From assembly GCA_013298125.1 (NCBI GenBank), contig JAAFJP010000030.1:1-64000 (forward strand): a stretch of 64,000 nucleotides of DNA. The letters are read 5' to 3'. Of this stretch, positions 1 through 64,000 are shown piece after piece. A program made the translations under genes and the position numbers. This stretch comes from Cytophagales bacterium. Its GTDB lineage: Bacteria; Bacteroidota; Bacteroidia; Cytophagales; Spirosomataceae. The notes under the pieces are model-generated. The model was not told the origin of the DNA. It worked only from the letters and a program-made list of their open reading frames with translations, and searched no databases. Position 1 is the stretch's first letter. Each line of letters opens with the position of its first letter.

Positions 1-346
1 CATCTCTACTAACGATTTTGATTTTTTCGGTAATAGTTTGAGCGATTAACATTCTGTCAAACGGGTCTCTGTGATGAAAAGGTAGTGAAGAAACACAAAT
101 GGTATGTTCAGGAAAAATGGGGAGTATTGAAAATCCATTTGTTTCAATTTTACTAATCATAGCAGGAATATCAATGGCTACTTCTAATTTTCCTATACTC
201 GTTTTTATCGCAATTTCCCATAGACTTGCAACACTGATAAAAATATCATTTTCAATATCTTCTATTTGTGTCTTGATTCTTGGAGGGAGGTTTTCATCGT
301 TTTCAACAAACCAGATGAAGGCATGAGTATCTAACAGCAATTTCAT
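1..346 (-). CDS. PIN-domain toxin, VapC-like (3' end cut by window)
   Basis: Reading the minus strand from the ATG at 344-346 gives a protein beginning MKLLLDTHAFIWF, the hallmark N-terminus of PIN-domain ribonucleases, with the first acidic metal ligand in LLDTH. Further on are SVASLWEIAIK and FHHRDPFDRMLIAQ, which match the usual second and third conserved blocks with the catalytic acidic residues. VapC toxins are Mg-dependent endoribonucleases that block translation when freed from their antitoxin. The start overlaps the stop of the upstream antitoxin gene by one base (TAATG), so the two are translationally coupled. The C-terminal few residues lie outside the window. The family call is firm; the RNA target is unknown. 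Confidence 0.88.
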   Translation of the reverse strand, partial: MKLLLDTHAFIWFVENDENLPPRIKTQIEDIENDIFISVASLWEIAIKTSIGKLEVAIDIPAMISKIETNGFSILPIFPEHTICVSSLPFHHRDPFDRMLIAQTITEKIKIVSRD

Positions 347-543
347 TACATATATTCTTTAAAATCATCCAAAGGAGCATCAAAATCATCTGCCATCTTG
401 AAAGTACCTTTCATACAGCCCGCTTTTGGATGAGGTTTTGTGGTATTATATTTTTTTTCTAAAAACTCAATATAATCAATAACCTCAATTTTAAGATTTT
501 GAGGAAGCGTTGATAATTTGGATAATAAAATAAGATCGGACAT
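346..543 (-). CDS. DUF2281-type antitoxin of the VapBC-like pair
   Basis: This 65-residue protein has an N-terminal amphipathic segment with the pattern LPQNLKIEVIDYIEFL, typical of DUF2281 proteins, followed by a Lys/Pro-rich linker and an acidic tail ending FKEYM. Proteins of this family lie directly upstream of PIN toxins in Bacteroidota and cyanobacteria and are expected to bind and neutralise them. Its last codons overlap the toxin ATG, giving an antitoxin-first operon. Size and position fit an antitoxin; no DNA-binding fold is evident, so autoregulation is an inference. Confidence 0.8.
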   Translation of the reverse strand: MSDLILLSKLSTLPQNLKIEVIDYIEFLEKKYNTTKPHPKAGCMKGTFKMADDFDAPLDDFKEYM

Positions 544-617
544 GAGTTTCGTTAATTTTAGTACAAATTAAACATTTTTCTACTTTTTGCAATGATTGAG
601 GTTGATATAAATTTAAA

Positions 618-1892
618 CTATCTCCCTTTATTCTGCCTAATAAAATTCGTAACTACCACATTTTCAGGTACATCAAATTGTTTTTCTAAGTCTTCGTACT
701 TTATCGTGATGGCATATTTACGTTGTCCTAAACGCTTTACATCGGTTAGAAAATTGGCATTGAAAATTCTCGTAGTTCTGTCACTATCGAAGAATTTTGA
801 GTTACTTTTTGCGGAAGTTATTTTATTCAAAAAATCAATGTTTTTGCAATTATATTCAGTAATTGATACTCCTGTATTGAAGTTTTGAGTTGTGTAAATC
901 TGCCATGTAGCACTTACGCCCGATTTTTCTTTAAACTCACAATAAATTATATCATCTGGCAAAAACTCGTCCTTACCCAACCTTATACTCTCGGGCGTTG
1001 GGGGTAATAATAAGGCTGGATTATTGGTATTTTTAATTTCTGCAAGGGTTTCTTGTACTGTCTTAGCGATGTATTCGTCAATGTTGATGGCAGATTTTAG
1101 GGTACTTGATTGAAAAGTTTGAAGAGTATATTTTTGCATATCCAGTATAAATTGTTGGTCAGCGATTTTTTCTTCTAATCTTCCTTGAAATCTTTTTAAA
1201 TCTCTCTTAAAAATATGCCTGTGTAATTCATTGGGAATAGCATCCTCTAAACTGATTTGTCCTGTGAATATATCCCCGAACATCTCACGTTCTTGTTCTA
1301 CGGCATCAATGGTTTCTTTGTTTGAACCTGATATGGTAATGACTGTTTTATTTTTCCCTTTCTTTTTTACGTAAGAAACTTCATATTTGGTTTTGATTGA
1401 ATTCAAGAAAAAATCTACAATTTCTTCTTGGGTTTCTCCTTGCAATTCATCTGTAAAATTTAGATTAATGGCAGTAGTATTGGGATTTACAACAACCATT
1501 TTTGAAGTATCTAATCCTAATGCTACAAAGATTGAAATCGAACTTCTATCAACCATCATACCGTCAATATGGACGTTGACAAACTTCGTATCTCCATCAA
1601 ATTCAACATTGGAGAAATCACTACTTTGTAAGTTTGCATTAGTAAAGTCAGCCCCACAAAAATTACTTCCCGAGAAGTTGATAGATACCAAGTTCGTAAA
1701 CTTAAAATCACAGCCAATAAATTGACAATTTTTTAAATTCGCTCCTGCCATTAAGGCATTTTCAAAACTTAAACCACTGAAATTCAAATTATTAACTGTA
1801 AAAGATTTCCCTCGAACTCTATTACTATTAAGCCATTCTTTATGAATATTTAGATATTGATTTAATTCTTCTTGGGTTACATTATTTTCCAT
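618..1892 (-). CDS. Pentapeptide-repeat protein with unassigned C-terminal domain
   Basis: The protein (about 424 residues) starts most plausibly at the ATG at 1892, beginning MENNVTQEELNQYL. An upstream in-frame ATG at 1946 would overlap the 3' end of the preceding gene by more than 40 bp. Residues of about 35-115 form a short run of pentapeptide repeats (for example ALMAGANLKNCQF and FCGADFTNANLQSSDF), which fold as a right-handed quadrilateral beta-helix. The remaining 300 residues contain a lysine-rich beta segment, a helical stretch near YTLQTFQSSTLKSAINIDEY and a C-terminal beta-rich part; I recognise no family there. It lies 11 bp downstream of a DMT-type membrane protein gene on the same strand, so the two are likely co-transcribed. 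Function unknown. Confidence 0.7.
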   Translation of the reverse strand: MENNVTQEELNQYLNIHKEWLNSNRVRGKSFTVNNLNFSGLSFENALMAGANLKNCQFIGCDFKFTNLVSINFSGSNFCGADFTNANLQSSDFSNVEFDGDTKFVNVHIDGMMVDRSSISIFVALGLDTSKMVVVNPNTTAINLNFTDELQGETQEEIVDFFLNSIKTKYEVSYVKKKGKNKTVITISGSNKETIDAVEQEREMFGDIFTGQISLEDAIPNELHRHIFKRDLKRFQGRLEEKIADQQFILDMQKYTLQTFQSSTLKSAINIDEYIAKTVQETLAEIKNTNNPALLLPPTPESIRLGKDEFLPDDIIYCEFKEKSGVSATWQIYTTQNFNTGVSITEYNCKNIDFLNKITSAKSNSKFFDSDRTTRIFNANFLTDVKRLGQRKYAITIKYEDLEKQFDVPENVVVTNFIRQNKGR

Positions 1893-1903
1893 AGTAGTCA
1901 ATT

Positions 1904-2878
1904 TTATTTGTTGTAAAAAATCATCCCTAATCCAATGAGCATACAAAGGGCTAAAATGATCTCTTGAATGTACTGAGGTCTGTTTTTATTATTATTGTCA
2001 AAAGCTACATTCATAAATGGCGTTGTTCCAAGTATTATTGCTGTAAAGAATTTTGTATTACTGGATAAGGCAAATACAGAGAAGACGAACTGTCCTACTG
2101 AAAACAAACTGGATAATAAATACAAGGTTTTATAATTCGTAAATCCTTTATTTAAAGATTTCAATGATTTTTTTAAACCAAACTTAATTATCAAATGACT
2201 AATTGTTAATAAGAAAGGTATGAAAAAAGTTAAAAATTCATAGAATAGGAATATTGAAATCTGAGAGATATTGAAATTATCCTTGAAAATTAAGTAACGT
2301 CCTACCTCTCCGTCAATGAATAAACTACCTCCACAGCTCAATGCAGATAGACAGGCAAAAATGACTACGTTATTACCTTTTTTAGTTCCTTTATCTAATT
2401 CTTTTCTACGTAATGCCCAAATACTGGCTACGAACACAATTACACCACCAATAATTGAAATTAGACGAAGTTTAGAGTCATGAAAAATCCAATCTAAACC
2501 AATGATTATCAATATATTAGACTGAAAAAATATGGAATAAATACCCATATTTAATCTCTTCCTACTATATGCCTCTGTAACGATATGCACATAATAGCCA
2601 ACTGCCATCAACGCAATTGTTCCAAAAATTACCCATGAGTTTTTAAATTGCTCTCCCCAAAGGAAAAAGGAGTTTGGTATATTAAATTCTTTGTCATTAA
2701 AAGGAGAAGTTACTAAACTTCCAGTAACCAAAATCATGGATGCCAGTCCATATAAAATAGTTGCAGAAACCAAAGGTTCATCAACTTCCCTAACGACCTT
2801 TTCATAATACTTGGCGTACAGGGTGTAATTTAACACCGCAATCATCGCTATGGTTGCAGTCAGGATTTCGTTTCCCAT
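1904..2878 (-). CDS. DMT/EamA-like multi-pass membrane protein
   Basis: The 324-residue product is strongly hydrophobic, with about nine or ten predicted membrane segments (for example LASMILVTGSLV, WVIFGTIALMAVGYYV, ISIIGGVIVFVASIWAL and ILALCMLIGLGMIFY). Length and the internal twofold arrangement resemble the drug/metabolite transporter (EamA) superfamily, but no substrate motif is visible. The ATG at 2876-2878 has no competing upstream start. It is the first gene of a two-gene unit with the downstream pentapeptide-repeat protein. Transport of a small metabolite is a family-based guess; a sensor or anchoring role for its partner is also possible. Confidence 0.65.
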   Translation of the reverse strand: MGNEILTATIAMIAVLNYTLYAKYYEKVVREVDEPLVSATILYGLASMILVTGSLVTSPFNDKEFNIPNSFFLWGEQFKNSWVIFGTIALMAVGYYVHIVTEAYSRKRLNMGIYSIFFQSNILIIIGLDWIFHDSKLRLISIIGGVIVFVASIWALRRKELDKGTKKGNNVVIFACLSALSCGGSLFIDGEVGRYLIFKDNFNISQISIFLFYEFLTFFIPFLLTISHLIIKFGLKKSLKSLNKGFTNYKTLYLLSSLFSVGQFVFSVFALSSNTKFFTAIILGTTPFMNVAFDNNNKNRPQYIQEIILALCMLIGLGMIFYNK

Positions 2879-3029
2879 TTATTAAATAAAATAAGTCTCA
2901 AATTTCAGTTATTTTTTTGAGATTTTAGTGAAATTAAAGTGCTAAAAAATGAAATTAAAAAACTATTTAATATTGTTTTAATTTATTGATAATCAGATAG
3001 TTATATTTTAAAAAATAATTGTAATACAG

Positions 3030-3061
3030 TTTGGATGTATTAAAAAAAGGAGTAATCTTTG
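3030..3061 (+). promoter_or_regulatory. Candidate Bacteroidota promoter
   Basis: A TTTG box at 3030-3033 is followed after 19 bp by TAATCTTTG at 3053-3061. This is close to the Bacteroidota primary-sigma pattern TTTG-N19/20-TAnnTTTG, with one extra base inside the -7 element. It would start transcription about 25-30 bp before the small ORF at 3096. Confidence 0.4.
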
Positions 3062-3095
3062 CCTAATAAATTGAAACTTTAACTAAATATTTATC

Positions 3096-3335
3096 ATGAA
3101 AAATACAATGATTAAAGGGTACAATTATAAGGAGTTGTTATGCCAAAATGGTAAGCAACCTGTTAGTATTGAGGAGCTTTCTAAACAAGAAAATCTCTCG
3201 CAAAGTACGGTCTCTGTTTTAGCTCTTTATGAGGATAGCAAACAGTTACTTTTCAAATTTCACTATTGGCTTTTGCCATCACATAACCAGCCAGAAGTAA
3301 GGCTAAGTTCATTTTCATTTTATCAACTAACGTAA
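3096..3335 (+). CDS. Small hypothetical protein, possibly truncated
   Basis: A 79-residue ORF begins MKNTMIKGYNYKELL. The first half (through about residue 46, EELSKQENLSQSTVSVLAL) reads like ordinary helical protein, with a pattern vaguely like a helix-turn-helix. The second half (QLLFKFHYWLLPSH...) has a composition more like read-through sequence, which suggests the original gene was cut near 3240. A promoter-like sequence lies just upstream. No family is recognised. It could be a real small gene, a decayed gene or chance. Confidence 0.3.
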   Translation: MKNTMIKGYNYKELLCQNGKQPVSIEELSKQENLSQSTVSVLALYEDSKQLLFKFHYWLLPSHNQPEVRLSSFSFYQLT

Positions 3336-3550
3336 ATAATTATGAAGCATAACAATCATCAGCCAAGACCCCCAAACACAAAAATAGCTTTGAACCGTAA
3401 GAGTTAAGAGTCTGGAAAACTAATACTACGGAAACAAAGCTATATCAAGGGTCAAAACCGCAATGATAAACCAAAGATAAGAATTTTTAAGTTTGTCATT
3501 GTGGAAAAATTCAAATTGTATAATTTTTTCAATCCAAAATTTTTCAACCA
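3336..3550. other. Intergenic stretch with a -7-like element
   Basis: No ORF of interest is seen. TAAGTTTG at 3488-3495 matches the Bacteroidota -7 consensus and could drive the lipoprotein gene at 3551, but no clear -33 TTTG lies at the right distance. Sequence around 3360-3470 has the look of degraded coding or element DNA (AGCTTTGA...AAAGCTAT partly self-complementary), but no element could be identified. Confidence 0.35.
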
Positions 3551-4195
3551 ATGAAAATTCAATTCAAATCAATCGCAACACTTTTAGTGTTTTTTGCAAC
3601 AAGTTGCAATCCAAATGTAGAGCCAGAGAATGCAGATGTGCCTTCAAAGATTCCATCATCATTAAAAACAACAGGTATTTGTGGACTTCCAAGTGGTGGT
3701 TACTGTGCCGATTTAGCCACAGCTAAATTTAATCTTGCCTGCCCAAATGGGTCTGCAAAAGATTGGTCTGGGGTTAATAATGTCATTAGCCCTTACTGGT
3801 ATGATAACGCAAGTGCGAAAGGTTGGAAAGTATCAAAAAATTATGCAGATGTTAAAAACAGAACGCTTGTTTTGTTTGGTACTACTTCAACATACACTAC
3901 TGGTCATGTGGCAGTGGCGGTTGGACCAGTGGTAAAAGAAGCTATCAAGGATTCCAAAGGAAAAATTACTGGATATAAAGATATGCTTACCGTTGTTGAA
4001 TATAACTCTGGAACTCCGAGAATAAGTAATAGCAAGGATAAAGCAACTAAAAAGGAGGAAGAAACTTGCTTTGTCAACAACTTCATTACTTCGACTTATG
4101 GAGTAGAAACTACTTGTACTTTTGAAGTTAGTAAAACACGTCCAGGGTTTGGTGCAATTGTAGGGTATATTTTCCCTGAAAAAGCAAAAAAATAA
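3551..4195 (+). CDS. CHAP-like cysteine peptidase/amidase lipoprotein
   Basis: The N-terminus MKIQFKSIATLLVFFATSC is a lipoprotein signal peptide with Cys19 as the lipidation site, placing the protein in an envelope membrane. The mature part contains GGYCADLA (Cys52), TTGHVAVAVG (His119) and TVVEYNSG (Glu150/Asn152). That is the order and spacing of the Cys-His-polar triad of CHAP/NlpC-type papain-like hydrolases that cleave peptidoglycan peptides. At 214 residues it fits a single such domain. Four further cysteines (44, 64 and two near the C-terminus) could form disulfides. It stands alone, followed by two hairpin terminators. Assignment to CHAP is by motif reading; an inactive binding role cannot be excluded. 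Confidence 0.55.
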   Translation: MKIQFKSIATLLVFFATSCNPNVEPENADVPSKIPSSLKTTGICGLPSGGYCADLATAKFNLACPNGSAKDWSGVNNVISPYWYDNASAKGWKVSKNYADVKNRTLVLFGTTSTYTTGHVAVAVGPVVKEAIKDSKGKITGYKDMLTVVEYNSGTPRISNSKDKATKKEEETCFVNNFITSTYGVETTCTFEVSKTRPGFGAIVGYIFPEKAKK

Positions 4196-4208
4196 CCTTC
4201 ATTTAATT

Positions 4209-4240
4209 AACAAAGGCGAGTCGTGATGCTCGTCTTTGTT
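4209..4240 (+). terminator. Hairpin terminator after the CHAP-like gene
   Basis: The arms AACAAAGGCGAG and CTCGTCTTTGTT pair over 12 bp (one G-U in RNA) around an 8-base loop, 13 bases after the stop codon at 4195. Confidence 0.6.
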
Positions 4241-4285
4241 GTCAAATTTTCTCATAACTGCCTGATTTCAAACATTATAAAACCA

Positions 4286-4323
4286 AAACCGCCCTAACAA
4301 CTAATCATTGTTAAGGCGTTTTT
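4286..4323 (+). terminator. Bidirectional hairpin terminator
   Basis: CGCCCTAACAA pairs with TTGTTAAGGCG (one mismatch) and is followed by TTTTT on the plus strand and preceded by an A-rich run, so it can stop transcription from both sides between the convergent genes ending at 4195 and 4339. Confidence 0.6.
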
Positions 4324-4338
4324 CAAAATTCTCTAAGC

Positions 4339-4599
4339 CTAAATCAAAGACTTATCTTTCAATATCTTTTGTACTTCTTTTTCTTTTATTTCTAAAATAT
4401 CAGCAATCTGTTTTACCTCAAAGCCACGGTTAAATAGCTTTACAACGGTATCTGCCCGTTCTATTTTTCTACCTTCTTTCTCACCATACTCCCGATAGTA
4501 ATTTTCGACTGTTTCTATGATGCCCATACTTTTTACTGGTTTTTCTGTTTTGTCCTCAAATTTAGTGAACATCTCTTCATTTCCAAAAGAAACCCTCAC
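4339..4599 (-). CDS. Orphan C-terminal tail of an Rpn-family (PD-(D/E)XK) nuclease
   Basis: This 86-residue ORF resembles only the C-terminal tail of Rpn-family recombination-promoting nucleases: a Lys/Glu-rich helix (YYREYGEKEGRKIERAD) followed by a small helix-turn-helix-like end, FEVKQIADILEIKEKEVQKIL. The end is analogous to SVEQIADFAGVSLTYVIAI in the full-length Rpn gene at 39064. The nuclease core is absent: the ORF starts 4 bp inside the end of the CaiB-type gene. It may be a decayed remnant left by a deletion. It could also be a stand-alone small protein, since Rpn genes of enterobacteria make a short C-terminal antitoxin from an internal start. An alternative ATG lies at 4572 (MFTKFEDK). 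Confidence 0.5.
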   Translation of the reverse strand: MRVSFGNEEMFTKFEDKTEKPVKSMGIIETVENYYREYGEKEGRKIERADTVVKLFNRGFEVKQIADILEIKEKEVQKILKDKSLI

Positions 4600-5750
4600 C
4601 TCCCCAACTCCCTCAAAATATCCTCAGTATCCTCCCCCAAAATCGGAGCTGCCCATGACGGTTTTGCTTCGGTTTCTGAGAATTTTAGGGGTACACCAAT
4701 TGACTTTAATTTCCCTGCCGTAGGGTGCTCGGTTTCGATAATCATTTGTCGGGCTTGGAGGTGTGGGTCGTTTTCTAAATCTTCTAAACCATAGACAGGA
4801 CTAATCAAAAGGTCATTTTCTAAACCCAATTTCACCCAATCGGATTGTTTTTTTTCTAAAAATAAACCTCCAATCAAATTCTTAAAACTCAATAATTGTT
4901 CAGGATTTTTAGGAGTCATAAACATTTTCCAGTCGGGTTTATGGGTCAAATCACAGAATTTACTCCAAAATTTGGCTTCTAATGTTCCCAAAGCGATATA
5001 TTTTTTATCCTGACATTCGTAAATGCCATAGTTCGGCATTCCGCCTGATAGGGGTAAAGTTCCTCTATTTTGATGCTGATTAGTCGCTGAATAAATGGCA
5101 TAAGATACTGATAATAAAGGCATTACAGCATCGGTCATTGATACATCCACGTACTGACCCACACCCGTTTGTGTACGTGCGTGCAGAGCCGAGAGCGTTG
5201 CTATTACACTCATATACGAACCTCCCGCAATATCTGCCAATTGTACCCCTGGCACGACTGGCTCCTCCTCTACCCTACCCGTAATTCCCAAAACCCCTGC
5301 GTAGGCAATGTAATTCAAATCATGCCCTGCCAAATGAGCATAAGGTCCTGTTTGTCCGTAACCCGTTACAGAAACGTAGATAATTTTAGGATTAACTTTC
5401 TTTGCTTCTTCATAACCCAAACCCATTTTATCTAAATAATTAGGTCTGAATTGCTCTACAACCACATCGGCAGTTTTGACTAATTCAAAGAAAATCTTAC
5501 GCCCTTCTTCTGACTTATAATCTAAAAACATACTCCGTTTTGAACGATTATACGCCAAATAATTCACTGATTCACCCCCCACAAAGGGCGGGAAAACTCG
5601 TACGTAATCAGGAGCGTTTGGGTCTTCAATTTTGATGACTTCCGCACCCATATCCGCCATGAGCATTGTACCCAAAGGTCCTGGCAATAAGCGAGTTAAA
5701 TCTAAAATTCTGATTCCTTGTAGTGGACCAGTTTGTGGTTTTCGAGACAT
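4596..5750 (-). CDS. CaiB/BaiF-type CoA transferase (AMACR-like)
   Basis: The 384-residue protein has the class III CoA-transferase signature from its start: GIRILDLTRLLPGPL, then MLMADMGAEVIKIEDP, and NRSKRSMFLDYKSEEGR. LAGHDLNYIA at about residues 140-149 places Asp144 in the catalytic position; the paired GHDxNY form is typical of alpha-methylacyl-CoA racemases, whereas formyl/carnitine CoA transferases use the Asp alone. The product therefore acts on acyl-CoA thioesters, either by racemisation or by CoA transfer. Length is normal. It overlaps the next gene by 4 bp at its 3' end. Substrate is not predictable. Confidence 0.85.
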   Translation of the reverse strand: MSRKPQTGPLQGIRILDLTRLLPGPLGTMLMADMGAEVIKIEDPNAPDYVRVFPPFVGGESVNYLAYNRSKRSMFLDYKSEEGRKIFFELVKTADVVVEQFRPNYLDKMGLGYEEAKKVNPKIIYVSVTGYGQTGPYAHLAGHDLNYIAYAGVLGITGRVEEEPVVPGVQLADIAGGSYMSVIATLSALHARTQTGVGQYVDVSMTDAVMPLLSVSYAIYSATNQHQNRGTLPLSGGMPNYGIYECQDKKYIALGTLEAKFWSKFCDLTHKPDWKMFMTPKNPEQLLSFKNLIGGLFLEKKQSDWVKLGLENDLLISPVYGLEDLENDPHLQARQMIIETEHPTAGKLKSIGVPLKFSETEAKPSWAAPILGEDTEDILRELGR

Positions 5751-5829
5751 ATTGGAGGGCTGTTGGCAATTGGCTTTTAGCTTTAAAATTTACGGTTTGA
5801 ATATTTTACCAATATCGAAAAAATGAAAT

Positions 5830-6540
5830 CTAACAATCATTCCCATCAATATCACAACTTTCGCCTGCAATAATTTCTACTTCCATTTCCTTAGAAACTT
5901 TCTCTAAAATTTCTGCAAACACCTCCGCAGGTTGAGCTCCTGAGATAGCATATTTTTGATTGAAAATAAAGAATGGTACACCCGAAACACCCAACTGACG
6001 ATAGTAGTGCATTTCTTCTTTTACTTCGTCAGTTGCAATGTCAGAATTGATGATTGATAAGGTTTTTTCAGCCGACCAGCCGTATTTTTCTAAGAGTTCT
6101 ACCAAAACATTTTCTTGCGTAAGGTCTTGTTTATCAATAAAATAGGCTTTCATCAAAGACTCTTTTACCTTCGCCTGAATCCCATCTTGCAATGCTATCG
6201 TAAGTATTCGATGGAGGGTGAAGGTATTGATGGCTTTCGGAAGGGTTGAAAAGTCAAAATCTAAGCCCTCCGTTTTTGCCGCTTGCTCAACTTGGTGGAA
6301 TTTTGTAACAAAATCGCTACCAAATCTGTTTTCCATGTAAACTTGAAAGTCCATACCCTCAGAAGGTACAGATGGGTCGAGTTGGTAAGACCGATAAATA
6401 ATTTCTACCTCATTAACTTGCAGGTTATCAGAAGATTGCATATATTTAATACCTTTTTCGAGCCTACGCTTACCAATATAGCACCAAGGACACACGACAT
6501 CCGACACAACGTCAATACTAATTACTTTTGTTTTGTTCAT
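5830..6540 (-). CDS. DsbA-family oxidoreductase, FrnE-like
   Basis: Starting at the ATG at 6540 (MNKTKVISIDVVSDVVCPWC), the protein is 236 residues and carries CPWC at residues 17-20, the redox motif of FrnE/2-hydroxychromene-2-carboxylate isomerase-like DsbA proteins. Other family features are a long helical insertion (middle third) and the cis-Pro segment GVSGVPFFIFNQKYAISGAQ near the C-terminus. There is no signal peptide, so it is cytoplasmic. FrnE-type proteins act as thiol-disulfide oxidoreductases or isomerases in polyketide and stress pathways. The longer start at 6576 adds 12 residues with no family match, so I reject it. Confidence 0.85.
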   Translation of the reverse strand: MNKTKVISIDVVSDVVCPWCYIGKRRLEKGIKYMQSSDNLQVNEVEIIYRSYQLDPSVPSEGMDFQVYMENRFGSDFVTKFHQVEQAAKTEGLDFDFSTLPKAINTFTLHRILTIALQDGIQAKVKESLMKAYFIDKQDLTQENVLVELLEKYGWSAEKTLSIINSDIATDEVKEEMHYYRQLGVSGVPFFIFNQKYAISGAQPAEVFAEILEKVSKEMEVEIIAGESCDIDGNDC

Positions 6541-6739
6541 TTGATTTATATTTTTTCTTTCGCAACCATATACCAATATATACGTACAGGGTTGTAGGAA
6601 CGATATTTTAAAAGCATTTAAGAATTACTAAATAAAAACAAAAAGTCTCTTACAATTAATTCCATTAAGTTTTATTATTGTCAAACAGTCTGATAATCAG
6701 GGTGCTTATTTTTCATGTCATCAAATTATTAAGTTCATT

Positions 6740-7327
6740 ATGAAAAAAATCTATTTATTATTTTTCGTTGCCTCTATTGCATTAACATCGTGCAATCGTA
6801 ATGGTTTCCAGATAGGTACTGCCTGTCACAGAGAAATTGAAGATGAAGTTTTTAAACCCAATTATGCTTCATTTACTACTGTCGAAAAACAGTTCAGCAT
6901 TGTTGATACCACTTATCAATTCCAAGCGGTTATTGATGAAATCGGTAATCAGATGAAACTTCGTGGGTATCAGGACTCCAAAGACCGCCCTAATTTGATT
7001 GTTTTTTACGCTCTTTTTCCAAGTGATGTAAATTTATCAGTTCTCCAACGTTCGTTTAGAGGTTTAGGAAAGGAAAACATGAACGAAGAACTCCGCAGAG
7101 TAAAACTGAGAAAAGGAACGCTTCTTTTGCAATTTGTAGAGAATGACACCAACCGCCCAATCTGGATGGGATATGCAGCGGGTATTGCTCAACCCGAAAC
7201 ACATAAGATTGACGAAAAAGCTCTCAGAATAGCTACGAGAGAGATTTTTGATAATTATAAAATTTTTGCGAAAGATTATATTGCTGGTAAAAAAATGGTG
7301 AGTACTCAGGTGCTGGCGAGTAAGTAA
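6740..7327 (+). CDS. DUF4136 lipoprotein
   Basis: MKKIYLLFFVASIALTSC is a lipoprotein signal peptide (Cys18). The mature region has the features of DUF4136: an opening segment with a short motif around YASFTTVEKQF, a block YQFQAVIDEIGNQMKLRGYQ that reads like the conserved 'long-chain variable/MxxxGY' segment, and DRPNLIVFYALF. At 195 residues it is a normal size. DUF4136 proteins are envelope lipoproteins with unknown function, common in Bacteroidota. It has its own bidirectional terminator downstream and appears monocistronic. Confidence 0.75.
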   Translation: MKKIYLLFFVASIALTSCNRNGFQIGTACHREIEDEVFKPNYASFTTVEKQFSIVDTTYQFQAVIDEIGNQMKLRGYQDSKDRPNLIVFYALFPSDVNLSVLQRSFRGLGKENMNEELRRVKLRKGTLLLQFVENDTNRPIWMGYAAGIAQPETHKIDEKALRIATREIFDNYKIFAKDYIAGKKMVSTQVLASK

Positions 7328-7344
7328 TGGTGTGAAGAATAAAT

Positions 7345-7401
7345 AAAAGTCCCCAGATTTGACATTTTTTAAGGAAACTATCAAATTTGGGGACTTTTTT
7401 T
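7345..7401. terminator. Bidirectional rho-independent terminator
   Basis: AAAGTCCCCAGATTTGA and TCAAATTTGGGGACTTT are near-perfect arms around a 20-base loop, with T-runs on both outer sides. It separates the convergent DUF4136 and mannose-1-phosphate guanylyltransferase genes. Confidence 0.8.
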
Positions 7402-7408
7402 ATACTAT

Positions 7409-8476
7409 TTACACAAATTCATTCCCTCTCTTCCCCGCATCTGCCACAAAATTTTTCACAAATTGTTCTTGTTCTTTTTCACAAATCATTAGTACATTAT
7501 CGTATTCAGCAATGATGTAGCCGTCTAAACCTTGTACCACCACTAATCTATCTTTTGGCGTTTTGATGATGCTATTCGTTACGCCATACAGCATCGTTTG
7601 TCCGTCCACCACGTTTTCGTTTTCATCTTTATCTGATACTTCGTACAATGATTTCCAAGTGCCTAAATCTGACCAACCGAAATCTCCCATAACTGTAAAA
7701 ACATTGTCAGCTTTCTCCATTACGGCATAATCAATCGAAATGCTTTCACAAGTTTTGTATTCTTCGTTGATAAAATCTGTTTCTTTTTCCGTAAAATAAA
7801 AGGCTTCTCCTCTCGTAAAAATCTCATGAATGGCTGGACTTGTTTTGGCAAATGCCTTTTTGATTGCCTGTACATTCCAAACAAAAATCCCTGCATTCCA
7901 GACATATTCACCACTGGTTACGAACAATTTGGCTAATTCCAAATTCGGCTTTTCACGGAAGGTTTTTACTTTCTTTACCTCCTCCTCCGAGTGTACGTAT
8001 TGTATGTACCCATAACCCGTGTCTGGGCGAGTGGGCGTAATGCCTAACGTTACTAAAACATCGTCTTTTGCTGAGGCATCTAACGCCAAATTTATTCTTT
8101 TTTCAAAGGCTTTTTCCTTCAAAATAATATGGTCAGCAGGGGCAATTACGATATTGGCTTGTGGATTTTTTAAGCCAATTTTATAACAGGCATACGCTAC
8201 ACAGGGAGCTGTGTTTCTACGTGAAGGCTCTGCAAGTATCTGACTATCAGACATAAAGTGCAATTGCTCTTTGATGATATCGATATAATCTGCACTCGTT
8301 ACGATGTAGATATTCTCTTTCGGACAAATATCTTCAAACCTGTCGGCGGTTTGTTGTAAAAGCGTTCTACCTGTTCCCAACACATCATGAAATTGCTTTG
8401 GATTTTTACTTCGACTGAAGGGCCAGAAACGAGTTCCTACTCCTCCCGCCATGATTACTACATAGTTATTGTTCAT
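7409..8476 (-). CDS. manC: Mannose-1-phosphate guanylyltransferase
   Basis: The 355-residue enzyme makes GDP-mannose from mannose-1-phosphate and GTP. MAGGVGTRFWPFSRSKNPKQF (residues 9-29) is the nucleotide-binding signature with the pyrophosphorylase GGxGTR and the FWP/PKQF of the ManC/GMP family. IAPADHII and GYVWNAGIFVW-type segments follow, and GDFGWSDLGTW is the family C-terminal block. Length matches the single-domain Bacteroidota form, without the isomerase domain of bifunctional enzymes. GDP-mannose feeds surface glycans such as those made by the cluster from 35 kb onward. The gene lies just downstream of a palindromic repeat and may be co-transcribed with the DUF3089 gene. Confidence 0.9.
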   Translation of the reverse strand: MNNNYVVIMAGGVGTRFWPFSRSKNPKQFHDVLGTGRTLLQQTADRFEDICPKENIYIVTSADYIDIIKEQLHFMSDSQILAEPSRRNTAPCVAYACYKIGLKNPQANIVIAPADHIILKEKAFEKRINLALDASAKDDVLVTLGITPTRPDTGYGYIQYVHSEEEVKKVKTFREKPNLELAKLFVTSGEYVWNAGIFVWNVQAIKKAFAKTSPAIHEIFTRGEAFYFTEKETDFINEEYKTCESISIDYAVMEKADNVFTVMGDFGWSDLGTWKSLYEVSDKDENENVVDGQTMLYGVTNSIIKTPKDRLVVVQGLDGYIIAEYDNVLMICEKEQEQFVKNFVADAGKRGNEFV

Positions 8477-8487
8477 TTATTTTTTAA

Positions 8488-8578
8488 CCTCACCCCCAGC
8501 CCCTCTCCCGTGGAGAGGGGAGTTTTCTCGGATGAATAAACTACTCCCCTCTCCACGGGAGAGGGGCTGGTGGTGAGG
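8488..8578. repeat. C/G-rich palindromic repeat, family A, copy 1
   Basis: The arms begin CCTCACCCCCAGCCCCTCTC and end with its complement GGTGAGG. One arm base differs (GGTGGTGAGG). Each arm also folds on itself (CCCCTCTCC-CGT-GGAGAGGGG), so the whole can form one long hairpin or two short ones. It fills nearly the whole gap between the DUF3089 gene and manC. Related copies lie at 12873 and 44945. Confidence 0.9.
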
Positions 8579-8588
8579 CTGTTAATTA

Positions 8589-9629
8589 TTATTTTGCTAA
8601 ATACTTTTCAATTCTGTTCGCTAAATTTTCTCTGATATTCACGTAGAAAAAATTAATGTCGGCAATATGCCAACTTTCGTTTTTTACGAGTTTACTTCCT
8701 TTAATGTTGGGTCTATTTACCCAAACCATTCCTTGATGATTTTGAGCATCTACTAAATTGGGATATAACGTAAATTTTGGACCAACCCCTCCCTTATTCA
8801 TACTTGCGGGTGCATAGGTTGAGTCCAATGTCCAAGTCAGCGGATTAGTACTCACAGCAGTATTCAAACCCAATTTATGCCAAACTGGGTAATAGTCTTT
8901 TCCGTAGGTATTCCACGAAACAAAACAGCCTGTTTCGTCACCCGTTTTACAAGGCTTGATGTTGTCAAAAGAATTAGGTTGTGTTCCGATTCCAATTATG
9001 TAAGCCGCCACTAATTGTTTTTGGAGAGGTTTATTGTCAAAATATTCCTTCAAAAGTCGAGTGGCATGAACCGTTCCTTGACTATGCGATGCAATCACTA
9101 TCGGACGATTTTGATTGTAGTTTTTTAGATAATATTCAAAAGCCGCTTTGATGTCTGTGTAAGCCAAATCAAGGGATTTTTTCTTATCGTCTTTATCAGA
9201 GGTTACAAAAGCGTGATAATGTGCCTGACGATAGCGTGGAGCATAGATTTTACCCGAACCATTAAAGGCAGATGCCTGATTGAGAATCGTAGAATTATCC
9301 ACCGATTCATTCATCTTCGCATCATTCACATCAGCATTCCATTCGTATTGGTTTTGGGGTTTTTTCGTAAAAATAGTTGGGTGTAAAAAAAACACATCGA
9401 CCTTCGCCTCAGCTTGTCCATCTTTCAAGTCAGATTTTAGAGGAACTTGGTCGGCGGGGTCATTTTTTGTGGGAAGAGCAGCCCAATTTTCAGTTTTTGC
9501 ATAATCTGGAACGGCAGGAATTAAATTTTCGGAGAAATGGCTCTTCAATTGATAAGGCATTTTCTTACAGCCTGATAATGAGACGATTAGGAATATTAGT
9601 GATAAAAACTGACATTTGTAAGAATTCAT
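8589..9629 (-). CDS. DUF3089 alpha/beta-hydrolase lipoprotein
   Basis: The signal peptide ends in LSGC (Cys21), so the 346-residue protein is a lipoprotein. KVDVFFLHPTIF and KIYAPRYRQAHYHAF are characteristic DUF3089 segments, and PIVIASHSQGTVHATRLL contains the nucleophile elbow S-H-S-Q-G of alpha/beta hydrolases. The likely acid and His lie in the C-terminal third (LVDAQNHQGMVWVN and SWHIADINFFY). Activity is probably on an ester or amide in the periplasm, but the substrate is unknown. It lies upstream of manC on the same strand, separated by a palindromic repeat. Confidence 0.8.
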   Translation of the reverse strand: MNSYKCQFLSLIFLIVSLSGCKKMPYQLKSHFSENLIPAVPDYAKTENWAALPTKNDPADQVPLKSDLKDGQAEAKVDVFFLHPTIFTKKPQNQYEWNADVNDAKMNESVDNSTILNQASAFNGSGKIYAPRYRQAHYHAFVTSDKDDKKKSLDLAYTDIKAAFEYYLKNYNQNRPIVIASHSQGTVHATRLLKEYFDNKPLQKQLVAAYIIGIGTQPNSFDNIKPCKTGDETGCFVSWNTYGKDYYPVWHKLGLNTAVSTNPLTWTLDSTYAPASMNKGGVGPKFTLYPNLVDAQNHQGMVWVNRPNIKGSKLVKNESWHIADINFFYVNIRENLANRIEKYLAK

Positions 9630-9787
9630 ATTATCAATTGTTTTTGTATAATTTTTTGAAAAAGTATTAAATTTTTTGGTACACGTACATAATAAATGAA
9701 AATTTAATCTAAAATTTCCAGAAAAAGTTGCAATTTTGTACTACAAAATTAATGTATTTTAACCTTAATTCACTAAAAAAGCATTTT

Positions 9788-12757
9788 ATGAAGAACTTTT
9801 TTACAAAAATCAGATTGGGTTTCATTGCTTCAATCATGTTGCTGACGGCATCGACGTTTGCACAAACTAAAATTTCGGGTAAGGTCAGTGACGGAGCTTC
9901 GAAAGAATCACTCATCGGCGTAAGCATCGGCGTAAAAGGAAAAGTAATCGGAACTATTTCTGATACAAAAGGAAACTTTGCCCTTTCAACAACCACACCC
10001 ACTCCATTTACTATTTCAGTTTCAAGTGTAGGATACAAAACACAGGAAATTGTTGTTTCAGGTTCAAAGACTGACTTCGATATTAAGATGGAAGAGCAAA
10101 ACATCTTAGGTCAGGAAGTTGTAGTATCGGCTTCACGTGTAGAAGAGAGCGTAATGAAATCGCCTGTATCGGTTGAAAAAATGGACTTACGTGCTTTACA
10201 AACATCTCCCTCGGCTTCGTTTTATGATGCTTTGAAAAACTTGAAGGGTGTTGATGTAAACACACAGAGTTTGACATTCTCATCTGTTACGACTCGTGGT
10301 TTCAACGGAAACGGTAATCCAAGAGTTGTACAATTGGTGGACGGTATGGATAACCAAGCCCCAGGTTTGAACTTTGCGGTAGGTAATATCGTGGGTATCA
10401 GTGAATTGGACTTAGAAAGCGTTGAATTAATCCCTGGTGCGGCATCGGCTCTTTACGGACCAAATGCGATGAATGGTATAGTTTTGATGAATTCAAAAAG
10501 CCCATTCTTATTCCAAGGATTAAGTGCTAATGTAAAGTTTGGAACAATGTCTGAGAATAACCGTACTACTCCTTCAACGGGTTATACAGATTATGCTTTC
10601 CGTTATGCAAAGGCATTCAACAACAAATTTGCGTTCAAAGTAAACTTCGCATATTTGCAAGCACAAGACTGGCAAGCATCTAACTACAACAACCAAAGTT
10701 TAAGAAATGGTTTCGGACCAAATCAAGGTACAAGAGCAACCGACCAAGCCTACGATGGTATCAACGTTTATGGTGATGAATCAACCCAAGGTTTAAATTT
10801 TCAAGCGGTTTTGAGACCAATCCTTCAAGACCCAACCAATGGATTAACGGCTGGTATTAATCAAATCTCAGCGGCAACAGGAGGATTTATTACTCCAACA
10901 GCTATTTTCAATACTGTTTTCCCAAGTAACACCGTTTTTGTTTCACGTACAGGTTACGAAGAAAATACAATAGCAGATTATACAACGAAAAGTTTAAAAT
11001 TGAATGGAGCTTTACATTATCGTATTAATGATAAAATTGAGGCAGTTATTCAAGGAAATTATGGTTTTGGAACAAGTTTATATACAGGTTCAGACCGTTA
11101 TTCAATCAAAAACTTTACGTTATGGCAAGGAAAGGCTGAATTGAAAGGTTCAGATTTTTATTTACGTGCCTACACAACCCAAGAAAATTCGGGAGATTCT
11201 TATGCTAATTCATTGTTGGCACAAGGTATCAATGAGGCTTGGAAAAAAAGTGAAACTTGGTATGGTGATTATGTAGGAGGTTTTGCAGGTACTTATGGTG
11301 TTGCAGCTTTAACTGCTTATAGTACCGCATTCCAAACGGCTGTTGGTAATGCTTTGAGAGCTGGACAAACACAAGTACAAGCCATAACAGCGGGCGTAAC
11401 TGCCGCAACTACTGCTGTTGCTGGTATTAGTCCATCTGCTTATTATGGGGCAGCAAGAGCAAATGCTGACAAAGGTCGTTTCTTACCAGGTACACCAGAA
11501 TTTAATGCTGCCGCAGAAGAATCAAAAAATAGAGCAATTCCTGGTATTTTATCACCAGCTTCAGCTCGTAAAATTGGGTCAAAATTCCAAGATAGAACTG
11601 CCATGTATCATTTAGAAGGTATGTATAATTTAACAAAAACTTTCAACGATGCTTTGGAAGTAATTGTTGGAGCAAATTATCGTAATTATGCCTTGAATTC
11701 AAGTGGAACAATTTTCGCTTTGGATGCTGATGGAAAAGAATTCTCAATTACAGAGTTTGGTGGATATGTATCATTAGGAAAGAAAATGTTTGATGATAAA
11801 TTCAAACTTTCTGGTTCAATGCGTTATGACAAAAACGAAAACTTTGCGGGTCAGTTTACACCACGTATTGCTGGGGTATTCTCTCCATCAGAAAACAGCA
11901 ACTTCCGTGTGTCATATCAAACAGGTTTCCGTATGCCGACTACGCAGAATCAGTACATTGATTTGTTCGTAGGTAGCTCTCGTTTATTAGGTGGACTTCC
12001 ATTCCTTCGTGAAAAATATTTCCAAGGAAAGCAGCCTTATAACCTTGTGTCAGTAGCATCAGGAGCCGCAAATCCCCAAGCTGCTACTTTTGGGGAATAT
12101 AAACCAGAGAAAGTTGGTACTTGGGAAGTTGGTTATAAGGGATTGTTAGGGAAAAAATTATTCGTAGATGCTTATTATTACAGCAGTATTTATACAGACT
12201 TTATCAATGGACAAGTTGTTACCACAGCAAGTAAGGCAGCGGATATTAACGCTTTAAATGTATTCTCAATTTCATCTAATTCTTCCGTTGATGTTAAAAC
12301 GGCTGGATGGGGTTTAGGCTTTGATTATTCGTTACCAGGAGGTTTTAACTTAGGCTTAAATGGTGCTCGTAATGAGGTAACAAACCAAAAAGACCTTCCT
12401 ATTGAAAGTCAGCAAACGGGTTACTCAACACCTTTGTATCGTGTGAATGCAAGTGTTTCTAATCGTAACATTGCAGGTTCGGGTTTTGGTTTTGGTGTAA
12501 CTTGGAGATACCAAGAAGCATTTGATGGTCCTTCTGGAATTGCAAGTACTTTGGTTTCAGCTCAAAGACTTGGTTATGTTCCTCAATTCAATACGCTTGA
12601 TATTCAAGTAAGTAAGAAACTTTCAAGCATTAAATCAATCTTGAAAATTGGGGGTAATAACGTAATGGGTAATGGATATTACACAGGTTACGGAAACCCA
12701 ACAGTTGGTTCAACGTTTTATGTTGGTTTGACGTTTGATGAGTTGTTGAATAAGTAA
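9788..12757 (+). CDS. TonB-dependent outer-membrane receptor
   Basis: The start at 9788 gives a clean signal peptide MKNFFTKIRLGFIASIMLL with cleavage after TFAQ. The 989-residue protein then has a carboxypeptidase-regulatory-like beta-sandwich (KISGKVSDGASKESLIGVSI), a plug domain (EVVVSASRVEESVMKSPVSVEKMD, PGAASALYGPNAMNGIVLM) and a 22-strand barrel ending in an aromatic/hydrophobic C-terminus (FYVGLTFDELLNK). No SusD-like gene accompanies it, so a role in siderophore, vitamin or peptide uptake is as likely as glycan uptake. An alanine-rich loop lies at about residues 510-570. The longer ORF start at 9728 is rejected because it breaks the signal peptide. Confidence 0.9.
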   Translation: MKNFFTKIRLGFIASIMLLTASTFAQTKISGKVSDGASKESLIGVSIGVKGKVIGTISDTKGNFALSTTTPTPFTISVSSVGYKTQEIVVSGSKTDFDIKMEEQNILGQEVVVSASRVEESVMKSPVSVEKMDLRALQTSPSASFYDALKNLKGVDVNTQSLTFSSVTTRGFNGNGNPRVVQLVDGMDNQAPGLNFAVGNIVGISELDLESVELIPGAASALYGPNAMNGIVLMNSKSPFLFQGLSANVKFGTMSENNRTTPSTGYTDYAFRYAKAFNNKFAFKVNFAYLQAQDWQASNYNNQSLRNGFGPNQGTRATDQAYDGINVYGDESTQGLNFQAVLRPILQDPTNGLTAGINQISAATGGFITPTAIFNTVFPSNTVFVSRTGYEENTIADYTTKSLKLNGALHYRINDKIEAVIQGNYGFGTSLYTGSDRYSIKNFTLWQGKAELKGSDFYLRAYTTQENSGDSYANSLLAQGINEAWKKSETWYGDYVGGFAGTYGVAALTAYSTAFQTAVGNALRAGQTQVQAITAGVTAATTAVAGISPSAYYGAARANADKGRFLPGTPEFNAAAEESKNRAIPGILSPASARKIGSKFQDRTAMYHLEGMYNLTKTFNDALEVIVGANYRNYALNSSGTIFALDADGKEFSITEFGGYVSLGKKMFDDKFKLSGSMRYDKNENFAGQFTPRIAGVFSPSENSNFRVSYQTGFRMPTTQNQYIDLFVGSSRLLGGLPFLREKYFQGKQPYNLVSVASGAANPQAATFGEYKPEKVGTWEVGYKGLLGKKLFVDAYYYSSIYTDFINGQVVTTASKAADINALNVFSISSNSSVDVKTAGWGLGFDYSLPGGFNLGLNGARNEVTNQKDLPIESQQTGYSTPLYRVNASVSNRNIAGSGFGFGVTWRYQEAFDGPSGIASTLVSAQRLGYVPQFNTLDIQVSKKLSSIKSILKIGGNNVMGNGYYTGYGNPTVGSTFYVGLTFDELLNK

Positions 12758-12823
12758 TTTGAGGTGTTAGGTTTTAGGTAATTGGTTTTTGATTTTACCA
12801 AAACGCTGATACTATTCTATATC

Positions 12824-12850
12824 AAAAAAGAGGCTTCGTGCCTCTTTTTT
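12824..12850 (+). terminator. Rho-independent terminator with TTCG-like loop
   Basis: GAGGC-TTCGT-GCCTC flanked by six A and six T residues follows the TonB receptor gene; it is a classic intrinsic terminator. Confidence 0.85.
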
Positions 12851-12872
12851 GTTTGATTGAAATTTGAATATT

Positions 12873-12971
12873 GCATAACCTCACCCCCGACCCCTCTCCT
12901 ACTAAGAGGGGAGATATTAGTCCGAGACTGCTCCCCTCTCAGTAGGAGAGGGGTCGGGGGTGAGGTTATGC
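12873..12971. repeat. C/G-rich palindromic repeat, family A, copy 2
   Basis: GCATAACCTCACCCCCGACC opens the left arm and the right arm ends GGTTATGC. The arms share the CCTCACCCCC-GCCCCTCTCC core with the copies at 8488 and 44945 but carry unrelated loops and short flanking extensions. It sits between the TonB receptor terminator and the PIG-L gene and overlaps the upstream alternative start of that gene. Confidence 0.9.
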
Positions 12972-12995
12972 GAATTAATCTTTATAATTTCAAAT

Positions 12996-13880
12996 ATGAA
13001 AAAACTAATCATCACATTATCCATCATCATCTTGCTGATAATCAGTGGGCTATTCTATTTTCGTTCCAAAATTCAGGATGAAGATGTACCGCAAACGGAG
13101 AATTTAATTCCTGATAATTTACCTAAAGAAGCCTTAGCCATTTTTGCTCATCCAGACGATGAGATTACGATTATTGGTACGATGAGAATGTTGAAAGAAC
13201 AAGGCGTAGAAACGGGTATTTGCTACATGACACGTGGCGAAGCTGGCTTGAATGGAAGTATTATTGATGTGTCTAAAATCAAAGAATTGGCAGATACTTC
13301 TTTGAACAAACTCAAAAAAGAATTAGGACAAAGACGTACCAAAGAAGTTGATAAAATAGCAAGTATTTTGGAACTCAATCACCACGAAATGTTTGATTTT
13401 CCAGACTCTGGAACATCGGATGTGCCAATGGATTCTTTGAAAAAAGTAGTACGTTCACTAATCCAAAAGTATCGCCCTTCCGTACTTTTTACGTTGGATG
13501 ATAAAGTGGGTTTATACGGACATCCAGACCACAGAAATATCTCAAAAGCTGTCTTGGAAGTATTTGAAGAAGACAAAGGGAAAGCTGATTTTTCACCAAA
13601 GAAACTATATCAAGTTACGCTACCCAAAGACATGATTGCTTTTGCTCTGAACATTGCAGAAGGTTTCAGAAAAAATTACCCAAAAGACCCCACAAAAGGG
13701 CTTCCACAGGCTGATATATGTGTGAGTATTCCCTCGTATGGGCGTTACAAGCGGGATTGTATGCTTGCTCACGTAAGTCAGCGACCAACGTTTGATGATA
13801 TGCAACCTGGCTTTGCGACCTTGCCGCCGTGGTTATATTTTCGGGTTTTTGATAGAGAATATTTCCATGTGATTAAATAG
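12996..13880 (+). CDS. PIG-L family N-acetylglucosaminyl deacetylase-like protein
   Basis: The ATG at 12996 gives a 294-residue protein with a membrane anchor (residues about 4-22) followed by LAIFAHPDDEITIIG; AHPDDE (51-56) is the Zn-binding PIG-L/LmbE motif. The third ligand is in GHPDHRNISKAV. Members deacetylate GlcNAc-containing glycolipids, mycothiol or bacillithiol precursors, or chitobiose. The N-terminal anchor suggests an envelope-facing enzyme. The ORF could start upstream at 12960, but that start lies inside the palindromic repeat. Specific substrate is unknown; bacillithiol synthesis (BshB) is possible, but no bshA/bshC is nearby. Confidence 0.85.
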   Translation: MKKLIITLSIIILLIISGLFYFRSKIQDEDVPQTENLIPDNLPKEALAIFAHPDDEITIIGTMRMLKEQGVETGICYMTRGEAGLNGSIIDVSKIKELADTSLNKLKKELGQRRTKEVDKIASILELNHHEMFDFPDSGTSDVPMDSLKKVVRSLIQKYRPSVLFTLDDKVGLYGHPDHRNISKAVLEVFEEDKGKADFSPKKLYQVTLPKDMIAFALNIAEGFRKNYPKDPTKGLPQADICVSIPSYGRYKRDCMLAHVSQRPTFDDMQPGFATLPPWLYFRVFDREYFHVIK

Positions 13881-13929
13881 AATTTCAGTAGTCATACACC
13901 CTAAAACATCCCCCTACCCCCTTCAAAGG

Positions 13930-14090
13930 CAGGGCTGTTAAGTTCTGAAAATCAAGTCAGAATTCAGAACAAGGAATGTAGAATTTAGAAGGAATAATAG
14001 AATGAAAATCGGATAAGTTATATTTTTTACTTCTCCATTCTTAATTCCTTGTTATAAATTCTGCATTTTTTAGAGAACTTAACAGCCCTG
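13930..14090. repeat. MITE-like 161-bp element, copy 1
   Basis: The termini CAGGGCTGTTAAGTTCT and GAGAACTTAACAGCCCTG are inverted repeats; the interior is itself partly palindromic (ACAAGGAATGTAGAATTTA against TAATTCCTTGTTATAAATTC). A second copy at 14135 differs at only a few positions. Confidence 0.85.
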
Positions 14091-14134
14091 CCTTCAAAGG
14101 GGGATTCACCATTAGTGTAAGTCCCCCTTTGAAG

Positions 14135-14296
14135 CAGGGCTGTTAAGTTCTGAAAATCAAGTCAGAATTCAGAACAAGGAATGTAGAATTTAGAAGGAAT
14201 AATAGAATGAAAAATCGGATAAGTTATATTTTTTACTTCTCCATTCTCAATTCCTTGTTATAAATTCTGCATTTTTTAGAGAACTTAACAGCCCTG
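14135..14296. repeat. MITE-like 162-bp element, copy 2
   Basis: This is the same unit as 13930-14090 in the same orientation, with one added A and one T-to-C change seen by eye in the interior. High identity implies recent duplication or conversion. Confidence 0.85.
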
Positions 14297-14355
14297 CCCT
14301 TTGAAGGGGATAGGGGTATGTTTTAGGGATGTCAAATATTGTAAAAATTAACCCA

Positions 14356-16413
14356 ATGAACATACCCAAACCCCTCCTTTTTCTCCTAATTTTCCTCCCA
14401 CAACTCGCTCATACTCAGATAAATCCTGAGAATGTAACCATTGCAAGAGATTCGTGGGGAGTCCCACATATTTTTGCCAAAACCGACCCCGAAGTGGCGT
14501 ATGGATTGGCGTATGCTCATGCCGAAGATGATTTCAAAACCATTCAGTTTACGCTTTTGGGGGGTAAACAAATGTTAGGAAGGCATTTGGGCAAAAACGG
14601 TGCTGCCGTTGATTACGCCGTAGCTTTAATCCGTGCGAGAAAGACTGTTCAAGAAAATATCAATTCTCTTTCACCAGAATATAAAGCCTTGCTCACGGGT
14701 TATGTGGAGGGTATAAACGCTTACGCAAGAACACATCCGAAAGAGATTTTGGTGAAAGGTTCATTCCCCGCAACCATCGAAGACCAATTAACGGCTTCAA
14801 TGCTTTCCATTGCCTCATTTTCGGGTTTCGACCGTGCTTTGCAGTCTATTTTTAATGGTAAAGTTGCGACTTTGGAACAATTCCGTCCGAAGGCTTCCAA
14901 TGCCTTTGCATTTAGTTCATCTAAAACTACTGACGGTAAAACGTATCTGAATATTAACTCTCATCAACCGCTTGAAGGTCCCGCCTCTTGGTATGAGGCT
15001 CATGTGTGTAGCGAACAGGGTTGGAATGCGTTGGGAGGGCTTTTCCCTGGGGCAGCCACGATTCTGCATGGGGTAAATGAGAATTTGGGTTGGGCTCATA
15101 CCGTCAATTATCACGATAAATTGGATTTGTATCAATTAGAAATCAACCCTGAAAATAAAAATCAGTATCGTTTTGATAACCAATGGCTTAATTTGGAAGA
15201 GGAAACCATTAAGCTAAAAGTGAAAATCAAAGGCATTGTAATTGGGGTACAAAAGAAGATTTATTGGAGTAAATATGGACCAACTGTTGTGGGCAAAACG
15301 GGGACATTTTCATTGAGATTCGCTTCGCTTTTCGATATAAAACCCATGGAACAATGGTACAAAATGAACAAAGCAAAGAACTACACAGAATTTTATAATA
15401 TCTTGAAGATGACCGCTATACCAGGTTTTAACATCATTTATGCGGATAAAGAGGACAATATTTTTTATATCACCAATGGAAAAATTCCGATAAGAAATCC
15501 AAAATTTGATTGGATGGGGACATTGGCGGGAAATACCTCCGAAAACCTTTGGAATACCTATCATCCATTGCAAGATTTACCCCAAATCTTGAATCCGAAA
15601 GCGGGGTATGTCTATAATTCAAACAATACGCCATACAGTGCCACTGCTCCCGAGGAAAATCTAAAGCCAGAGAATTTTGATGCCACGATGGGCATGGAAC
15701 GTTGGGAAACTAACCGAAGTGTTCGTTTTGCAGAATTGGTTTCACAGTACAAAAAGGTGAGTTATGATGATTTTAAGAAGATAAAATACGATTTGCAATT
15801 ACCCACAAAACTGAGTTATTTTATTGATGCTTCGGAGTTATTTATTTTAAAATCAGATAATTACCCAGATTTAAAACATACCATCGAAAAAGTCCAAGGC
15901 TGGAACAAACGTGCCGAAGCTGATAATCCAGATGCGGTGGTTTTTAAGTTATTTTATGATTATTGTAACGAACATTATTTTCTAAGAAATGGTAAAATTC
16001 AGAAATTAAGTCAGGAGAATTGTTTGGATGCTTTGCGTTTTGCTCAAAATCATTTGATAAAAAACTTTGGGACAGTAGATATAAAATTGGGTGATATGCA
16101 AAAATTGGTTCGTGGAGACAAGGAATTACCCCTTTTTGGCATTCCCGATGTATTGGCGGCTATGGGAAGTGTGCCTCATAAAAACGGTAAATACAAAGCC
16201 ACTGCGGGTGAATCGTACATTGAGTTAGTAAAATTCTCAAAAGACGGTTTGCCCGAAATTGAAAGTATCAATTGCTACGGAGCATCCAATCATCCTGACA
16301 GTCCACACTATGCCGACCAAATGGAATTGTTTTCACAACAAAAAACCAAGAAAATGACTTTGGATAAAAATGTAGTTTTGAAGGAAGCGAAACGGGTTTA
16401 TCATCCGCAGTAA
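14356..16413 (+). CDS. Penicillin acylase-family N-terminal-nucleophile hydrolase
   Basis: From the ATG at 14356 the signal peptide MNIPKPLLFLLIFLPQLAHT is intact; the earlier ATG at 14329 lies at the repeat edge and is less likely. VTIARDSWGVPHIFA and YAHAEDDF are typical alpha-subunit motifs. The autocatalytic nucleophile is the Ser in PKASNAFAF (residue 181), where most relatives have GSNAW-like sequence. PGAATILHGVNENLGWAHTVNY follows. At 685 residues it is in the range of acyl-homoserine-lactone or penicillin acylases. Secretion and cleavage into two chains are expected. The physiological substrate (AHL, cyclic lipopeptide or other amide) cannot be told from sequence. Confidence 0.9.
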   Translation: MNIPKPLLFLLIFLPQLAHTQINPENVTIARDSWGVPHIFAKTDPEVAYGLAYAHAEDDFKTIQFTLLGGKQMLGRHLGKNGAAVDYAVALIRARKTVQENINSLSPEYKALLTGYVEGINAYARTHPKEILVKGSFPATIEDQLTASMLSIASFSGFDRALQSIFNGKVATLEQFRPKASNAFAFSSSKTTDGKTYLNINSHQPLEGPASWYEAHVCSEQGWNALGGLFPGAATILHGVNENLGWAHTVNYHDKLDLYQLEINPENKNQYRFDNQWLNLEEETIKLKVKIKGIVIGVQKKIYWSKYGPTVVGKTGTFSLRFASLFDIKPMEQWYKMNKAKNYTEFYNILKMTAIPGFNIIYADKEDNIFYITNGKIPIRNPKFDWMGTLAGNTSENLWNTYHPLQDLPQILNPKAGYVYNSNNTPYSATAPEENLKPENFDATMGMERWETNRSVRFAELVSQYKKVSYDDFKKIKYDLQLPTKLSYFIDASELFILKSDNYPDLKHTIEKVQGWNKRAEADNPDAVVFKLFYDYCNEHYFLRNGKIQKLSQENCLDALRFAQNHLIKNFGTVDIKLGDMQKLVRGDKELPLFGIPDVLAAMGSVPHKNGKYKATAGESYIELVKFSKDGLPEIESINCYGASNHPDSPHYADQMELFSQQKTKKMTLDKNVVLKEAKRVYHPQ

Positions 16414-16441
16414 AATTCAATATCTGGAAATAGTAGGGTAG

Positions 16442-16464
16442 GGGCGTATCGAATACGCCCTTTT
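16442..16464 (+). terminator. Intrinsic terminator after the acylase gene
   Basis: GGGCGTAT-CGA-ATACGCCC followed by TTTT forms an 8-bp stem about 30 bases after the stop codon at 16413. Confidence 0.7.
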
Positions 16465-16586
16465 CATTTTTGCACAATTCTAAGATTAATCAGAATTATA
16501 ATTTGTACCATTTTTCATTCAAACAATTTTATCTAACGCCCTGTTAATCCCATAATTTACGTTTCGTATTTGAAATATTTTCTCCG

Positions 16587-16594
16587 TAAATTTG
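16587..16594 (+). promoter_or_regulatory. Candidate -7 element for gcvP
   Basis: TAAATTTG matches the Bacteroidota -7 consensus TAnnTTTG exactly. A degenerate -33 (TTTC, 16562-16565) sits 21 bp upstream. The predicted start is about 35 bp before the gcvP ATG. Confidence 0.45.
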
Positions 16595-16634
16595 TATTAT
16601 ACTTTATAAATCCAATACCATTCTTTCTCCCAAA

Positions 16635-19520
16635 ATGAAGATAAATATTCAGTATCAAGAAAAATTTGAGAATCGCCATAATAATTCAAACGTAGCTGAC
16701 CGTCAGGAAATGCTTGATTTGATTGGAGTGGATTCTATCAAAACCCTCATCAATCAAACGATCCCCAAAGCTATTCATTTACACAAACCGTTGAATCTGC
16801 CCGCAGCAAAATCAGAAGCTCAATTTTTACGAGATTTTAAGAAATTGGCGGAGATGAATGAAACTTATAAGTCACACATTGGAATGGGTTATTATGACAC
16901 CCACACGCCTACGGTGATTTTGCGTAATATTCTCGAAAATCCAGCTTGGTACACTGCCTACACCCCTTATCAGGCAGAGATTGCCCAAGGTCGTTTGGAG
17001 ATGTTGTTGAACTACCAAACGATGGTGATTGACTTGACGGGTATGGAAATCGCCAATGCTTCATTATTGGACGAAGGAACGGCGGCGGCAGAGGCAATGA
17101 CTATGTTGCACGGACAAAGAAAAGGAGCAAAAAAGAACTCAGAAACTTTCTTCGTTTCAGACCTTTGCCACCCACAAACCATTGATTTATTAAGAACTCG
17201 TGCTACGCCACTTGGTATTGAAATATTAGTTGGCGACCACCGCAAAGTGGATTTGACCAATGATGATATTTACGGAATGATTGTCCAATATCCTGCCTCG
17301 GACGGACAGATTTTTGACTATACTTCTCTCATCGAAACGGCTCACGAATTAGGAATTTTTGTAGTAGTAGCCTCTGATTTACTGGCACTTACACTTTTAA
17401 AGTCACCAGGTGAAATGGGTGCTGATGTAGTAGTAGGTACGTCTCAACGCTTTGGTGTACCGATGGGTTTTGGAGGTCCTCATGCGGCATTTTTTGCTAC
17501 GAAAGACGAATTCAAACGTCATCTCCCAGGTCGTATTATTGGGGTGTCGGTAGATGCACAAGGCAACCGTGCTTTGCGTATGGCGTTGCAGACCCGTGAG
17601 CAACATATCCGTCGTGAAAAAGCAACTTCAAATATCTGTACTGCCCAAGTTTTGTTGTCAGTAATGGCAGCGGCTTATGGGGTTTATCATGGACCCGAAG
17701 GCTTGAAAGCTATTGCAGAAAGAGTACATGGATTGACTCATTTGACGGCTTTGGCATTAGAAAAATTAGGTTATAAAATCGAAACGAGTGCTTATTTTGA
17801 TACCATCAAAGTAAATATTGGCGATGATGAAACTAATCTCAGAAAAGAGGCTTTGGCGAGTGGTATCAATTTTAGATATTACGAAGGATACAGACACATT
17901 GGTATCTCTTTGGATGAAACTTGTACGCTTCAAGACGTACAAAATATTATTGGTGTTTTTGAAAAAATTGGAACGTCTGAGGTTGAATTAAATACGCTTT
18001 TTGATAAGGTTGATTTTCAATTTCCAAATACTCTGAAACGTACTTCTGAATATTTGGCACACCCCGTTTTTAATAGCTATCACTCTGAACATGAGATGCT
18101 TAGGTATTTGAAACAATTAGAAAACAAAGACCTCTCGATGGTGCATTCGATGATTTCTTTGGGTTCTTGTACGATGAAATTGAACGCCACTACTGAGATG
18201 ATTCCTGTAACGTGGGCAGAGTTTGGTAACGTGCATCCATTTGCTCCCAAGAGTCAGGTACAGGGCTATTCAGAAATGATTAGTGATTTGAATGATTGGT
18301 TGTGTGAAATCACGAGATTCTCGGCGATGTCATTCCAACCCAACTCTGGGGCTCAAGGCGAATATGCAGGCTTGATGGTGATTCGTGCTTACCATGAATC
18401 ACGTGGAGATTTTCATAGAAATATTGCCTTGATTCCTTCGTCAGCACATGGGACAAATCCAGCTTCGGCAGTGATGGCGGGCATGAAAGTAGTCGTTACT
18501 AAATGTGATGAAGAAGGTAATATCGACCTCGAAGATTTAAGAGAAAAGGCGGAGCTTCACGCTGCCAATTTATCTTGTTTGATGGTTACGTACCCATCTA
18601 CACACGGCGTTTTTGAAGAATCAATCATAGAAATTTGTGCCATGATTCACCTCCACGGTGGACAGGTTTATATGGATGGGGCAAACATGAATGCCCAAGT
18701 AGGTTTGACTTCACCAGCTTCTATCGGGGCGGATGTTTGCCACTTAAATTTACACAAAACCTTCTGTATCCCTCATGGAGGCGGAGGACCGGGCATGGGA
18801 CCTATCGGTGTAGCGAAACAATTAGTGCCGTTTTTGCCAGGTCATGCCGTAGTTCCGAAAGTGGGTGGTAAAGAAGCCATTACGGCAGTTTCGGCAGCTC
18901 CTTATGGTTCGGCTTCTATCCTCACAATTTCGTATGCGTACATTGCGATGATGGGCGGAGATGGACTCACTCGTGCGACAGAAACAGCTATTCTGAATGC
19001 TAATTATATCAAAGCTCGTTTGGCGGGGCATTATCCAGTGCTTTATACAGGCTCGCAAGGACGTTGTGCCCACGAGATGATTTTGGATTGTCGTCCGTTC
19101 AAAATGTCGGCTGGTGTTGAGGCAGAAGATATTGCTAAACGTTTGATGGACTATGGCTTTCATGCTCCAACGTTATCTTTTCCAGTGGCAGGAACGTTGA
19201 TGATTGAACCAACCGAATCAGAATCAAAGGCAGAATTAGACCGTTTTTGTGATGCCATGATTGGGATTCGTGAGGAGATTAGAGAAATAGAAGAAGGTAA
19301 TGCCGACAAAGCAAATAACGTCTTGAAACACGCTCCACACACACAAGCAGTAGTTTTGACCGAAAATTGGGATAGACCATACACTCGTGAGAAGGCTGTT
19401 TTCCCATTAGCTTACGTAAAAGCCAACAAATTCTGGCCCACTGTTTCAAGGATTGACTCGGCTTACGGAGATAGAAATTTGGTTTGTAGTTGTGTGTCGA
19501 TTGAAGAGTATGCGGAGTAG
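16635..19520 (+). CDS. gcvP: Glycine dehydrogenase (decarboxylating), P protein
   Basis: The 961-residue protein is the full-length single-chain P protein of the glycine cleavage system. It decarboxylates glycine using PLP and transfers the aminomethyl group to the H protein lipoyl arm. Both homologous halves are present: an N-terminal half with [20 protein letters not shown] and a C-terminal half with the PLP-lysine motif [19 protein letters not shown]. Other conserved blocks include [13 protein letters not shown] and [13 protein letters not shown]. The gene stands alone with its own candidate promoter and terminator. T and H protein genes are not in the window, which is normal in Bacteroidota. 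Confidence 0.97.
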
Positions 19521-19536
19521 GATAGAATAATTCCAT

Positions 19537-19576
19537 AAAAAAGGCTCAATATTTTTGATGATATTGAGCCTTTTTT
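19537..19576 (+). terminator. Rho-independent terminator of gcvP
   Basis: AAAAAAGGCTCAATAT pairs perfectly with ATATTGAGCCTTTTTT around a short loop 16 bases after the stop. Confidence 0.85.
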
Positions 19577-19863
19577 GTTGAATATTATGATTCTCCGACA
19601 GTTTTTTGTATGTATGCGATACGCCCCTACCTACAAAAATTGTCAAATAACCAAAATAATTCAGTGTTGGATTCAACATCTAACCATTATCGAACCCCGA
19701 ACGTCTGACTATTTACCCCTTACATTTGAGAATAGATATTTCCAAAAATATCTATTTAATCAAGAACAGATAGATTTTTCAAAAACTTCTTGTATATTTC
19801 TTTGATTTTTGAGTATGATTCAGAGATTTAAGTATCTTTAACCAAAAAATATTAAAGGAAATA
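19577..19863. other. Intergenic region with candidate promoter
   Basis: No credible gene is seen. TTTG (19808-19811), 21 bp, then TATCTTTA (19833-19840) is a one-mismatch Bacteroidota promoter about 20 bp before the isomerase gene at 19864. The rest is AT-rich and unremarkable. Confidence 0.4.
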
Positions 19864-20766
19864 ATGGAAAAATCAATCTCACGCCGAAATGCCCTACAAG
19901 GTATCGGTTTAGCATCAGCAACCATGTTTACAAATTCACTAAGTAACCGTATCGAAGCGGCTGATAATCAGATGGGGGCAGGTCTGAAAGGACGTGTCAA
20001 TCACTCCGCTTGTCGTTGGTGTTATAGCTCAATTCCTTTTGAGGATTTGTGCAAATCTGCCAAAGAAATAGGAATGCAGTCTCTCGAACTCACGGGACCT
20101 TCTGAGTGGGAAATTCTAAAAAAATACGGACTCACCTCCGCTATTGGTTGGCCCGATGAGAACAAATGGGGTAATGGAATGGGCTTAAATTCATGTTTTA
20201 ATAATATCAAAAATCATGATGCTTTGGTGGCTTTATACGAAGATTTAATTCCAAAAGCGGCAAAGGCTGGGGTAAAGAACCTTATCACATTTTCAGGAAA
20301 TCGTAATGGTCTGAGTGATGAAGATGGCTTAATAAATTGCAAAAAAGGGCTTCAAAGAATTATGAAAACCGCTGAAAAGCACAACATTACCATTACGATG
20401 GAGTTGTTGAATTCAAAAAAAGACCATAAAGATTATCAATGCGACCATACCGAATGGGGAGCTGCATTATGCGAAATGGTGGGGTCTGATAAATTCAAAT
20501 TATTGTATGACATCTACCATATGCAAATCATGGAAGGCGACGTAATAGCAACCATCAAAAAGAATTATCAATATATTTCTCATTATCACACAGGAGGAGT
20601 TCCAGGACGAAATGAAATTGATGACACACAAGAACTAAATTATCCAGCCATCATGAAAGCCATCATTGACACTGGTTACAAGGGTTTTGTGGGTCAAGAG
20701 TTTATCCCTGCGAAATCTGACAAAATTGCCTCTCTAAAACAAGGAGTACTAATTTGTGATGTATAG
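19864..20766 (+). CDS. Tat-exported TIM-barrel sugar isomerase/epimerase-like protein
   Basis: The N-terminus MEKSISRRNALQGIGLASAT has the twin-Arg pattern of a Tat signal, so the 300-residue protein is expected in the periplasm. The rest is a xylose-isomerase-like TIM barrel of the hydroxypyruvate isomerase branch: acidic ligands in ITMELLNSK, LLYDIYHMQIMEGD and GFVGQEF, and the conserved HTGGVPGRNEID segment. It most likely isomerises or epimerises a keto-sugar. It sits 26 bp upstream of a Tat-exported Gfo/Idh/MocA oxidoreductase, so the pair probably act in one sugar-modifying step outside the cytoplasm. Exact substrate unknown. Confidence 0.85.
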   Translation: MEKSISRRNALQGIGLASATMFTNSLSNRIEAADNQMGAGLKGRVNHSACRWCYSSIPFEDLCKSAKEIGMQSLELTGPSEWEILKKYGLTSAIGWPDENKWGNGMGLNSCFNNIKNHDALVALYEDLIPKAAKAGVKNLITFSGNRNGLSDEDGLINCKKGLQRIMKTAEKHNITITMELLNSKKDHKDYQCDHTEWGAALCEMVGSDKFKLLYDIYHMQIMEGDVIATIKKNYQYISHYHTGGVPGRNEIDDTQELNYPAIMKAIIDTGYKGFVGQEFIPAKSDKIASLKQGVLICDV

Positions 20767-20792
20767 AAAATTTCCACAACCCTGAAATCAAC

Positions 20793-22259
20793 ATGAAAAA
20801 CACAGAAAATAATAACGTAAACAGAAGAGATTTTATCAGTAAAACTGCCTTGGCTTTGGGTAGTTTTTACATCGTGCCTCGCCATGTTTTGGGCAAGGGA
20901 TTCATTGCTCCGAGTGACAAACTGAATATCGCAGGGGTAGGAATCGGTGGAAAAGGTATGAGCGATATAAACAATGCTTATAACAACGGAGCAAATAACG
21001 TGGTAGCTCTTTGCGATACTGACCTCAATTATCCTAATGCAGTTACCATGTTCAAAAAGCACAGTGGGGCAAAAGTTTTTCAGGATTTCAGAAAAATGTT
21101 AGACCAATCGGGAAAAGACATTGATGCCGTGGTTATCTCAACTCCCGACCATACCCACGCCGTGATTGCGATGGCAGCCATGAACTTAGGTAAGCACGTA
21201 TATGTACAGAAGCCCCTGAGTCATAATATCTACGAAGCCAGAACGCTGACTGAAACAGCTCGTAAGCAAAAAGTAGTTACTCAAATGGGAAATCAGGGAG
21301 CATCTTGTAATGAGCAAGTACAGATTCAGGCGTGGATTAATAAAAAAATATTGGGTAAAATCCATACGGTGAATGTTTGGACAAATCGTCCTGTGTGGCC
21401 CCAAGGAATCAATGTACCCAAAGAAAAACACGACGTACCCGCAGGCTTAGATTGGGATTTGTGGATTGGACCTGCCCAAATGGTTGATTATCACAACAAA
21501 GCCTATCATAATTTTAAGTGGAGAGGCTGGTGGAATTTTGGTACAGGAGCTTTGGGCGACATGGGTTGTCACTTGATTGACCCTCCTTTCAAAGCATTGG
21601 GCTTGGGTTATCCTACGGAAGTACAATGTTCATCTGGTTCTGTTTTTGAGAGAGACTGGATTCCTGAGTATTTCCCAGAAAGTTGCCCTCCGAGTTCGGC
21701 AGTACAGTTGAAATTCCCAGCTACTGATAAAACTAAGTCAGAAGTTACCATGACTTGGATGGACGGTGGTATCAGACCGTTTTTCCCAGATTTAGTACCA
21801 GCTAATGAAATCATCGGGTGGGAAGATGGAACAAATAATAATGGATTTATGATTCACGGTGAAAAAGGAATCATCACGGGAGGATTATTTGGCGTAAATG
21901 CCAAAGTATTCTTAAAAAATGGCGAGAAGTTGGAATCTGTCACAGACCCAAAGGGCAGAGCTGTCGAGTTTGACCATCAAATCAAATGGACAAACGCTTG
22001 TAAAGAAGGCTTTGACTCAGCCGCTCACAAGGCTTTAACGTCCTCTTTTGACTATTCTGGTCCGCTTACTGAAACCGTTTTGATGGGGAATTTAGCCATC
22101 CGTTCGTATATGCACAGAGTTACAGATGCCAATGGGAGACACTCTTTCCCAGGCAGAGTAAAGATGAAGTGGGACGGGGCGAATATGAAAATTACTAATT
22201 ATGATGCTGCCAATCAGTACGTTTCACGTCAGTATCGTGATGGGTGGAAGTTGGTGTAG
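20793..22259 (+). CDS. Tat-exported Gfo/Idh/MocA family oxidoreductase
   Basis: The 488-residue protein begins with NVNRRDFISKTALALGSF, a Tat signal. The Rossmann fold follows: KLNIAGVGIGGKGMSD, VVISTPDHTHAVIA and HVYVQKPLSHNIYEA, the last carrying the EKP-equivalent (QKP) at the nicotinamide site. The C-terminal domain ends with the FPGRVKMKWD region seen in the long Bacteroidota branch of the family. These enzymes oxidise sugars with a tightly bound NAD(P), often at the 3-OH. Together with the upstream TIM-barrel protein this suggests periplasmic 3-keto-glycoside metabolism, which is inference from gene pairing. Confidence 0.87.
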   Translation: MKNTENNNVNRRDFISKTALALGSFYIVPRHVLGKGFIAPSDKLNIAGVGIGGKGMSDINNAYNNGANNVVALCDTDLNYPNAVTMFKKHSGAKVFQDFRKMLDQSGKDIDAVVISTPDHTHAVIAMAAMNLGKHVYVQKPLSHNIYEARTLTETARKQKVVTQMGNQGASCNEQVQIQAWINKKILGKIHTVNVWTNRPVWPQGINVPKEKHDVPAGLDWDLWIGPAQMVDYHNKAYHNFKWRGWWNFGTGALGDMGCHLIDPPFKALGLGYPTEVQCSSGSVFERDWIPEYFPESCPPSSAVQLKFPATDKTKSEVTMTWMDGGIRPFFPDLVPANEIIGWEDGTNNNGFMIHGEKGIITGGLFGVNAKVFLKNGEKLESVTDPKGRAVEFDHQIKWTNACKEGFDSAAHKALTSSFDYSGPLTETVLMGNLAIRSYMHRVTDANGRHSFPGRVKMKWDGANMKITNYDAANQYVSRQYRDGWKLV

Positions 22260-22288
22260 AGTATGGATTAAACTTAATGAAAAACAGT

Positions 22289-22349
22289 TATTTACAGGAG
22301 CAAAAATATAAATTGCCATAAAATGGTTGTATTTTTGCTCCTGTAAATA
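22289..22349. promoter_or_regulatory. Perfect 20-bp-arm inverted repeat ahead of the toxin-antitoxin module
   Basis: TATTTACAGGAGCAAAAATA-type arms (22289-22308 and 22330-22349) surround a 21-base loop. It lies 30 bases after the oxidoreductase stop and 16 bases before the ATG at 22365. It could be a terminator, an operator for the small upstream protein, or an RNA leader hairpin; the right arm is not followed by a long T-run. Confidence 0.7.
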
Positions 22350-22364
22350 TTTTATAAAAACGCC

Positions 22365-22541
22365 ATGAACGATAAAGAAATTAAAATGATAATGCAATTA
22401 GCTAAAAGGCTAAAAAACGAAGGTTCATCAAAAGAGAAAGCTATGCAAACATTTGTTGCAGCAGGAATTTTGAACGATAAAGGAGATTTTACAAAGCCAT
22501 ATCGTAATTTAAAAAATGTAATCACTGAAAGACAATTTTAA
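22365..22541 (+). CDS. Putative antitoxin of ADP-ribosyltransferase-like pair (58 residues)
   Basis: This small ORF begins MNDKEIKMIMQLAKRLKNEG and continues to a motif AAGILNDKGDFTKPYRNL. The first 35 residues are a highly charged helical region, and the C-terminal part is a compact Gly-Asp turn followed by a PYxNL segment. Its stop overlaps the start of the downstream gene by one base (TAATG), so the two are translationally coupled. Size, antitoxin-first order and coupling support an antitoxin role. The family is not one I can name with certainty. It is too short for routine gene callers. Confidence 0.65.
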   Translation: MNDKEIKMIMQLAKRLKNEGSSKEKAMQTFVAAGILNDKGDFTKPYRNLKNVITERQF

Positions 22542-23176
22542 TGTATAATCATAGGTCTAATTTAATTTTAGGCTTTCATGGATGTGATGAAAGTGTCCGA
22601 GATTCTCTTTTAATGAAACCCAATAAAATATTACCAAGTGAAAAACCTTATGATTGGTTAGGACATGGGGTATATTTTTGGGAGAATAATTACGAAAGAG
22701 CATTTCAATGGGCTAAGGATAAAGAAAAGCGTGGAGATATAAAAAAAGCATCCGTAATTGGGGCAGTCTTATCCCTTGACTACTGTTTAGACTTTACTGA
22801 TAGCAGATTTATTGAAATGATACAATCTTATTACAGCTTGATGGAGTTGTCCTATAATCTTTTTGAAAAAGAATTACCTAAAAACAAAGATTTAAAATTT
22901 GACACTTATAAAGATAAGATAATCAGAGAGTTAGATTGCTCTGTCATCGAATATATGCATCAAAAGATTTCAGAAGCACGAGATATTGAAATTCAAGAAA
23001 AGGGATTTAGTGATTATAAAATATTTGATTCTGCAAGGGGTATTTTTACGGAAGGCGGTCCTGCATTTCCAGGTGCAGGAATTCAAAGTAAAAATCACAT
23101 TCAAATTTGTATTCGTAACCTCAATTGCATAAAAGGTTTTTTCATGCCAAGAACTGAAATTATTTTTTCAAAGTAA
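22541..23176 (+). CDS. ADP-ribosyltransferase-like putative toxin
   Basis: The 211-residue protein opens with ILGFHGCDESVRDSLL (His13), then has YDWLGHGVYFWENNYERAFQWA (Tyr45, Glu48), and a C-terminal block NHIQICIRN near residues 185-193. The order 'hGx...LGxGxYFW...A..WA' is the H-Y-[E/Q] layout of the PARP/diphtheria-toxin-type ADP-ribosyltransferase fold, including DUF3990-like and RES-type proteins. The middle third is helical and lysine-rich. Coupling to the 58-residue ORF upstream gives an antitoxin-toxin arrangement. An NAD-consuming or target-modifying toxin is the leading reading; catalytic activity and target are inference. It ends 4 bp before the convergent hydrolase gene. Confidence 0.6.
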   Translation: MYNHRSNLILGFHGCDESVRDSLLMKPNKILPSEKPYDWLGHGVYFWENNYERAFQWAKDKEKRGDIKKASVIGAVLSLDYCLDFTDSRFIEMIQSYYSLMELSYNLFEKELPKNKDLKFDTYKDKIIRELDCSVIEYMHQKISEARDIEIQEKGFSDYKIFDSARGIFTEGGPAFPGAGIQSKNHIQICIRNLNCIKGFFMPRTEIIFSK

Positions 23177-23180
23177 TCTT

Positions 23181-24695
23181 CTACTTCTTCCTAAACTCCA
23201 CCTCCCCAGCATTCGGGAAAGTTGCCACAATCTTATCAATATCTCCTTTGGCATTCGTTGGAAAATTAAATGTTACACCTTCCAAAAAGTCATTCCCCTC
23301 AAAGAAATCGTAGTGAAAATGAGTTAATTCTGTTTGTTTGCTATGATAAACTACACGAAGTCCACGATCCGTTTTGAAAATCTGTAAAGCCCCATAGGCA
23401 GGATGTTCATATACCCCCGCATAATAATCAATCGGATGAGACATCATTGCCCCCATTTTACGATTAGCATCATGTTCTTTCTTCTTTTTCTCCTCTTCAA
23501 ATTTTGCATCATTAACTTCTTTTTGATAACGACTATTCCAATCTATTTGACTCATATTCAGCAAGTTATCTGAAATATAATTGGTAATAATATTGACAAA
23601 ATTATAATCTGCCATTGCAGTATTTGTCGTAACGAAAATCCCTAAATTATTATTCGGAAAAACCGTCATTTGCGAACGAAAACCCTCAATCGAACCATTA
23701 TGCTGACGGCGTTGGTTGCCTCGGTAAACGTTCATATTCCAACCCATTCCGTAAGACGAAAAGCCCAATTCTGGATATTTGGCTTCGGTTGGGTAAACTA
23801 CTTGTACAGGCGTATGATTTTCTTTGAGGTTTTTTTCTGAAATAATCTGTTTACCGTTAAATTTTCCGTTTTGCAGCTGCATCAAAAGCCAATTGGTCAT
23901 ATCTAACGCATTGGATTTCACCGAACCCGCCGAACCAATGGCATCTACATTACTGCCAAAACCAGCTTCTACCAATTGCTCTTTTTCTATTTTGTAAGAC
24001 GTGGCATAGTCAGGGTTTCCAAACATCTCTGGATAAGTCAAAACCGTACTTTTCATCTCCAAAGGAATCAGGATTTTTTCCCGTACAAAACTCTCCCAAG
24101 TCTTACCCGAAAGGCGTTCGACTAACACCCCCGCAACATTATACATGAGGTTATTGTACTGATATTGAGCGTATAAAGTTTTGGAAGATTTCAAGTATTT
24201 CATGTTTTTGAAAATACTCTCACGTTCATTGTTATTGAATAGCCAAACGAAGTCATGGCGGGGCAAACCAGTGCGATGCGAAAGAATATCACGAGCCGTT
24301 ATAGTATTCGTTGCCACTTCATCAAACAACTGAAAATCAGGCATATACTCTTTAATTGGCTTGTTCCAATCCAATTTTCCTTCATCCGCCAAAATCCCCA
24401 AAGCTGTTGCCGTAAATGATTTTGTACATGAAGCAATCGGAAATAAAGTATTGACCGTTGCAGGCAAATTTTTAGCCGTATTTTTCATTCCATAAGCCGA
24501 AGAATAATAGGGCTTTCCGTCCTTCACAATCGTGATGGAAGTCGCAGGAATTTTCCACTCCGCCATCATTGCCAAGACAAAAGAATTGAGACTATTGAGT
24601 GTATCAGCTTGGGTTGGAACATACCCTCTACGTTGAGCAAAATTGGAAGTGATTGAAACAAATAAGAGAGCAAAAATTAGTAGTTTTCTTTTCAT
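23181..24695 (-). CDS. Serine hydrolase, class C beta-lactamase/D-Ala-D-Ala carboxypeptidase fold
   Basis: The 504-residue protein has a cleavable signal peptide (MKRKLLIFALLFVSITSNFA). The Ser-x-x-Lys motif is SCTKSF in LFPIASCTKSFTATALG, the Tyr-x-Asn is QYNNLMYNVAG, and the third box is RRQHNGSIEGF. A C-terminal DUF3471-like domain covers roughly the last 110 residues (YAGVYEHPAYGALQIF). Such proteins hydrolyse small ester or amide substrates in the periplasm; many are not true beta-lactamases. It is convergent with the toxin-like gene, with 4 bp between stops. Confidence 0.88.
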   Translation of the reverse strand: MKRKLLIFALLFVSITSNFAQRRGYVPTQADTLNSLNSFVLAMMAEWKIPATSITIVKDGKPYYSSAYGMKNTAKNLPATVNTLFPIASCTKSFTATALGILADEGKLDWNKPIKEYMPDFQLFDEVATNTITARDILSHRTGLPRHDFVWLFNNNERESIFKNMKYLKSSKTLYAQYQYNNLMYNVAGVLVERLSGKTWESFVREKILIPLEMKSTVLTYPEMFGNPDYATSYKIEKEQLVEAGFGSNVDAIGSAGSVKSNALDMTNWLLMQLQNGKFNGKQIISEKNLKENHTPVQVVYPTEAKYPELGFSSYGMGWNMNVYRGNQRRQHNGSIEGFRSQMTVFPNNNLGIFVTTNTAMADYNFVNIITNYISDNLLNMSQIDWNSRYQKEVNDAKFEEEKKKKEHDANRKMGAMMSHPIDYYAGVYEHPAYGALQIFKTDRGLRVVYHSKQTELTHFHYDFFEGNDFLEGVTFNFPTNAKGDIDKIVATFPNAGEVEFRKK

Positions 24696-24745
24696 GGGTA
24701 TTCTTAATGATAGTAAAAATTAAGTGATTGATATTACAAAAAACC

Positions 24746-25912
24746 TCACCTCGTCAATTCAAAAACCGCCTTCAAAATCCCTTCCTCCACCTCATCAAAA
24801 ACCTGCCTACGACGCTCCATTACAGCTTTTGCTACTTGATTGGCTTTGCGGAGATGATAAGTTTTGAAGTTTTCACCGCCCGCACTCCACGAAAACGATG
24901 GAATATGTCTTGGCTGAAAATCTGCTCCAAAGATATTACAATTTACGCCCACAACCGTGCCTGTATTGAACATCGTATTAATGCCACATTTTGAATGGTC
25001 GCCCATGATGAGTCCTGCGAATTGGATGCCTGTATTCTCAAATTTGTTAGTTACATAACTCCACAAATCCACTTTTGAATAGTCATTTTTCAAATTAGAA
25101 TTATTGGTATCTGCCCCCCAGTTGCACCATTCGCCAATCACAGCATTACCCATAAATCCTTCATGTCCTTTGTTGGCATTCCCAAAAATCACCGAATTAC
25201 TGATTTCTCCGCCTACTTTACAGAAAGGTCCTATCGTGGTATTAGGTCGCATTTTGCCTCCCATGTTTATCACCGAATGTTCTCCAATCGCAAAAGGTCC
25301 TTGAATCATTGCCCCCGCAGAAACCTTCGCATCCTTACCTATATATATGCACCCGTTAGTAGCATCCAAAACAGCGGCTTTTGTGTCAGCCCCTTCTTCA
25401 ATAAAAATCTGGGATTCGTTATAAAATGCCGTGAATCTGTCAGTGATAAGTTGAGATGTTCTGCCTTTGGTAATTCTCTCAAAATCAGCTTTTATCTCTG
25501 AACCATTATTGATAAAAATATCAGTCAATTGTTTCAAAACCATCATTTCACCCTCAAAAACAATACTTTTTTTGAAAACATCGACCGTAGGATTATGCTT
25601 CTCACATCTATACGCAATCAACACTTGCCCTTGCGAAAGTAAAGTATTCTCAGGCATATTCTGGATAACCTCCACCAATGCAGCATTCGGAGAAACAGCA
25701 CCATTGATAAAAATATTATCGTCCGATAGCACCATTGGGTATTTTGCTTGCAAATAATCTTGGGTATCGTAGGAGATGGAGGTTTTGAGATAGTCATTCC
25801 ATTTTTCAGTAATGGTCTGAATCCCAATACGGATTTCGCTCACAGGGCGAGTAAACGTTAGAGGTAATAAATTGGGACGAAGTGTGATGTCGTCGAAGAG
25901 GATGTAATTCAT
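24746..25912 (-). CDS. GlmU-like putative sugar-nucleotidyltransferase/acyltransferase
   Basis: The 388-residue protein begins MNYILFDDITLRPNLLPLTFTRPVSEI, the diverged N-terminal domain of the Bacteroidota GlmU-family proteins. The C-terminal half is a left-handed beta-helix of hexapeptides (IGKDAKVSAGAMIQGPFAI, VINMGGKMRPNTTIGPFCKV) with SKCGINTMFNTGTVVGVNC. The canonical GxGTRM nucleotide motif is absent. The family is called GlmU-like or NDP-sugar pyrophosphorylase-like, but the substrate of this Bacteroidota branch is not settled. The fold is certain, the reaction is not. Confidence 0.8.
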   Translation of the reverse strand: MNYILFDDITLRPNLLPLTFTRPVSEIRIGIQTITEKWNDYLKTSISYDTQDYLQAKYPMVLSDDNIFINGAVSPNAALVEVIQNMPENTLLSQGQVLIAYRCEKHNPTVDVFKKSIVFEGEMMVLKQLTDIFINNGSEIKADFERITKGRTSQLITDRFTAFYNESQIFIEEGADTKAAVLDATNGCIYIGKDAKVSAGAMIQGPFAIGEHSVINMGGKMRPNTTIGPFCKVGGEISNSVIFGNANKGHEGFMGNAVIGEWCNWGADTNNSNLKNDYSKVDLWSYVTNKFENTGIQFAGLIMGDHSKCGINTMFNTGTVVGVNCNIFGADFQPRHIPSFSWSAGGENFKTYHLRKANQVAKAVMERRRQVFDEVEEGILKAVFELTR

Positions 25913-25944
25913 TTGTTAATCGGTAATATATTTCTACAAAATTA

Positions 25945-25986
25945 CAACAAAAAGCCTTTCAAAGAAATTTGAAAGGCTTTTTGTTG
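25945..25986. terminator. Bidirectional hairpin terminator
   Basis: CAACAAAAAGCCTTTCAAA and TTTGAAAGGCTTTTTGTTG are perfect arms around a 4-base loop. It lies between the lipoprotein gene at 26095 and the GlmU-like gene, both on the minus strand, so it likely ends the former. Confidence 0.85.
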
Positions 25987-26094
25987 AATGAATTTATATC
26001 TCAGGGTCAGTCGCTACTAACAGACTCAGCACCAATGTTAAGTATTGGTTTAAGATCTAAACTTAAAAATACGTGCTTCTCTATCAAGGATTTT

Positions 26095-26730
26095 TCAGTT
26101 TGAGTAAGTTCTTAAAACTTCTTTTACTGTCAAATTAATTTCAGAAGGTTTTAGTTTGCTTTTATCAATTTTTGATACGTTATGTTGTGTAACAATCCAA
26201 TCAAAAAGTGGTGTTGCGGTTGTATCTTTACTTACGTAAGAATTATCTTTCAAAGAAACCGTAGTTTCTTCAAAACTTCGAGAGTATTGCCGAGTTCGCA
26301 TAATACAAACTCTTAAAAGTCCACGTGTTGGATTATACAAAACTACATAGGGATAGGCAATTGAGCTTGTTTTGACTCCTAAATCTCTTTTCAAAAGCGT
26401 CCATCCATCCTTTGGATACATATCAACTTTTGTAATATCTACGTGGCTATACTTTTGAGAAGCATCCCAGAATGGACTCGTAAAATCATCTTGTACGGGT
26501 TGTCCTAAGTAGTTTAAAAAATTAACGTTCCAGATTCGAGTTGTCCAATCCCAATTATAATTTAAGCTGGAATCAACTCTCACTACATTGATTTCATACT
26601 CAGCAACTAATTTATCCGTGAATTTAATTGTTGGAGTTACTTCAAGAGGAGTAATTTCTGGTTTGTTCTCAGAGGTTTTACAAGAGAATAAAATGATTAT
26701 TAGAATCGAACAGATTATGATACTTTTCAT
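26095..26730 (-). CDS. Hypothetical lipoprotein
   Basis: MKSIIICSILIIILFSC is a lipoprotein signal (Cys17). The remaining 194 residues contain a Thr/Pro linker and then a beta-rich domain with many aromatic residues (NWDWTTRIWNVNFLNYLG, SPFWDASQKYSHVD). No family is recognised. It is flanked by terminators on both sides and appears to be a single-gene unit. Surface or periplasmic location is predicted from the lipobox; function is unknown. Confidence 0.7.
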   Translation of the reverse strand: MKSIIICSILIIILFSCKTSENKPEITPLEVTPTIKFTDKLVAEYEINVVRVDSSLNYNWDWTTRIWNVNFLNYLGQPVQDDFTSPFWDASQKYSHVDITKVDMYPKDGWTLLKRDLGVKTSSIAYPYVVLYNPTRGLLRVCIMRTRQYSRSFEETTVSLKDNSYVSKDTTATPLFDWIVTQHNVSKIDKSKLKPSEINLTVKEVLRTYSN

Positions 26731-26905
26731 AGAGATTGTTATTTAAGTATGTACAATAAATGATATTAGTATCTGATTATCAGAATATTATATCCAAACA
26801 GATACTTGAACTTTTTGTAAATGTACCAAAATTATTCAAAATACCAAATAGAATTTATACCAAATTTATCATACTTCGTTTCGGTTCAAAATATTTCCAG
26901 ATACC

Positions 26906-26949
26906 CAACAAAAAAGCCTTTCAGAGTCATCTAAAAGGCTTTTTTGTTG
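26906..26949. terminator. Bidirectional hairpin terminator of rpmE2
   Basis: CAACAAAAAAGCCTTT and AAAGGCTTTTTTGTTG are arms around an interior loop, 14 bases past the rpmE2 stop codon. The stem core is almost identical to that of the terminator at 25945. Confidence 0.85.
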
Positions 26950-26962
26950 AGTAAGAAAAAAA

Positions 26963-27214
26963 CTATTCAGCTTTCTTACCGCCAAAACGCTTGTAAAATT
27001 TATCAACACGACCCGCTGTATCAAGTAATACGTTTTTACCTGTATAGAATGGGTGCGATTGAGAAGAAACCTCGATTTTGTAAACTGGATACGTAGCTCC
27101 TTCAAATTCAGTTGTCTCAGTAGTATTTACACATGACTGTGTTAAAAATTTGTAATCAGCCGACAAATCGTGGAAAACCACTGGCTTGTAATTTGGATGA
27201 ATTTCTGGTTTCAT
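26963..27214 (-). CDS. rpmE2: 50S ribosomal protein bL31 type B
   Basis: The 83-residue protein starts [20 protein letters not shown] and has the L31 motif [28 protein letters not shown]. It lacks the CxxC Zn-binding pairs of type A L31; only one Cys is present, so it is the zinc-independent type B. Type B is the usual form in many Bacteroidota and does not by itself imply zinc limitation. Length is normal. Confidence 0.96.
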
Positions 27215-27229
27215 GATATTTTGTATTGA

Positions 27230-27251
27230 GACGATTCCCGGCCGTCTCTTT
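27230..27251 (-). promoter_or_regulatory. Leader hairpin upstream of rpmE2
   Basis: GAGACG pairs with CGTCTC around a 9-10-base loop, 16 bases before the rpmE2 ATG. A stem here could act as a protein-binding leader element for autoregulation or as a plus-strand terminator because TTTT follows on that strand. Both readings are inference. Confidence 0.35.
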
Positions 27252-27877
27252 TAAGTTGTTAAGTTGTTAAGTCAAAAAATTATAAAGTTTGCTGACTTGA
27301 TAACAGAGTTATAGAATTGGGAGGATGATTATAACTAATATAGAAAAAGACTTTTCAACTATAAAACTTTATAAATCTATAACTGTCCTCAAAAAGGATT
27401 GCAAAATTACGATTTTATTATGAAAATCAAAAATTATTTTATTGTTAAGAGTTCCATTTTTTTAAAGAAAAGTTATCCACAAAAAAATTAAAAAAAAATT
27501 CTATATAACTATTCTAAGTTAGATGTGCCATAACGGTTTGATTGCCCGAAAGTTGTATTGTACATTACGAATAGAACAAATATTCGGACGAGAAATTATG
27601 GATTTTTTTTCGTTGTTTTTAGTTGTAGAAATCCCTATCTTTGAACTGCATATCACAAACAACCACCAAGTAGCCAACATTAAATTTTTCAAATAAGAAA
27701 ACAATTCGCTCACCGCTCCGAGTTAATGTTTGAAAGATTTTCCAAGAAATTATAGTATTTTAAATCGGCGTAGCCAAAACCATTAATTAATCAATTGTAA
27801 GCAATGACCACTTGAAAATTTATGAATACCGCCTTTGTTTATTTTTTCACCCCATTTCCCCCCAAACCCGAGTTATT
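27252..27877. other. Intergenic region with the nrdA promoter and long leader
   Basis: No credible gene is seen in the 660 bases between rpmE2 and nrdA. TATCTTTG at 27636-27643 is a perfect -7 box, preceded after 20 bp by TTG (27613-27615). If used, it gives nrdA a leader of about 230 bases. The ORF of 64 residues on the minus strand (27519-27713) has no support. The leader contains several short A/T stems but no recognised riboswitch. Confidence 0.45.
27613..27643 (+). promoter_or_regulatory. Candidate nrdA promoter
   Basis: TTG-N20-TATCTTTG matches the Bacteroidota promoter pattern, with the -33 box lacking one T. No second strong match lies nearer to the nrdA start. Confidence 0.5.
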
Positions 27878-30358
27878 ATGTACGTTATCAAAAGAGATGG
27901 CAGACGTGAGTCTGTAAAGTTTGACAAGATTACCGCCAGAATCGAAAAACTTTGTTATAGTCTCGACCCCTACTTTGTTCAGCCCTTAGATGTGGCAAAA
28001 AAAGTTATTACTGGACTTTATGATGGAGTAACCACAAGTGAATTAGACAATTTAGCGGCTGAGACGGCAGCCTCGATGACTACCAAGCACCCAGATTACG
28101 CAGTGCTTGCGGCAAGAATAGCAATTTCCAATTTGCACAAAGAGACTCAAAAGTCTTTCTCTGCAACGATGAAACGCTTGTACAATTACATCGACCCTAA
28201 AACGGGTGAAAATGCAGCTTTATTATCAAAAGAGGTTTATGATGTTATCAAAAAGCACGCCGCCGAGTTAGACGGTGCTATCATCTATGACCGTGACTTT
28301 GGTTATGACTATTTCGGTTTCAAGACTTTGGAGAAATCTTATTTGTTGAAATTAGAAAACAAAATCGTAGAACGTCCTCAGCATATGCTTATGCGTGTTG
28401 CCGTAGGAATTCATGGTGCTGAAATTGAGTCGGTTATCGAAACGTATAATCTACTCTCTGAACGTTGGTTTACGCACGCAACGCCTACCTTGTTCAATGC
28501 GGGTACGCCAAAGCCTCAAATGTCTTCTTGTTTCTTATTAACAATGAAAGATGATTCAATTGAGGGGATTTATGATACCTTGAAACAATGTGCTAACATT
28601 TCACAGTCGGCGGGTGGTATTGGTTTATCAATTCATAATATTCGTGCGACGGGGTCTTATATTAAAGGAACAAACGGAACATCAAACGGTATCGTGCCGA
28701 TGTTACGTGTATTCAATGATACGGCTCGTTACGTAGATCAAGGTGGAGGAAAGCGTAAAGGCTCATTTGCCATTTATCTTGAACCTTGGCACGCTGATAT
28801 TTTTGACTTTTTATCATTAAAGAAAAATCACGGAAAAGAAGAAATGAGAGCAAGAGATTTGTTCTACGCTCTTTGGATTCCAGATTTGTTCATGCAACGT
28901 GTCCGTGATAATGATACGTGGTCGTTGTTCTGTCCACACGAGTGTCCAGGTATGGCAGACTCGCACGGAGAGGAGTTTGAGAAATTATATACAGGTTACG
29001 AATTAGCGGGCAAAGCTCGTAAGGTAGTGAAGGCTCAGGATTTATGGTTCGAGATTTTAGAATCACAAACTGAGACGGGTACGCCTTATATGTTGTTCAA
29101 AGACCACGCTAATAAGAAATCAAATCAGCAAAATTTGGGTACAATCAAGTCATCGAACTTATGTACTGAAATTATCCAATATACTTCAAAAGACGAAGTA
29201 GCGGTTTGTAACTTGGCATCGTTGGCGTTGCCTAAATACCTAAAAACTAACGAAAGAGGCTTCTTGGTGTTTGACCACGAAGAATTATACAGAGTTACGA
29301 AGGTTGCGACCAAGAATTTGAACAAAATCATTGACCGCAACTATTATCCAGTAGAAGAGGCACGTACTTCAAACTTCCGTCACCGTCCAATCGGTTTGGG
29401 TGTTCAGGGATTGGCAGATGTGTTTATTATGCTGAGAATGCCGTTTGAATCTGACGAAGCAAAGCAATTGAATAAAGATATATTCGAGACACTTTACTAC
29501 GCAGCAATGGAGGCTTCGATGGAATTAGCCATCAAAGAAGGTCCATACGAATCATGGGCAGGTTCACCAATTTCACAAGGTATCTTCCAGTTTGATATGT
29601 GGGGTGTTACGCCAGAGTCAAAACGTTGGGATTGGGAAGCCTTGCGTGCTAAGGTGAAAGAACACGGTGTTCGTAACTCATTGTTAGTAGCTCCGATGCC
29701 AACGGCTTCGACTTCACAAATCTTGGGTAATAACGAATGCTTCGAACCATATACTTCTAATATTTACGCCCGTAGAGTATTGTCGGGTGAATTTGCGGTA
29801 GTAAACAAACATTTACTTCGTGACTTAGTAAAATTAGGATTGTGGAACGATTCGATGAAAAACAAGTTAATTTCTGCCAACGGTTCAGTACAAAATATCA
29901 AAGAAATTCCTCAGAATTTGAAAGATTTGTACAAAACGGTTTGGGAAATTAAGCAAAAAGTAATTATTGAAATGGCTGCCGACAGAGGTGCGTATATCTG
30001 CCAGTCGCAGTCGTTGAACATACACATTCAAGACCCGAACTTTGGAAAACTTACCTCGATGCACTTCTACGCATGGGAGCAAGGCTTGAAAACTGGGATG
30101 TACTATCTCAGAACAAAAGCTGCCGCCGATGCCATTAAGTTTACAGTCGAGAAGCAAGCCGAAGTGGCAATTGAGCAAGCCAATGTTGTGCAAGAGCATG
30201 AGATGAACTACGAAACGTATGCTGCAACAGCGGCAGTTGCGAAGTCCTCGGCTGCCACGCTCACCGTAGCTGGTTTAGACAACGTACCAGAGCAAAACTG
30301 GTCGGATATGCAATGCTCACTTGATGACCCCGATGGGTGCGTAGCCTGCGGGTCTTAA
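27878..30358 (+). CDS. nrdA: Ribonucleoside-diphosphate reductase alpha subunit (class I)
   Basis: From the ATG at 27878 the 826-residue product begins [20 protein letters not shown], an ATP-cone allosteric domain. The barrel follows with the conserved blocks [28 protein letters not shown], and the radical-transfer motif SNLCTEI (N-x-C-x-E), and [21 protein letters not shown]. The C-terminus DGCVACGS carries the redox Cys pair that is rereduced by thioredoxin or glutaredoxin. It makes dNDPs with NrdB, which is not in the window. The upstream ORF start at 27812 adds residues with no match and is rejected. Confidence 0.96.
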
Positions 30359-30380
30359 TAATTTCGAGTAACTTTTTTAG

Positions 30381-30415
30381 AAGCCCTCAATTCTGTTTGG
30401 ATTGGGGGCTTTTTT
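30381..30415 (+). terminator. Intrinsic terminator of nrdA
   Basis: AAGCCCTCAAT and ATTGGGGGCTT pair with a single G-U/mismatch around a 9-base loop and are followed by TTTTTT. Confidence 0.75.
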
Positions 30416-30464
30416 ACTGATTTTTATTTCTTCTCAGAAAAACCTGAAACGTATTGTTCTATAA

Positions 30465-30992
30465 TCAACTATTTTCTTCCTCTTTTTCTAAATTTTCCCA
30501 AACATAAAGGCACACGTTAAGAACATTACCTCCCGCCATAACCTCAGGGAAAGTTGAATGATTTGTTCCTCCCATTTTATCATAAAAAATCTTGGCGGCA
30601 TCATTATTTTCAAGAACCTCCAAATGCAGTTTTGGTTGATGGTAGGTTTCGATACTCCATTGGGAAATCTGTTCCATTAGTTTCTTTCCAATACCTTTTC
30701 CTTTGTGTTCGGGGGAGACGTGAAGGTTGTCGATATAAGTCCCAAATTCTTCATTTTTATTACCAAATGCACAAACAAAACCCGCTAATGAATCATCTAT
30801 TTCACAAAGAATAACGATTTGATTTTCAAGGGGTTGTTCTAATCTTTCAGTCCATACAGACAGACGATTTTCGTGTACGTGATTATCTAAAAAATCATCG
30901 GTAAAAGCCCCACGATAGGTTTTTTGCCAGCTTAAAGAATGTAAGTGAGCTACTTTTTGAATATCTGTGTTATTGGCTATTTTGAATGTCAT
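30465..30992 (-). CDS. GNAT-family N-acetyltransferase
   Basis: The 175-residue protein has the GNAT acetyl-CoA-binding motif in HKGKGIGKKLMEQISQW (motif A, R/Q-x-x-G-x-G/A) and the beta-strand before it, TYIDNLHVSPEH. The C-terminal LEVLENNDAAKIFYDKMGG is motif B. The best match in shape is the RimI-like or spermidine-type single-domain acetyltransferases. Substrate is not predictable. It is minus-strand, convergent with nrdA. Confidence 0.87.
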   Translation of the reverse strand: MTFKIANNTDIQKVAHLHSLSWQKTYRGAFTDDFLDNHVHENRLSVWTERLEQPLENQIVILCEIDDSLAGFVCAFGNKNEEFGTYIDNLHVSPEHKGKGIGKKLMEQISQWSIETYHQPKLHLEVLENNDAAKIFYDKMGGTNHSTFPEVMAGGNVLNVCLYVWENLEKEEENS

Positions 30993-31062
30993 GGTGGTTT
31001 TTTGGGGTTAGGTGAGTTGATGTTAAGTGGTTGCTTATCAATTGATTTTTATACCCTTCCAC

Positions 31063-31180
31063 TGGTTCAAGTCTGTGACTTGGACAGCCTCGTATTGGTT
31101 TCTCTGTTCTTACCCTTCATTACTCTTAGACCAACTTTACCAGACCAATGAGGGTCTGTCCAAGTTGCAAACTTGAACCA
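31063..31180. repeat. Imperfect inverted repeat (MITE-like)
   Basis: Left arm TGGTTCAAGTCTGTGACTTG and right arm CAAGTTGCAAACTTGAACCA pair with one offset, extended by CAGCCTCGTATTGGT against ACCAATGAGGGTCTG. The loop is about 45 bases. It lies in the gap between the acetyltransferase and the small hypothetical gene at 31220. No second copy was noticed in the window. Confidence 0.65.
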
Positions 31181-31219
31181 GAGGCTATCGAACACTTGCA
31201 CCAGATGGAGGCAGATGAG

Positions 31220-31549
31220 TTACTTGATTTTTCTCAACCAAATTTGTGTTTCTACAAATCCTGTTTTATAACTCATAGGAATACAATCCTTATCATCTTT
31301 CATTGATAAAACTTCATGAGTTGGAATAATTCTATCAGCGAAAGCCCACATAGTTTCTTCAAATTCATTTAGACTTTTAGTAGTTGCAATATCAGTTTCA
31401 TCATACTCAATTGGATAACTACCATTTTCTTTAATATATTGTCGTAATAGCAATCTCCAAATTGATTTGTCGTAGTAAAAATTATGACTGTAAAATAAAT
31501 TTGCAAGGCTTGTTTCTTTCTTGAAGTTTGACATTGATTTACTTATCAT
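31220..31549 (-). CDS. Hypothetical protein
   Basis: The 109-residue ORF starts at the ATG at 31549 or, more probably, at the one at 31534 (MSNFKKETSLANLF). It has aromatic and acidic residues spread throughout (FYYDKSIWRLLLRQYI, WAFADRIIPTHEVL) and no signal peptide. No family is recognised. It is downstream of the membrane protein gene on the same strand with a 73-bp gap, so an operon is possible. Confidence 0.5.
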   Translation of the reverse strand: MISKSMSNFKKETSLANLFYSHNFYYDKSIWRLLLRQYIKENGSYPIEYDETDIATTKSLNEFEETMWAFADRIIPTHEVLSMKDDKDCIPMSYKTGFVETQIWLRKIK

Positions 31550-31622
31550 GAAACTGTTGATTATTATTTTATTGATACTAAGATAACTTTTAGAATAGCA
31601 TTATAAAGAAGAGAAATACAGT

Positions 31623-32489
31623 CTATTCTGAAAATAGCTTAAATTTAAGCTTTGTTTTTAATTCATCCCAAAAATTATTTTTTATTTTTTTTACTTCAAT
31701 TTTTTTAACATCTTCATTTTTCAGTATTTCAGCTTTTCGTTCCGAATTGCAATATAAATATGTGTATTTTGAGGTTTTCCCCAAATATTTATAATCATTA
31801 TTGGATTCAAAAAATTTACCTTCATTAGTAACTATTGTAATGTGTTTGTCATTATCAAATAAAATAGCATCTCTATCACAATACGCTAATCCTATTGTAA
31901 AAAGTAAAATAGTAATTATTGCACTACTAGTAACAGCAAACTTAGGTGCACCAAATTCTTCCTCATCCTGACTCATTAAATTTTCAATTATAACAAATAA
32001 CGATTGGAATACGTAACAAGCGGTAAGACATAACAACAAAAGATTACTGAAAAAGTAAAAAAGAATAGAACTTATTAAAAATACTGTTATGGTTATTTTA
32101 CGCCACCTTTTTCTATTTTGAAAATAATTTCTTATTCCATTCTCTATCCATTCAGGGTTTGAATCCGTAGAAAAATTCAAATGCTCGTTATTTCTTTCCC
32201 CTAAAAACTTTATCATACCAAGAGAATAGAAAAGTATTACAATTACAAATAATACGATAAAGCTAATATCATTTAAGAATAATAGTACTATTTCTGTTAG
32301 ATCTAAGTACTCTAAAATATTTATATCAAATAAGGAATAGTATATTTTAAGTTTTAAAAAACCAACGAAAATTAAGCATAGACTTAAAATGGGCAACATT
32401 TCGATTAAACTACGTTTCTCATTAGTATTTGATTCTGCGGTTTCAGTGTCTTCTATTGATTCTTCTTCGGATTGGGTTAATTCTTGCAT
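31623..32489 (-). CDS. Hypothetical multi-pass membrane protein
   Basis: With the ATG at 32489 the protein is 288 residues: a short acidic N-terminal tail (SEEESIEDTETAES), four membrane-spanning segments (around LPILSLCLIFVGFL, DISFIVLFVIVILFYSLGMI, ITVFLISSILFYFFSNLLLLCL and AIITILLFTIGLAY) and a soluble C-terminal domain of about 90 residues with lysine-rich strands. The longer start at 32522 is less likely. No family is recognised. It lies just downstream of gyrB on the same strand behind a terminator hairpin. Confidence 0.6.
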   Translation of the reverse strand: MQELTQSEEESIEDTETAESNTNEKRSLIEMLPILSLCLIFVGFLKLKIYYSLFDINILEYLDLTEIVLLFLNDISFIVLFVIVILFYSLGMIKFLGERNNEHLNFSTDSNPEWIENGIRNYFQNRKRWRKITITVFLISSILFYFFSNLLLLCLTACYVFQSLFVIIENLMSQDEEEFGAPKFAVTSSAIITILLFTIGLAYCDRDAILFDNDKHITIVTNEGKFFESNNDYKYLGKTSKYTYLYCNSERKAEILKNEDVKKIEVKKIKNNFWDELKTKLKFKLFSE

Positions 32490-32510
32490 TACTATTTGGG
32501 TTAAAAATAA

Positions 32511-32545
32511 AATAGCCTGCAATACACTAATATTACAGGCTACAA
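32511..32545 (-). terminator. Terminator of gyrB
   Basis: TAGCCTG and CAGGCTA form the stem; read on the minus strand it is followed by TTTTATTTTT. It overlaps the discarded upstream start of the membrane protein gene. Confidence 0.6.
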
Positions 32546-32560
32546 AATATCAATTAAAAT

Positions 32561-34882
<2,322 letters not shown>

Positions 34883-35008
34883 TTACTTTTCCTCTTCGGA
34901 ATCAAATTCTATCAATTTTATAAACTTTTCTTGTTCTTCAAAAGGCATTTTTTCAAATACTTCGTATAAACCCTGAGCCGTTGGATGAACTAACAATGTA
35001 TCTTCCAT
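34883..35008 (-). CDS. Small hypothetical protein (41 residues)
   Basis: The ORF begins MEDTLLVHPTAQGLYEVF and ends IEFDSEEEK, with a helical EEQEKFIKLIEF segment. It is acidic and amphipathic and resembles short antitoxin-like or adaptor proteins, with a helix reminiscent of the DUF2281 antitoxin at 346. No partner toxin is adjacent. It could be an orphan antitoxin or a chance ORF; codon use reads as coding. Confidence 0.4.
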   Translation of the reverse strand: MEDTLLVHPTAQGLYEVFEKMPFEEQEKFIKLIEFDSEEEK

Positions 35009-35216
35009 AATTCGTTAATTTTTGATTAAATGTAAAAATACAAAAAATCCTTCGTACGTACTAACGTTTGTGGATTTTTGAGGGAAAATTGAGCGAAAAA
35101 AAGGGTATTTTTTCACATTTGTTATTGTGGGTTTTTGTTGCTCTAATTTCAAGGATAAAATTTTGCTTTTCGAAATACTATTTTTGTAAGAAAATCAAGA
35201 ACTCAGACAAACCTTT

Positions 35217-35224
35217 TACCTTTG
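35217..35224 (+). promoter_or_regulatory. Candidate -7 element of the glycan gene cluster
   Basis: TACCTTTG matches the Bacteroidota -7 consensus exactly, 28 bp before the first glycosyltransferase ATG. No clear TTTG -33 box is at the usual distance. Confidence 0.45.
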
Positions 35225-35252
35225 TCATTGAGAATTTTTAAAATGACATTGT

Positions 35253-36218
35253 ATGCCCAATCTTTTATTCATTGCCCCTGACACGGCTAATATCTACGAA
35301 GTCATTTTAGATGGATTCAAAACATTTACACCAAATCTTGAAATTGATTTTATGATGAGTACCGTTCCAAGGTATAAATACAAAAATACGGGCGAAAAGG
35401 TCAGTAATTTTCTCTATAAAACCTTTCTAAATCGTAATAAAAAAGATATTTACGAACGTGAGGTTATCCAAGAACGATTGGAAAATTTGAAAGAGCAATA
35501 CGATGCTATTTTCTTTATTCACCCTGATTTTTTTACTGATTCCGAACTCCAATTCCTAAAATCTAAAACCAATCATTTTATTGCCTACTATTGGGATGCG
35601 ATGGCGTTTTTCCCACGAAAAGAAAAGATTATGCCCTTTTTTGATAAAGTCTATTCCTTTGATAATGAGGATTGTAGAAAGTATAATTTAGAATTATTGA
35701 CCAATTTTTATTATTACGAACCTGAATCTGTTGAAGTCGAAAACACATTGTTTTGTATTTCTCATCTTGAAAAAAGACGCTACGAATTGTTTAATAGAAT
35801 GGGGAAATATTTGGAGGGTAATAACATCAATTTTCGGTTTATGACCCGCCAATCGGTTGAGAAATTGAAGAGTCCGTATATCGAATACATGAAGGAGTCA
35901 ATTCCTTATCCTGAGATGTTGAAATTATTAAATCATTATGCCGTAATTTTGGATATTGCCAAGCCCAATCAGGCGGGACTTTCATTCAGAATTTTTGAGA
36001 GTTTGGGTATGAATAAAAAGATAATTACCAATAATCGGGCGGTGATGGAATACGACTTTTATAACCCAAATAATATCTTAGTCATTGATTTTGAGAACAT
36101 TAGCATCCCAAAATCATTCTTTGAAACGCCCTTTGAACCCATTGATGAGGCAATAAAACAAAAATATCACTTGCGAACTTTTATTTGGCGAGTAGTAGGA
36201 AATATTGTGAAACTATAA
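35253..36218 (+). CDS. GT-B fold glycosyltransferase-like protein
   Basis: The 321-residue protein has the order of short Bacteroidota surface-glycan transferases: an N-terminal Rossmann part (LLFIAPDTANIYEVILDGFK, AIFFIHPDFFTDSELQFL) and a C-terminal donor-binding part with AGLSFRIFESLGMNKKIITNN, where the acidic Glu of the 'E-x-x-G-x' donor motif sits. CgeB-like spore/LPS transferases share this layout. It is the first gene of a plus-strand glycan unit and is 18 bp from the next gene. Sugar donor is unknown. Confidence 0.65.
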   Translation: MPNLLFIAPDTANIYEVILDGFKTFTPNLEIDFMMSTVPRYKYKNTGEKVSNFLYKTFLNRNKKDIYEREVIQERLENLKEQYDAIFFIHPDFFTDSELQFLKSKTNHFIAYYWDAMAFFPRKEKIMPFFDKVYSFDNEDCRKYNLELLTNFYYYEPESVEVENTLFCISHLEKRRYELFNRMGKYLEGNNINFRFMTRQSVEKLKSPYIEYMKESIPYPEMLKLLNHYAVILDIAKPNQAGLSFRIFESLGMNKKIITNNRAVMEYDFYNPNNILVIDFENISIPKSFFETPFEPIDEAIKQKYHLRTFIWRVVGNIVKL

Positions 36219-36236
36219 AAATAAACCCTCCATAGA

Positions 36237-37211
36237 ATGAAATGCAAAATCTGTTCTAACGAAGAAAATAACACGCCATACGTCCTGCGAGAGATGATGT
36301 TTGGAACGAAGGAAGCCTTTGATTATTTCCAATGCTCAAACTGTGATTGTATTCAAATCAAAGAAGTCCCTCAAAACTTGGGAGATTATTATCCTTCAAA
36401 TTATTACTCTTTCTCTGATAGTACCTACAAGATTAAGAAACTCAATTACTTTAAGAAATTACAGTACGAACACCTGTCGGGTATGAAACCAAGTTTGCTC
36501 GGGGCGATTGTTTCTTATAAATACAAATCGGGTTTTGCGGATGTCTATAAATGGTGTAAATCCATGAATCTAAGAGACAAAAACGCCAAAATTATAGATA
36601 TTGGCTGTGGTGGAGGCGAACTTTTGAAACGAATGGAAGTTTTGGGATTTACCGATTTGACAGGTTCAGACCCATTTATCGAAAAAGACGTTTATTTGAG
36701 TGATAAACTTAGACTTTTGAAGAAAGATATTTCAGAATTACAAGGAAAATACGACATTATCATGCTTCATCATTGTCTTGAACACATGGATAATCATGCA
36801 GAGGTATTGACGCAATTAGATAATCTTTTAGCTGACAATGGACGATTGTTAATTCGTATTCCTGTGGTGAGTAAGCCCCTTTTTGAACAATATGGAGTCA
36901 AATTATTCAGCCTCGACCCACCACGACACTTATTTGTACATTCTCCCAAAAGTATTAAATATATTGTTGAAAAACAGGGATTTGAGATTTTGGAATCGTA
37001 CCACGATGCCAACGTTATCAACATTATTGCGAGTGAGCAATACAAGCATGATATTGAGTATGGAAATAAAGAAAAAAGCTATGCAGTAAGTCCGAAAGTT
37101 TCTATTTTTTCATCCAAAGAAATCAAAACATTCAAACAACAAATGGCAAAATTGAATGCTGATAGAGAAAGTGATACGATGGCATTGGTGCTTAGAAAGA
37201 AATTAAAATGA
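36237..37211 (+). CDS. SAM-dependent methyltransferase with N-terminal Zn-ribbon
   Basis: The protein (324 residues) starts MKCKICSNEENN and has a second CxxC (FQCSNCDCIQ), giving a zinc-ribbon of the type found in class I methyltransferases of glycan clusters. IIDIGCGGGELLKRMEVLG is the SAM-binding motif I, and DIIMLHHCLEHMDNH is motif II (post I). Together with its neighbours it probably methylates a sugar or lipid-linked intermediate. It overlaps the next gene by 4 bp (ATGA). Confidence 0.85.
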   Translation: MKCKICSNEENNTPYVLREMMFGTKEAFDYFQCSNCDCIQIKEVPQNLGDYYPSNYYSFSDSTYKIKKLNYFKKLQYEHLSGMKPSLLGAIVSYKYKSGFADVYKWCKSMNLRDKNAKIIDIGCGGGELLKRMEVLGFTDLTGSDPFIEKDVYLSDKLRLLKKDISELQGKYDIIMLHHCLEHMDNHAEVLTQLDNLLADNGRLLIRIPVVSKPLFEQYGVKLFSLDPPRHLFVHSPKSIKYIVEKQGFEILESYHDANVINIIASEQYKHDIEYGNKEKSYAVSPKVSIFSSKEIKTFKQQMAKLNADRESDTMALVLRKKLK

Positions 37212-38074
37212 ATATCCTCTACTTAGTCTTTGGTGAAAACCAGCAAAATCATGCTCAGGCGTACTTTTCTATCTGTTCGTTCCTCGGGCAGATGGATGCA
37301 CATGACCGTGTGTATGTGATGACGGATGCCCCTGATTTTTATGAAAGACTGAACGGAAAGATTGAAATTATAACGATAAATAAAACGCAATTAGACGACT
37401 GGCAAGGCAAACATCAATTCTTTTGGAGAGCAAAAATCAAAGCAATTGAGCATATTTGTAGGCTTCATCCAGACGAAGCTATTTTGTATTCGGACACTGA
37501 TACGTTTCTGTATTCAGACATAAAAATCTTAAAATCTGACCTCGAAAATCCCGTCATGCACCTCAACGAAGGGGCATTATCTCAGTTGAAAAGTAAGACT
37601 GAGAAATTGATGTGGCAACAAGTTGGAAATAAAGTTTTCGGAGGGGTTTTAATTCAGCCTCACCACGCTATGTGGAATGCTGGCGTAGTAGGCGTTCCTG
37701 CTCATAAAGGATTGGAAATCTGTCAATTAGCTCTTGATATTTGTGATGATATGTTGGTAGCAAACGTTACCCGAAGGCTGATTGAGCAATTTGCTTTGGG
37801 AGTAGCTTTGTCAGAAAATGGAGACATGAAACCCGCTGAAAATTATATCGGACATTATTGGTCAAACAAAGAAGAATGGAGCGTTGCCATCCAACGATTT
37901 ATCATTAATTCTTCTTTGAAAAATAACAGCTTAAAGGTTGATATTCAAGATATTAAGCAATTTGATTTTAGTAAAATAGCCATCTTGAAACGGATTCCAA
38001 ATACGCAGAGACGTTTGAAGAAATTAATTGAAAAATGGTTTCCTTCGGAAGATAAGGGGTTTGTAAGCAAATGA
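37208..38074 (+). CDS. Glycosyltransferase-like protein (GT-A, DxD)
   Basis: The 288-residue protein has the pattern of GT-A sugar transferases: an opening MNILYLVFGENQQNH strand, HRVY-type strand turns and ILYSDTDTFLYSDIKIL with a D-T-D metal-binding site around residue 100. The middle contains WNAGVVGVPAHKG, a typical segment before the catalytic loop. No exact GT family can be assigned. It overlaps the methyltransferase upstream and the GT4 gene downstream by 4 bp each, so the four genes are translated together. Confidence 0.65.
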   Translation: MNILYLVFGENQQNHAQAYFSICSFLGQMDAHDRVYVMTDAPDFYERLNGKIEIITINKTQLDDWQGKHQFFWRAKIKAIEHICRLHPDEAILYSDTDTFLYSDIKILKSDLENPVMHLNEGALSQLKSKTEKLMWQQVGNKVFGGVLIQPHHAMWNAGVVGVPAHKGLEICQLALDICDDMLVANVTRRLIEQFALGVALSENGDMKPAENYIGHYWSNKEEWSVAIQRFIINSSLKNNSLKVDIQDIKQFDFSKIAILKRIPNTQRRLKKLIEKWFPSEDKGFVSK

Positions 38075-39048
38075 ATATTCTCATTCAACATAACGCCCTT
38101 TTGCCTGTCAGTCAGTACGGTGGCACTGAACGAGTTGTTTGGTGGTTGGGTAAATATTTGACTAAGATGGGGCATCGGGTTACGTTCTTGGTCAAGGCGG
38201 GTTCTACTTGCCCTTTTGCAGAGATTTTGGCGTATGACCCAGCCAAACGTTTAGACGAGCAAATTCCTGATTATGTGGACGTTGTGCATCTAAATTCAGT
38301 ATTTGGAGAGACTCGCCAACCCCAATTATTGACGGCTCATGGCAATTATCATGTGGGCGAAAAACTGTCGATAAATTCGGTTTTTGTTTCAAAAAATCAT
38401 GCAGAACGACACAGAGCTACGGCATTTGTGCATAATGGTTTAGACTTCGACGAATACGGAAAACCTGACTTAGATTCCCCTCGTAAGCACCTCCATTTTT
38501 TGGCAAAAGCCGCTTGGCGAGTCAAGAATGTAAAGGGGGCAATTGAATTAGCCCGCAGAAGCAAAAATCGTTTGGAAGTTATGGGTGGGAATCGCCTGAA
38601 TATCAAAATGGGCTTTCGGTTTACGCCTTATCCGAGTGTAAGATTTCATGGTATGGTTGGGGATGCTGAGAAGAGTAAAATAATGAGCCAATCGAAGGCA
38701 TTGTTGTTTCCCGTTTTGTGGCATGAACCTTTCGGTATTGCCATTGTTGAAAGCCTTTTTATGGGTTGTGCCGTAGTCGGAACACCTTATGGTTCGTTAC
38801 CCGAAATCGTTACTGATGAAGTTGGTTTTTTGTCAGAATATAAATCAAAATTAGTGGATAAATTATTGAATATCAATGAGATAAACCCTAAAATTTGTCA
38901 CCAATACGCTACTGATAATTTTTCGGCAGAGACGATGGCAAAGAAATATTTGGAATATTATGAAGAGATTTTGGCGGGTCGGAATCTTAATTTACAGACT
39001 CCGACTTTACTTGAAAATTCTCCTAAGTTTTTACCATTTTTACCATAA
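38071..39048 (+). CDS. Glycosyltransferase family 4-like
   Basis: At 325 residues this has the GT4 architecture: a YGGTERVVWWLGKYLTKMGHRV acceptor-side opening and, in the C-terminal half, FHGMVGDAEKSKIMSQSKALLFPVLWHEPFGIAIVESL, where the EPFGI...E motif binds the nucleotide-sugar donor. It likely transfers a hexose to the growing surface glycan. The gene is translationally coupled to the previous one and is followed after 15 bp by an Rpn-family gene on the same strand. Confidence 0.85.
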   Translation: MNILIQHNALLPVSQYGGTERVVWWLGKYLTKMGHRVTFLVKAGSTCPFAEILAYDPAKRLDEQIPDYVDVVHLNSVFGETRQPQLLTAHGNYHVGEKLSINSVFVSKNHAERHRATAFVHNGLDFDEYGKPDLDSPRKHLHFLAKAAWRVKNVKGAIELARRSKNRLEVMGGNRLNIKMGFRFTPYPSVRFHGMVGDAEKSKIMSQSKALLFPVLWHEPFGIAIVESLFMGCAVVGTPYGSLPEIVTDEVGFLSEYKSKLVDKLLNINEINPKICHQYATDNFSAETMAKKYLEYYEEILAGRNLNLQTPTLLENSPKFLPFLP

Positions 39049-39063
39049 AAATTACCACTAAAA

Positions 39064-39924
39064 ATGCCCAAACCAAACCACAAACAAGAAGCCAATATTT
39101 ATGACAAAGTTTTCAAGGAAAATATAGATGCGGTCATTGATAATTTTATCCGTAAAATCCTGAAAATAGAAATTGTACAATCTGAAAAAATCATCGCTAA
39201 ACTACAACGAACCCGTGAACGTGAAGCTGATTATTTAGAAAAAGTGATTGATAAAAATGGTCAAGAATTTATCTTACACATTGAATATCAGACTCATAAC
39301 GAACCCAATATGGTTCATAGAATGTTGGATTATTGTTCACTTTTACTAAGGAAATATAAGCTCCCAGTCGAACAATACGTTATCTTCTTGGGAGACGAAA
39401 AACCTACGATGCTGACCAAGTTAGGGTATCGAAATATTCAGTTTAATTACCATTTGATTAACATAAAACAAATTGATTATCAGACGTTTATAGACTCTGA
39501 CGTTCCCGAAGAAATTTTATTAGCCATCCTCGGAAATTTCAAGAAACAATCTTTAAAAACTGTCGTTAAAGACATCGTAAATAAATTGGACAAAACGGTA
39601 GATTTGTCCTTAGAAAGTGAAAAATTATTTCAACAATTGTTAGTTTTCGGAAGACTTCGTAACTTACAAGAAAAAATACAGGAAATCATGAATTCAGTAT
39701 CAAAATATATAGACATCAAAGAGGACTTTCTTTACAAACAAGGTTTGGAAGAAGGCGTAGAAAAGGGCGTAGAAAAAGGTATTGAACAAGGTATTGAGCA
39801 AGGCGTAGAGAAAGTTGTTGTTAATTTTCTAATGAAATCTGACTTGTCTGTTGAACAAATTGCTGATTTTGCAGGTGTCTCATTGACGTATGTAATTGCT
39901 ATAAAACAAAAGCATAGCTTGTAA
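39064..39924 (+). CDS. Rpn-family recombination-promoting nuclease (PD-(D/E)XK)
   Basis: The 286-residue protein has an N-terminal PD-(D/E)XK nuclease core: the catalytic Asp56 in READYLEKV, and Glu74 and Gln76 in LHIEYQT. It ends with a charged coil of EGVEKGVEKGIEQGIEQG repeats and a helix-turn-helix-like tail SVEQIADFAGVSLTYVIAI. Rpn proteins are DNases linked to recombination and to phage defence in enterobacteria. It is set within a glycan cluster, where such genes commonly integrate. A possible internal start with AGGA 7 bases upstream (39688) could give a 78-residue tail protein. Confidence 0.85.
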   Translation: MPKPNHKQEANIYDKVFKENIDAVIDNFIRKILKIEIVQSEKIIAKLQRTREREADYLEKVIDKNGQEFILHIEYQTHNEPNMVHRMLDYCSLLLRKYKLPVEQYVIFLGDEKPTMLTKLGYRNIQFNYHLINIKQIDYQTFIDSDVPEEILLAILGNFKKQSLKTVVKDIVNKLDKTVDLSLESEKLFQQLLVFGRLRNLQEKIQEIMNSVSKYIDIKEDFLYKQGLEEGVEKGVEKGIEQGIEQGVEKVVVNFLMKSDLSVEQIADFAGVSLTYVIAIKQKHSL

Positions 39925-39943
39925 AAAATATTCTATCATTCTC

Positions 39944-39988
39944 AAAATCCCAATTTAGGCATCGGTAATATGTTTGAATTGGGATTTT
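39944..39988 (+). terminator. Intrinsic terminator after the Rpn gene
   Basis: AAAATCCCAATT and AATTGGGATTTT form a 12-bp stem around a 21-base loop, followed by TT, 20 bases after the stop codon. Confidence 0.75.
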
Positions 39989-40003
39989 TTCAAATAAATC
40001 ATC

Positions 40004-40879
40004 ATGTTCGTTTCAGGTTTTACTTTCGTCCGCAATGCTATCAAGTTTGACTATCCCATCGTAGAGGCGATTACGTCCATATTACCCGTATGTGATGAGA
40101 TGATTGTTGCCGTTGGGAATTCGGATGATGATACCTTGGGGTTGATTAAAAGTATTGATTCTCCTAAAATAAAAATCATAGAAACCGTCTGGGATGATTC
40201 ACTTCGAGAGGGTGGAAAAGTCTTGGCGGTTGAGACCAATAAAGCCTTAGCTGCCGTCTCGCCTGATGCGGATTGGTGTTTTTATATTCAGGGCGATGAG
40301 GTGGTACATGAGCAATATTTGCCCGCCATTCGTCAAGCCATGCAGGATGATCTGAACGACTCGAAAGTGGAAGGTTTATTGTTCAAGTATCTTCATTTTT
40401 ACGGTTCGTATCAGTACGTGGCGGACTCTCAAAAATGGTATCGTCAGGAGATTAGGATTATTCGGAATAAGAAAAAAATCACTTCCTATCGTGATGCACA
40501 GGGTTTCAGAACTATTGATGATAAAAAGCTGAATGTCAAGTGGATAGAGGCGTATATATATCACTACGGTTGGGTAAAATCACCCGAAGTTCAGAAAGAA
40601 AAAATGAAAAGTTCTATCAATTTTTGGGCGACGGATGAAGAAGCTGCATCCGTAAAAAAACATTATGATGAGAATTTTGATTATGCAGGAATTGACTCTT
40701 TGACGACCTTTTCAGGCATACATCCCGCCGTAATGCAAGCAAGACTCGAACGAGTAAATTGGCAATTTGATTTTGATATTCGAGAGAAAAAATTATCGTT
40801 CAAAAACCGTGTTCGGGCTTTTGTGGAGAAGCTAACTGGTTGGCGGATAGGGGAATATAGAAATTATAGGGTGGTATAA
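40004..40879 (+). CDS. Glycosyltransferase family 2-like
   Basis: This 291-residue protein starts MFVSGFTFVRNAIKFDYP, typical of the GT2 'FxRNxxxxxYP' subgroup, and has the metal-binding aspartates in WCFYIQGDEVVHEQ (the 'QxDE' form of DXD). The C-terminal half is rich in basic and aromatic residues. It is preceded by a terminator so it may be a separate unit from the Rpn gene. It ends 4 bp from the convergent ABC transporter. Confidence 0.8.
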   Translation: MFVSGFTFVRNAIKFDYPIVEAITSILPVCDEMIVAVGNSDDDTLGLIKSIDSPKIKIIETVWDDSLREGGKVLAVETNKALAAVSPDADWCFYIQGDEVVHEQYLPAIRQAMQDDLNDSKVEGLLFKYLHFYGSYQYVADSQKWYRQEIRIIRNKKKITSYRDAQGFRTIDDKKLNVKWIEAYIYHYGWVKSPEVQKEKMKSSINFWATDEEAASVKKHYDENFDYAGIDSLTTFSGIHPAVMQARLERVNWQFDFDIREKKLSFKNRVRAFVEKLTGWRIGEYRNYRVV

Positions 40880-40883
40880 CTCC

Positions 40884-42716
40884 TTACTCATCCACACTAC
40901 TCAACTTCCGATAAAATCCATTTTCATTTTTCAATAAATCGTCGTGCGTACCCCGTTCGACGATTTTGCCTTTATTGATGACCAAAATCTCGTCAGCGTG
41001 TTGGATTGTACTCAATCTGTGGGCAATCACGAGTGTGGTGCGGTTTTGCATGAGGTGCGTGAGAGCTTCTTGAACCAACTTTTCTGACTCATTATCTAAG
41101 GCAGAAGTAGCTTCGTCCAAAATCATAATTGGTGGGTTTTTCAGTACCGCACGGGCAATGCTAATTCGTTGGCGTTGTCCACCCGAAAGTCGCCCGCCTC
41201 TATCGCCAATGAGAGTCTGATAGCCCTCCGAAAGTTGGCTCACAAACTGGTGGGCATTCGCAATTTTTGCCGCTTCAATCACTTGATTTTCAGAGGATTC
41301 TGTCCCGAAAGTGATATTATTAAAAACGGTATCGTTGAATAAAATGGACTCTTGGGTAACGATACCAATTTTCTGAGTTAATGACTGAATTCTGATTTGT
41401 TTTATGTCGATACCATCCATCAAAATTTGTCCTTCGGTAGGGTCATAAAAACGGGGTACAAGATCTGCCAATGTAGATTTTCCACCGCCCGATGTACCGA
41501 CCAAAGCAATGGTTTTCCCTTTCTGAATTTTGAACGAAACATTATCCAAAACCTTACGTCCTTCCTGATACTCGAAACTAACATTTCGGAATTCAATTTC
41601 ATTCGTAAAGTCTTGAATATCAATGGCATTGGGAGAATCTTGAATCGCAGGAACAGTATCGATTAATTTCAAAATCCGTTCTGCCGAAGCAATCCCACGT
41701 TGTACACCACTGAACGCATCGGCAATCACCTTCGCAGGTCGCATCACTTGTGAGAACAGGATGATGAACGAAATAAAAGTTGAGGCAGTCAGTCCCTCTT
41801 CTTTATTGATGACCAACGTTCCACCGTACAATAAAATCCCCGCCACAACGATTACGCCCAATGCCTCCGAAATCGGGGAAGTCATTTCTTGGCGATAAAC
41901 CATCTTCAAGATGGCGGCTTTGTACCCATAATTCTCTTTCCTAAATCTGTCAGAAACGACCTTCTCGGCATTAAATCCTTTCACAATTCTCATGCCTCCA
42001 AACACTTCATCGAGGGTACTTATCATGGTACTTTGTTTCTCTTGGACATCTCTTGCACTTCTTCGTAAACGCCTACTAATCAGGGCAATAACTCCGCCAG
42101 AGAGTGGTAAAATTATCAAAGAAAAGAGCGTTAGTTTTACGGACATATTAAACAAAAAAACGAAGTACATTATCAGCGTAAATACTTCTTTGATGCTTGC
42201 CGTAAATGCTCGCCCGATAGAATTTTCTACCTCCTGCACGTCCGTAGTGAGATGAGCCATCAGGTTTCCTTTTCTTTCATTATTAAAAAAACCAAAGTGA
42301 AGCCCCATCGTTTTCTCAAAAACAGACTGACGCAATGATGCAATCGTTTGAGCCTCAACGGTTTTGAGGATTCTTTGGGATAAATATCTGAAAATATTAG
42401 AACAAATGACCGATATGACAATGGCGATACAAGCAAACCGTAAAGCTCCCAAACGCCCATGCGACTGAATAGCTTGATAAAAACAATAATTGAAGATTGA
42501 TTTGAAGTAATTAGCCTCTAATGAAAACGCAGGTTTTAGGCTAAATTTCTGAACGTCATCAGGGTTTACATTATTGAAAAGCACCTCAAAAAGTGGACTC
42601 AATAACGTAAAATTCAAGATTCCGAACAGACTGGCAAGTAAGGAAAGAATAAAATATGGAAACGCAAAATTCCGTAAAGATTCGACGTATTGAAGTATGC
42701 GGAGGTATGTTTTCAA
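40884..42716 (-). CDS. ABC transporter, MsbA-like (permease-ATPase fusion)
   Basis: The 610-residue protein has an N-terminal six-helix exporter domain and a C-terminal NBD with Walker A GTSGGGKSTL, Q-loop, signature LSGGQRQR and Walker B IMILDEATSALD, followed by the H-loop AHRLST. Its layout is that of type IV homodimeric exporters such as MsbA. In a glycan cluster a role in flipping lipid A or lipid-linked glycan is plausible, but the family is broad and drug export cannot be excluded. Confidence 0.85.
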   Translation of the reverse strand: MKTYLRILQYVESLRNFAFPYFILSLLASLFGILNFTLLSPLFEVLFNNVNPDDVQKFSLKPAFSLEANYFKSIFNYCFYQAIQSHGRLGALRFACIAIVISVICSNIFRYLSQRILKTVEAQTIASLRQSVFEKTMGLHFGFFNNERKGNLMAHLTTDVQEVENSIGRAFTASIKEVFTLIMYFVFLFNMSVKLTLFSLIILPLSGGVIALISRRLRRSARDVQEKQSTMISTLDEVFGGMRIVKGFNAEKVVSDRFRKENYGYKAAILKMVYRQEMTSPISEALGVIVVAGILLYGGTLVINKEEGLTASTFISFIILFSQVMRPAKVIADAFSGVQRGIASAERILKLIDTVPAIQDSPNAIDIQDFTNEIEFRNVSFEYQEGRKVLDNVSFKIQKGKTIALVGTSGGGKSTLADLVPRFYDPTEGQILMDGIDIKQIRIQSLTQKIGIVTQESILFNDTVFNNITFGTESSENQVIEAAKIANAHQFVSQLSEGYQTLIGDRGGRLSGGQRQRISIARAVLKNPPIMILDEATSALDNESEKLVQEALTHLMQNRTTLVIAHRLSTIQHADEILVINKGKIVERGTHDDLLKNENGFYRKLSSVDE

Positions 42717-42782
42717 AGGTTACTTTATGATATATTTATACAAAAATACGAAGAGAAAATACGTTTCCTGCCTGTGAGTTGC

Positions 42783-42790
42783 TAAATTTG
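42783..42790 (+). promoter_or_regulatory. Candidate -7 element for the gene at 42814
   Basis: TAAATTTG matches the Bacteroidota -7 consensus exactly, 23 bp before the ATG. The region is shared with the divergent ABC transporter. Confidence 0.45.
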
Positions 42791-42813
42791 TTCTATTAAA
42801 CTCTCTCAAATAT

Positions 42814-44025
42814 ATGGAATCTCTTTGGCAATGGGTAAAATCCGTTCCTTCCAATTTTAAAGATAAAACTAAACTGTTGCCCATTCTGTGGTTTTTGCTC
42901 CCTGCAATTATCTCATTTCAGAAGTGGCGATTGGGTTCTGTGAATAATTATGCCATTTACAAAGGAGTTTTTACACATCTATTAGCACAAAAAAATCTAT
43001 ACAATCTCTACCCTTCCGACCATTGGGATAGTAATCATTATGGTCCGTTATTCAGCCTTATTATTATGCCTTTTACTTATCTTCCAGACGGTCTTGGCAT
43101 TCCGCTTTGGGTGAGTTTGCAATCGTATATTTTGTATAAAGCATTCCAATTATTACCCCTAAAACCTATCTATCAATGGATTCTTTTGGCAATTTGTATC
43201 GTAGATTTAACTACGGCTTCTGCCAGTACCCAGATAAATCCGAGTGTTGTTGCGATGATTATTTTGTCTTGGTATTTTGTCAAAAAAGACCAAGTAATTT
43301 GGGCAACCCTTTTCGTAATGATTGGTACTTTTATTAAGTTGTATGGTATCGTGGGCTTGGCTTTTTGGGTATTCTCAGATAGTAAAATTAAGTATATTGG
43401 TTATTGTATTTTATGGGCGATAGTGCTTTTCGTACTCCCGATGGCGATTAGTTCCCCACAGTTTATCGTGCAGTCTTACTACGACTGGTACGAAAGTTTA
43501 GTACACAAAAATATTGAAAATCAAGGAGTTAAAGATGGCGTGGGTACAAGTATGCAAGATGTTTCGTTGATGGGATTGGTGAGACGGCTTGGAGGTTTTC
43601 CTAATCTTTCAAATCTTATTTTTATTATTCCAGGGTTTATTTTACAAGTATTACCTCTATTGAAATTCAAAAACTATCATAGCCTTATCTTCCAGTTGAG
43701 GTACTTGGCTTCGTTGGTTATTTTTGTAGTCATTTTCTCATCATCTTCCGAATCACCCACCTTCATTATTGCGGTGTCTGGGGTGGCAATTTGGTTTATT
43801 TCACAGGCAAATCCCGTAGAAAAATGGGTGAAACTTTTACTGATTTTAGTAGTGGTTTTTACTTCGGTTTCGGCAACTGATATTTTTCCACCACATATCC
43901 GAAAAGTGTTTATCATTTATTCTATCAAAGCCTTTCCTTGTTGTCTGGTCTGGTTTGCTTGTATTTATCAATTATTATTTGAAAAAACCACACAATTCAA
44001 ATCATTATGGCTCAGTCAAGACTAA
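42814..44025 (+). CDS. GT87-like (DUF2029) membrane mannosyltransferase
   Basis: The 403-residue protein is a multi-spanning GT-C type transferase with about ten membrane segments. The short loop after the first segment contains YPSDHWDSNHYGPLFSLIIMPF, with acidic residues where GT-C enzymes carry their catalytic Asp. The DUF2029/GT87 family includes polyprenol-phosphate-mannose-dependent enzymes of actinobacteria and related Bacteroidota proteins. It overlaps the downstream GT2 gene by 19 bp. A polyprenyl-phosphate sugar donor is likely because the next gene encodes a candidate polyprenyl-phosphate sugar synthase. Confidence 0.75.
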   Translation: MESLWQWVKSVPSNFKDKTKLLPILWFLLPAIISFQKWRLGSVNNYAIYKGVFTHLLAQKNLYNLYPSDHWDSNHYGPLFSLIIMPFTYLPDGLGIPLWVSLQSYILYKAFQLLPLKPIYQWILLAICIVDLTTASASTQINPSVVAMIILSWYFVKKDQVIWATLFVMIGTFIKLYGIVGLAFWVFSDSKIKYIGYCILWAIVLFVLPMAISSPQFIVQSYYDWYESLVHKNIENQGVKDGVGTSMQDVSLMGLVRRLGGFPNLSNLIFIIPGFILQVLPLLKFKNYHSLIFQLRYLASLVIFVVIFSSSSESPTFIIAVSGVAIWFISQANPVEKWVKLLLILVVVFTSVSATDIFPPHIRKVFIIYSIKAFPCCLVWFACIYQLLFEKTTQFKSLWLSQD

Positions 44026-44942
44026 CCATCTGTATTCTTTCGGCAGCCTACAACGAAGGCGAAAACTTGCTGGTTTTCTATAACTCAGTAAAGAAAATTA
44101 CGGATAATCTACCCTATAATTTTGAGTTTTGTTTTGTGAATGATGGTAGTAAAGACGATACACTCGAAATCATCCGACAACTCGCAAAACAAGATACCTC
44201 CGTAAAATATTTATCATTTTCAAGAAATTTTGGACAGCAAATTGCCCTCAAAGCGGGTATTGATGCGATTGATGCAGATGCTATTATTATGATGGATAGC
44301 GACCTCCAACATCCCCCCGAGATGATTCCAGATTTGGTACAGATTTGGCAAGAAAAAAAGGTCAATATGGTCAATACTTTGAGAGAGGAAGATAAAGAAT
44401 TGTCGTGGTTCAAGAAACAAACCAGTAAGCGTTTTTATCAATTGTTAAATAAAGTAAGTGAATTAAAAATGGAGCCTGGACAGGCGGATTTTCGACTCAT
44501 TGACCGACAAGTTACTACCATTCTAAAAAACTCAAAAGAACATGACGTTTTTCTTCGAGGAATGATACAATGGATTGGATTTAAGCAATTTACGGTTTCA
44601 TATAAAGCCCATAAACGCTTTGCGGGTGAGAGCAAATATACTATCCGAAAAATGATGCGTTTAGCGTTGGATGGTATTACTTCTTTTAGTGTAAAACCTT
44701 TATATACAGCCATTTACATCGGGTTTTTCTTCGCTTTTTTATCTTTCCTTTACCTACCTTATATTGTGTATAGTTTCGTGATGGGAACGGTTGTAGATGG
44801 TTGGGCATCGCTTTTGGTAACGGTTGTTTTTTTCGGTGGACTCAACCTGATGGTATTGGGTGTGATGGGGATTTATATCGGTAAAATTCTGATTCAGAAT
44901 AAAGAAAGACCATTGTATATTATTCAAGAACAAAATTTATAA
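44007..44942 (+). CDS. Polyprenyl-phosphate glycosyltransferase (GT2, DPM/GtrB-like)
   Basis: The 311-residue GT2 protein starts LTICILSAAYNEGENL and has the metal-binding MMDSDLQHPPEM and the GQADFRLIDRQ segment seen in dolichol-phosphate-mannose-synthase-like enzymes. Two C-terminal membrane helices (around FFFAFLSFLYLPYIVY and VVFFGGLNLMVLGVMGIYIG) match the GtrB/ArnC type. It loads a sugar onto undecaprenyl phosphate for use by a membrane transferase, here probably the GT87-like neighbour, whose gene overlaps it. Confidence 0.85.
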   Translation: MAQSRLTICILSAAYNEGENLLVFYNSVKKITDNLPYNFEFCFVNDGSKDDTLEIIRQLAKQDTSVKYLSFSRNFGQQIALKAGIDAIDADAIIMMDSDLQHPPEMIPDLVQIWQEKKVNMVNTLREEDKELSWFKKQTSKRFYQLLNKVSELKMEPGQADFRLIDRQVTTILKNSKEHDVFLRGMIQWIGFKQFTVSYKAHKRFAGESKYTIRKMMRLALDGITSFSVKPLYTAIYIGFFFAFLSFLYLPYIVYSFVMGTVVDGWASLLVTVVFFGGLNLMVLGVMGIYIGKILIQNKERPLYIIQEQNL

Positions 44943-44944
44943 AC

Positions 44945-45034
44945 AACCTCACCCCCAGCCCCTCTCCCGTTGAGAGGGGAGTTTTTGAGGTCGAATTCTC
45001 CCCTCTCAACGGGAGAGGGGCTGGGGGTGAGGTT
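44945..45034. repeat. C/G-rich palindromic repeat, family A, copy 3
   Basis: AACCTCACCCCCAGCCCCTC begins the left arm; the right arm ends in its complement GGGGTGAGGTT. Each arm also folds on itself (CCCCTCTCCCGTTGAGAGGGG is nearly palindromic). It directly follows the stop codon of the GT2 gene and fills the gap before the polysaccharide deacetylase. Confidence 0.9.
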
Positions 45035-45044
45035 ACACTACTCA

Positions 45045-45821
45045 ATGAAAATCGCCATCCTAAGTTTTGACGTAGAAGAATTCGATATGCCCTACGAATA
45101 CGGTGGAAATCCGCCGATGGAAGAGCAAATTTCGACCTCTAATCAAGGCTTAAAAACCATCATTTCGATTTTAGATAAATACGATGCAAGAGCAACTTTC
45201 TACTGCACGGGCGTTTACGCAACTGCCATGCCTGAACAGATAAAATCGTTGAGTCAAAAGCACGAAATTGCTTCGCACAATCACTATCATTCCAGTCATA
45301 AAAAAGAGGATTTAAGTACGTCAAAGGCTATTTTAGAGGAAGTTACAGGTCAAGAAATAGTAGGTTTCAGAATGCCCAGAATGGCACCTGTTTCGGATGC
45401 GGATTTAGTCGAAGCGGGTTATCGTTATAATGCCTCCATCAATCCAACGTACTTGCCTGGGCGTTATGATTATCGACATATTTCAAGGACATTTTTTACG
45501 CAAAATAACTTAATCCATTTCCCTGCCTCAGTTTCCCCCAATTGGCGAGTGCCGCTGTTTTGGATAGCTTTTCATAATTTTCCTTTGTCTTATTTTTTCT
45601 ATCTGTGTAAAAAAGTGGTAGAATCAGACGGATATTTGCATTTATACTTCCACCCTTGGGAATTTACCGATTATCATTTGGCAAAAAATGGAGCAAAATA
45701 TCCATTTTATTTACACCGAAATAATGGAAATAAAATGGCAGAAAGATTTGATAAATTGATGGCGTTTTTGAAGAAAGAAGGCTTTGAGTTTAGGACTTCA
45801 AAGGAGTTACTAATACTGTAG
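45045..45821 (+). CDS. Polysaccharide deacetylase family protein
   Basis: The ATG at 45045 gives 258 residues starting MKIAILSFDVEEFDMPYEYG, where the Asp pair is the first NodB motif. HEIASHNHYHSSHKK supplies the zinc His residues and the SH...H motif, and LHLYFHPWEF the C-terminal His. The upstream ATG at 44970 lies inside the palindromic repeat. It likely trims acetyl groups from a surface or lipid-linked sugar. The final codons and stop come from the left arm of a palindrome (45811-45884). Confidence 0.87.
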   Translation: MKIAILSFDVEEFDMPYEYGGNPPMEEQISTSNQGLKTIISILDKYDARATFYCTGVYATAMPEQIKSLSQKHEIASHNHYHSSHKKEDLSTSKAILEEVTGQEIVGFRMPRMAPVSDADLVEAGYRYNASINPTYLPGRYDYRHISRTFFTQNNLIHFPASVSPNWRVPLFWIAFHNFPLSYFFYLCKKVVESDGYLHLYFHPWEFTDYHLAKNGAKYPFYLHRNNGNKMAERFDKLMAFLKKEGFEFRTSKELLIL

Positions 45822-45884
45822 CTCGAAGTGGCACTTCGAGAATGGAGTCCAATTCTCGAAGTACCACTCCGAGCTACAGTATTA
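45811..45884. repeat. Palindrome spanning two convergent stop codons (family B, copy 1)
   Basis: TAATACTGTAGCTCG and CGAGCTACAGTATTA are perfect outer arms; the inner parts carry GAAGTGGCACTTCGAGAAT against ATTCTCGAAGTACCACTCC. The plus-strand stop TAG (45819-45821) and the minus-strand stop TAA (45882-45884) both lie within the arms. A related, longer copy lies at 52291. Confidence 0.9.
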
Positions 45885-46619
45885 CTTCATTTCTCGCAAT
45901 TTTGCATATTTTATCACAGGTGTCATAGCCGTCAGCAATGCCCACATAAAACCAGCGTAACCATCTAAGCATGAGCCTTTTAGAAAATATATTTTCAAGA
46001 AAGTAGTTGGAAAACGAGAGATGATTTTGAAGGATGAAACCGTCTTTCCACGTTCAGATAAAGTCTTTGCACCAAGCGAAGTATATTTATTGAATTTGTT
46101 AAAATAATCCGTCAAATCACGGTAGCTGTCATGGAGAATTTGATGTTTTAACGTACCTACTTTTCCATTCACTTCCACACTCTCGTGGACATATTCAGCA
46201 TTCCAATTTCCGTATTTTCGATTAAAAAGTCGTAAAGTCAAGCGTTTATATTCACCACTAAATCGCAATAATTTTCCTAAAAAAATTAAGGAACGAGGAA
46301 TTTTAAAACCCTGAAAATCAGTATTTTGTAAATTTAAATTTTGAATTTCTTGTTGTAATTCGAGCGTTAGAATTTCATCATCATCCAATGATAAAATCCA
46401 ATCATTAGAGGCTTGTTCAGTCGCAAAATTCTTTTGTGAACCATACCCATCAAAAGCTCGATAAACGGTTTTAGCCTTAAATTGTCGAGCAATTTCCAAA
46501 GTCTTATCCGTACTTCCCGAGTCCACCAAAACGATTTCATCCGCCCAAGAAACAGCCTCTAAGACGGGTTTAAGAGTCTTTTCTGAATTTAGAGTTATGA
46601 GGGTTACGGATATCTTCAT
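45882..46619 (-). CDS. Glycosyltransferase family 2 (WaaE/KdtX-like)
   Basis: With the ATG at 46619 (MKISVTLITLNSEKTL) the protein is 245 residues. The GT2 signature EIVLVDSGSTDKTLEIA and ILSLDDDEILT give the metal-binding D-D-D site. LRFSGEYKRLTLRLFNRKYG and the C-terminal GSCLDGYAGFMWALLTAM segment are those of WaaE-like beta-1,4-glucosyltransferases. It is convergent with the polysaccharide deacetylase gene and shares the palindrome at their 3' ends. Confidence 0.85.
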   Translation of the reverse strand: MKISVTLITLNSEKTLKPVLEAVSWADEIVLVDSGSTDKTLEIARQFKAKTVYRAFDGYGSQKNFATEQASNDWILSLDDDEILTLELQQEIQNLNLQNTDFQGFKIPRSLIFLGKLLRFSGEYKRLTLRLFNRKYGNWNAEYVHESVEVNGKVGTLKHQILHDSYRDLTDYFNKFNKYTSLGAKTLSERGKTVSSFKIISRFPTTFLKIYFLKGSCLDGYAGFMWALLTAMTPVIKYAKLREMK

Positions 46620-46630
46620 TTGGTTTTGCA

Positions 46631-46664
46631 TAAAATAAGGTGTTACAGTTTTCTGCAACACCTT
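46631..46664 (-). terminator. Terminator of the PurF-family gene
   Basis: AAGGTGTTACAG and CTGCAACACCTT form a stem on the minus strand followed by ATTTTAT. It lies 50 bases past the stop codon at 46715 and upstream of the GT2 start. Confidence 0.55.
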
Positions 46665-46714
46665 GAATATTTTGATGGGATTATTCTGTTTTATTTTCTT
46701 TATAAAATAAATAA

Positions 46715-48607
46715 CTAATACGCCCGAATCTCAACGCCCTTCATAAAATTAACAAAGGCTGTATTCACTACTTTATTACCGCCTGGGGTTGGATAATTTC
46801 CTGTAAAATACCAATCTCCTGTATCATTTGGACAAGCCTTATTCAGGTTTTCGACGGTCTGATAAACGATGGCTAATTCTGCTTTTAGGTTCTTTGGTTT
46901 TACAATATCTGCAATTTTTTCTGAAATTTCTTCTACTGTAAATGGCTCGTAGATGGCTTTTACGTAGTTTTCTTGGGTGGCTGTTCCCATTTCGATAGCT
47001 GCCAAACAACGTCCCAAAGTGTCTTCCAAAACCTCATCCATATTGCGTTCCATCAATAATTGGTAAGCCGCACGGAATGCCACAAATTCTTTCATTCTCG
47101 ACATATCAATTCCGTAACAATCGGGATAGCGAATCTGTGGGGCAGACGATACAATGACGATTTTCTTGGGTCCTAATTTATCCAAAAGGCTCACAATCGA
47201 ACGCTCCAAAGTTGTTCCCCTCACAATAGAATCATCTATCAAAACCACATTATCTACTCCCTTTTTGATTACCTCAAAAGTGGTGTCATACACGTGTGCG
47301 ACCATGTCGTTACGGTCAGCATCGTTGGTGATGAAGGTGCGGAGTTTTACGTCTTTTGTGATTAATTTCTCAACCCTCGGACGAAAAGTTAGCAAATCGT
47401 CAAGGTCTTTTTCAAATAAAATTCCTTCCAAAATCGCTTTTTTACGCTCTTTGGCGAGATAATCTTCCAAGCCCTCAATCATACCCAAAAAGGCAGTTTC
47501 GGCAGTGTTTGGAATATACGAAAATACAGTATTTTTTAAGTCGTAATCGACTTCTTGAAGCACTTGTGGAATGGCTAAACGACCTAATTGCTTGCGTTCG
47601 GCGTAAATATCTGGGTCGGATGCCCTTGAAAAATAGATGCGTTCAAAACTACAAGATTTCTTTTCGATAGGTTCGATAAATTTCTTTTCGGAATAATTCC
47701 CTTTTTTATCAACTATCAAAGCGTGTCCAGGTTTTATCTCCTTGATTTCATCGTAGTTACAATTAAAACTGGTCTTGATAGCTTGTTTTTCGGAGGCTAC
47801 CACCACCACTTCATCATCGGCATAGTAGAAGGCGGGTCTGATACCTGCGGGGTCTCTCGCCACGAACGAAGCACCGTAACCTGTGAGTCCAGCCATCGCA
47901 TATCCACCGTCAAAATCACGGCAAGAACGTTGCAGAACTCGTTGTAAATCAATGTTTTCCTCTATAATATCCGACAATTCGGGATTTTGATATTCGCTTC
48001 TGAAATATTCAAATTGACGTTGATTTTCTTCGTCCAAAAAGTGCCCGATTTTTTCCATCACCGTTACGGTATCGACTTTTTCTTTGGGATGTTGCCCCAG
48101 CGAAACCAATTTGTCGAAGAGTTCATCGACATTGGTCATGTTGAAATTTCCAGCCATTACCAGATTCCGACTTCGCCAGTTGGACTGTCTGAGCATCGGG
48201 TGGCAGTTTTCGATTTCGTTCTGTCCGTGCGTACCGTAGCGAAGATGTCCCAACAAAACTTCACCCGAAAAAGCGATGTTCTCCTGAATCCAGTGAGCAT
48301 CCTTTTGCTTGTCTTTATGCCCTTTAAAGGCTTTCTGAAATTTTTTGTGGATTTTTCTGAAAATATCAGGGACGGCATTTTGTTCGATAGAACGGTAGCG
48401 ACTGATATAACGATGTCCTGCGGGAACATCGATTTTGATATTGGCAACACCCGCTCCGTCTTGCCCTCGGTTTACTTGTTTTTCCATCATCAAATACAAT
48501 TTGTTCAAGCCATACAAGGGCGTATTGTATTTATTGATGTAATACTGGTAATCCTTCCGAAGACGGATAAGTGCAATACCGCACTCGTGTTTTATAGCGT
48601 CAGACAT
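46715..48607 (-). CDS. Amidophosphoribosyltransferase, long Bacteroidota PurF-family form
   Basis: The 630-residue protein starts MSDAIKHECGIALIRL; Cys9 would be the Ntn nucleophile after propeptide removal. LLGHLRYGTHG and DGGYAMAGLTGYGASFVARDP are glutaminase-domain motifs, and VVLIDDSIVRGTTLERS is the PRPP-binding loop of the phosphoribosyltransferase domain. It catalyses the first step of purine synthesis from PRPP and glutamine. It is about 130 residues longer than typical PurF (around 470-505) because of extra segments in the middle; long PurF-like paralogs of this kind occur in Bacteroidota and their exact role is less certain. Confidence 0.85.
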   Translation of the reverse strand: MSDAIKHECGIALIRLRKDYQYYINKYNTPLYGLNKLYLMMEKQVNRGQDGAGVANIKIDVPAGHRYISRYRSIEQNAVPDIFRKIHKKFQKAFKGHKDKQKDAHWIQENIAFSGEVLLGHLRYGTHGQNEIENCHPMLRQSNWRSRNLVMAGNFNMTNVDELFDKLVSLGQHPKEKVDTVTVMEKIGHFLDEENQRQFEYFRSEYQNPELSDIIEENIDLQRVLQRSCRDFDGGYAMAGLTGYGASFVARDPAGIRPAFYYADDEVVVVASEKQAIKTSFNCNYDEIKEIKPGHALIVDKKGNYSEKKFIEPIEKKSCSFERIYFSRASDPDIYAERKQLGRLAIPQVLQEVDYDLKNTVFSYIPNTAETAFLGMIEGLEDYLAKERKKAILEGILFEKDLDDLLTFRPRVEKLITKDVKLRTFITNDADRNDMVAHVYDTTFEVIKKGVDNVVLIDDSIVRGTTLERSIVSLLDKLGPKKIVIVSSAPQIRYPDCYGIDMSRMKEFVAFRAAYQLLMERNMDEVLEDTLGRCLAAIEMGTATQENYVKAIYEPFTVEEISEKIADIVKPKNLKAELAIVYQTVENLNKACPNDTGDWYFTGNYPTPGGNKVVNTAFVNFMKGVEIRAY

Positions 48608-48759
48608 GACCTTTACTTTGTGATTTGGAATGAAATAACCTGATACCTACTATTAAATCTTAATTAAATGATAATAAACAATGGGTTATTTTTCTATGAA
48701 CAAAATTAGGCAAAATTTGGGGATACTTCCAAATGTTTTGGGGCTTATTGTAAGATTTT

Positions 48760-49002
48760 TTACCCCCCACTCACAGGCGGAATTAAAGCGATTTCATCAT
48801 TTTCTGATAAAACTAAATCCGCCTCTGCATACTCACTATTTACCGCCACCAAGAGCGATTTTATTTCCTTCAATTTAGGGAATTCAGTTTTTAATTTGCC
48901 TAAAACTGCCTGAACATCAGCCGATTGCCCTAATTCTATTTCCGTAACATTGCCCCCGACAATATCTCTGGTGATTCCGAAAAGATTGATTTTATATTTC
49001 AT
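48760..49002 (-). CDS. moaD: Molybdopterin synthase small subunit
   Basis: The 80-residue ubiquitin-like protein starts MKYKINLFGITRDIVGGN and ends EIALIPPVSGG, with the C-terminal Gly-Gly that is adenylated and thiocarboxylated. SLLVAVNSEYAEADLVLSENDEI is the typical MoaD core. It donates sulfur with MoaE to make molybdopterin. It is divergent from moaA, with a long palindrome between them. moaE is not in the window. Confidence 0.85.
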   Translation of the reverse strand: MKYKINLFGITRDIVGGNVTEIELGQSADVQAVLGKLKTEFPKLKEIKSLLVAVNSEYAEADLVLSENDEIALIPPVSGG

Positions 49003-49010
49003 GATATTTG

Positions 49011-49090
49011 ATGGAACACAGATTTTACGGATTGGACACGGATTGAAATAAATGTTAATCCGTGTCCAATCCGTAAAATCTGTGTTCCAT
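49011..49090. repeat. Perfect palindrome between moaD and moaA
   Basis: ATGGAACACAGATTTTACGG and its complement bracket a 12-base loop; each arm is 34 bp with no mismatch seen. It starts 9 bp upstream of the moaD ATG and ends 59 bp before moaA, so it occupies the shared promoter region. No other copy is seen in the window. Confidence 0.9.
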
Positions 49091-49149
49091 TATTAACGTT
49101 TCCACGATGTTATTCACTAAATTTGTTCAACAAAGAAACACATTAAAAA

Positions 49150-50154
49150 TTGATTCCTCAAACACCCAACATAATTTACGATAATCATGGTCGCCCGATA
49201 ACGTATTTGCGTTTGGCGGTAACAGACCGTTGCAATCTCCGTTGCTTTTATTGTATGCCCGAAGTAGGCGTGAAATATCTCCCAAAATCAAAATTACTGA
49301 CTTATGAGGAAATGTTACGCACGGTCTCGGTGCTTTCTGAATTGGGTATTTCAAAGGTGAGAATCACGGGTGGCGAGCCTTTCGTACGTCACGACATGAT
49401 AGATTTCATGTATCAACTATCTGAAATTGAGGGAATTAACGAATTGAATATCACCACCAACGGAATCTTGACGGGGCAATACATCCGCCAAATGAAAGAA
49501 ATGGGCGTGCGGGCAGTTAATCTGAGTTTGGATACTTTGGACAAAAAACGCTTCTTTGAAATAACCCGTCGGGATGAATTTGATATTGTCTATAAAACGC
49601 TTTTTGATTTATTGGACGCAGGTTTTGAAGTAAAAGTCAACGCCGTAGTGATGGATGGAAAAAATACCGAAGATATTTTGCCTTTGGTAGAACTCACTCG
49701 AAATCATAAGGTTTCTATTCGTTTTATTGAAGAAATGCCCTTTAATGGAGAAGGTTCTCATTACCCAAAATTAGACTGGAATCTTCACAGAATTTTAGCC
49801 GAAATAAAATCGCAATATACTGATTTACAGAAACTTATAGATTCTCCCAATTCGACTTCCTATAATTATCAAGTCCCAGATTTTCAAGGAAATATTGGTA
49901 TCATTGCAGCCTTCTCACGTACTTTCTGTGGTACTTGCAACCGCATACGCCTAACCGCAACGGGTGATTTGAAAACTTGTTTGTATGACGACGGTGTACT
50001 GAATATCAGAGATTTACTGAGAGATGGCATATCTAACGAGCAATTAAAAACCACCTTCCTCAGAGCATTCAATACTCGTCCGAAAGATGGTTTTGAGGCG
50101 GAAAAAAATCGTAAATCGGTCATTTCGGAGTCTATGACTACGATTGGGGGATAA
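49150..50154 (+). CDS. moaA: GTP 3',8-cyclase
   Basis: The 334-residue radical-SAM enzyme has the CxxxCxxC cluster in VTDRCNLRCFYCMPE and the second cluster CGTCNRIRLTATGDLKTCLY. It ends in TTIGG, with the C-terminal Gly-Gly. KVRITGGEPFVRHD and NITTNGILTGQYI are typical motifs. With MoaC it turns GTP into cyclic pyranopterin monophosphate. The start is a TTG at 49150; no upstream ATG fits, so a non-ATG start is proposed. Confidence 0.93.
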   Translation: MIPQTPNIIYDNHGRPITYLRLAVTDRCNLRCFYCMPEVGVKYLPKSKLLTYEEMLRTVSVLSELGISKVRITGGEPFVRHDMIDFMYQLSEIEGINELNITTNGILTGQYIRQMKEMGVRAVNLSLDTLDKKRFFEITRRDEFDIVYKTLFDLLDAGFEVKVNAVVMDGKNTEDILPLVELTRNHKVSIRFIEEMPFNGEGSHYPKLDWNLHRILAEIKSQYTDLQKLIDSPNSTSYNYQVPDFQGNIGIIAAFSRTFCGTCNRIRLTATGDLKTCLYDDGVLNIRDLLRDGISNEQLKTTFLRAFNTRPKDGFEAEKNRKSVISESMTTIGG

Positions 50155-50175
50155 ATTTAGAAAGTGATAAATCAT

Positions 50176-50222
50176 TAATTTTTTAAGTTGTTAAGTCTCT
50201 GCACTGAACTTAACAACTTAAA
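50176..50222. terminator. Hairpin between moaA and the DUF4097 gene
   Basis: TAAGTTGTTAAG and CTTAACAACTTA pair perfectly over 12 bp, with A/T runs on both sides; it can end both convergent genes. Confidence 0.7.
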
Positions 50223-50243
50223 AATTAGCAACTTAATAACTTA

Positions 50244-51671
50244 TTACTTCTCCATAAACTTCACCCCTGCATAATTCGTCTTTATCGTAATTTTCGTATT
50301 TGAACCTTTGCCAATTTTGCCTTTATAGGTTTTGGTTGGTTGCCAGCCCATTTTGCGGTCATCGTCGTCGTTTTCATCTGGATTTACGGTGAAAGTTACT
50401 TTTCCTGATGGATAACGGAAATTGGCGTAAGTAGTCGTTACCTCAAAATCTGCATTACAATCACCATTCACAGGTAATTTCACGGCGGTATAATTAGAAC
50501 GAATATCAAGGGTTTTCAAAGTTTTTGACATTTCAGAAAGCTGTACACCGTCTGAATAGCTGATATTTAACTTTCCAGTTTCGTTAATTCTACCAATTTT
50601 TCCACTCGAATATTGAAAAGTTCCGTCCAGATTATTAATGTCGTCTAAGGTTACAGAACCGTAATTATTCTTCAATTTGAGGTTATCCGCCTTGTCGATA
50701 TTGAGTTTTGAATACGAAATCTGTAAATCTCCCTCGTCCATTTGCTTGATATTTCCCGTACCATATTGTACGAAAATATCCTTGTCAATGCCTTTCAAGC
50801 GGTCAGAAGTAAAACTTCCGTAATTGGATGTTACACGTAAAGGTGCATCAAATTGTGGAATGATAGTTTTGCCGTATTTGTTCGATACCGTGAGAGCATT
50901 CGTACGAGGCATATGGATGTTATAATTCACCTCAACACCCTTTTTGGTCTTTGGGCAATTACAACTTTCATCGTCTTTCTTACCGTTCCAGCTCCAATTA
51001 TTTCCCCAATTCCAATTGTTATTGTCAGAATCTATAAAAGTTTTAAACGAGATTTTATCCCCCTCCCTTTTATCCGTAATCTCCACATTATCAAGGAGTT
51101 CCTGAGCTTTTGCTTCTGATGAACCATAACCCGTAATGGTAATATCCACCTTGATTTCGTTTTTGTCCCAAAGCTCCACCTTCACGTCACCGTGTTGATT
51201 GTTGATGGATAATTTATCTTTTGAATCCACCGAAAAAGTCTTGGTGATGTTCTTTTTCTTTTCGATTGGATTGTCTTCGGTTGAAGCATCATCTTGCCAA
51301 TCTCTTCTATTTGAATGGTTTGAACGATTCCTGTAAACCTCTACTTTTGCCAAAGCATCGGTTGAACTCTTACCTAAATAGTCATGAGTTACTTCTTCCC
51401 ATGAACCATCTGATTGTTTTTTATAAACTTTTCGTTCTTGGGTATTCGTCCGTTCGTCTTTGTCTCCTAAAATGATTTTTAGTTGTGGTTTTTCAGAATC
51501 TGCTTTTGAAAATTCTTTTAAAAGTCTATTCGATTCTGCTTGATTCTTCAAAAGCTGGTTGTTTTCTTTAAAATTACTTTCTTCCGAAGATTTGTTCTTC
51601 AAACTATCCTGCGACCAAGCATTTGATACACATAAAATGCTGATAATTAATATGTTGTATATTTTTTTCAT
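50244..51671 (-). CDS. DUF4097-type surface beta-helix protein
   Basis: The 475-residue protein has a signal peptide (MKKIYNILIISILCVSNAWS) and then about 150 residues of low-complexity polar linker. The C-terminal 310 residues are a repeated beta-strand array of the DUF4097 type, recognisable from GDVKVELWDKNEIKVDITITG, SNYGSFTSDRLKGIDKD and DVQLSEMSKTLKTLDIRSNY. NNNWNWGNNWSWNG is a Trp/Asn-rich insertion. DUF4097 proteins of this length are common in operons with ECF sigma factors. Here it is the last gene of the sigma factor and membrane-protein unit. Confidence 0.8.
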   Translation of the reverse strand: MKKIYNILIISILCVSNAWSQDSLKNKSSEESNFKENNQLLKNQAESNRLLKEFSKADSEKPQLKIILGDKDERTNTQERKVYKKQSDGSWEEVTHDYLGKSSTDALAKVEVYRNRSNHSNRRDWQDDASTEDNPIEKKKNITKTFSVDSKDKLSINNQHGDVKVELWDKNEIKVDITITGYGSSEAKAQELLDNVEITDKREGDKISFKTFIDSDNNNWNWGNNWSWNGKKDDESCNCPKTKKGVEVNYNIHMPRTNALTVSNKYGKTIIPQFDAPLRVTSNYGSFTSDRLKGIDKDIFVQYGTGNIKQMDEGDLQISYSKLNIDKADNLKLKNNYGSVTLDDINNLDGTFQYSSGKIGRINETGKLNISYSDGVQLSEMSKTLKTLDIRSNYTAVKLPVNGDCNADFEVTTTYANFRYPSGKVTFTVNPDENDDDDRKMGWQPTKTYKGKIGKGSNTKITIKTNYAGVKFMEK

Positions 51672-51698
51672 GATTTTCTTTCGTTAATATGAATGAGT

Positions 51699-52280
51699 TT
51701 ACACACTCTTCATCGGATTCTTTTTGTACTCTTTTACTTTCTCAATAATCTTTAATTGACGGTCTAAAATATCTAATTGTACTTGTAAATTCTGAATCAT
51801 TGCCTTTACTAAATCTTCCTGATTGGGCGTTTGTGAGAGTTCAGTTTGAAGGTTTTGGTAATCCTGATTCAGCTTTTCGATTTCAGTCGCAAACTCTTTG
51901 TACATCACGGGGTCATGTGCTTCAATTTGCTTGATTTCTTCACGCTTACTCTCAATCAGACTTGTGTATTGAACCATTTTATCGCCATATTGTGGGGCAA
52001 CCTCAGCAACAATTTGTTCAGTCGAATCTGATTTATTATTTAGGTAAAATACTGATAGATAACCCATTACCAATAATACACTCGCCGCAATCGCCCATGA
52101 TTTAAACCTTGAAATAGACGATTTCTTGAATTTAAAAACCACTTCGTCAGGTTCAATTTCTTTTCCCAGCGACTTGTCGATTTTATCCCAAAGCCCCGCT
52201 GGAACTTCGTGCATATCGAAATCCTGATGGTGATTTTGGATAAATTGTTCCAATCCTTTCTTATGTTCTTGATTTTTCAT
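51699..52280 (-). CDS. Single-pass membrane protein, likely anti-sigma partner
   Basis: The 193-residue protein has an N-terminal cytoplasmic part (about 85 residues, with VPAGLWDKIDKSLGKE), one membrane segment (SWAIAASVLLVMGYLSVFYL) and a periplasmic helical region with a probable coiled coil (VEIEKLNQDYQNLQTELS-like heptads). The pattern matches the zf-less anti-sigma or regulator proteins that follow Bacteroidota ECF sigma factors. The 118-bp gap to the sigma gene is filled by a palindromic repeat. The membrane protein overlaps in operon order with the DUF4097 gene. Confidence 0.65.
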   Translation of the reverse strand: MKNQEHKKGLEQFIQNHHQDFDMHEVPAGLWDKIDKSLGKEIEPDEVVFKFKKSSISRFKSWAIAASVLLVMGYLSVFYLNNKSDSTEQIVAEVAPQYGDKMVQYTSLIESKREEIKQIEAHDPVMYKEFATEIEKLNQDYQNLQTELSQTPNQEDLVKAMIQNLQVQLDILDRQLKIIEKVKEYKKNPMKSV

Positions 52281-52290
52281 TTTCTTGTAT

Positions 52291-52398
52291 TACTGTTATA
52301 CTGTAGCTCGAAATGGCATTTCGAGAAGCCGAGTCCAATTATTCGTCCATTCTCGAAGTACCACCGAGCGTCGGTCGCTTCGAGCTACAGTAACAGTA
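52291..52398. repeat. Palindrome family B, copy 2
   Basis: TACTGTTATACTGTAGCTCG opens the left arm; TTCGAGCTACAGTAACAGTA closes the right. It shares the core CTGTAGCTCGAA...TTCGAGAA with the copy at 45811 and carries extra CCGAGCGTCGGTCGCTTCG sequence in the right arm. It ends immediately next to the sigma factor stop codon (52399-52401). Confidence 0.85.
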
Positions 52399-52983
52399 TT
52401 AATTACTCTTTAAAATTTCTAACAATCGTTTCTTTGCCCGTATGTATTGTGTACGAGAAGTAGATTCGGCAATGCCCAAAACCTCAGCGATTTCTTCATG
52501 GTCATAACCTTCGAGCAAATACAAACATATCACCGTTCTGAAACCATCGGGGAGTTGCTGAATGGCATAATGTACTCGCTGAACGTCATAATCAATGCTT
52601 TCTTCGTCATAAGATTCATCATCTTGGACATCAAAACCATCCTCAATATCAACCAATTGTACCTTTCGATTGCGTAATTGATTCAAAGCACGATTGACCA
52701 CAATTTGTTTCAACCAAGCCCCAAACGTACTGGTTTGTCGGAAGTCGTGAATTTTCTGAAAAGCATCCAAGAAAGCGTCTTGCAAAACGTCCTCGGCTTC
52801 TCCCACATGGTTCACAATCCTGACCGCAACATTATACATAGACTTTGCATAAAGCCTATAAATCTCATATTGAGCCTTGCGTTCGCCCCGACGGCAAGCC
52901 TCAACGAGTGGGAGATGTTTGTCTATGTATAGCGTTTGTTCCAGAGGTAATGGGTTTTTCTTATTATAATTTTCAATGTGCAA
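52399..52983 (-). CDS. ECF-type RNA polymerase sigma factor
   Basis: The 194-residue protein has region 2 (EIYRLYAKSMYNVAVRIV, AEDVLQDAFLDAFQKIHDF, STFGAWLKQIVVNRALNQLR) and region 4 (VHYAIQQLPDGFRTVICLYL, YDHEEIAEVLGIAESTSRTQYIRAKKRL). It belongs to the sigma-70 ECF group typical of Bacteroidota. The start is a TTG at 52981-52983 inside a palindromic repeat; an in-frame TGA two codons further upstream rules out a longer form. Its operon includes the membrane protein and the DUF4097 protein downstream. Confidence 0.92.
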   Translation of the reverse strand: MHIENYNKKNPLPLEQTLYIDKHLPLVEACRRGERKAQYEIYRLYAKSMYNVAVRIVNHVGEAEDVLQDAFLDAFQKIHDFRQTSTFGAWLKQIVVNRALNQLRNRKVQLVDIEDGFDVQDDESYDEESIDYDVQRVHYAIQQLPDGFRTVICLYLLEGYDHEEIAEVLGIAESTSRTQYIRAKKRLLEILKSN

Positions 52984-53073
52984 TGTTCAATTTCCAATGT
53001 TCAAGTGGATTTAACACATTGATAATTAATTACTTGAACATTGAGCATTGAACATTGTGAATTGAAAATTATA
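52965..53073. repeat. Imperfect palindrome over the sigma factor start
   Basis: ATAATTTTCAATGTGCAATG and its near-complement CATTGTGAATTGAAAATTAT bound a 109-base element with inner arms CAATGTTCAAGT and ACTTGAACATTG. The sigma factor start codon (52981-52983) lies in the left arm. It separates the sigma operon from the Xre/RES module. Confidence 0.8.
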
Positions 53074-53148
53074 AACTTTCGCAATCACAACCTAATGACA
53101 CACAACAATTTCTAAATGTTGCAAAGATTAAAGAAAACTTGAAATAAT

Positions 53149-53179
53149 TTTGTTATTACGACACTTGTCAATATATTTA
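53149..53179 (+). promoter_or_regulatory. Candidate promoter of the Xre/RES module
   Basis: TTTG (53149-53152), 19 bp, then TATATTTA (53172-53179) is a one-mismatch Bacteroidota promoter, with the predicted start about 12 bases before the ATG at 53198. It also argues against the TTG start at 53150. Confidence 0.5.
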
Positions 53180-53197
53180 CGACAAATTACAAAGAAA

Positions 53198-53620
53198 ATG
53201 AAAAAGGTAAATCCAAAACAAGAAGATATATTTTTGATGCTTGGTCAAGGGCAAGATTGGCAGATTATTCAATTGTCTCGGGAAGGTATTTCAAAAGGGC
53301 TTTTATTTCAATTAGGCAGTCGTATTAACTTCACAGAAAAGGAGTTAGCAACCGTTTTAGACCTTTCGGAAAGGACTTTGCAACGCTATACTGACGATAC
53401 AAAATTGAGCAAAGTCGCTTCTGAAAAAACGATTGAATTAGCGAATTTATATCGTCATGGAGAAGACGTTTTTGAGTCAATAGATAAATTTAATATTTGG
53501 ATGAAAACACCTCATGCTATGTTTCAAAAACAACGCCCGATTGATATTTTAGATACCCACAGAGGCTTTCAGATGATTCATGACGAACTCGGAAGGATAG
53601 AGCATGGTGTTTACATTTAG
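53198..53620 (+). CDS. MbcA/ParS/Xre-type antitoxin of the RES pair
   Basis: The 140-residue protein has a helix-turn-helix start (KKVNPKQEDIFLML..., RINFTEKELATVLDLSERTLQRY) and the DUF2384 C-terminal domain with FESIDKFNIWMKTPHAMFQKQRPIDIL. This is the usual antitoxin preceding RES toxins. It binds DNA to repress its operon and neutralises the toxin by blocking the NAD site. It is 47 bp upstream of the RES gene. Confidence 0.9.
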   Translation: MKKVNPKQEDIFLMLGQGQDWQIIQLSREGISKGLLFQLGSRINFTEKELATVLDLSERTLQRYTDDTKLSKVASEKTIELANLYRHGEDVFESIDKFNIWMKTPHAMFQKQRPIDILDTHRGFQMIHDELGRIEHGVYI

Positions 53621-53667
53621 AATGTATCTATTTGATTATCAATTGTTTGTAATATTAAATTCTTAAA

Positions 53668-54123
53668 ATGAAAGTTTATCGACTAACCCCTAAAAAATAT
53701 TCAACAGACTTATCAGGGATAGGAGCAAAATTATACGGAGGACGTTGGAATAGAGTGGGTGTGCCTTTGCTTTACACGAGTGACCATTTGTCATTAGCTG
53801 TTTTAGAGAACATTGTCCATATCCAAAATCCAGCCATTTTACCTACTTATCATGCTCTAACCATCGAAATTCCAGATTCATTTCAGGAATATTCTACCAA
53901 TGATTTTCCAGAGAACTGGCTCAATCAAGATGCTTTTGAATCTTTAAGAAAATTGACGGACGATTTTGTAGAATCAGGTAAATTTTTAGCCATGAAAGTT
54001 CCGTCGGCAATTATTGATGTTGAGTATAATTTTTTAATAAATCCACAACATTCTTTGTTCAAAGAAGTTAAAATAATCAATCAACAAGAATTTTCATTTG
54101 ACCAACGTTTGTTTACCCGATGA
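53668..54123 (+). CDS. RES-domain toxin
   Basis: The 151-residue protein is a full RES domain: MKVYRLTPKKYSTDLSGIGAKLYGGRWNRVG contains the Arg, Gly-Gly-Arg-Trp-Asn signature (R-E-S family, with the Ser in LLYTSDHLSLAVLE), and the C-terminal half has SAIIDVEYNFLINPQH. RES toxins degrade NAD+ or ADP-ribosylate proteins. It is paired with the Xre/ParS-type antitoxin upstream. It overlaps the DUF985 cupin gene by 4 bp (ATGA). Confidence 0.93.
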   Translation: MKVYRLTPKKYSTDLSGIGAKLYGGRWNRVGVPLLYTSDHLSLAVLENIVHIQNPAILPTYHALTIEIPDSFQEYSTNDFPENWLNQDAFESLRKLTDDFVESGKFLAMKVPSAIIDVEYNFLINPQHSLFKEVKIINQQEFSFDQRLFTR

Positions 54124-54620
54124 AACCTCCCAAATTCTGGATAGAACACTATCAAATGCAAACTCACCCCGAAGGCGGATATTTTGCAGAAACTTATCGT
54201 TCCTCAGAAAAAATCCCTCAAAATGCCCTTCCAAGCCGTTTTTCGGGCGAGCGGAGTCTTTCCACAGGCATTTATTTTCTCCTCGAAAGCCATCATATTT
54301 CAGCTTTTCACAGAATCCAATCTGATGAAATGTGGCATTTTTATGCGGGCTGTCCTTTGGATGTTTTTATGATTGATAAAACAGGAAATTTAGACGTTTT
54401 TCGTTTGGGAAATAATCCAGAAAATGGAGAGATTTTTCAGGCTGTTGTACCCGCTGGCGTGTGGTTTGGCTCAAAACCTGCTGTGTTGAATAGCTATTCT
54501 TTGGTGGGTTGTACGGTGTCCCCAGGCTTTGATTTTGAGGATTTTGAAATGAAAAGTCGTTCTGAGTTATTGGAGATTTTTCCTCAGCATCAAGAAGTAA
54601 TTGAAATGCTAACATATTAG
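54120..54620 (+). CDS. DUF985 cupin-fold protein
   Basis: The 166-residue protein starts MKPPKFWIEHYQMQTHPEGGYFAETYRS, and has the cupin core HHISAFHRIQSDEMWHFYAG and VVPAGVWFGSKPAV, as in the DUF985 family (the fold of ecdysteroid-phosphate-like cupins). Such proteins are usually small metabolic or sugar-related cupins. It is translationally coupled to the RES toxin, so it is a third member of that operon or a gene captured into it. Function unknown. Confidence 0.85.
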   Translation: MKPPKFWIEHYQMQTHPEGGYFAETYRSSEKIPQNALPSRFSGERSLSTGIYFLLESHHISAFHRIQSDEMWHFYAGCPLDVFMIDKTGNLDVFRLGNNPENGEIFQAVVPAGVWFGSKPAVLNSYSLVGCTVSPGFDFEDFEMKSRSELLEIFPQHQEVIEMLTY

Positions 54621-54652
54621 TTTGAGAATGGTTGCTACGATTTTATCGGTGA

Positions 54653-54685
54653 GACTTGACAACTTTAAGAAAAAGTTGTCAAATC
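54653..54685. terminator. Weak hairpin after the DUF985 gene
   Basis: GACTTGACAACTTT and AAAGTTGTCAAATC pair with one mismatch. T-tracts are short, so termination is uncertain. Confidence 0.35.
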
Positions 54686-54713
54686 TGAGGACTCACAGTT
54701 TCTATACAAAAGC

Positions 54714-55196
54714 CTACCCTTTATTTCTCACCAAAATATTCTTCAAATAAGACATTTCGCCTAAATGGAAACTCTCGTGCATGAAAAATACCCATACTTG
54801 CGAGCCTACCGTTGTACCAAAAGGTAATTTAATATGACTCTCAGAATCCCATTGCTCTTGGGTAAGATTTACTAATAATTCATTAATTCTTTCTCCTCTT
54901 TTTTGTAAGGCTTCAACGGCTTCTTCTTTCGATGAAAACATATCATTGGCTTGCAAGGGCGTACCAGGAGCAAAGATAATTCGCTCATTTCCAAGGGATT
55001 CTAACTTCTCAGAGGGGTTTAATATTTTGATGATGGTATTACGAATAAATGCCAAATGCCCGACTTCCCACGCAAAGTGATTCACTTTATCGTAAGGACG
55101 AAAAAAGATTTCATCGCCCGAAAAATTCTCAGCCATTTTGGCTACTCTTTTACTACTACTTGCAAACCCTTGTTGCATAAGTGGAATGATGTTCAT
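54714..55196 (-). CDS. DinB-family protein (1 of 2)
   Basis: From the ATG at 55196 (MNIIPLMQQGF) the protein is 160 residues and has the DinB/YfiT-like four-helix bundle pattern, with conserved His residues in VNHFAWEVGHLAF and in the C-terminal HESFHLGEMSYLK. These coordinate a metal in DinB-like hydrolases or thiol transferases. The gene follows a related DinB-fold gene directly upstream in the same orientation. Substrate unknown. Confidence 0.85.
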   Translation of the reverse strand: MNIIPLMQQGFASSSKRVAKMAENFSGDEIFFRPYDKVNHFAWEVGHLAFIRNTIIKILNPSEKLESLGNERIIFAPGTPLQANDMFSSKEEAVEALQKRGERINELLVNLTQEQWDSESHIKLPFGTTVGSQVWVFFMHESFHLGEMSYLKNILVRNKG

Positions 55197-55203
55197 ACGA
55201 ATA

Positions 55204-55725
55204 TTAGTTTTGCTGAAATAAGATTGCTTTATAATGATGCAAGGTATGATAAATCGTGAAATAAAGCATCTCACGAATGGTTAATTTTCCGAGAACGGGA
55301 TGTGGAATCAAGTATTTATCCAAATCCTCTTCTGTAAAATCACCCACCTTTTTCAAGAATGAATCATTGATTTTTTTCAACTCCTCAATCAAGTCATCTT
55401 TTTTGTTTTCTACTGTTATATTCTCTGGGACAAATTTCTCCGTTGCCACTGCACCTTCTTCTAATGCTTTGCGGTATTTCGCCCCCATTTCGTCATAATT
55501 TCGAGCTTCACGATTCAGTTTTCCAAAGAATAAAAGGGCAAAATTAGGCAATGAAAAAGCCATATTCAAAGGCTTTACCGAAAGCGATAAATGCTTACAA
55601 TTCTCTGCAATCGACCATTTGTTATCTTTTCTAACATAAAAAATGGTATCGTCTGCCTTCCGCAAAGTATCATCGACTATCGAAAATCCTTCGGCGAGTT
55701 TTTGGAGTATTTCTTGTTTTGTCAT
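55204..55725 (-). CDS. DinB-family protein (2 of 2)
   Basis: The 173-residue protein also has the DinB four-helix pattern, with the metal-site His in SIAENCKHLSLSV and in YHTLHHYKAILFQ. It is the upstream of a pair; the downstream member starts 7 bp beyond its stop codon. Two consecutive DinB-fold genes are common where the domain has been duplicated. Confidence 0.85.
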   Translation of the reverse strand: MTKQEILQKLAEGFSIVDDTLRKADDTIFYVRKDNKWSIAENCKHLSLSVKPLNMAFSLPNFALLFFGKLNREARNYDEMGAKYRKALEEGAVATEKFVPENITVENKKDDLIEELKKINDSFLKKVGDFTEEDLDKYLIPHPVLGKLTIREMLYFTIYHTLHHYKAILFQQN

Positions 55726-55793
55726 TTTAGGGTTTTTCTAAAATTTAATATTAGTTTCTGCATTTTTACTGCCAACTGCATACTAAAAACTGC

Positions 55794-56969
55794 CTACTTT
55801 TTAGTTATCCAAGCCCACAACATTTCGCATTCAATGGGGGCTTGTCCGCTTTCGTCAGTTACTGAAACGGCTATTAAAATCTCTCCTTTTTCCTGATTTT
55901 TCATCATTGCTTTTTGCTCTTCGGTGATGGTCGCAACGGCTCGCATACTACCCGAAGAACGCCTCACAAAATTGGTTTTGATAGATTTTATCAAAGGAAT
56001 TTTGTTGTCGTCAATATTCATCCCTACGACCATTCCCGTGGCTGTTTCTGCCAATAAAACCATCGCCGCAGCGTGTACTTGCCCGATGTGATTTCGGTTT
56101 TTGGGTTTATTTTCAATGCTTGCAATGACTCTCTCGGTGGTCATTTCTTCAAAAGAAATTCCTGCCGTACCGACAAAACGGACGGTTCTGCCGATGAGAA
56201 ATGAAAGAACCCATTTTGGGTAATTTTTGACTTTGTTTACTGTTCTGGCTAAGTTATTCATAGATTTTTTTTTCTTTTTCAATTTTATCAAAGACTGAGC
56301 GTATCTGACCATTTCTAATAAAGTCAAATCTTTTTTTGCATCATTTTCCATTATTTTACGAGCAATCTTAATGCTTCGCTCATCCGCTTTCTGAAAATTT
56401 CCTCCATCAAAAGGTGGCTGAGGGTCGTATTCTAAAACAAGTTGATAACCTTTTGCCTTTTCTTCTCCCAAAATTTGACCTACCAAAAACAAGCTCATAT
56501 CTATTCCTGCCGATACGCCCGCCGCCGTAATGATCTTTCCGTTTTGAATAAATCTTTCGGAGGTTGGTATCGCTTCGTAATCTTTCAATAAATGACTAAC
56601 CGCCCAATGAGTTGTGGCAGGCAAGCCTTTGAGAATGCCAGCCGCCCCCAAAATAATAGACCCCGAACAAACGGAAGTAGTCCAAGTGGTAGTTTCGTGA
56701 ATTTTCTGAATCCATGAAATTACGGTTTTATTTTTTATTTCTTTCAAAAAACCAACCGTTGAGCCTGGAATCAATAATATATCTGCTGTAGTGATTTCTG
56801 AAATATCATACTCGGCAACCAATTTTAGGAAATGAGTATCTGTAACGATAACTCCCTTTTCTTTGGCAACAAATTTTACCTTTGCATTCGGTAATCTACT
56901 CAAAACTTCATAAGGTCCAACAGTATCAAGGGCTGTCAATCCATTGTAAATATAAATTACTATTTCCAT
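55794..56969 (-). CDS. DJ-1/PfpI-type protein fused to DUF4442 (fusion depends on an A9 run)
   Basis: The ORF codes for 391 residues. Residues 1 to about 225 are a DJ-1/PfpI (GATase1-like) domain: IYIYNGLTALDTVGPYEVLS, then VCSGSIILGAAGILKGLPATTHW with the nucleophile Cys, and GVSAGIDMSLFL. The C-terminal part, starting MNNLARTVNKVKNYPKW, is a DUF4442 hotdog-type thioesterase-like domain of 155 residues. They are joined by a lysine-rich stretch encoded by a run of nine A residues (56265-56273). With eight A residues the first ORF would stop at a TGA overlapping the ATG at 56261 (ATGA), which is the usual arrangement for two coupled genes. Either a real fusion, a slippery site or a sequence error. 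Confidence 0.75.
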   Translation of the reverse strand: MEIVIYIYNGLTALDTVGPYEVLSRLPNAKVKFVAKEKGVIVTDTHFLKLVAEYDISEITTADILLIPGSTVGFLKEIKNKTVISWIQKIHETTTWTTSVCSGSIILGAAGILKGLPATTHWAVSHLLKDYEAIPTSERFIQNGKIITAAGVSAGIDMSLFLVGQILGEEKAKGYQLVLEYDPQPPFDGGNFQKADERSIKIARKIMENDAKKDLTLLEMVRYAQSLIKLKKKKKSMNNLARTVNKVKNYPKWVLSFLIGRTVRFVGTAGISFEEMTTERVIASIENKPKNRNHIGQVHAAAMVLLAETATGMVVGMNIDDNKIPLIKSIKTNFVRRSSGSMRAVATITEEQKAMMKNQEKGEILIAVSVTDESGQAPIECEMLWAWITKK

Positions 56970-57029
56970 GTTGAAATTTAATTAAAAAATTGGGCAAAAT
57001 CATTGACTTTACCCAATCTGTACCACAAG

Positions 57030-57905
57030 TCATTTTATAAAACCTTCTAAATCCTTCAAAGCTCTCGCCCAAAGGGTTTCTTTAAATTTCTTTCTGAAAA
57101 AACCAAAATGTCCTATCTCTTTTTCTCCAATTTCTTGGGGCGTTACGCAATCAATTTTTATGTCTCCCGTACTCTTGACGTGCTTCCAAAACATGGGTAT
57201 AGAACGAGCGTTTGAGATAGGGTCGTCCGTGGTCCAATATACTTGAATCGGGAAAGTTAATTCTTGAAAAAAGCCCTTATCCGCTGATTCAGAGGCATAT
57301 TTGTGATTAAAAAAGTATTCTGGAACACTGCACCAATTCCGCCAATCTAAGACAATTTGCTTGGGTAAATCCTCCATCAAACCCAATTTTTTAGCGGCAA
57401 CATATCCGAATAAAAGATTAGAAATTGGGGTAAAAATCTGGAAGAAAAAATGCGTTTGAAGTCTATATCCCAAAGGCATAAAATTCCAGTAACCCACCGA
57501 AGTAGCGAACGTAACCATGCCCTTAATTTTATGATGATTGGGCATCATTCCAGCTTTTTGACCACCTACGCTATGCCCCATGATGAGCTTGGGCAATGCT
57601 GGAAATTGGGCATCTAAGTAGTCCAAAACGGCGGGCATATCACGTTGTCCCCACATCACGTAGTCATACGTACAGCCACGCAAACCACCCTCGGGCGTAG
57701 ATTCGCACACACCTCGATAGTCGAATATACAGGCTACGAAGCCATTTTCGACTAAATAATTGGCAAAAGGAAGGTAATATTCTTTGGGGGCTGCTGTGGC
57801 AGAATTGATTTGGACGACGGCTTTGGGTTGTCCGTCGGGCGTTAAAAGTATGGCTGAGAGTTCAACGCCATCTTCACATTTTATTTTTATTTTTTGTTGA
57901 TTCAT
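57030..57905 (-). CDS. Alpha/beta-hydrolase family protein
   Basis: With the ATG at 57905 (MNQQKIKIKCEDGVEL) the protein has 291 residues. PKLIMGHSVGGQKAG carries the GxSxG nucleophile elbow, and ACIFDYRGVCESTPEG is the oxyanion-side loop of esterase-like hydrolases. The C-terminal His is in EKEIGHFGFFRKKF. The gene is downstream of an inverted repeat that covers its start codon, a likely operator. Substrate unknown. The TTG start at 57914 would lie inside the operator. Confidence 0.85.
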   Translation of the reverse strand: MNQQKIKIKCEDGVELSAILLTPDGQPKAVVQINSATAAPKEYYLPFANYLVENGFVACIFDYRGVCESTPEGGLRGCTYDYVMWGQRDMPAVLDYLDAQFPALPKLIMGHSVGGQKAGMMPNHHKIKGMVTFATSVGYWNFMPLGYRLQTHFFFQIFTPISNLLFGYVAAKKLGLMEDLPKQIVLDWRNWCSVPEYFFNHKYASESADKGFFQELTFPIQVYWTTDDPISNARSIPMFWKHVKSTGDIKIDCVTPQEIGEKEIGHFGFFRKKFKETLWARALKDLEGFIK

Positions 57906-57934
57906 CTTTACCAAACGATTGTTTGGTAAAGATG
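57903..57934. promoter_or_regulatory. Perfect palindromic operator over the hydrolase start
   Basis: CATCTTTACCAAAC and GTTTGGTAAAGATG are 14-bp perfect arms around a 4-bp centre. The core ACCAAAC-GATT-GTTTGGT is of the size and symmetry bound by TetR-family repressors, and the left arm includes the gene's start codon. No TetR gene is in the window. Repressor identity is inference. Confidence 0.6.
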
Positions 57935-57960
57935 TGAGATGATTTTTAGAAAAGCAAATT

Positions 57961-58383
57961 TTATTTTAATTTCATCCGAAAACTATCCTCCATTTCCTCA
58001 AAAATTCTAAAACCTAAATCTTGATAAAATTGAATGGCTCTATGATTCATTTTCAGAACTTCTAACCGAATTTTAGGATAATTTCTGATTAAATCTTCCA
58101 TGATAATTTTACCAATTCCTTGCCCTTGAAAATGCTGTAAAATCATCAAATTTGCCAAGAAGATATGGTCATCAAATGGAATAGTTTCGAGATAGCCGAT
58201 TGGTTCATTTTGTAGCTCAATTATTTGGAAATGCTCTTTTTTGTATGCTGACTGATGAAATTCTCTTTGTGAAATATCATTCCAACCCCAGAGTAATTCC
58301 AAGTATTCTTGCAAGGCATTTTTCTTGATTTTATAAGTCAAATCAAGGTCTTCATCGCTGGCTTTTCGGATGTTGAATATCAT
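57961..58383 (-). CDS. GNAT-family N-acetyltransferase
   Basis: The 140-residue protein has QGQGIGKIIMEDLIRNY (acetyl-CoA loop) preceded by HIFLANLMILQHF, and NHRAIQFYQDLGFRIFEEM. It is a single GNAT domain. Its start overlaps the stop of the Gfo/Idh/MocA gene by 4 bp (ATGA), so the two are co-translated. Confidence 0.87.
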   Translation of the reverse strand: MIFNIRKASDEDLDLTYKIKKNALQEYLELLWGWNDISQREFHQSAYKKEHFQIIELQNEPIGYLETIPFDDHIFLANLMILQHFQGQGIGKIIMEDLIRNYPKIRLEVLKMNHRAIQFYQDLGFRIFEEMEDSFRMKLK

Positions 58384-59459
58384 ACTAATTTTACTTTCTT
58401 CCCCGTCTTAGCCGCCTCAAAAGCCGCCATCATAATTTTCACATCTCGCAAACCTTCTTCGCCAGGCGTTCTCATCGGGCGATTATTGATGATGTCTCCA
58501 CAAATACCGTCCAACATTAAGGTTTGATGATGCACAATCGGGAATTTCATTTCTCCTTTGGAAGTTTTGCCTTTCAGAGGTCCATAATCGAAGGCGGGCG
58601 ACATCTCCAAATTACCATTTTCGTAACCTACATACAGGCGTTGCAAGTACGAGTTATACGTAGTGGTATGATTAGAAATCGCTCCACTCGGAAATTTCAT
58701 TTGCCAAAACATCGTTTCCTCAATGCCCTCCACATAAATATCTGGATGGGTTTTCACGGCTTGGGCAGTTACCGAAATCGGCTCTTCGCCCGTAGCGTAT
58801 CGGGCAGCGTTTACGGCATATACACCCACGTCCATCATAGGTCCTCCGCCCGAGAGTTTTGGAATCATTCGCCAAGCCTTTTTATCTCTTAACGGAAACC
58901 CAAAACTTGACTCAACAAAGGCTACTTTGCCAAAATCTTTATCCTTCGCCAATCGCATGACTTCATTTGTAAATGGTTCATAATGAAGACGATAGCCAAT
59001 GGAAAGCGTTACTTTTGCCACCTTGCAAGCCGCCATCATTTCCTCACATTCTTTTACAGAAATTGCCATTGGTTTTTCACAAATAACGTGTTTACCCGCC
59101 TTTGCCGCCCGCAAAACAAACTCATGGTGCATTCCATTGGGCAAAACCACATAGACCACATCGATATCTGGATTCTTAGAGATTTCGTCAAAATTTTGAT
59201 AATTATAAATGTTCTTGTCTGGAATGTCATACTTCTTTTTCCAAGTTTCAGCCTTTGCGGGCGTACCCGTAACGATACCCACCAAACGACAAAATTGTGT
59301 GTTTACGAAGGATGGGGCAAGATTATTGGTTGCATAACTACCCAAACCAACAAGAGCAACGCCTAATTTTTTCTCAGGTAAACAGGCTTGCGAAACGAAA
59401 GGAATAGCAACAGAACTTGCCACAAAGGTTTTTAGGAAATCACGACGGGTATTTTTCAT
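58380..59459 (-). CDS. Tat-exported Gfo/Idh/MocA oxidoreductase (glucose-fructose oxidoreductase-like)
   Basis: The 359-residue protein starts MKNTRRDFLKTFVASSVAIP, a Tat signal, and has a Rossmann fold with GVALVGLGSYATNNLAP, VYVVLPNGMHHEFVLRA and KHVICEKPMAISVKECEEM, the last with the EKP motif. Catalytic tyrosine/lysine residues are in SIGYRLHYEPF. It resembles the exported glucose-fructose oxidoreductase-like group. It precedes a co-translated acetyltransferase gene. Substrate is a sugar, not specified. Confidence 0.88.
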   Translation of the reverse strand: MKNTRRDFLKTFVASSVAIPFVSQACLPEKKLGVALVGLGSYATNNLAPSFVNTQFCRLVGIVTGTPAKAETWKKKYDIPDKNIYNYQNFDEISKNPDIDVVYVVLPNGMHHEFVLRAAKAGKHVICEKPMAISVKECEEMMAACKVAKVTLSIGYRLHYEPFTNEVMRLAKDKDFGKVAFVESSFGFPLRDKKAWRMIPKLSGGGPMMDVGVYAVNAARYATGEEPISVTAQAVKTHPDIYVEGIEETMFWQMKFPSGAISNHTTTYNSYLQRLYVGYENGNLEMSPAFDYGPLKGKTSKGEMKFPIVHHQTLMLDGICGDIINNRPMRTPGEEGLRDVKIMMAAFEAAKTGKKVKLV

Positions 59460-59480
59460 GTTTTTTTGGGGTTTATTTTT

Positions 59481-59635
59481 TTACCGCAAGGACGGGAGGA
59501 CGCAAATTAAAAAGGTTCTTCTATAATTTCTGGGCTAACGCAGGCAGGGTTCAAAACCCTGCCTGCGTTCATTCTCGTATAAATCGTAGTTGAATCATTA
59601 AAAATAAACCTTGCGTCCTCCCGTCCTTGCGGTTA
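59481..59635. repeat. Nested double palindrome
   Basis: Outer arms ACCGCAAGGACGGGAGGACG (59483 onward) and its complement (59611-59634) enclose a second, independent palindrome AACGCAGGCAGGGTT-CAA-AACCCTGCCTGCGTT (59537-59569). Two unrelated palindromic elements are thus nested, in the gap between the Gfo/Idh/MocA and NTF2-like genes. Confidence 0.9.
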
Positions 59636-59641
59636 ATTATC

Positions 59642-60112
59642 TCACAACTCCTTCCGAGCCATATAATTTTCTAAGCCAGCCATTGCAGTGGTTCTTACTT
59701 TTTGATGTAAAAAGCCCGTCCAACCTAATAATTTACCCATGATTCCCAAAGATTGTGAAGCCCAACGGTGGAAATTAAAACTGTCTCGATGCGTTAAGAT
59801 TTTACCGTCTTTAAAGGTAAACTTGGCATCAATAACGTTGTGAACTTGATTGCCCGTTTGTGAAAACGTGTACCAAGCCTCCCAATGGGCTTTTCCAGAA
59901 GAATCATTGGCTTGAATACCAGAAAATTCCATTCGTAAATCCGTACCTCTTTCAATCAACATCCTCCACATCATCCCGATTTGTTTTCCCTTCAAATCAA
60001 AGGCTTCGTCCTTGAAAGTTGCCTCTTCGTGATAACATTCAGCCATCGTGTGATAGTCTTTTTGTGCGAAGGCTTCGTAAAATTTGTAGATTAATTGTTC
60101 GTTTGCGTGCAT
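59642..60112 (-). CDS. NTF2-like/SnoaL-like protein
   Basis: The 156-residue protein has the alpha+beta cone fold of the SnoaL/NTF2 family: an N-terminal helix pair (LIYKFYEAFAQKDYHTMAEC), and HRDSFNFHRW near the end. It has the conserved helix-strand order without identifiable catalytic pair, so it may be a binding protein or a small-molecule isomerase. Stop and 3' end lie directly beside the nested palindrome. Confidence 0.8.
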   Translation of the reverse strand: MHANEQLIYKFYEAFAQKDYHTMAECYHEEATFKDEAFDLKGKQIGMMWRMLIERGTDLRMEFSGIQANDSSGKAHWEAWYTFSQTGNQVHNVIDAKFTFKDGKILTHRDSFNFHRWASQSLGIMGKLLGWTGFLHQKVRTTAMAGLENYMARKEL

Positions 60113-60320
60113 GGTTGTCTTGGGTTTGTTAAAGTATCTGCATAAATTTACATAAGAAGTCGTTAAGTTTTAAGTCTGTAAGTCGATAAGTTAAAAAAAG
60201 CTCATAAATGAATGATTCCTAATTAATAATGTACATATTTCAGATTAAAAAAGACATAAACTATTTCAACCAAAACTTAAAATATATTATTTATCAAAAC
60301 AATTCCTGTCAAAGCATAAA

Positions 60321-61196
60321 ATGAAAATCCTCCCCTTTTTACTTACCATTTGCTTTTTTAGTTTCGTAAAATCCGACAAGCCCGCTTATTTGTTGTACGA
60401 CAAAGACTTGAAGGCTGTTTCTTACGAAAATATGCTCAAAGAATTGTCTCAGGCAGACATCGTTTTCTTTGGTGAATTACACGATAACTCCTTGAATCAC
60501 TGGCTCGAATTGCAGGTTACGAAGGATATTTTTCAAGTCAAAAAAGAGAAATTAGTCTTGGGTGCAGAGATGTTTGAAGCTGATAATCAGACCGTTGTGG
60601 ATGAATATTTAAAATCACTCATCACCGCCAAACAGTTTGAAACCGAAGCAAAAGTTTGGCAAAATTATCAGACAGATTATAAGCCTTTATTGGATTTTGC
60701 CCAACAAAATAAACTCAAATTTATCGCTACCAATATTCCCAGAAGATACGCAAGCATCGTATCAAAGGGTGGATTAGAAGCTCTCAATCAACTTTCGGAT
60801 GATGCCAAAAAGAACATTGCCACACTACCCATTGATGTAGATTTAACACTACCCGCCTACGCAGAAATGATGAAAATGGGCGGAATGCACGGAAGCGGAG
60901 GCATGAATATGTCGGCTGAAAATATCACCAAAGCCCAAATAATTAAGGATGCCACGATGGCAAGTTTTATCTTGAAAAATTATGTAGCTGGACAAACCTT
61001 TTTACATTACAACGGCAGTTATCATTCCAATAATTTTGAGGGAATTGTTTGGCATTTGAAAAAGAAAAATCCTAAATTGAAGATTGTTACCATCAATACC
61101 ATTCAAGCCAAAGACATCACGCAACCCTCTGAGAAAGAGAAGAATACGGCTATTTTTATCTTTGCGATTCCTGATGATATGACGAAGAGTTATTGA
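60321..61196 (+). CDS. ChaN-family (DUF399) protein
   Basis: The 291-residue protein has an N-terminal hydrophobic signal (MKILPFLLTICFFSFVKS) and the ChaN family motifs DIVFFGELHDNSLNHWLELQ, GAEMFEADNQ and FIATNIPRRYA, and QTFLHYNGSYHSNNF, where the histidines may bind heme or metal. A Met-rich segment (MMKMGGMHGSGGMNMS) lies in the lid. It acts outside the cytoplasm, possibly in heme or iron handling. It stands alone before the M4 protease gene. Confidence 0.85.
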   Translation: MKILPFLLTICFFSFVKSDKPAYLLYDKDLKAVSYENMLKELSQADIVFFGELHDNSLNHWLELQVTKDIFQVKKEKLVLGAEMFEADNQTVVDEYLKSLITAKQFETEAKVWQNYQTDYKPLLDFAQQNKLKFIATNIPRRYASIVSKGGLEALNQLSDDAKKNIATLPIDVDLTLPAYAEMMKMGGMHGSGGMNMSAENITKAQIIKDATMASFILKNYVAGQTFLHYNGSYHSNNFEGIVWHLKKKNPKLKIVTINTIQAKDITQPSEKEKNTAIFIFAIPDDMTKSY

Positions 61197-61392
61197 TTAT
61201 GTTAAGACAAAATAGAGACAAATTGCAGAGTAACCTACCGTTCAGTAAATATTAAAGATAATGATAGTTATTTTGAATATAATCTTCAAACTTTGACTAA
61301 ATCATTCTGTTTTCTTAATGAGTATTTTCCACAAAAAACTGGATAAATCCTCATAAAAACAGAATATTCATAAACTTTAAAATATACTTAAC

Positions 61393-62412
61393 ATGAAAAA
61401 ATGTAATTGTTTTTGTTCAATTATTCCGCCTGATATGGTGGATAATCTTAAAAAAAATGGCGTTGATGTTGGCAAAGGAATGGCAAATGCTGACCGAGGT
61501 TTTCGGATGAGAAGAAAGCTCAAAATAGCGAGTATGGGTGCGATTCAGCCACTCGTGGGTAATGCCAATCGGATTGTGTATGACTGCCAGCACACCACTA
61601 ATCGTCAATTGGCTTTGGTCAGAAATGAAGGGGCAGCGGCAAGTGTTGATGTTTCTGTTAATAATGCTTATGATTTTGCGGGTAAGGTTCGAGAGTTTTA
61701 TAGAACCGTACTTGGCTGGAATTCAATTGATAACAACGGATTAGACATTATCCTGAATGTACATTACAGCAAAAAATATAACAATGCTTTTTGGGATGGT
61801 TCACAGATGACTTTTGGCGATGGGGATGGTGTGATTTTCGTGGATTTTACAAAATCATTGGATGTGGCAGGACACGAAATGAGTCATGGCGTAGTGCAAT
61901 ATACAGCTAATTTGACCTATTCTGGACAGCCAGGGGCTTTGAATGAACACTATGCTGATGCCATGGGGATTGCCATTAAACAATATGCTCTTGGACAAAC
62001 CGCTCAAACTTCTGACTGGTTGGTAGGTGCTGACATCATGGGTCCACAATTGCAAGGTATGGCAATTCGCTCAATGAAAGCTCCTGGGACAGCTTATAAT
62101 CATCCCCTTTTGGGACGTGATCCACAACCTGATAATATGGCAAATCTTTATACAGGGGCAGCCGATAACCGTGGGGTACACATCAATAGCGGTATTCCGA
62201 ATAAGGTTTTCTATTTAGTTTCCATCGGAATTACTACCGTGAGTGCTACTAAACTATGGTTTGAAACCTTGAAAGTATTGAAGCCAATGACTAATTTTAA
62301 AGGCTTCAAAACCGCTATCAAAAAAATGGCTAAGAAAATGGTGAATGCAGGAAAACTACCCGCTACTACGATTGGTATTGTGGATAGTGCTTTTGCGACG
62401 GTTGGTTTATAA
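61393..62412 (+). CDS. M4-family metallopeptidase, protealysin-like
   Basis: The 339-residue protein has a short N-terminal pro-region with no signal peptide, as in protealysin. The active site is HEMSH at residues 161-165 plus Glu185 in LNEHYADAMG, giving the H-E-x-x-H...E zinc site. RGVHINSGIPNKVFYL supplies the third active-site His, typical of thermolysin-like enzymes. Two Cys (4, 6, 8 in the pro-region) are unusual. The gene is followed after 11 bp by an emfourin-like gene, the specific inhibitor of protealysin-type proteases. Confidence 0.9.
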   Translation: MKKCNCFCSIIPPDMVDNLKKNGVDVGKGMANADRGFRMRRKLKIASMGAIQPLVGNANRIVYDCQHTTNRQLALVRNEGAAASVDVSVNNAYDFAGKVREFYRTVLGWNSIDNNGLDIILNVHYSKKYNNAFWDGSQMTFGDGDGVIFVDFTKSLDVAGHEMSHGVVQYTANLTYSGQPGALNEHYADAMGIAIKQYALGQTAQTSDWLVGADIMGPQLQGMAIRSMKAPGTAYNHPLLGRDPQPDNMANLYTGAADNRGVHINSGIPNKVFYLVSIGITTVSATKLWFETLKVLKPMTNFKGFKTAIKKMAKKMVNAGKLPATTIGIVDSAFATVGL

Positions 62413-62423
62413 TTTTCAAAGAA

Positions 62424-62705
62424 ATGGACATCAAATTCACACGTTCAGGCGGATTTATGGGCGGGCTTTTCGAGAAAAAAATCAGTCAGGAACATTTACC
62501 TTCTGACTTACAAAATATCGTCCAAAATCTTATCGAAAATAAAGCTCAATACAAAAAAATAAAGCCCTCAGAGCAACTGAGAGATGGGTTTGTGTATTCT
62601 TTGGAAATAAAAAAACTTAGTCCAAAATTGAAACTGACCTTTGATGATGGGAATTTACCAGCAGAATTATCATCGCTGGTCAATCATTTTTTGACTTCGG
62701 AATAG
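62424..62705 (+). CDS. Emfourin-like protease inhibitor
   Basis: The 93-residue protein starts MDIKFTRSGGFMGGLFEKKI and has RDGFVYSLEIKKLSPKLKL and DDGNLPAELSSLVNHFL, matching the emfourin pattern in order: an RSGGFxG start, a DGFxY strand, and a DDG-LP-L end. Emfourin binds and inhibits protealysin-type M4 proteases. It lies 11 bp downstream of an M4 protease gene, the same arrangement as in Serratia. Identification is by pattern, with no search run. Confidence 0.85.
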   Translation: MDIKFTRSGGFMGGLFEKKISQEHLPSDLQNIVQNLIENKAQYKKIKPSEQLRDGFVYSLEIKKLSPKLKLTFDDGNLPAELSSLVNHFLTSE

Positions 62706-62721
62706 TTTAAAGATTAGGTTG

Positions 62722-62752
62722 AGGAAGTCTTCGCTTAAAGCGGAGACTTCCT
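62722..62752 (+). terminator. Hairpin after the emfourin-like gene
   Basis: AGGAAGTCTTCGCT and AGCGGAGACTTCCT pair (14 bp, one G-U/mismatch) around a 3-base loop. There is no strong T-run, so it may be a terminator or repeat hairpin. Confidence 0.5.
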
Positions 62753-62868
62753 TGTTTAAAGGCGTTCATTATCAAATAATTAACCAATTTTCAATAACTA
62801 ATAACCAATAACCATTCAAAAATCCACAGCTTATTATTTATATTGCATCATAATTCAAAAAATTAGCG

Positions 62869-64000
62869 ATGAAAAAAATAGTTATCTTAGGCGGAGGCGA
62901 AAGTGGTGTTGGGGCAGCATTATTGGCAAAAGCAAAAGGCTTTGAGGTTTTCCTTTCAGACAAAGGTTTATTATCCGATAAATCCAAAGAAACTTTATCT
63001 CAAAACAATATTCCTTTTGAAGAAGGCGAACATACAGAAGCCAAAATTTTGGATGCCACCGAAGTCATCAAAAGCCCAGGAATTCCTGATAAAGTGGTGC
63101 TAATCAAGAAATTACATTCGCTAAGAATTCCCGTAATTTCAGAGATTGAATTTGCTTCACGCTATACGAAAGCGAAGATTGTTGCCATCACGGGAAGCAA
63201 TGGAAAGACCACTACAACGCTTTTGACCTATCATATTCTCAAAAGTGCAGGATTAAACGTAGGACTTGCGGGTAATGTAGGCGAGAGTTTTGCCAAGCAA
63301 GTAATTGAAGATACTTTTGATTATTTTGTCTTGGAACTCAGTAGTTTTCAATTAGATAATTGCTTCGATTTCAAGGCTGATGTGGCGATTTTATTGAACA
63401 TCACCCCCGACCATTTGGATAGATACGACTACGTTTTTCAGCATTATATCGAATCAAAATTTAGGATTTTGCATCACATGACCGCCGCCGATGACTTCAT
63501 TTATTACCAAGAAAGTGAAGCTCTGATGGGTGAATTATTAAAACGTACTGATTTGACTGTCAAGCGTTTGCCTGTTTCTTTAATAGCCCCCCAGCCCCCA
63601 GAGGGGGAGTTAAAATCAGGCTTGAATACCCCCCCTCTGGGGGCTGGGGGGCTACTACAAAACGATATTTTACACATCCAATATCAACAACAATCTTTCG
63701 ATTTTCCCGTTTCAGAATTACCCATAAAAGGCTCGCACAATGCCATCAATGCGATGTGTGCAATCTTGGCTTCTCAATCTTTAGGACTTGATAATGAGCA
63801 GATTACGGCTGGCTTAAAATCATTCCAAAGTGTTGAACATCGTCTTGAACCTTGCGGAGAAATCAAAGGCGTAAAATACATCAACGACTCAAAAGCAACT
63901 AACGTGGATTCAGTTTTTTATGCCTTAGGAAGTTACAACGAACCCATCATCCTCATCATGGGAGGCGTGGATAAAGGCAACGATTACCGCCAAATTGAGC
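62869..64000 (+). CDS. murD: UDP-N-acetylmuramoylalanine--D-glutamate ligase (3' end cut by window)
   Basis: From the ATG at 62869 (MKKIVILGGGESGVGAALLA) the protein shows the Mur ligase order: Rossmann-like N-terminal domain, P-loop AITGSNGKTTTTLLTYHIL, SSFQLDNCFDFKADVAILLNITPDHLDRY, and SHNAINAMCAILASQSLG, VEHRLEPCGEIKGVKYINDSKATN. It adds D-Glu to UDP-MurNAc-L-Ala in peptidoglycan synthesis. A C/G-rich palindrome (63584-63654) lies in frame and adds about 23 residues with Pro/Gly (APQPPEGELK... GAGG) in a variable loop of the central domain near residues 239-262. No frameshift or stop results. The rest reads normally to the window edge. Confidence 0.95.
   Translation, partial: MKKIVILGGGESGVGAALLAKAKGFEVFLSDKGLLSDKSKETLSQNNIPFEEGEHTEAKILDATEVIKSPGIPDKVVLIKKLHSLRIPVISEIEFASRYTKAKIVAITGSNGKTTTTLLTYHILKSAGLNVGLAGNVGESFAKQVIEDTFDYFVLELSSFQLDNCFDFKADVAILLNITPDHLDRYDYVFQHYIESKFRILHHMTAADDFIYYQESEALMGELLKRTDLTVKRLPVSLIAPQPPEGELKSGLNTPPLGAGGLLQNDILHIQYQQQSFDFPVSELPIKGSHNAINAMCAILASQSLGLDNEQITAGLKSFQSVEHRLEPCGEIKGVKYINDSKATNVDSVFYALGSYNEPIILIMGGVDKGNDYRQIE
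63584..63654 (+). repeat. C/G-rich palindrome inserted in frame in murD
   Basis: TAGCCCCCCAGCCCCCAG opens the left arm and CTGGGGGCTGGGGGGCTA closes the right; the arms are about 24 bp and each can also fold on itself (CCCCC-AGA-GGGGG). TA stands on both ends. The overall design (two self-folding arms) is that of the family A repeats at 8488, 12873 and 44945, though the sequence differs. It is translated through in all 71 bases. Confidence 0.9.

Follow-up and report, generated by a model that had tools for sequence, protein, structure and literature searches.

How does a palindromic DNA element come to be read as part of MurD, and what happens to the gene that receives it? The question arises from a stretch of 64,000 nucleotides (the window), in which such an element lies inside murD (Table 1). 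The murD ORF, read from the ATG at 62869, has no stop through the palindrome. Its complete frame comprises 466 codons from stop to stop and extends past the window (L010/L100).

Table 1. Coordinates of murD and of the parts of the palindromic element in the window
Feature	Position	Strand	Remark
murD (UDP-N-acetylmuramoylalanine--D-glutamate ligase)	62869..64000	+	377 codons in window; runs beyond window end
Palindromic element	63584..63654	.	Translated in frame as MurD residues 239-262 (IAPQPPEGELKSGLNTPPLGAGGL)
Left hairpin arm TAGCCCCCCAGCCCCCAGAGGGGG	63584..63607	+	Sequence check and repeat search
Spacer between arms AGTTAAAATCAGGCTTGAATACC	63608..63630	.	Arm-to-arm interval
Right hairpin arm	63631..63654	-	Exact reverse complement of left arm TAGCCCCCCAGCCCCCAGAGGGGG

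A direct sequence check gave a palindrome of 71 bp, consisting of two exactly complementary 24-bp arms and a 23-nt spacer. Codon 239 of murD is ATA (63583-63585) and codon 262 is CTA (63652-63654). The palindrome and the open frame across it, both described in an earlier note on this DNA, were confirmed. A longer version of the palindrome (89% complementary) was also listed by the repeat search of the window. The 16-base arm core, with ≤3 mismatches, was found at two places in the window, both in the murD element, with 0.07 expected; one of 100 shuffled windows had two or more matches. As RNA, the element folded with -62.7 kcal/mol (z -8.4), and none of 200 shuffles was as good.

The window protein matched solved MurD structures. 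In a sequence search its murD was closest to Arcicella (Bacteroidota), from which we infer an Arcicella-type host genome. No second murD was seen in this genome; the next-best MurD match was far weaker (E = 1.9e-6).

Among 18 aligned murD sequences, the element was present in that of the window alone. All 17 relatives, six from the same genus and 11 from elsewhere in the family, lacked it, in line with the earlier note. The predicted size of the gap was not found: instead of a clean gap of 21-26 residues, all 17 relatives had the same gap of 15 residues, and nine native codons were missing from the window. Codons were printed for six Arcicella genomes; these have nine between the flanking leucine codons, against 24 in the window. 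Hence, the addition of about 23 residues stated in the earlier note comes down to a net gain of 15. Judged by these codons, the element occupies the site of a short variable loop and was not simply added.

An AlphaFold model of MurD (19-sequence alignment; mean pLDDT 86, pTM 0.84) showed strands at 232-237 and 260-264, with the insert between them. Mean pLDDT was 52 for residues 241-250 and 58 for residues 251-260, with values <50 at 248-255. The insert is probably a disordered loop between two strands, and the model thus agrees with the loop location that had been proposed.

The murD element is one of many. With 201 bp around it as the DNA query, 60 matches were found in the genome (G000; 5.85 Mb, 72 contigs, listed completeness 95.5% and contamination 1%). 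The arm pattern with three mismatches allowed gave 106 matches in the whole genome, 40 of them without any mismatch, and the reversed-pattern control gave none. Copies were parsed from the 100 of the 106 matches that were listed; these formed 44 inverted pairs and 12 single arms, i.e. 56 copies. The consensus of this family (family 1) is two inverted hairpin arms of ~27 bp, AGCCCCCYN(N)CCCCCAGAGGGGGARTT, around a variable spacer. The spacer was 11-125 nt long (<60 nt in most pairs) and the element usually 57-110 bp. The spacer of the murD element starts like those of several other in-frame copies (GTTAAAATC..).

The distribution between genomes was patchy. In 58 further genomes (reversed controls: 0-2 matches), the arm pattern was found 51 times in G004 of the same genus, 91 times in G013, 62 times in G055, 57 times in G035, 22 times in G014 and 14 times in G017, with 0-5 matches in the remainder. 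Six other Arcicella genomes had 1-5 arm matches each. At one mismatch, 32 matches were left in G035, 17 in G013 and only one in G055, meaning that the copies of the latter have diverged. A class-wide scan with ≤1 mismatch found family-1 arms in four of 294 genomes besides G000, with 1-5 each. Family-1 arms are accordingly rare outside the neighbourhood of Arcicella.

Other repeats were seen in the same DNA. A second, related palindrome family (CTCACCCCCRRCCCCTCTCC arms) occurred in the window at 8488-8578, 12873-12971 and 44945-45034 and at many other places in the genome. Its pattern was too lax for counts (222 matches, 178 in the reversed control), and only the first 30 loci were used, all without mismatch. 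At 13958-14269 lies a pair of almost identical inverted repeats (~106 bp each, 205 bp apart). Several palindromes clustered at 34720-34881 have GCTTCTCCGAAGC or its complement in common and are possibly a further repeat family.

We checked the position of the family-1 copies relative to ORFs. A copy was counted as in frame if it preserved the reading frame of an ORF of ≥150 codons and was situated ≥30 codons within it. This applied to 40 of the 56 copies (32 of 44 pairs and eight of 12 single arms); three were near ORF ends and 13 were outside. The expectation that the 24-bp arm would recur in other ORFs was therefore borne out. An earlier, weaker parser had given 37 copies in frame, five near ends and 12 outside, of 54. 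Random placement of those 54 sequences in the window, with small random deletions, left 17.5% in frame, and the binomial p for the older count of 37 was 2e-16. Selection against broken genes alone would raise the in-frame share. The excess is therefore a sign of tolerance and purging, not of a preference for genes.

The in-frame share differed between genomes and families. For the copies stored by the searches, which are a sample, it was 13 of 15 in G013 (another genus) and two of 14 in G035; the second palindrome family of the same genome, as an internal comparison, had four of 19. Of the parsed copies in G004, eight of 21 were in frame.

The host genes are mostly conserved ones: Pfam domains were found in 28 of the 30 host ORFs scanned (of 40 listed). 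The Pfam-matched hosts included leucyl-, valyl- and phenylalanyl-tRNA synthetase (leuS, valS, pheT), UvrA, D-Ala ligase, a penicillin-binding protein, apolipoprotein N-acyltransferase, methylmalonyl-CoA mutase and a FAN1-type VRR_NUC protein. Together with murD, argC is also on the list of in-frame hosts. One host, an ORF of 233 codons with no Pfam match, may be spurious. The earlier note had considered in-frame palindromes well known from Rickettsia and unfamiliar for peptidoglycan genes of Bacteroidota. Translated palindromes are in print beyond Rickettsia as well (PMC3733652, in its available part), and here the phenomenon spans the whole genome and is not peculiar to peptidoglycan genes.

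The loss of native residues seen in murD was found across the host genes. Of 23 host windows prepared, 17 were searched in eight genomes of the genus (G000 included), with two to seven relatives per site and just two or three at some. Relatives had native residues where the element stands in all 17 searched windows, in murD and at a third leuS site. Native residues (three or more) were missing at 18 of 18 plainly comparable sites, and a clean insertion was seen at none of the 19 compared sites. The native stretch comprised three residues in LutB, four in methylmalonyl-CoA mutase, 7-8 in D-Ala ligase and at leuS site C, and 10-13 in argC, pheT, valS and UvrA. The longest stretches reached 20 residues for a kinase and, for one of the leuS relatives, 23.

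The 19th site, rhaD, is of a different type: two single arms flank ~35 clearly native residues. Not every pair arrived as one unit. The idea that two arms were generally inserted independently, with the native loop between them as the spacer, holds for rhaD only and was rejected as a rule. In the 17 genes other than rhaD, a permutation test found spacers no closer to their own native loop than to the loops of different genes (p = 0.80); including rhaD (18 genes), p was 0.04. The murD spacer, likewise, scored no higher against the native murD loop than against the loops of other genes. Because the spacers resemble their own loop no more than others, the native loop is gone at the sites other than rhaD. 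Spacer length and loop length were weakly correlated (rho 0.43, p 0.09).

Some sites were occupied in more than one genome. The element was at the same protein position in G000 and G013 in valS, where five other Arcicella sequences printed were without it, in G000 and G035 in apbE, and in G000 and G004 in the gene of locus L098. Evidently, permissive loops have been hit more than once.

The case that comes closest to a directly observed event is leuS. The genome has two leuS copies with ~88% identity in DNA (L080 on C2 and L113 on C3) and different palindrome sets, so that the insertion contrast is available between paralogues of this distance, not between near-identical genomes. Site A carries the element in one of the two copies. 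The loop of the other copy is that of G003 except for one residue. To the right of the element, the two copies do not differ over the 59 nt that adjoin its edge, and 14 codons of the other copy are gone from the element-bearing one. At site B, a Tyr-(K/Q)GE-(Y/H) loop is kept in five Arcicella genomes. One G000 copy has TAT-element-TAT instead, with a family-1 element between the two tyrosine codons. In the other (L080), the site is occupied by a half element belonging to the second palindrome family; across the repeat, its sequence is the same as in the A. aurantiaca-type genome G007 (L145). At site C, the element is common to both copies, with one difference within it, and lies in a near-identical tract, which suggests gene conversion between the copies around this site. 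As far as sequence comparison goes, the leuS pairs point to replacement.

In sister species, the site A loop had other repeat-like or longer sequence (L145, L155 and L161), for example a run of ACCCCTAACCCCCAACCCC or, in G002, a loop of 23 residues. Native loops may themselves be former repeats.

Target duplication was checked at 37 pairs. No direct repeat of at least 3 nt flanked any of them (0.6 expected from shuffles). Flanking matches of 2 nt were found at 11 of the 37, and TA stood on both sides in 11 of 37. A TA target duplication, as had been suggested, did not hold up: TA does occur on both sides of these pairs, yet no longer direct repeat accompanies it. AGCC was preceded by T in 45 of 91 arms, by A in 38 and by C in five. 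Y1_Tnp was the sole transposase type searched; its five matches in the genome had no family-1 arm in the fetched loci (~3.2 kb). At one locus (L102:1385-2169), an ORF of a Y1-type transposase lies among three perfect palindromes of 58-60 bp (AAACCCCTCGTTA...), which is a REPtron-like arrangement of another palindrome family.

The explanation that we consider probable is as follows. The murD insert would be one copy of a small non-autonomous mobile palindrome that multiplied in an Arcicella-type genome. Each arrival would be a deletion-insertion, in which the element replaces roughly 9-60 nt of the target at once and leaves no target duplication. Such an event would fit a repair-type or template-switch process better than a classical transposase. 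Copies that break the frame or the protein core would be lost. Survivors would be those in which a loop or linker at the surface was exchanged for a Pro/Gly/Ser/Asp-rich peptide in a tolerated frame, and they would lie mainly inside genes because most of a bacterial genome is coding. In MurD, 24 codons of probably disordered peptide would have taken the place of a nine-codon loop of the central domain, and the cell would make a longer enzyme, presumably active. Counted against this explanation are the low in-frame share in G035, the lack of family-1 arms near the Y1_Tnp matches, the two single arms of rhaD, the length differences that the replaced loops show among relatives in any case, and the sites where only 3-4 native residues are missing.

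The latter sites bear on the strongest alternative, namely a clean insertion into a loop, followed by gradual trimming of native residues as the new peptide comes to serve as the loop. Bacterial genomes tend to shed dispensable DNA, and host loops naturally vary in length among relatives. At some sites, trimming would have had to remove only 3-4 residues. We nevertheless regard it as unlikely. Many arms look young (the 40 of 106 without mismatch), yet native residues are gone at all 18 plain sites. This argument is not proof, because concerted correction between copies could keep the arms uniform. Moreover, trimming would need to halt at the element edge on both sides, and the right flank at leuS site A runs unchanged for its 59 nt to exactly that edge. 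Replacement on arrival remains the preferred reading.

The arms were not read in all frames alike. Counted in 34 host ORFs, first arms were distributed 23/4/3 over the three frames (n=30; the main frame reads ..PRGG) and second arms 22/8/3 (n=33; the main frame reads PPLGxGG). Stops may explain part of this bias. On average, 3.4 of six frames were open in in-frame copies (n=23) and 1.8 of six in other copies (n=11). Spacer G+C was 37% in in-frame copies and 23% in the others. A GACTC/CGAAAG-like spacer motif, picked after inspection and with small numbers, was found in 12 of 23 in-frame copies and in one of 11 elsewhere. These spacer differences would fit a gene-dwelling sublineage.

The frame bias, the strength of the RNA fold (-62.7 kcal/mol, z -8.4) and the D/S/E/K-rich spacer theme of many in-frame copies could also be taken to mean that the palindrome is kept for a function, either as a strong mRNA hairpin by which translation or transcript stability is adjusted, or as a peptide useful to the proteins. 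The hosts are unrelated, however, the positions along the genes differ, and the element is absent from the same genes of close relatives and patchy between genomes. A retained function is very improbable on this evidence. Even less can be said for an assembly artefact or contamination that scattered the repeat through contigs. The draft does have 72 contigs, with two diverged leuS copies on different ones, but the frame is kept across the element at dozens of separate loci, G004 and G013 show the same habit, partly at the same sites, and the completeness and contamination listed for the genome speak against it; we give this next to no weight. A conserved native segment of MurD that is palindromic by chance is refuted, as near to certainty as we would go, by the 17 aligned relatives (all of the same family), which lack both residues and palindrome, and by the occurrence of the same arms in dozens of unrelated genes.

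If the mobile palindrome with replacement on arrival is accepted, translated palindromes would be more than selfish passengers: they would also be a mutational process by which loops of essential proteins are exchanged time and again, both in Bacteroidota and in intracellular Rickettsiales. Dozens of conserved enzymes in this genome are natural loop-swap variants, for which the unmodified orthologues of sister species can serve as controls. With no target duplication and no adjacent transposase, the mode of repeat movement becomes a testable question. A wider claim is possible, and we put it forward tentatively, as something we would sooner doubt than assert: that these elements form a class of mobile palindromes living chiefly in protein-coding DNA and spreading by exchange for short target stretches, with no target duplication. 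It would thereby rewrite surface loops of dozens of housekeeping enzymes and would include a gene-dwelling sublineage with spacers that are hydrophilic and open in several frames.

Three known systems are comparable. Like intragenic REP dimers, which have hairpin units of 20-40 bp, often as inverted dimers and some of them coding for 20-30 residues (PMC3733652, available part), family 1 has a high-copy hairpin unit, often in inverted pairs (arms of ~27 bp, 106 matches, 44 pairs among the 100 listed). As far as the same part of that paper goes, REPs lie inside genes of several bacteria, over half of them as dimers or groups encoding 20-30 residues; hosts include uvrA and tRNA synthetases, and CGTC repeats occur in Bacteroidetes among other phyla. 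The tags of the known types did not fit. GTAG was at the start of just 12 of 91 parsed arms, and CGTC was found in one of 91 (outer end only), so that assignment to either type by tag was rejected. Unlike GTAG-type REPs, which are predominantly between genes, family 1 is mostly in frame in ORFs (40 of 56 copies). No RAYT next to family-1 arms was found in the fetched loci of the five Y1_Tnp matches.

MITEs such as the Correia/NEMIS elements of Neisseria are also short non-autonomous palindromes with terminal inverted repeats and no coding transposase. Correia/NEMIS have an open-frame size class inside genes and a stop-rich class between genes (PMC2229807, as excerpted), and in-frame family-1 copies similarly have more open frames (3.4 against 1.8 of six). 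Unlike MITEs, family 1 shows no target duplication and loses target nucleotides. No parent insertion sequence was identified in the search, which was for Y1_Tnp only.

The literature search gave no paper joining 'Arcicella' and 'palindromic'. Translated palindromes in Bacteroidota were found in none of the titles and abstract openings searched, with most subscription papers outside the search. New relative to this literature, in the portions of the texts at hand, are a mainly intragenic family in Bacteroidota, the loss of the native loop at every compared site and the frame bias.

Closest, together with the intragenic REP dimers, are the Rickettsia palindromic elements (RPE) and the protein-coding palindromes of Wolbachia. 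In the accessible sections of PMC2229807 and PMC10969869, RPE are fused in frame to conserved genes, and a guanylate kinase with such an element is translated and active with changed substrate affinity (PMC2229807). There, as here, the small palindromes occur both between genes and, in frame, in a large number of unrelated conserved genes; read from the sequence, the frame is open through the repeat in unrelated Pfam-matched genes. Family 1 differs in its host group (Bacteroidota, not Rickettsiales), in its arms with C/G runs and in its size, with the 71-bp murD copy and a usual 57-110 bp compared with 105-146 bp for RPE in the consulted part of PMC2229807. It also replaces native loop residues, a loss that the consulted parts of these texts do not mention for RPE. 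Translated palindromes as such are a known kind of element.
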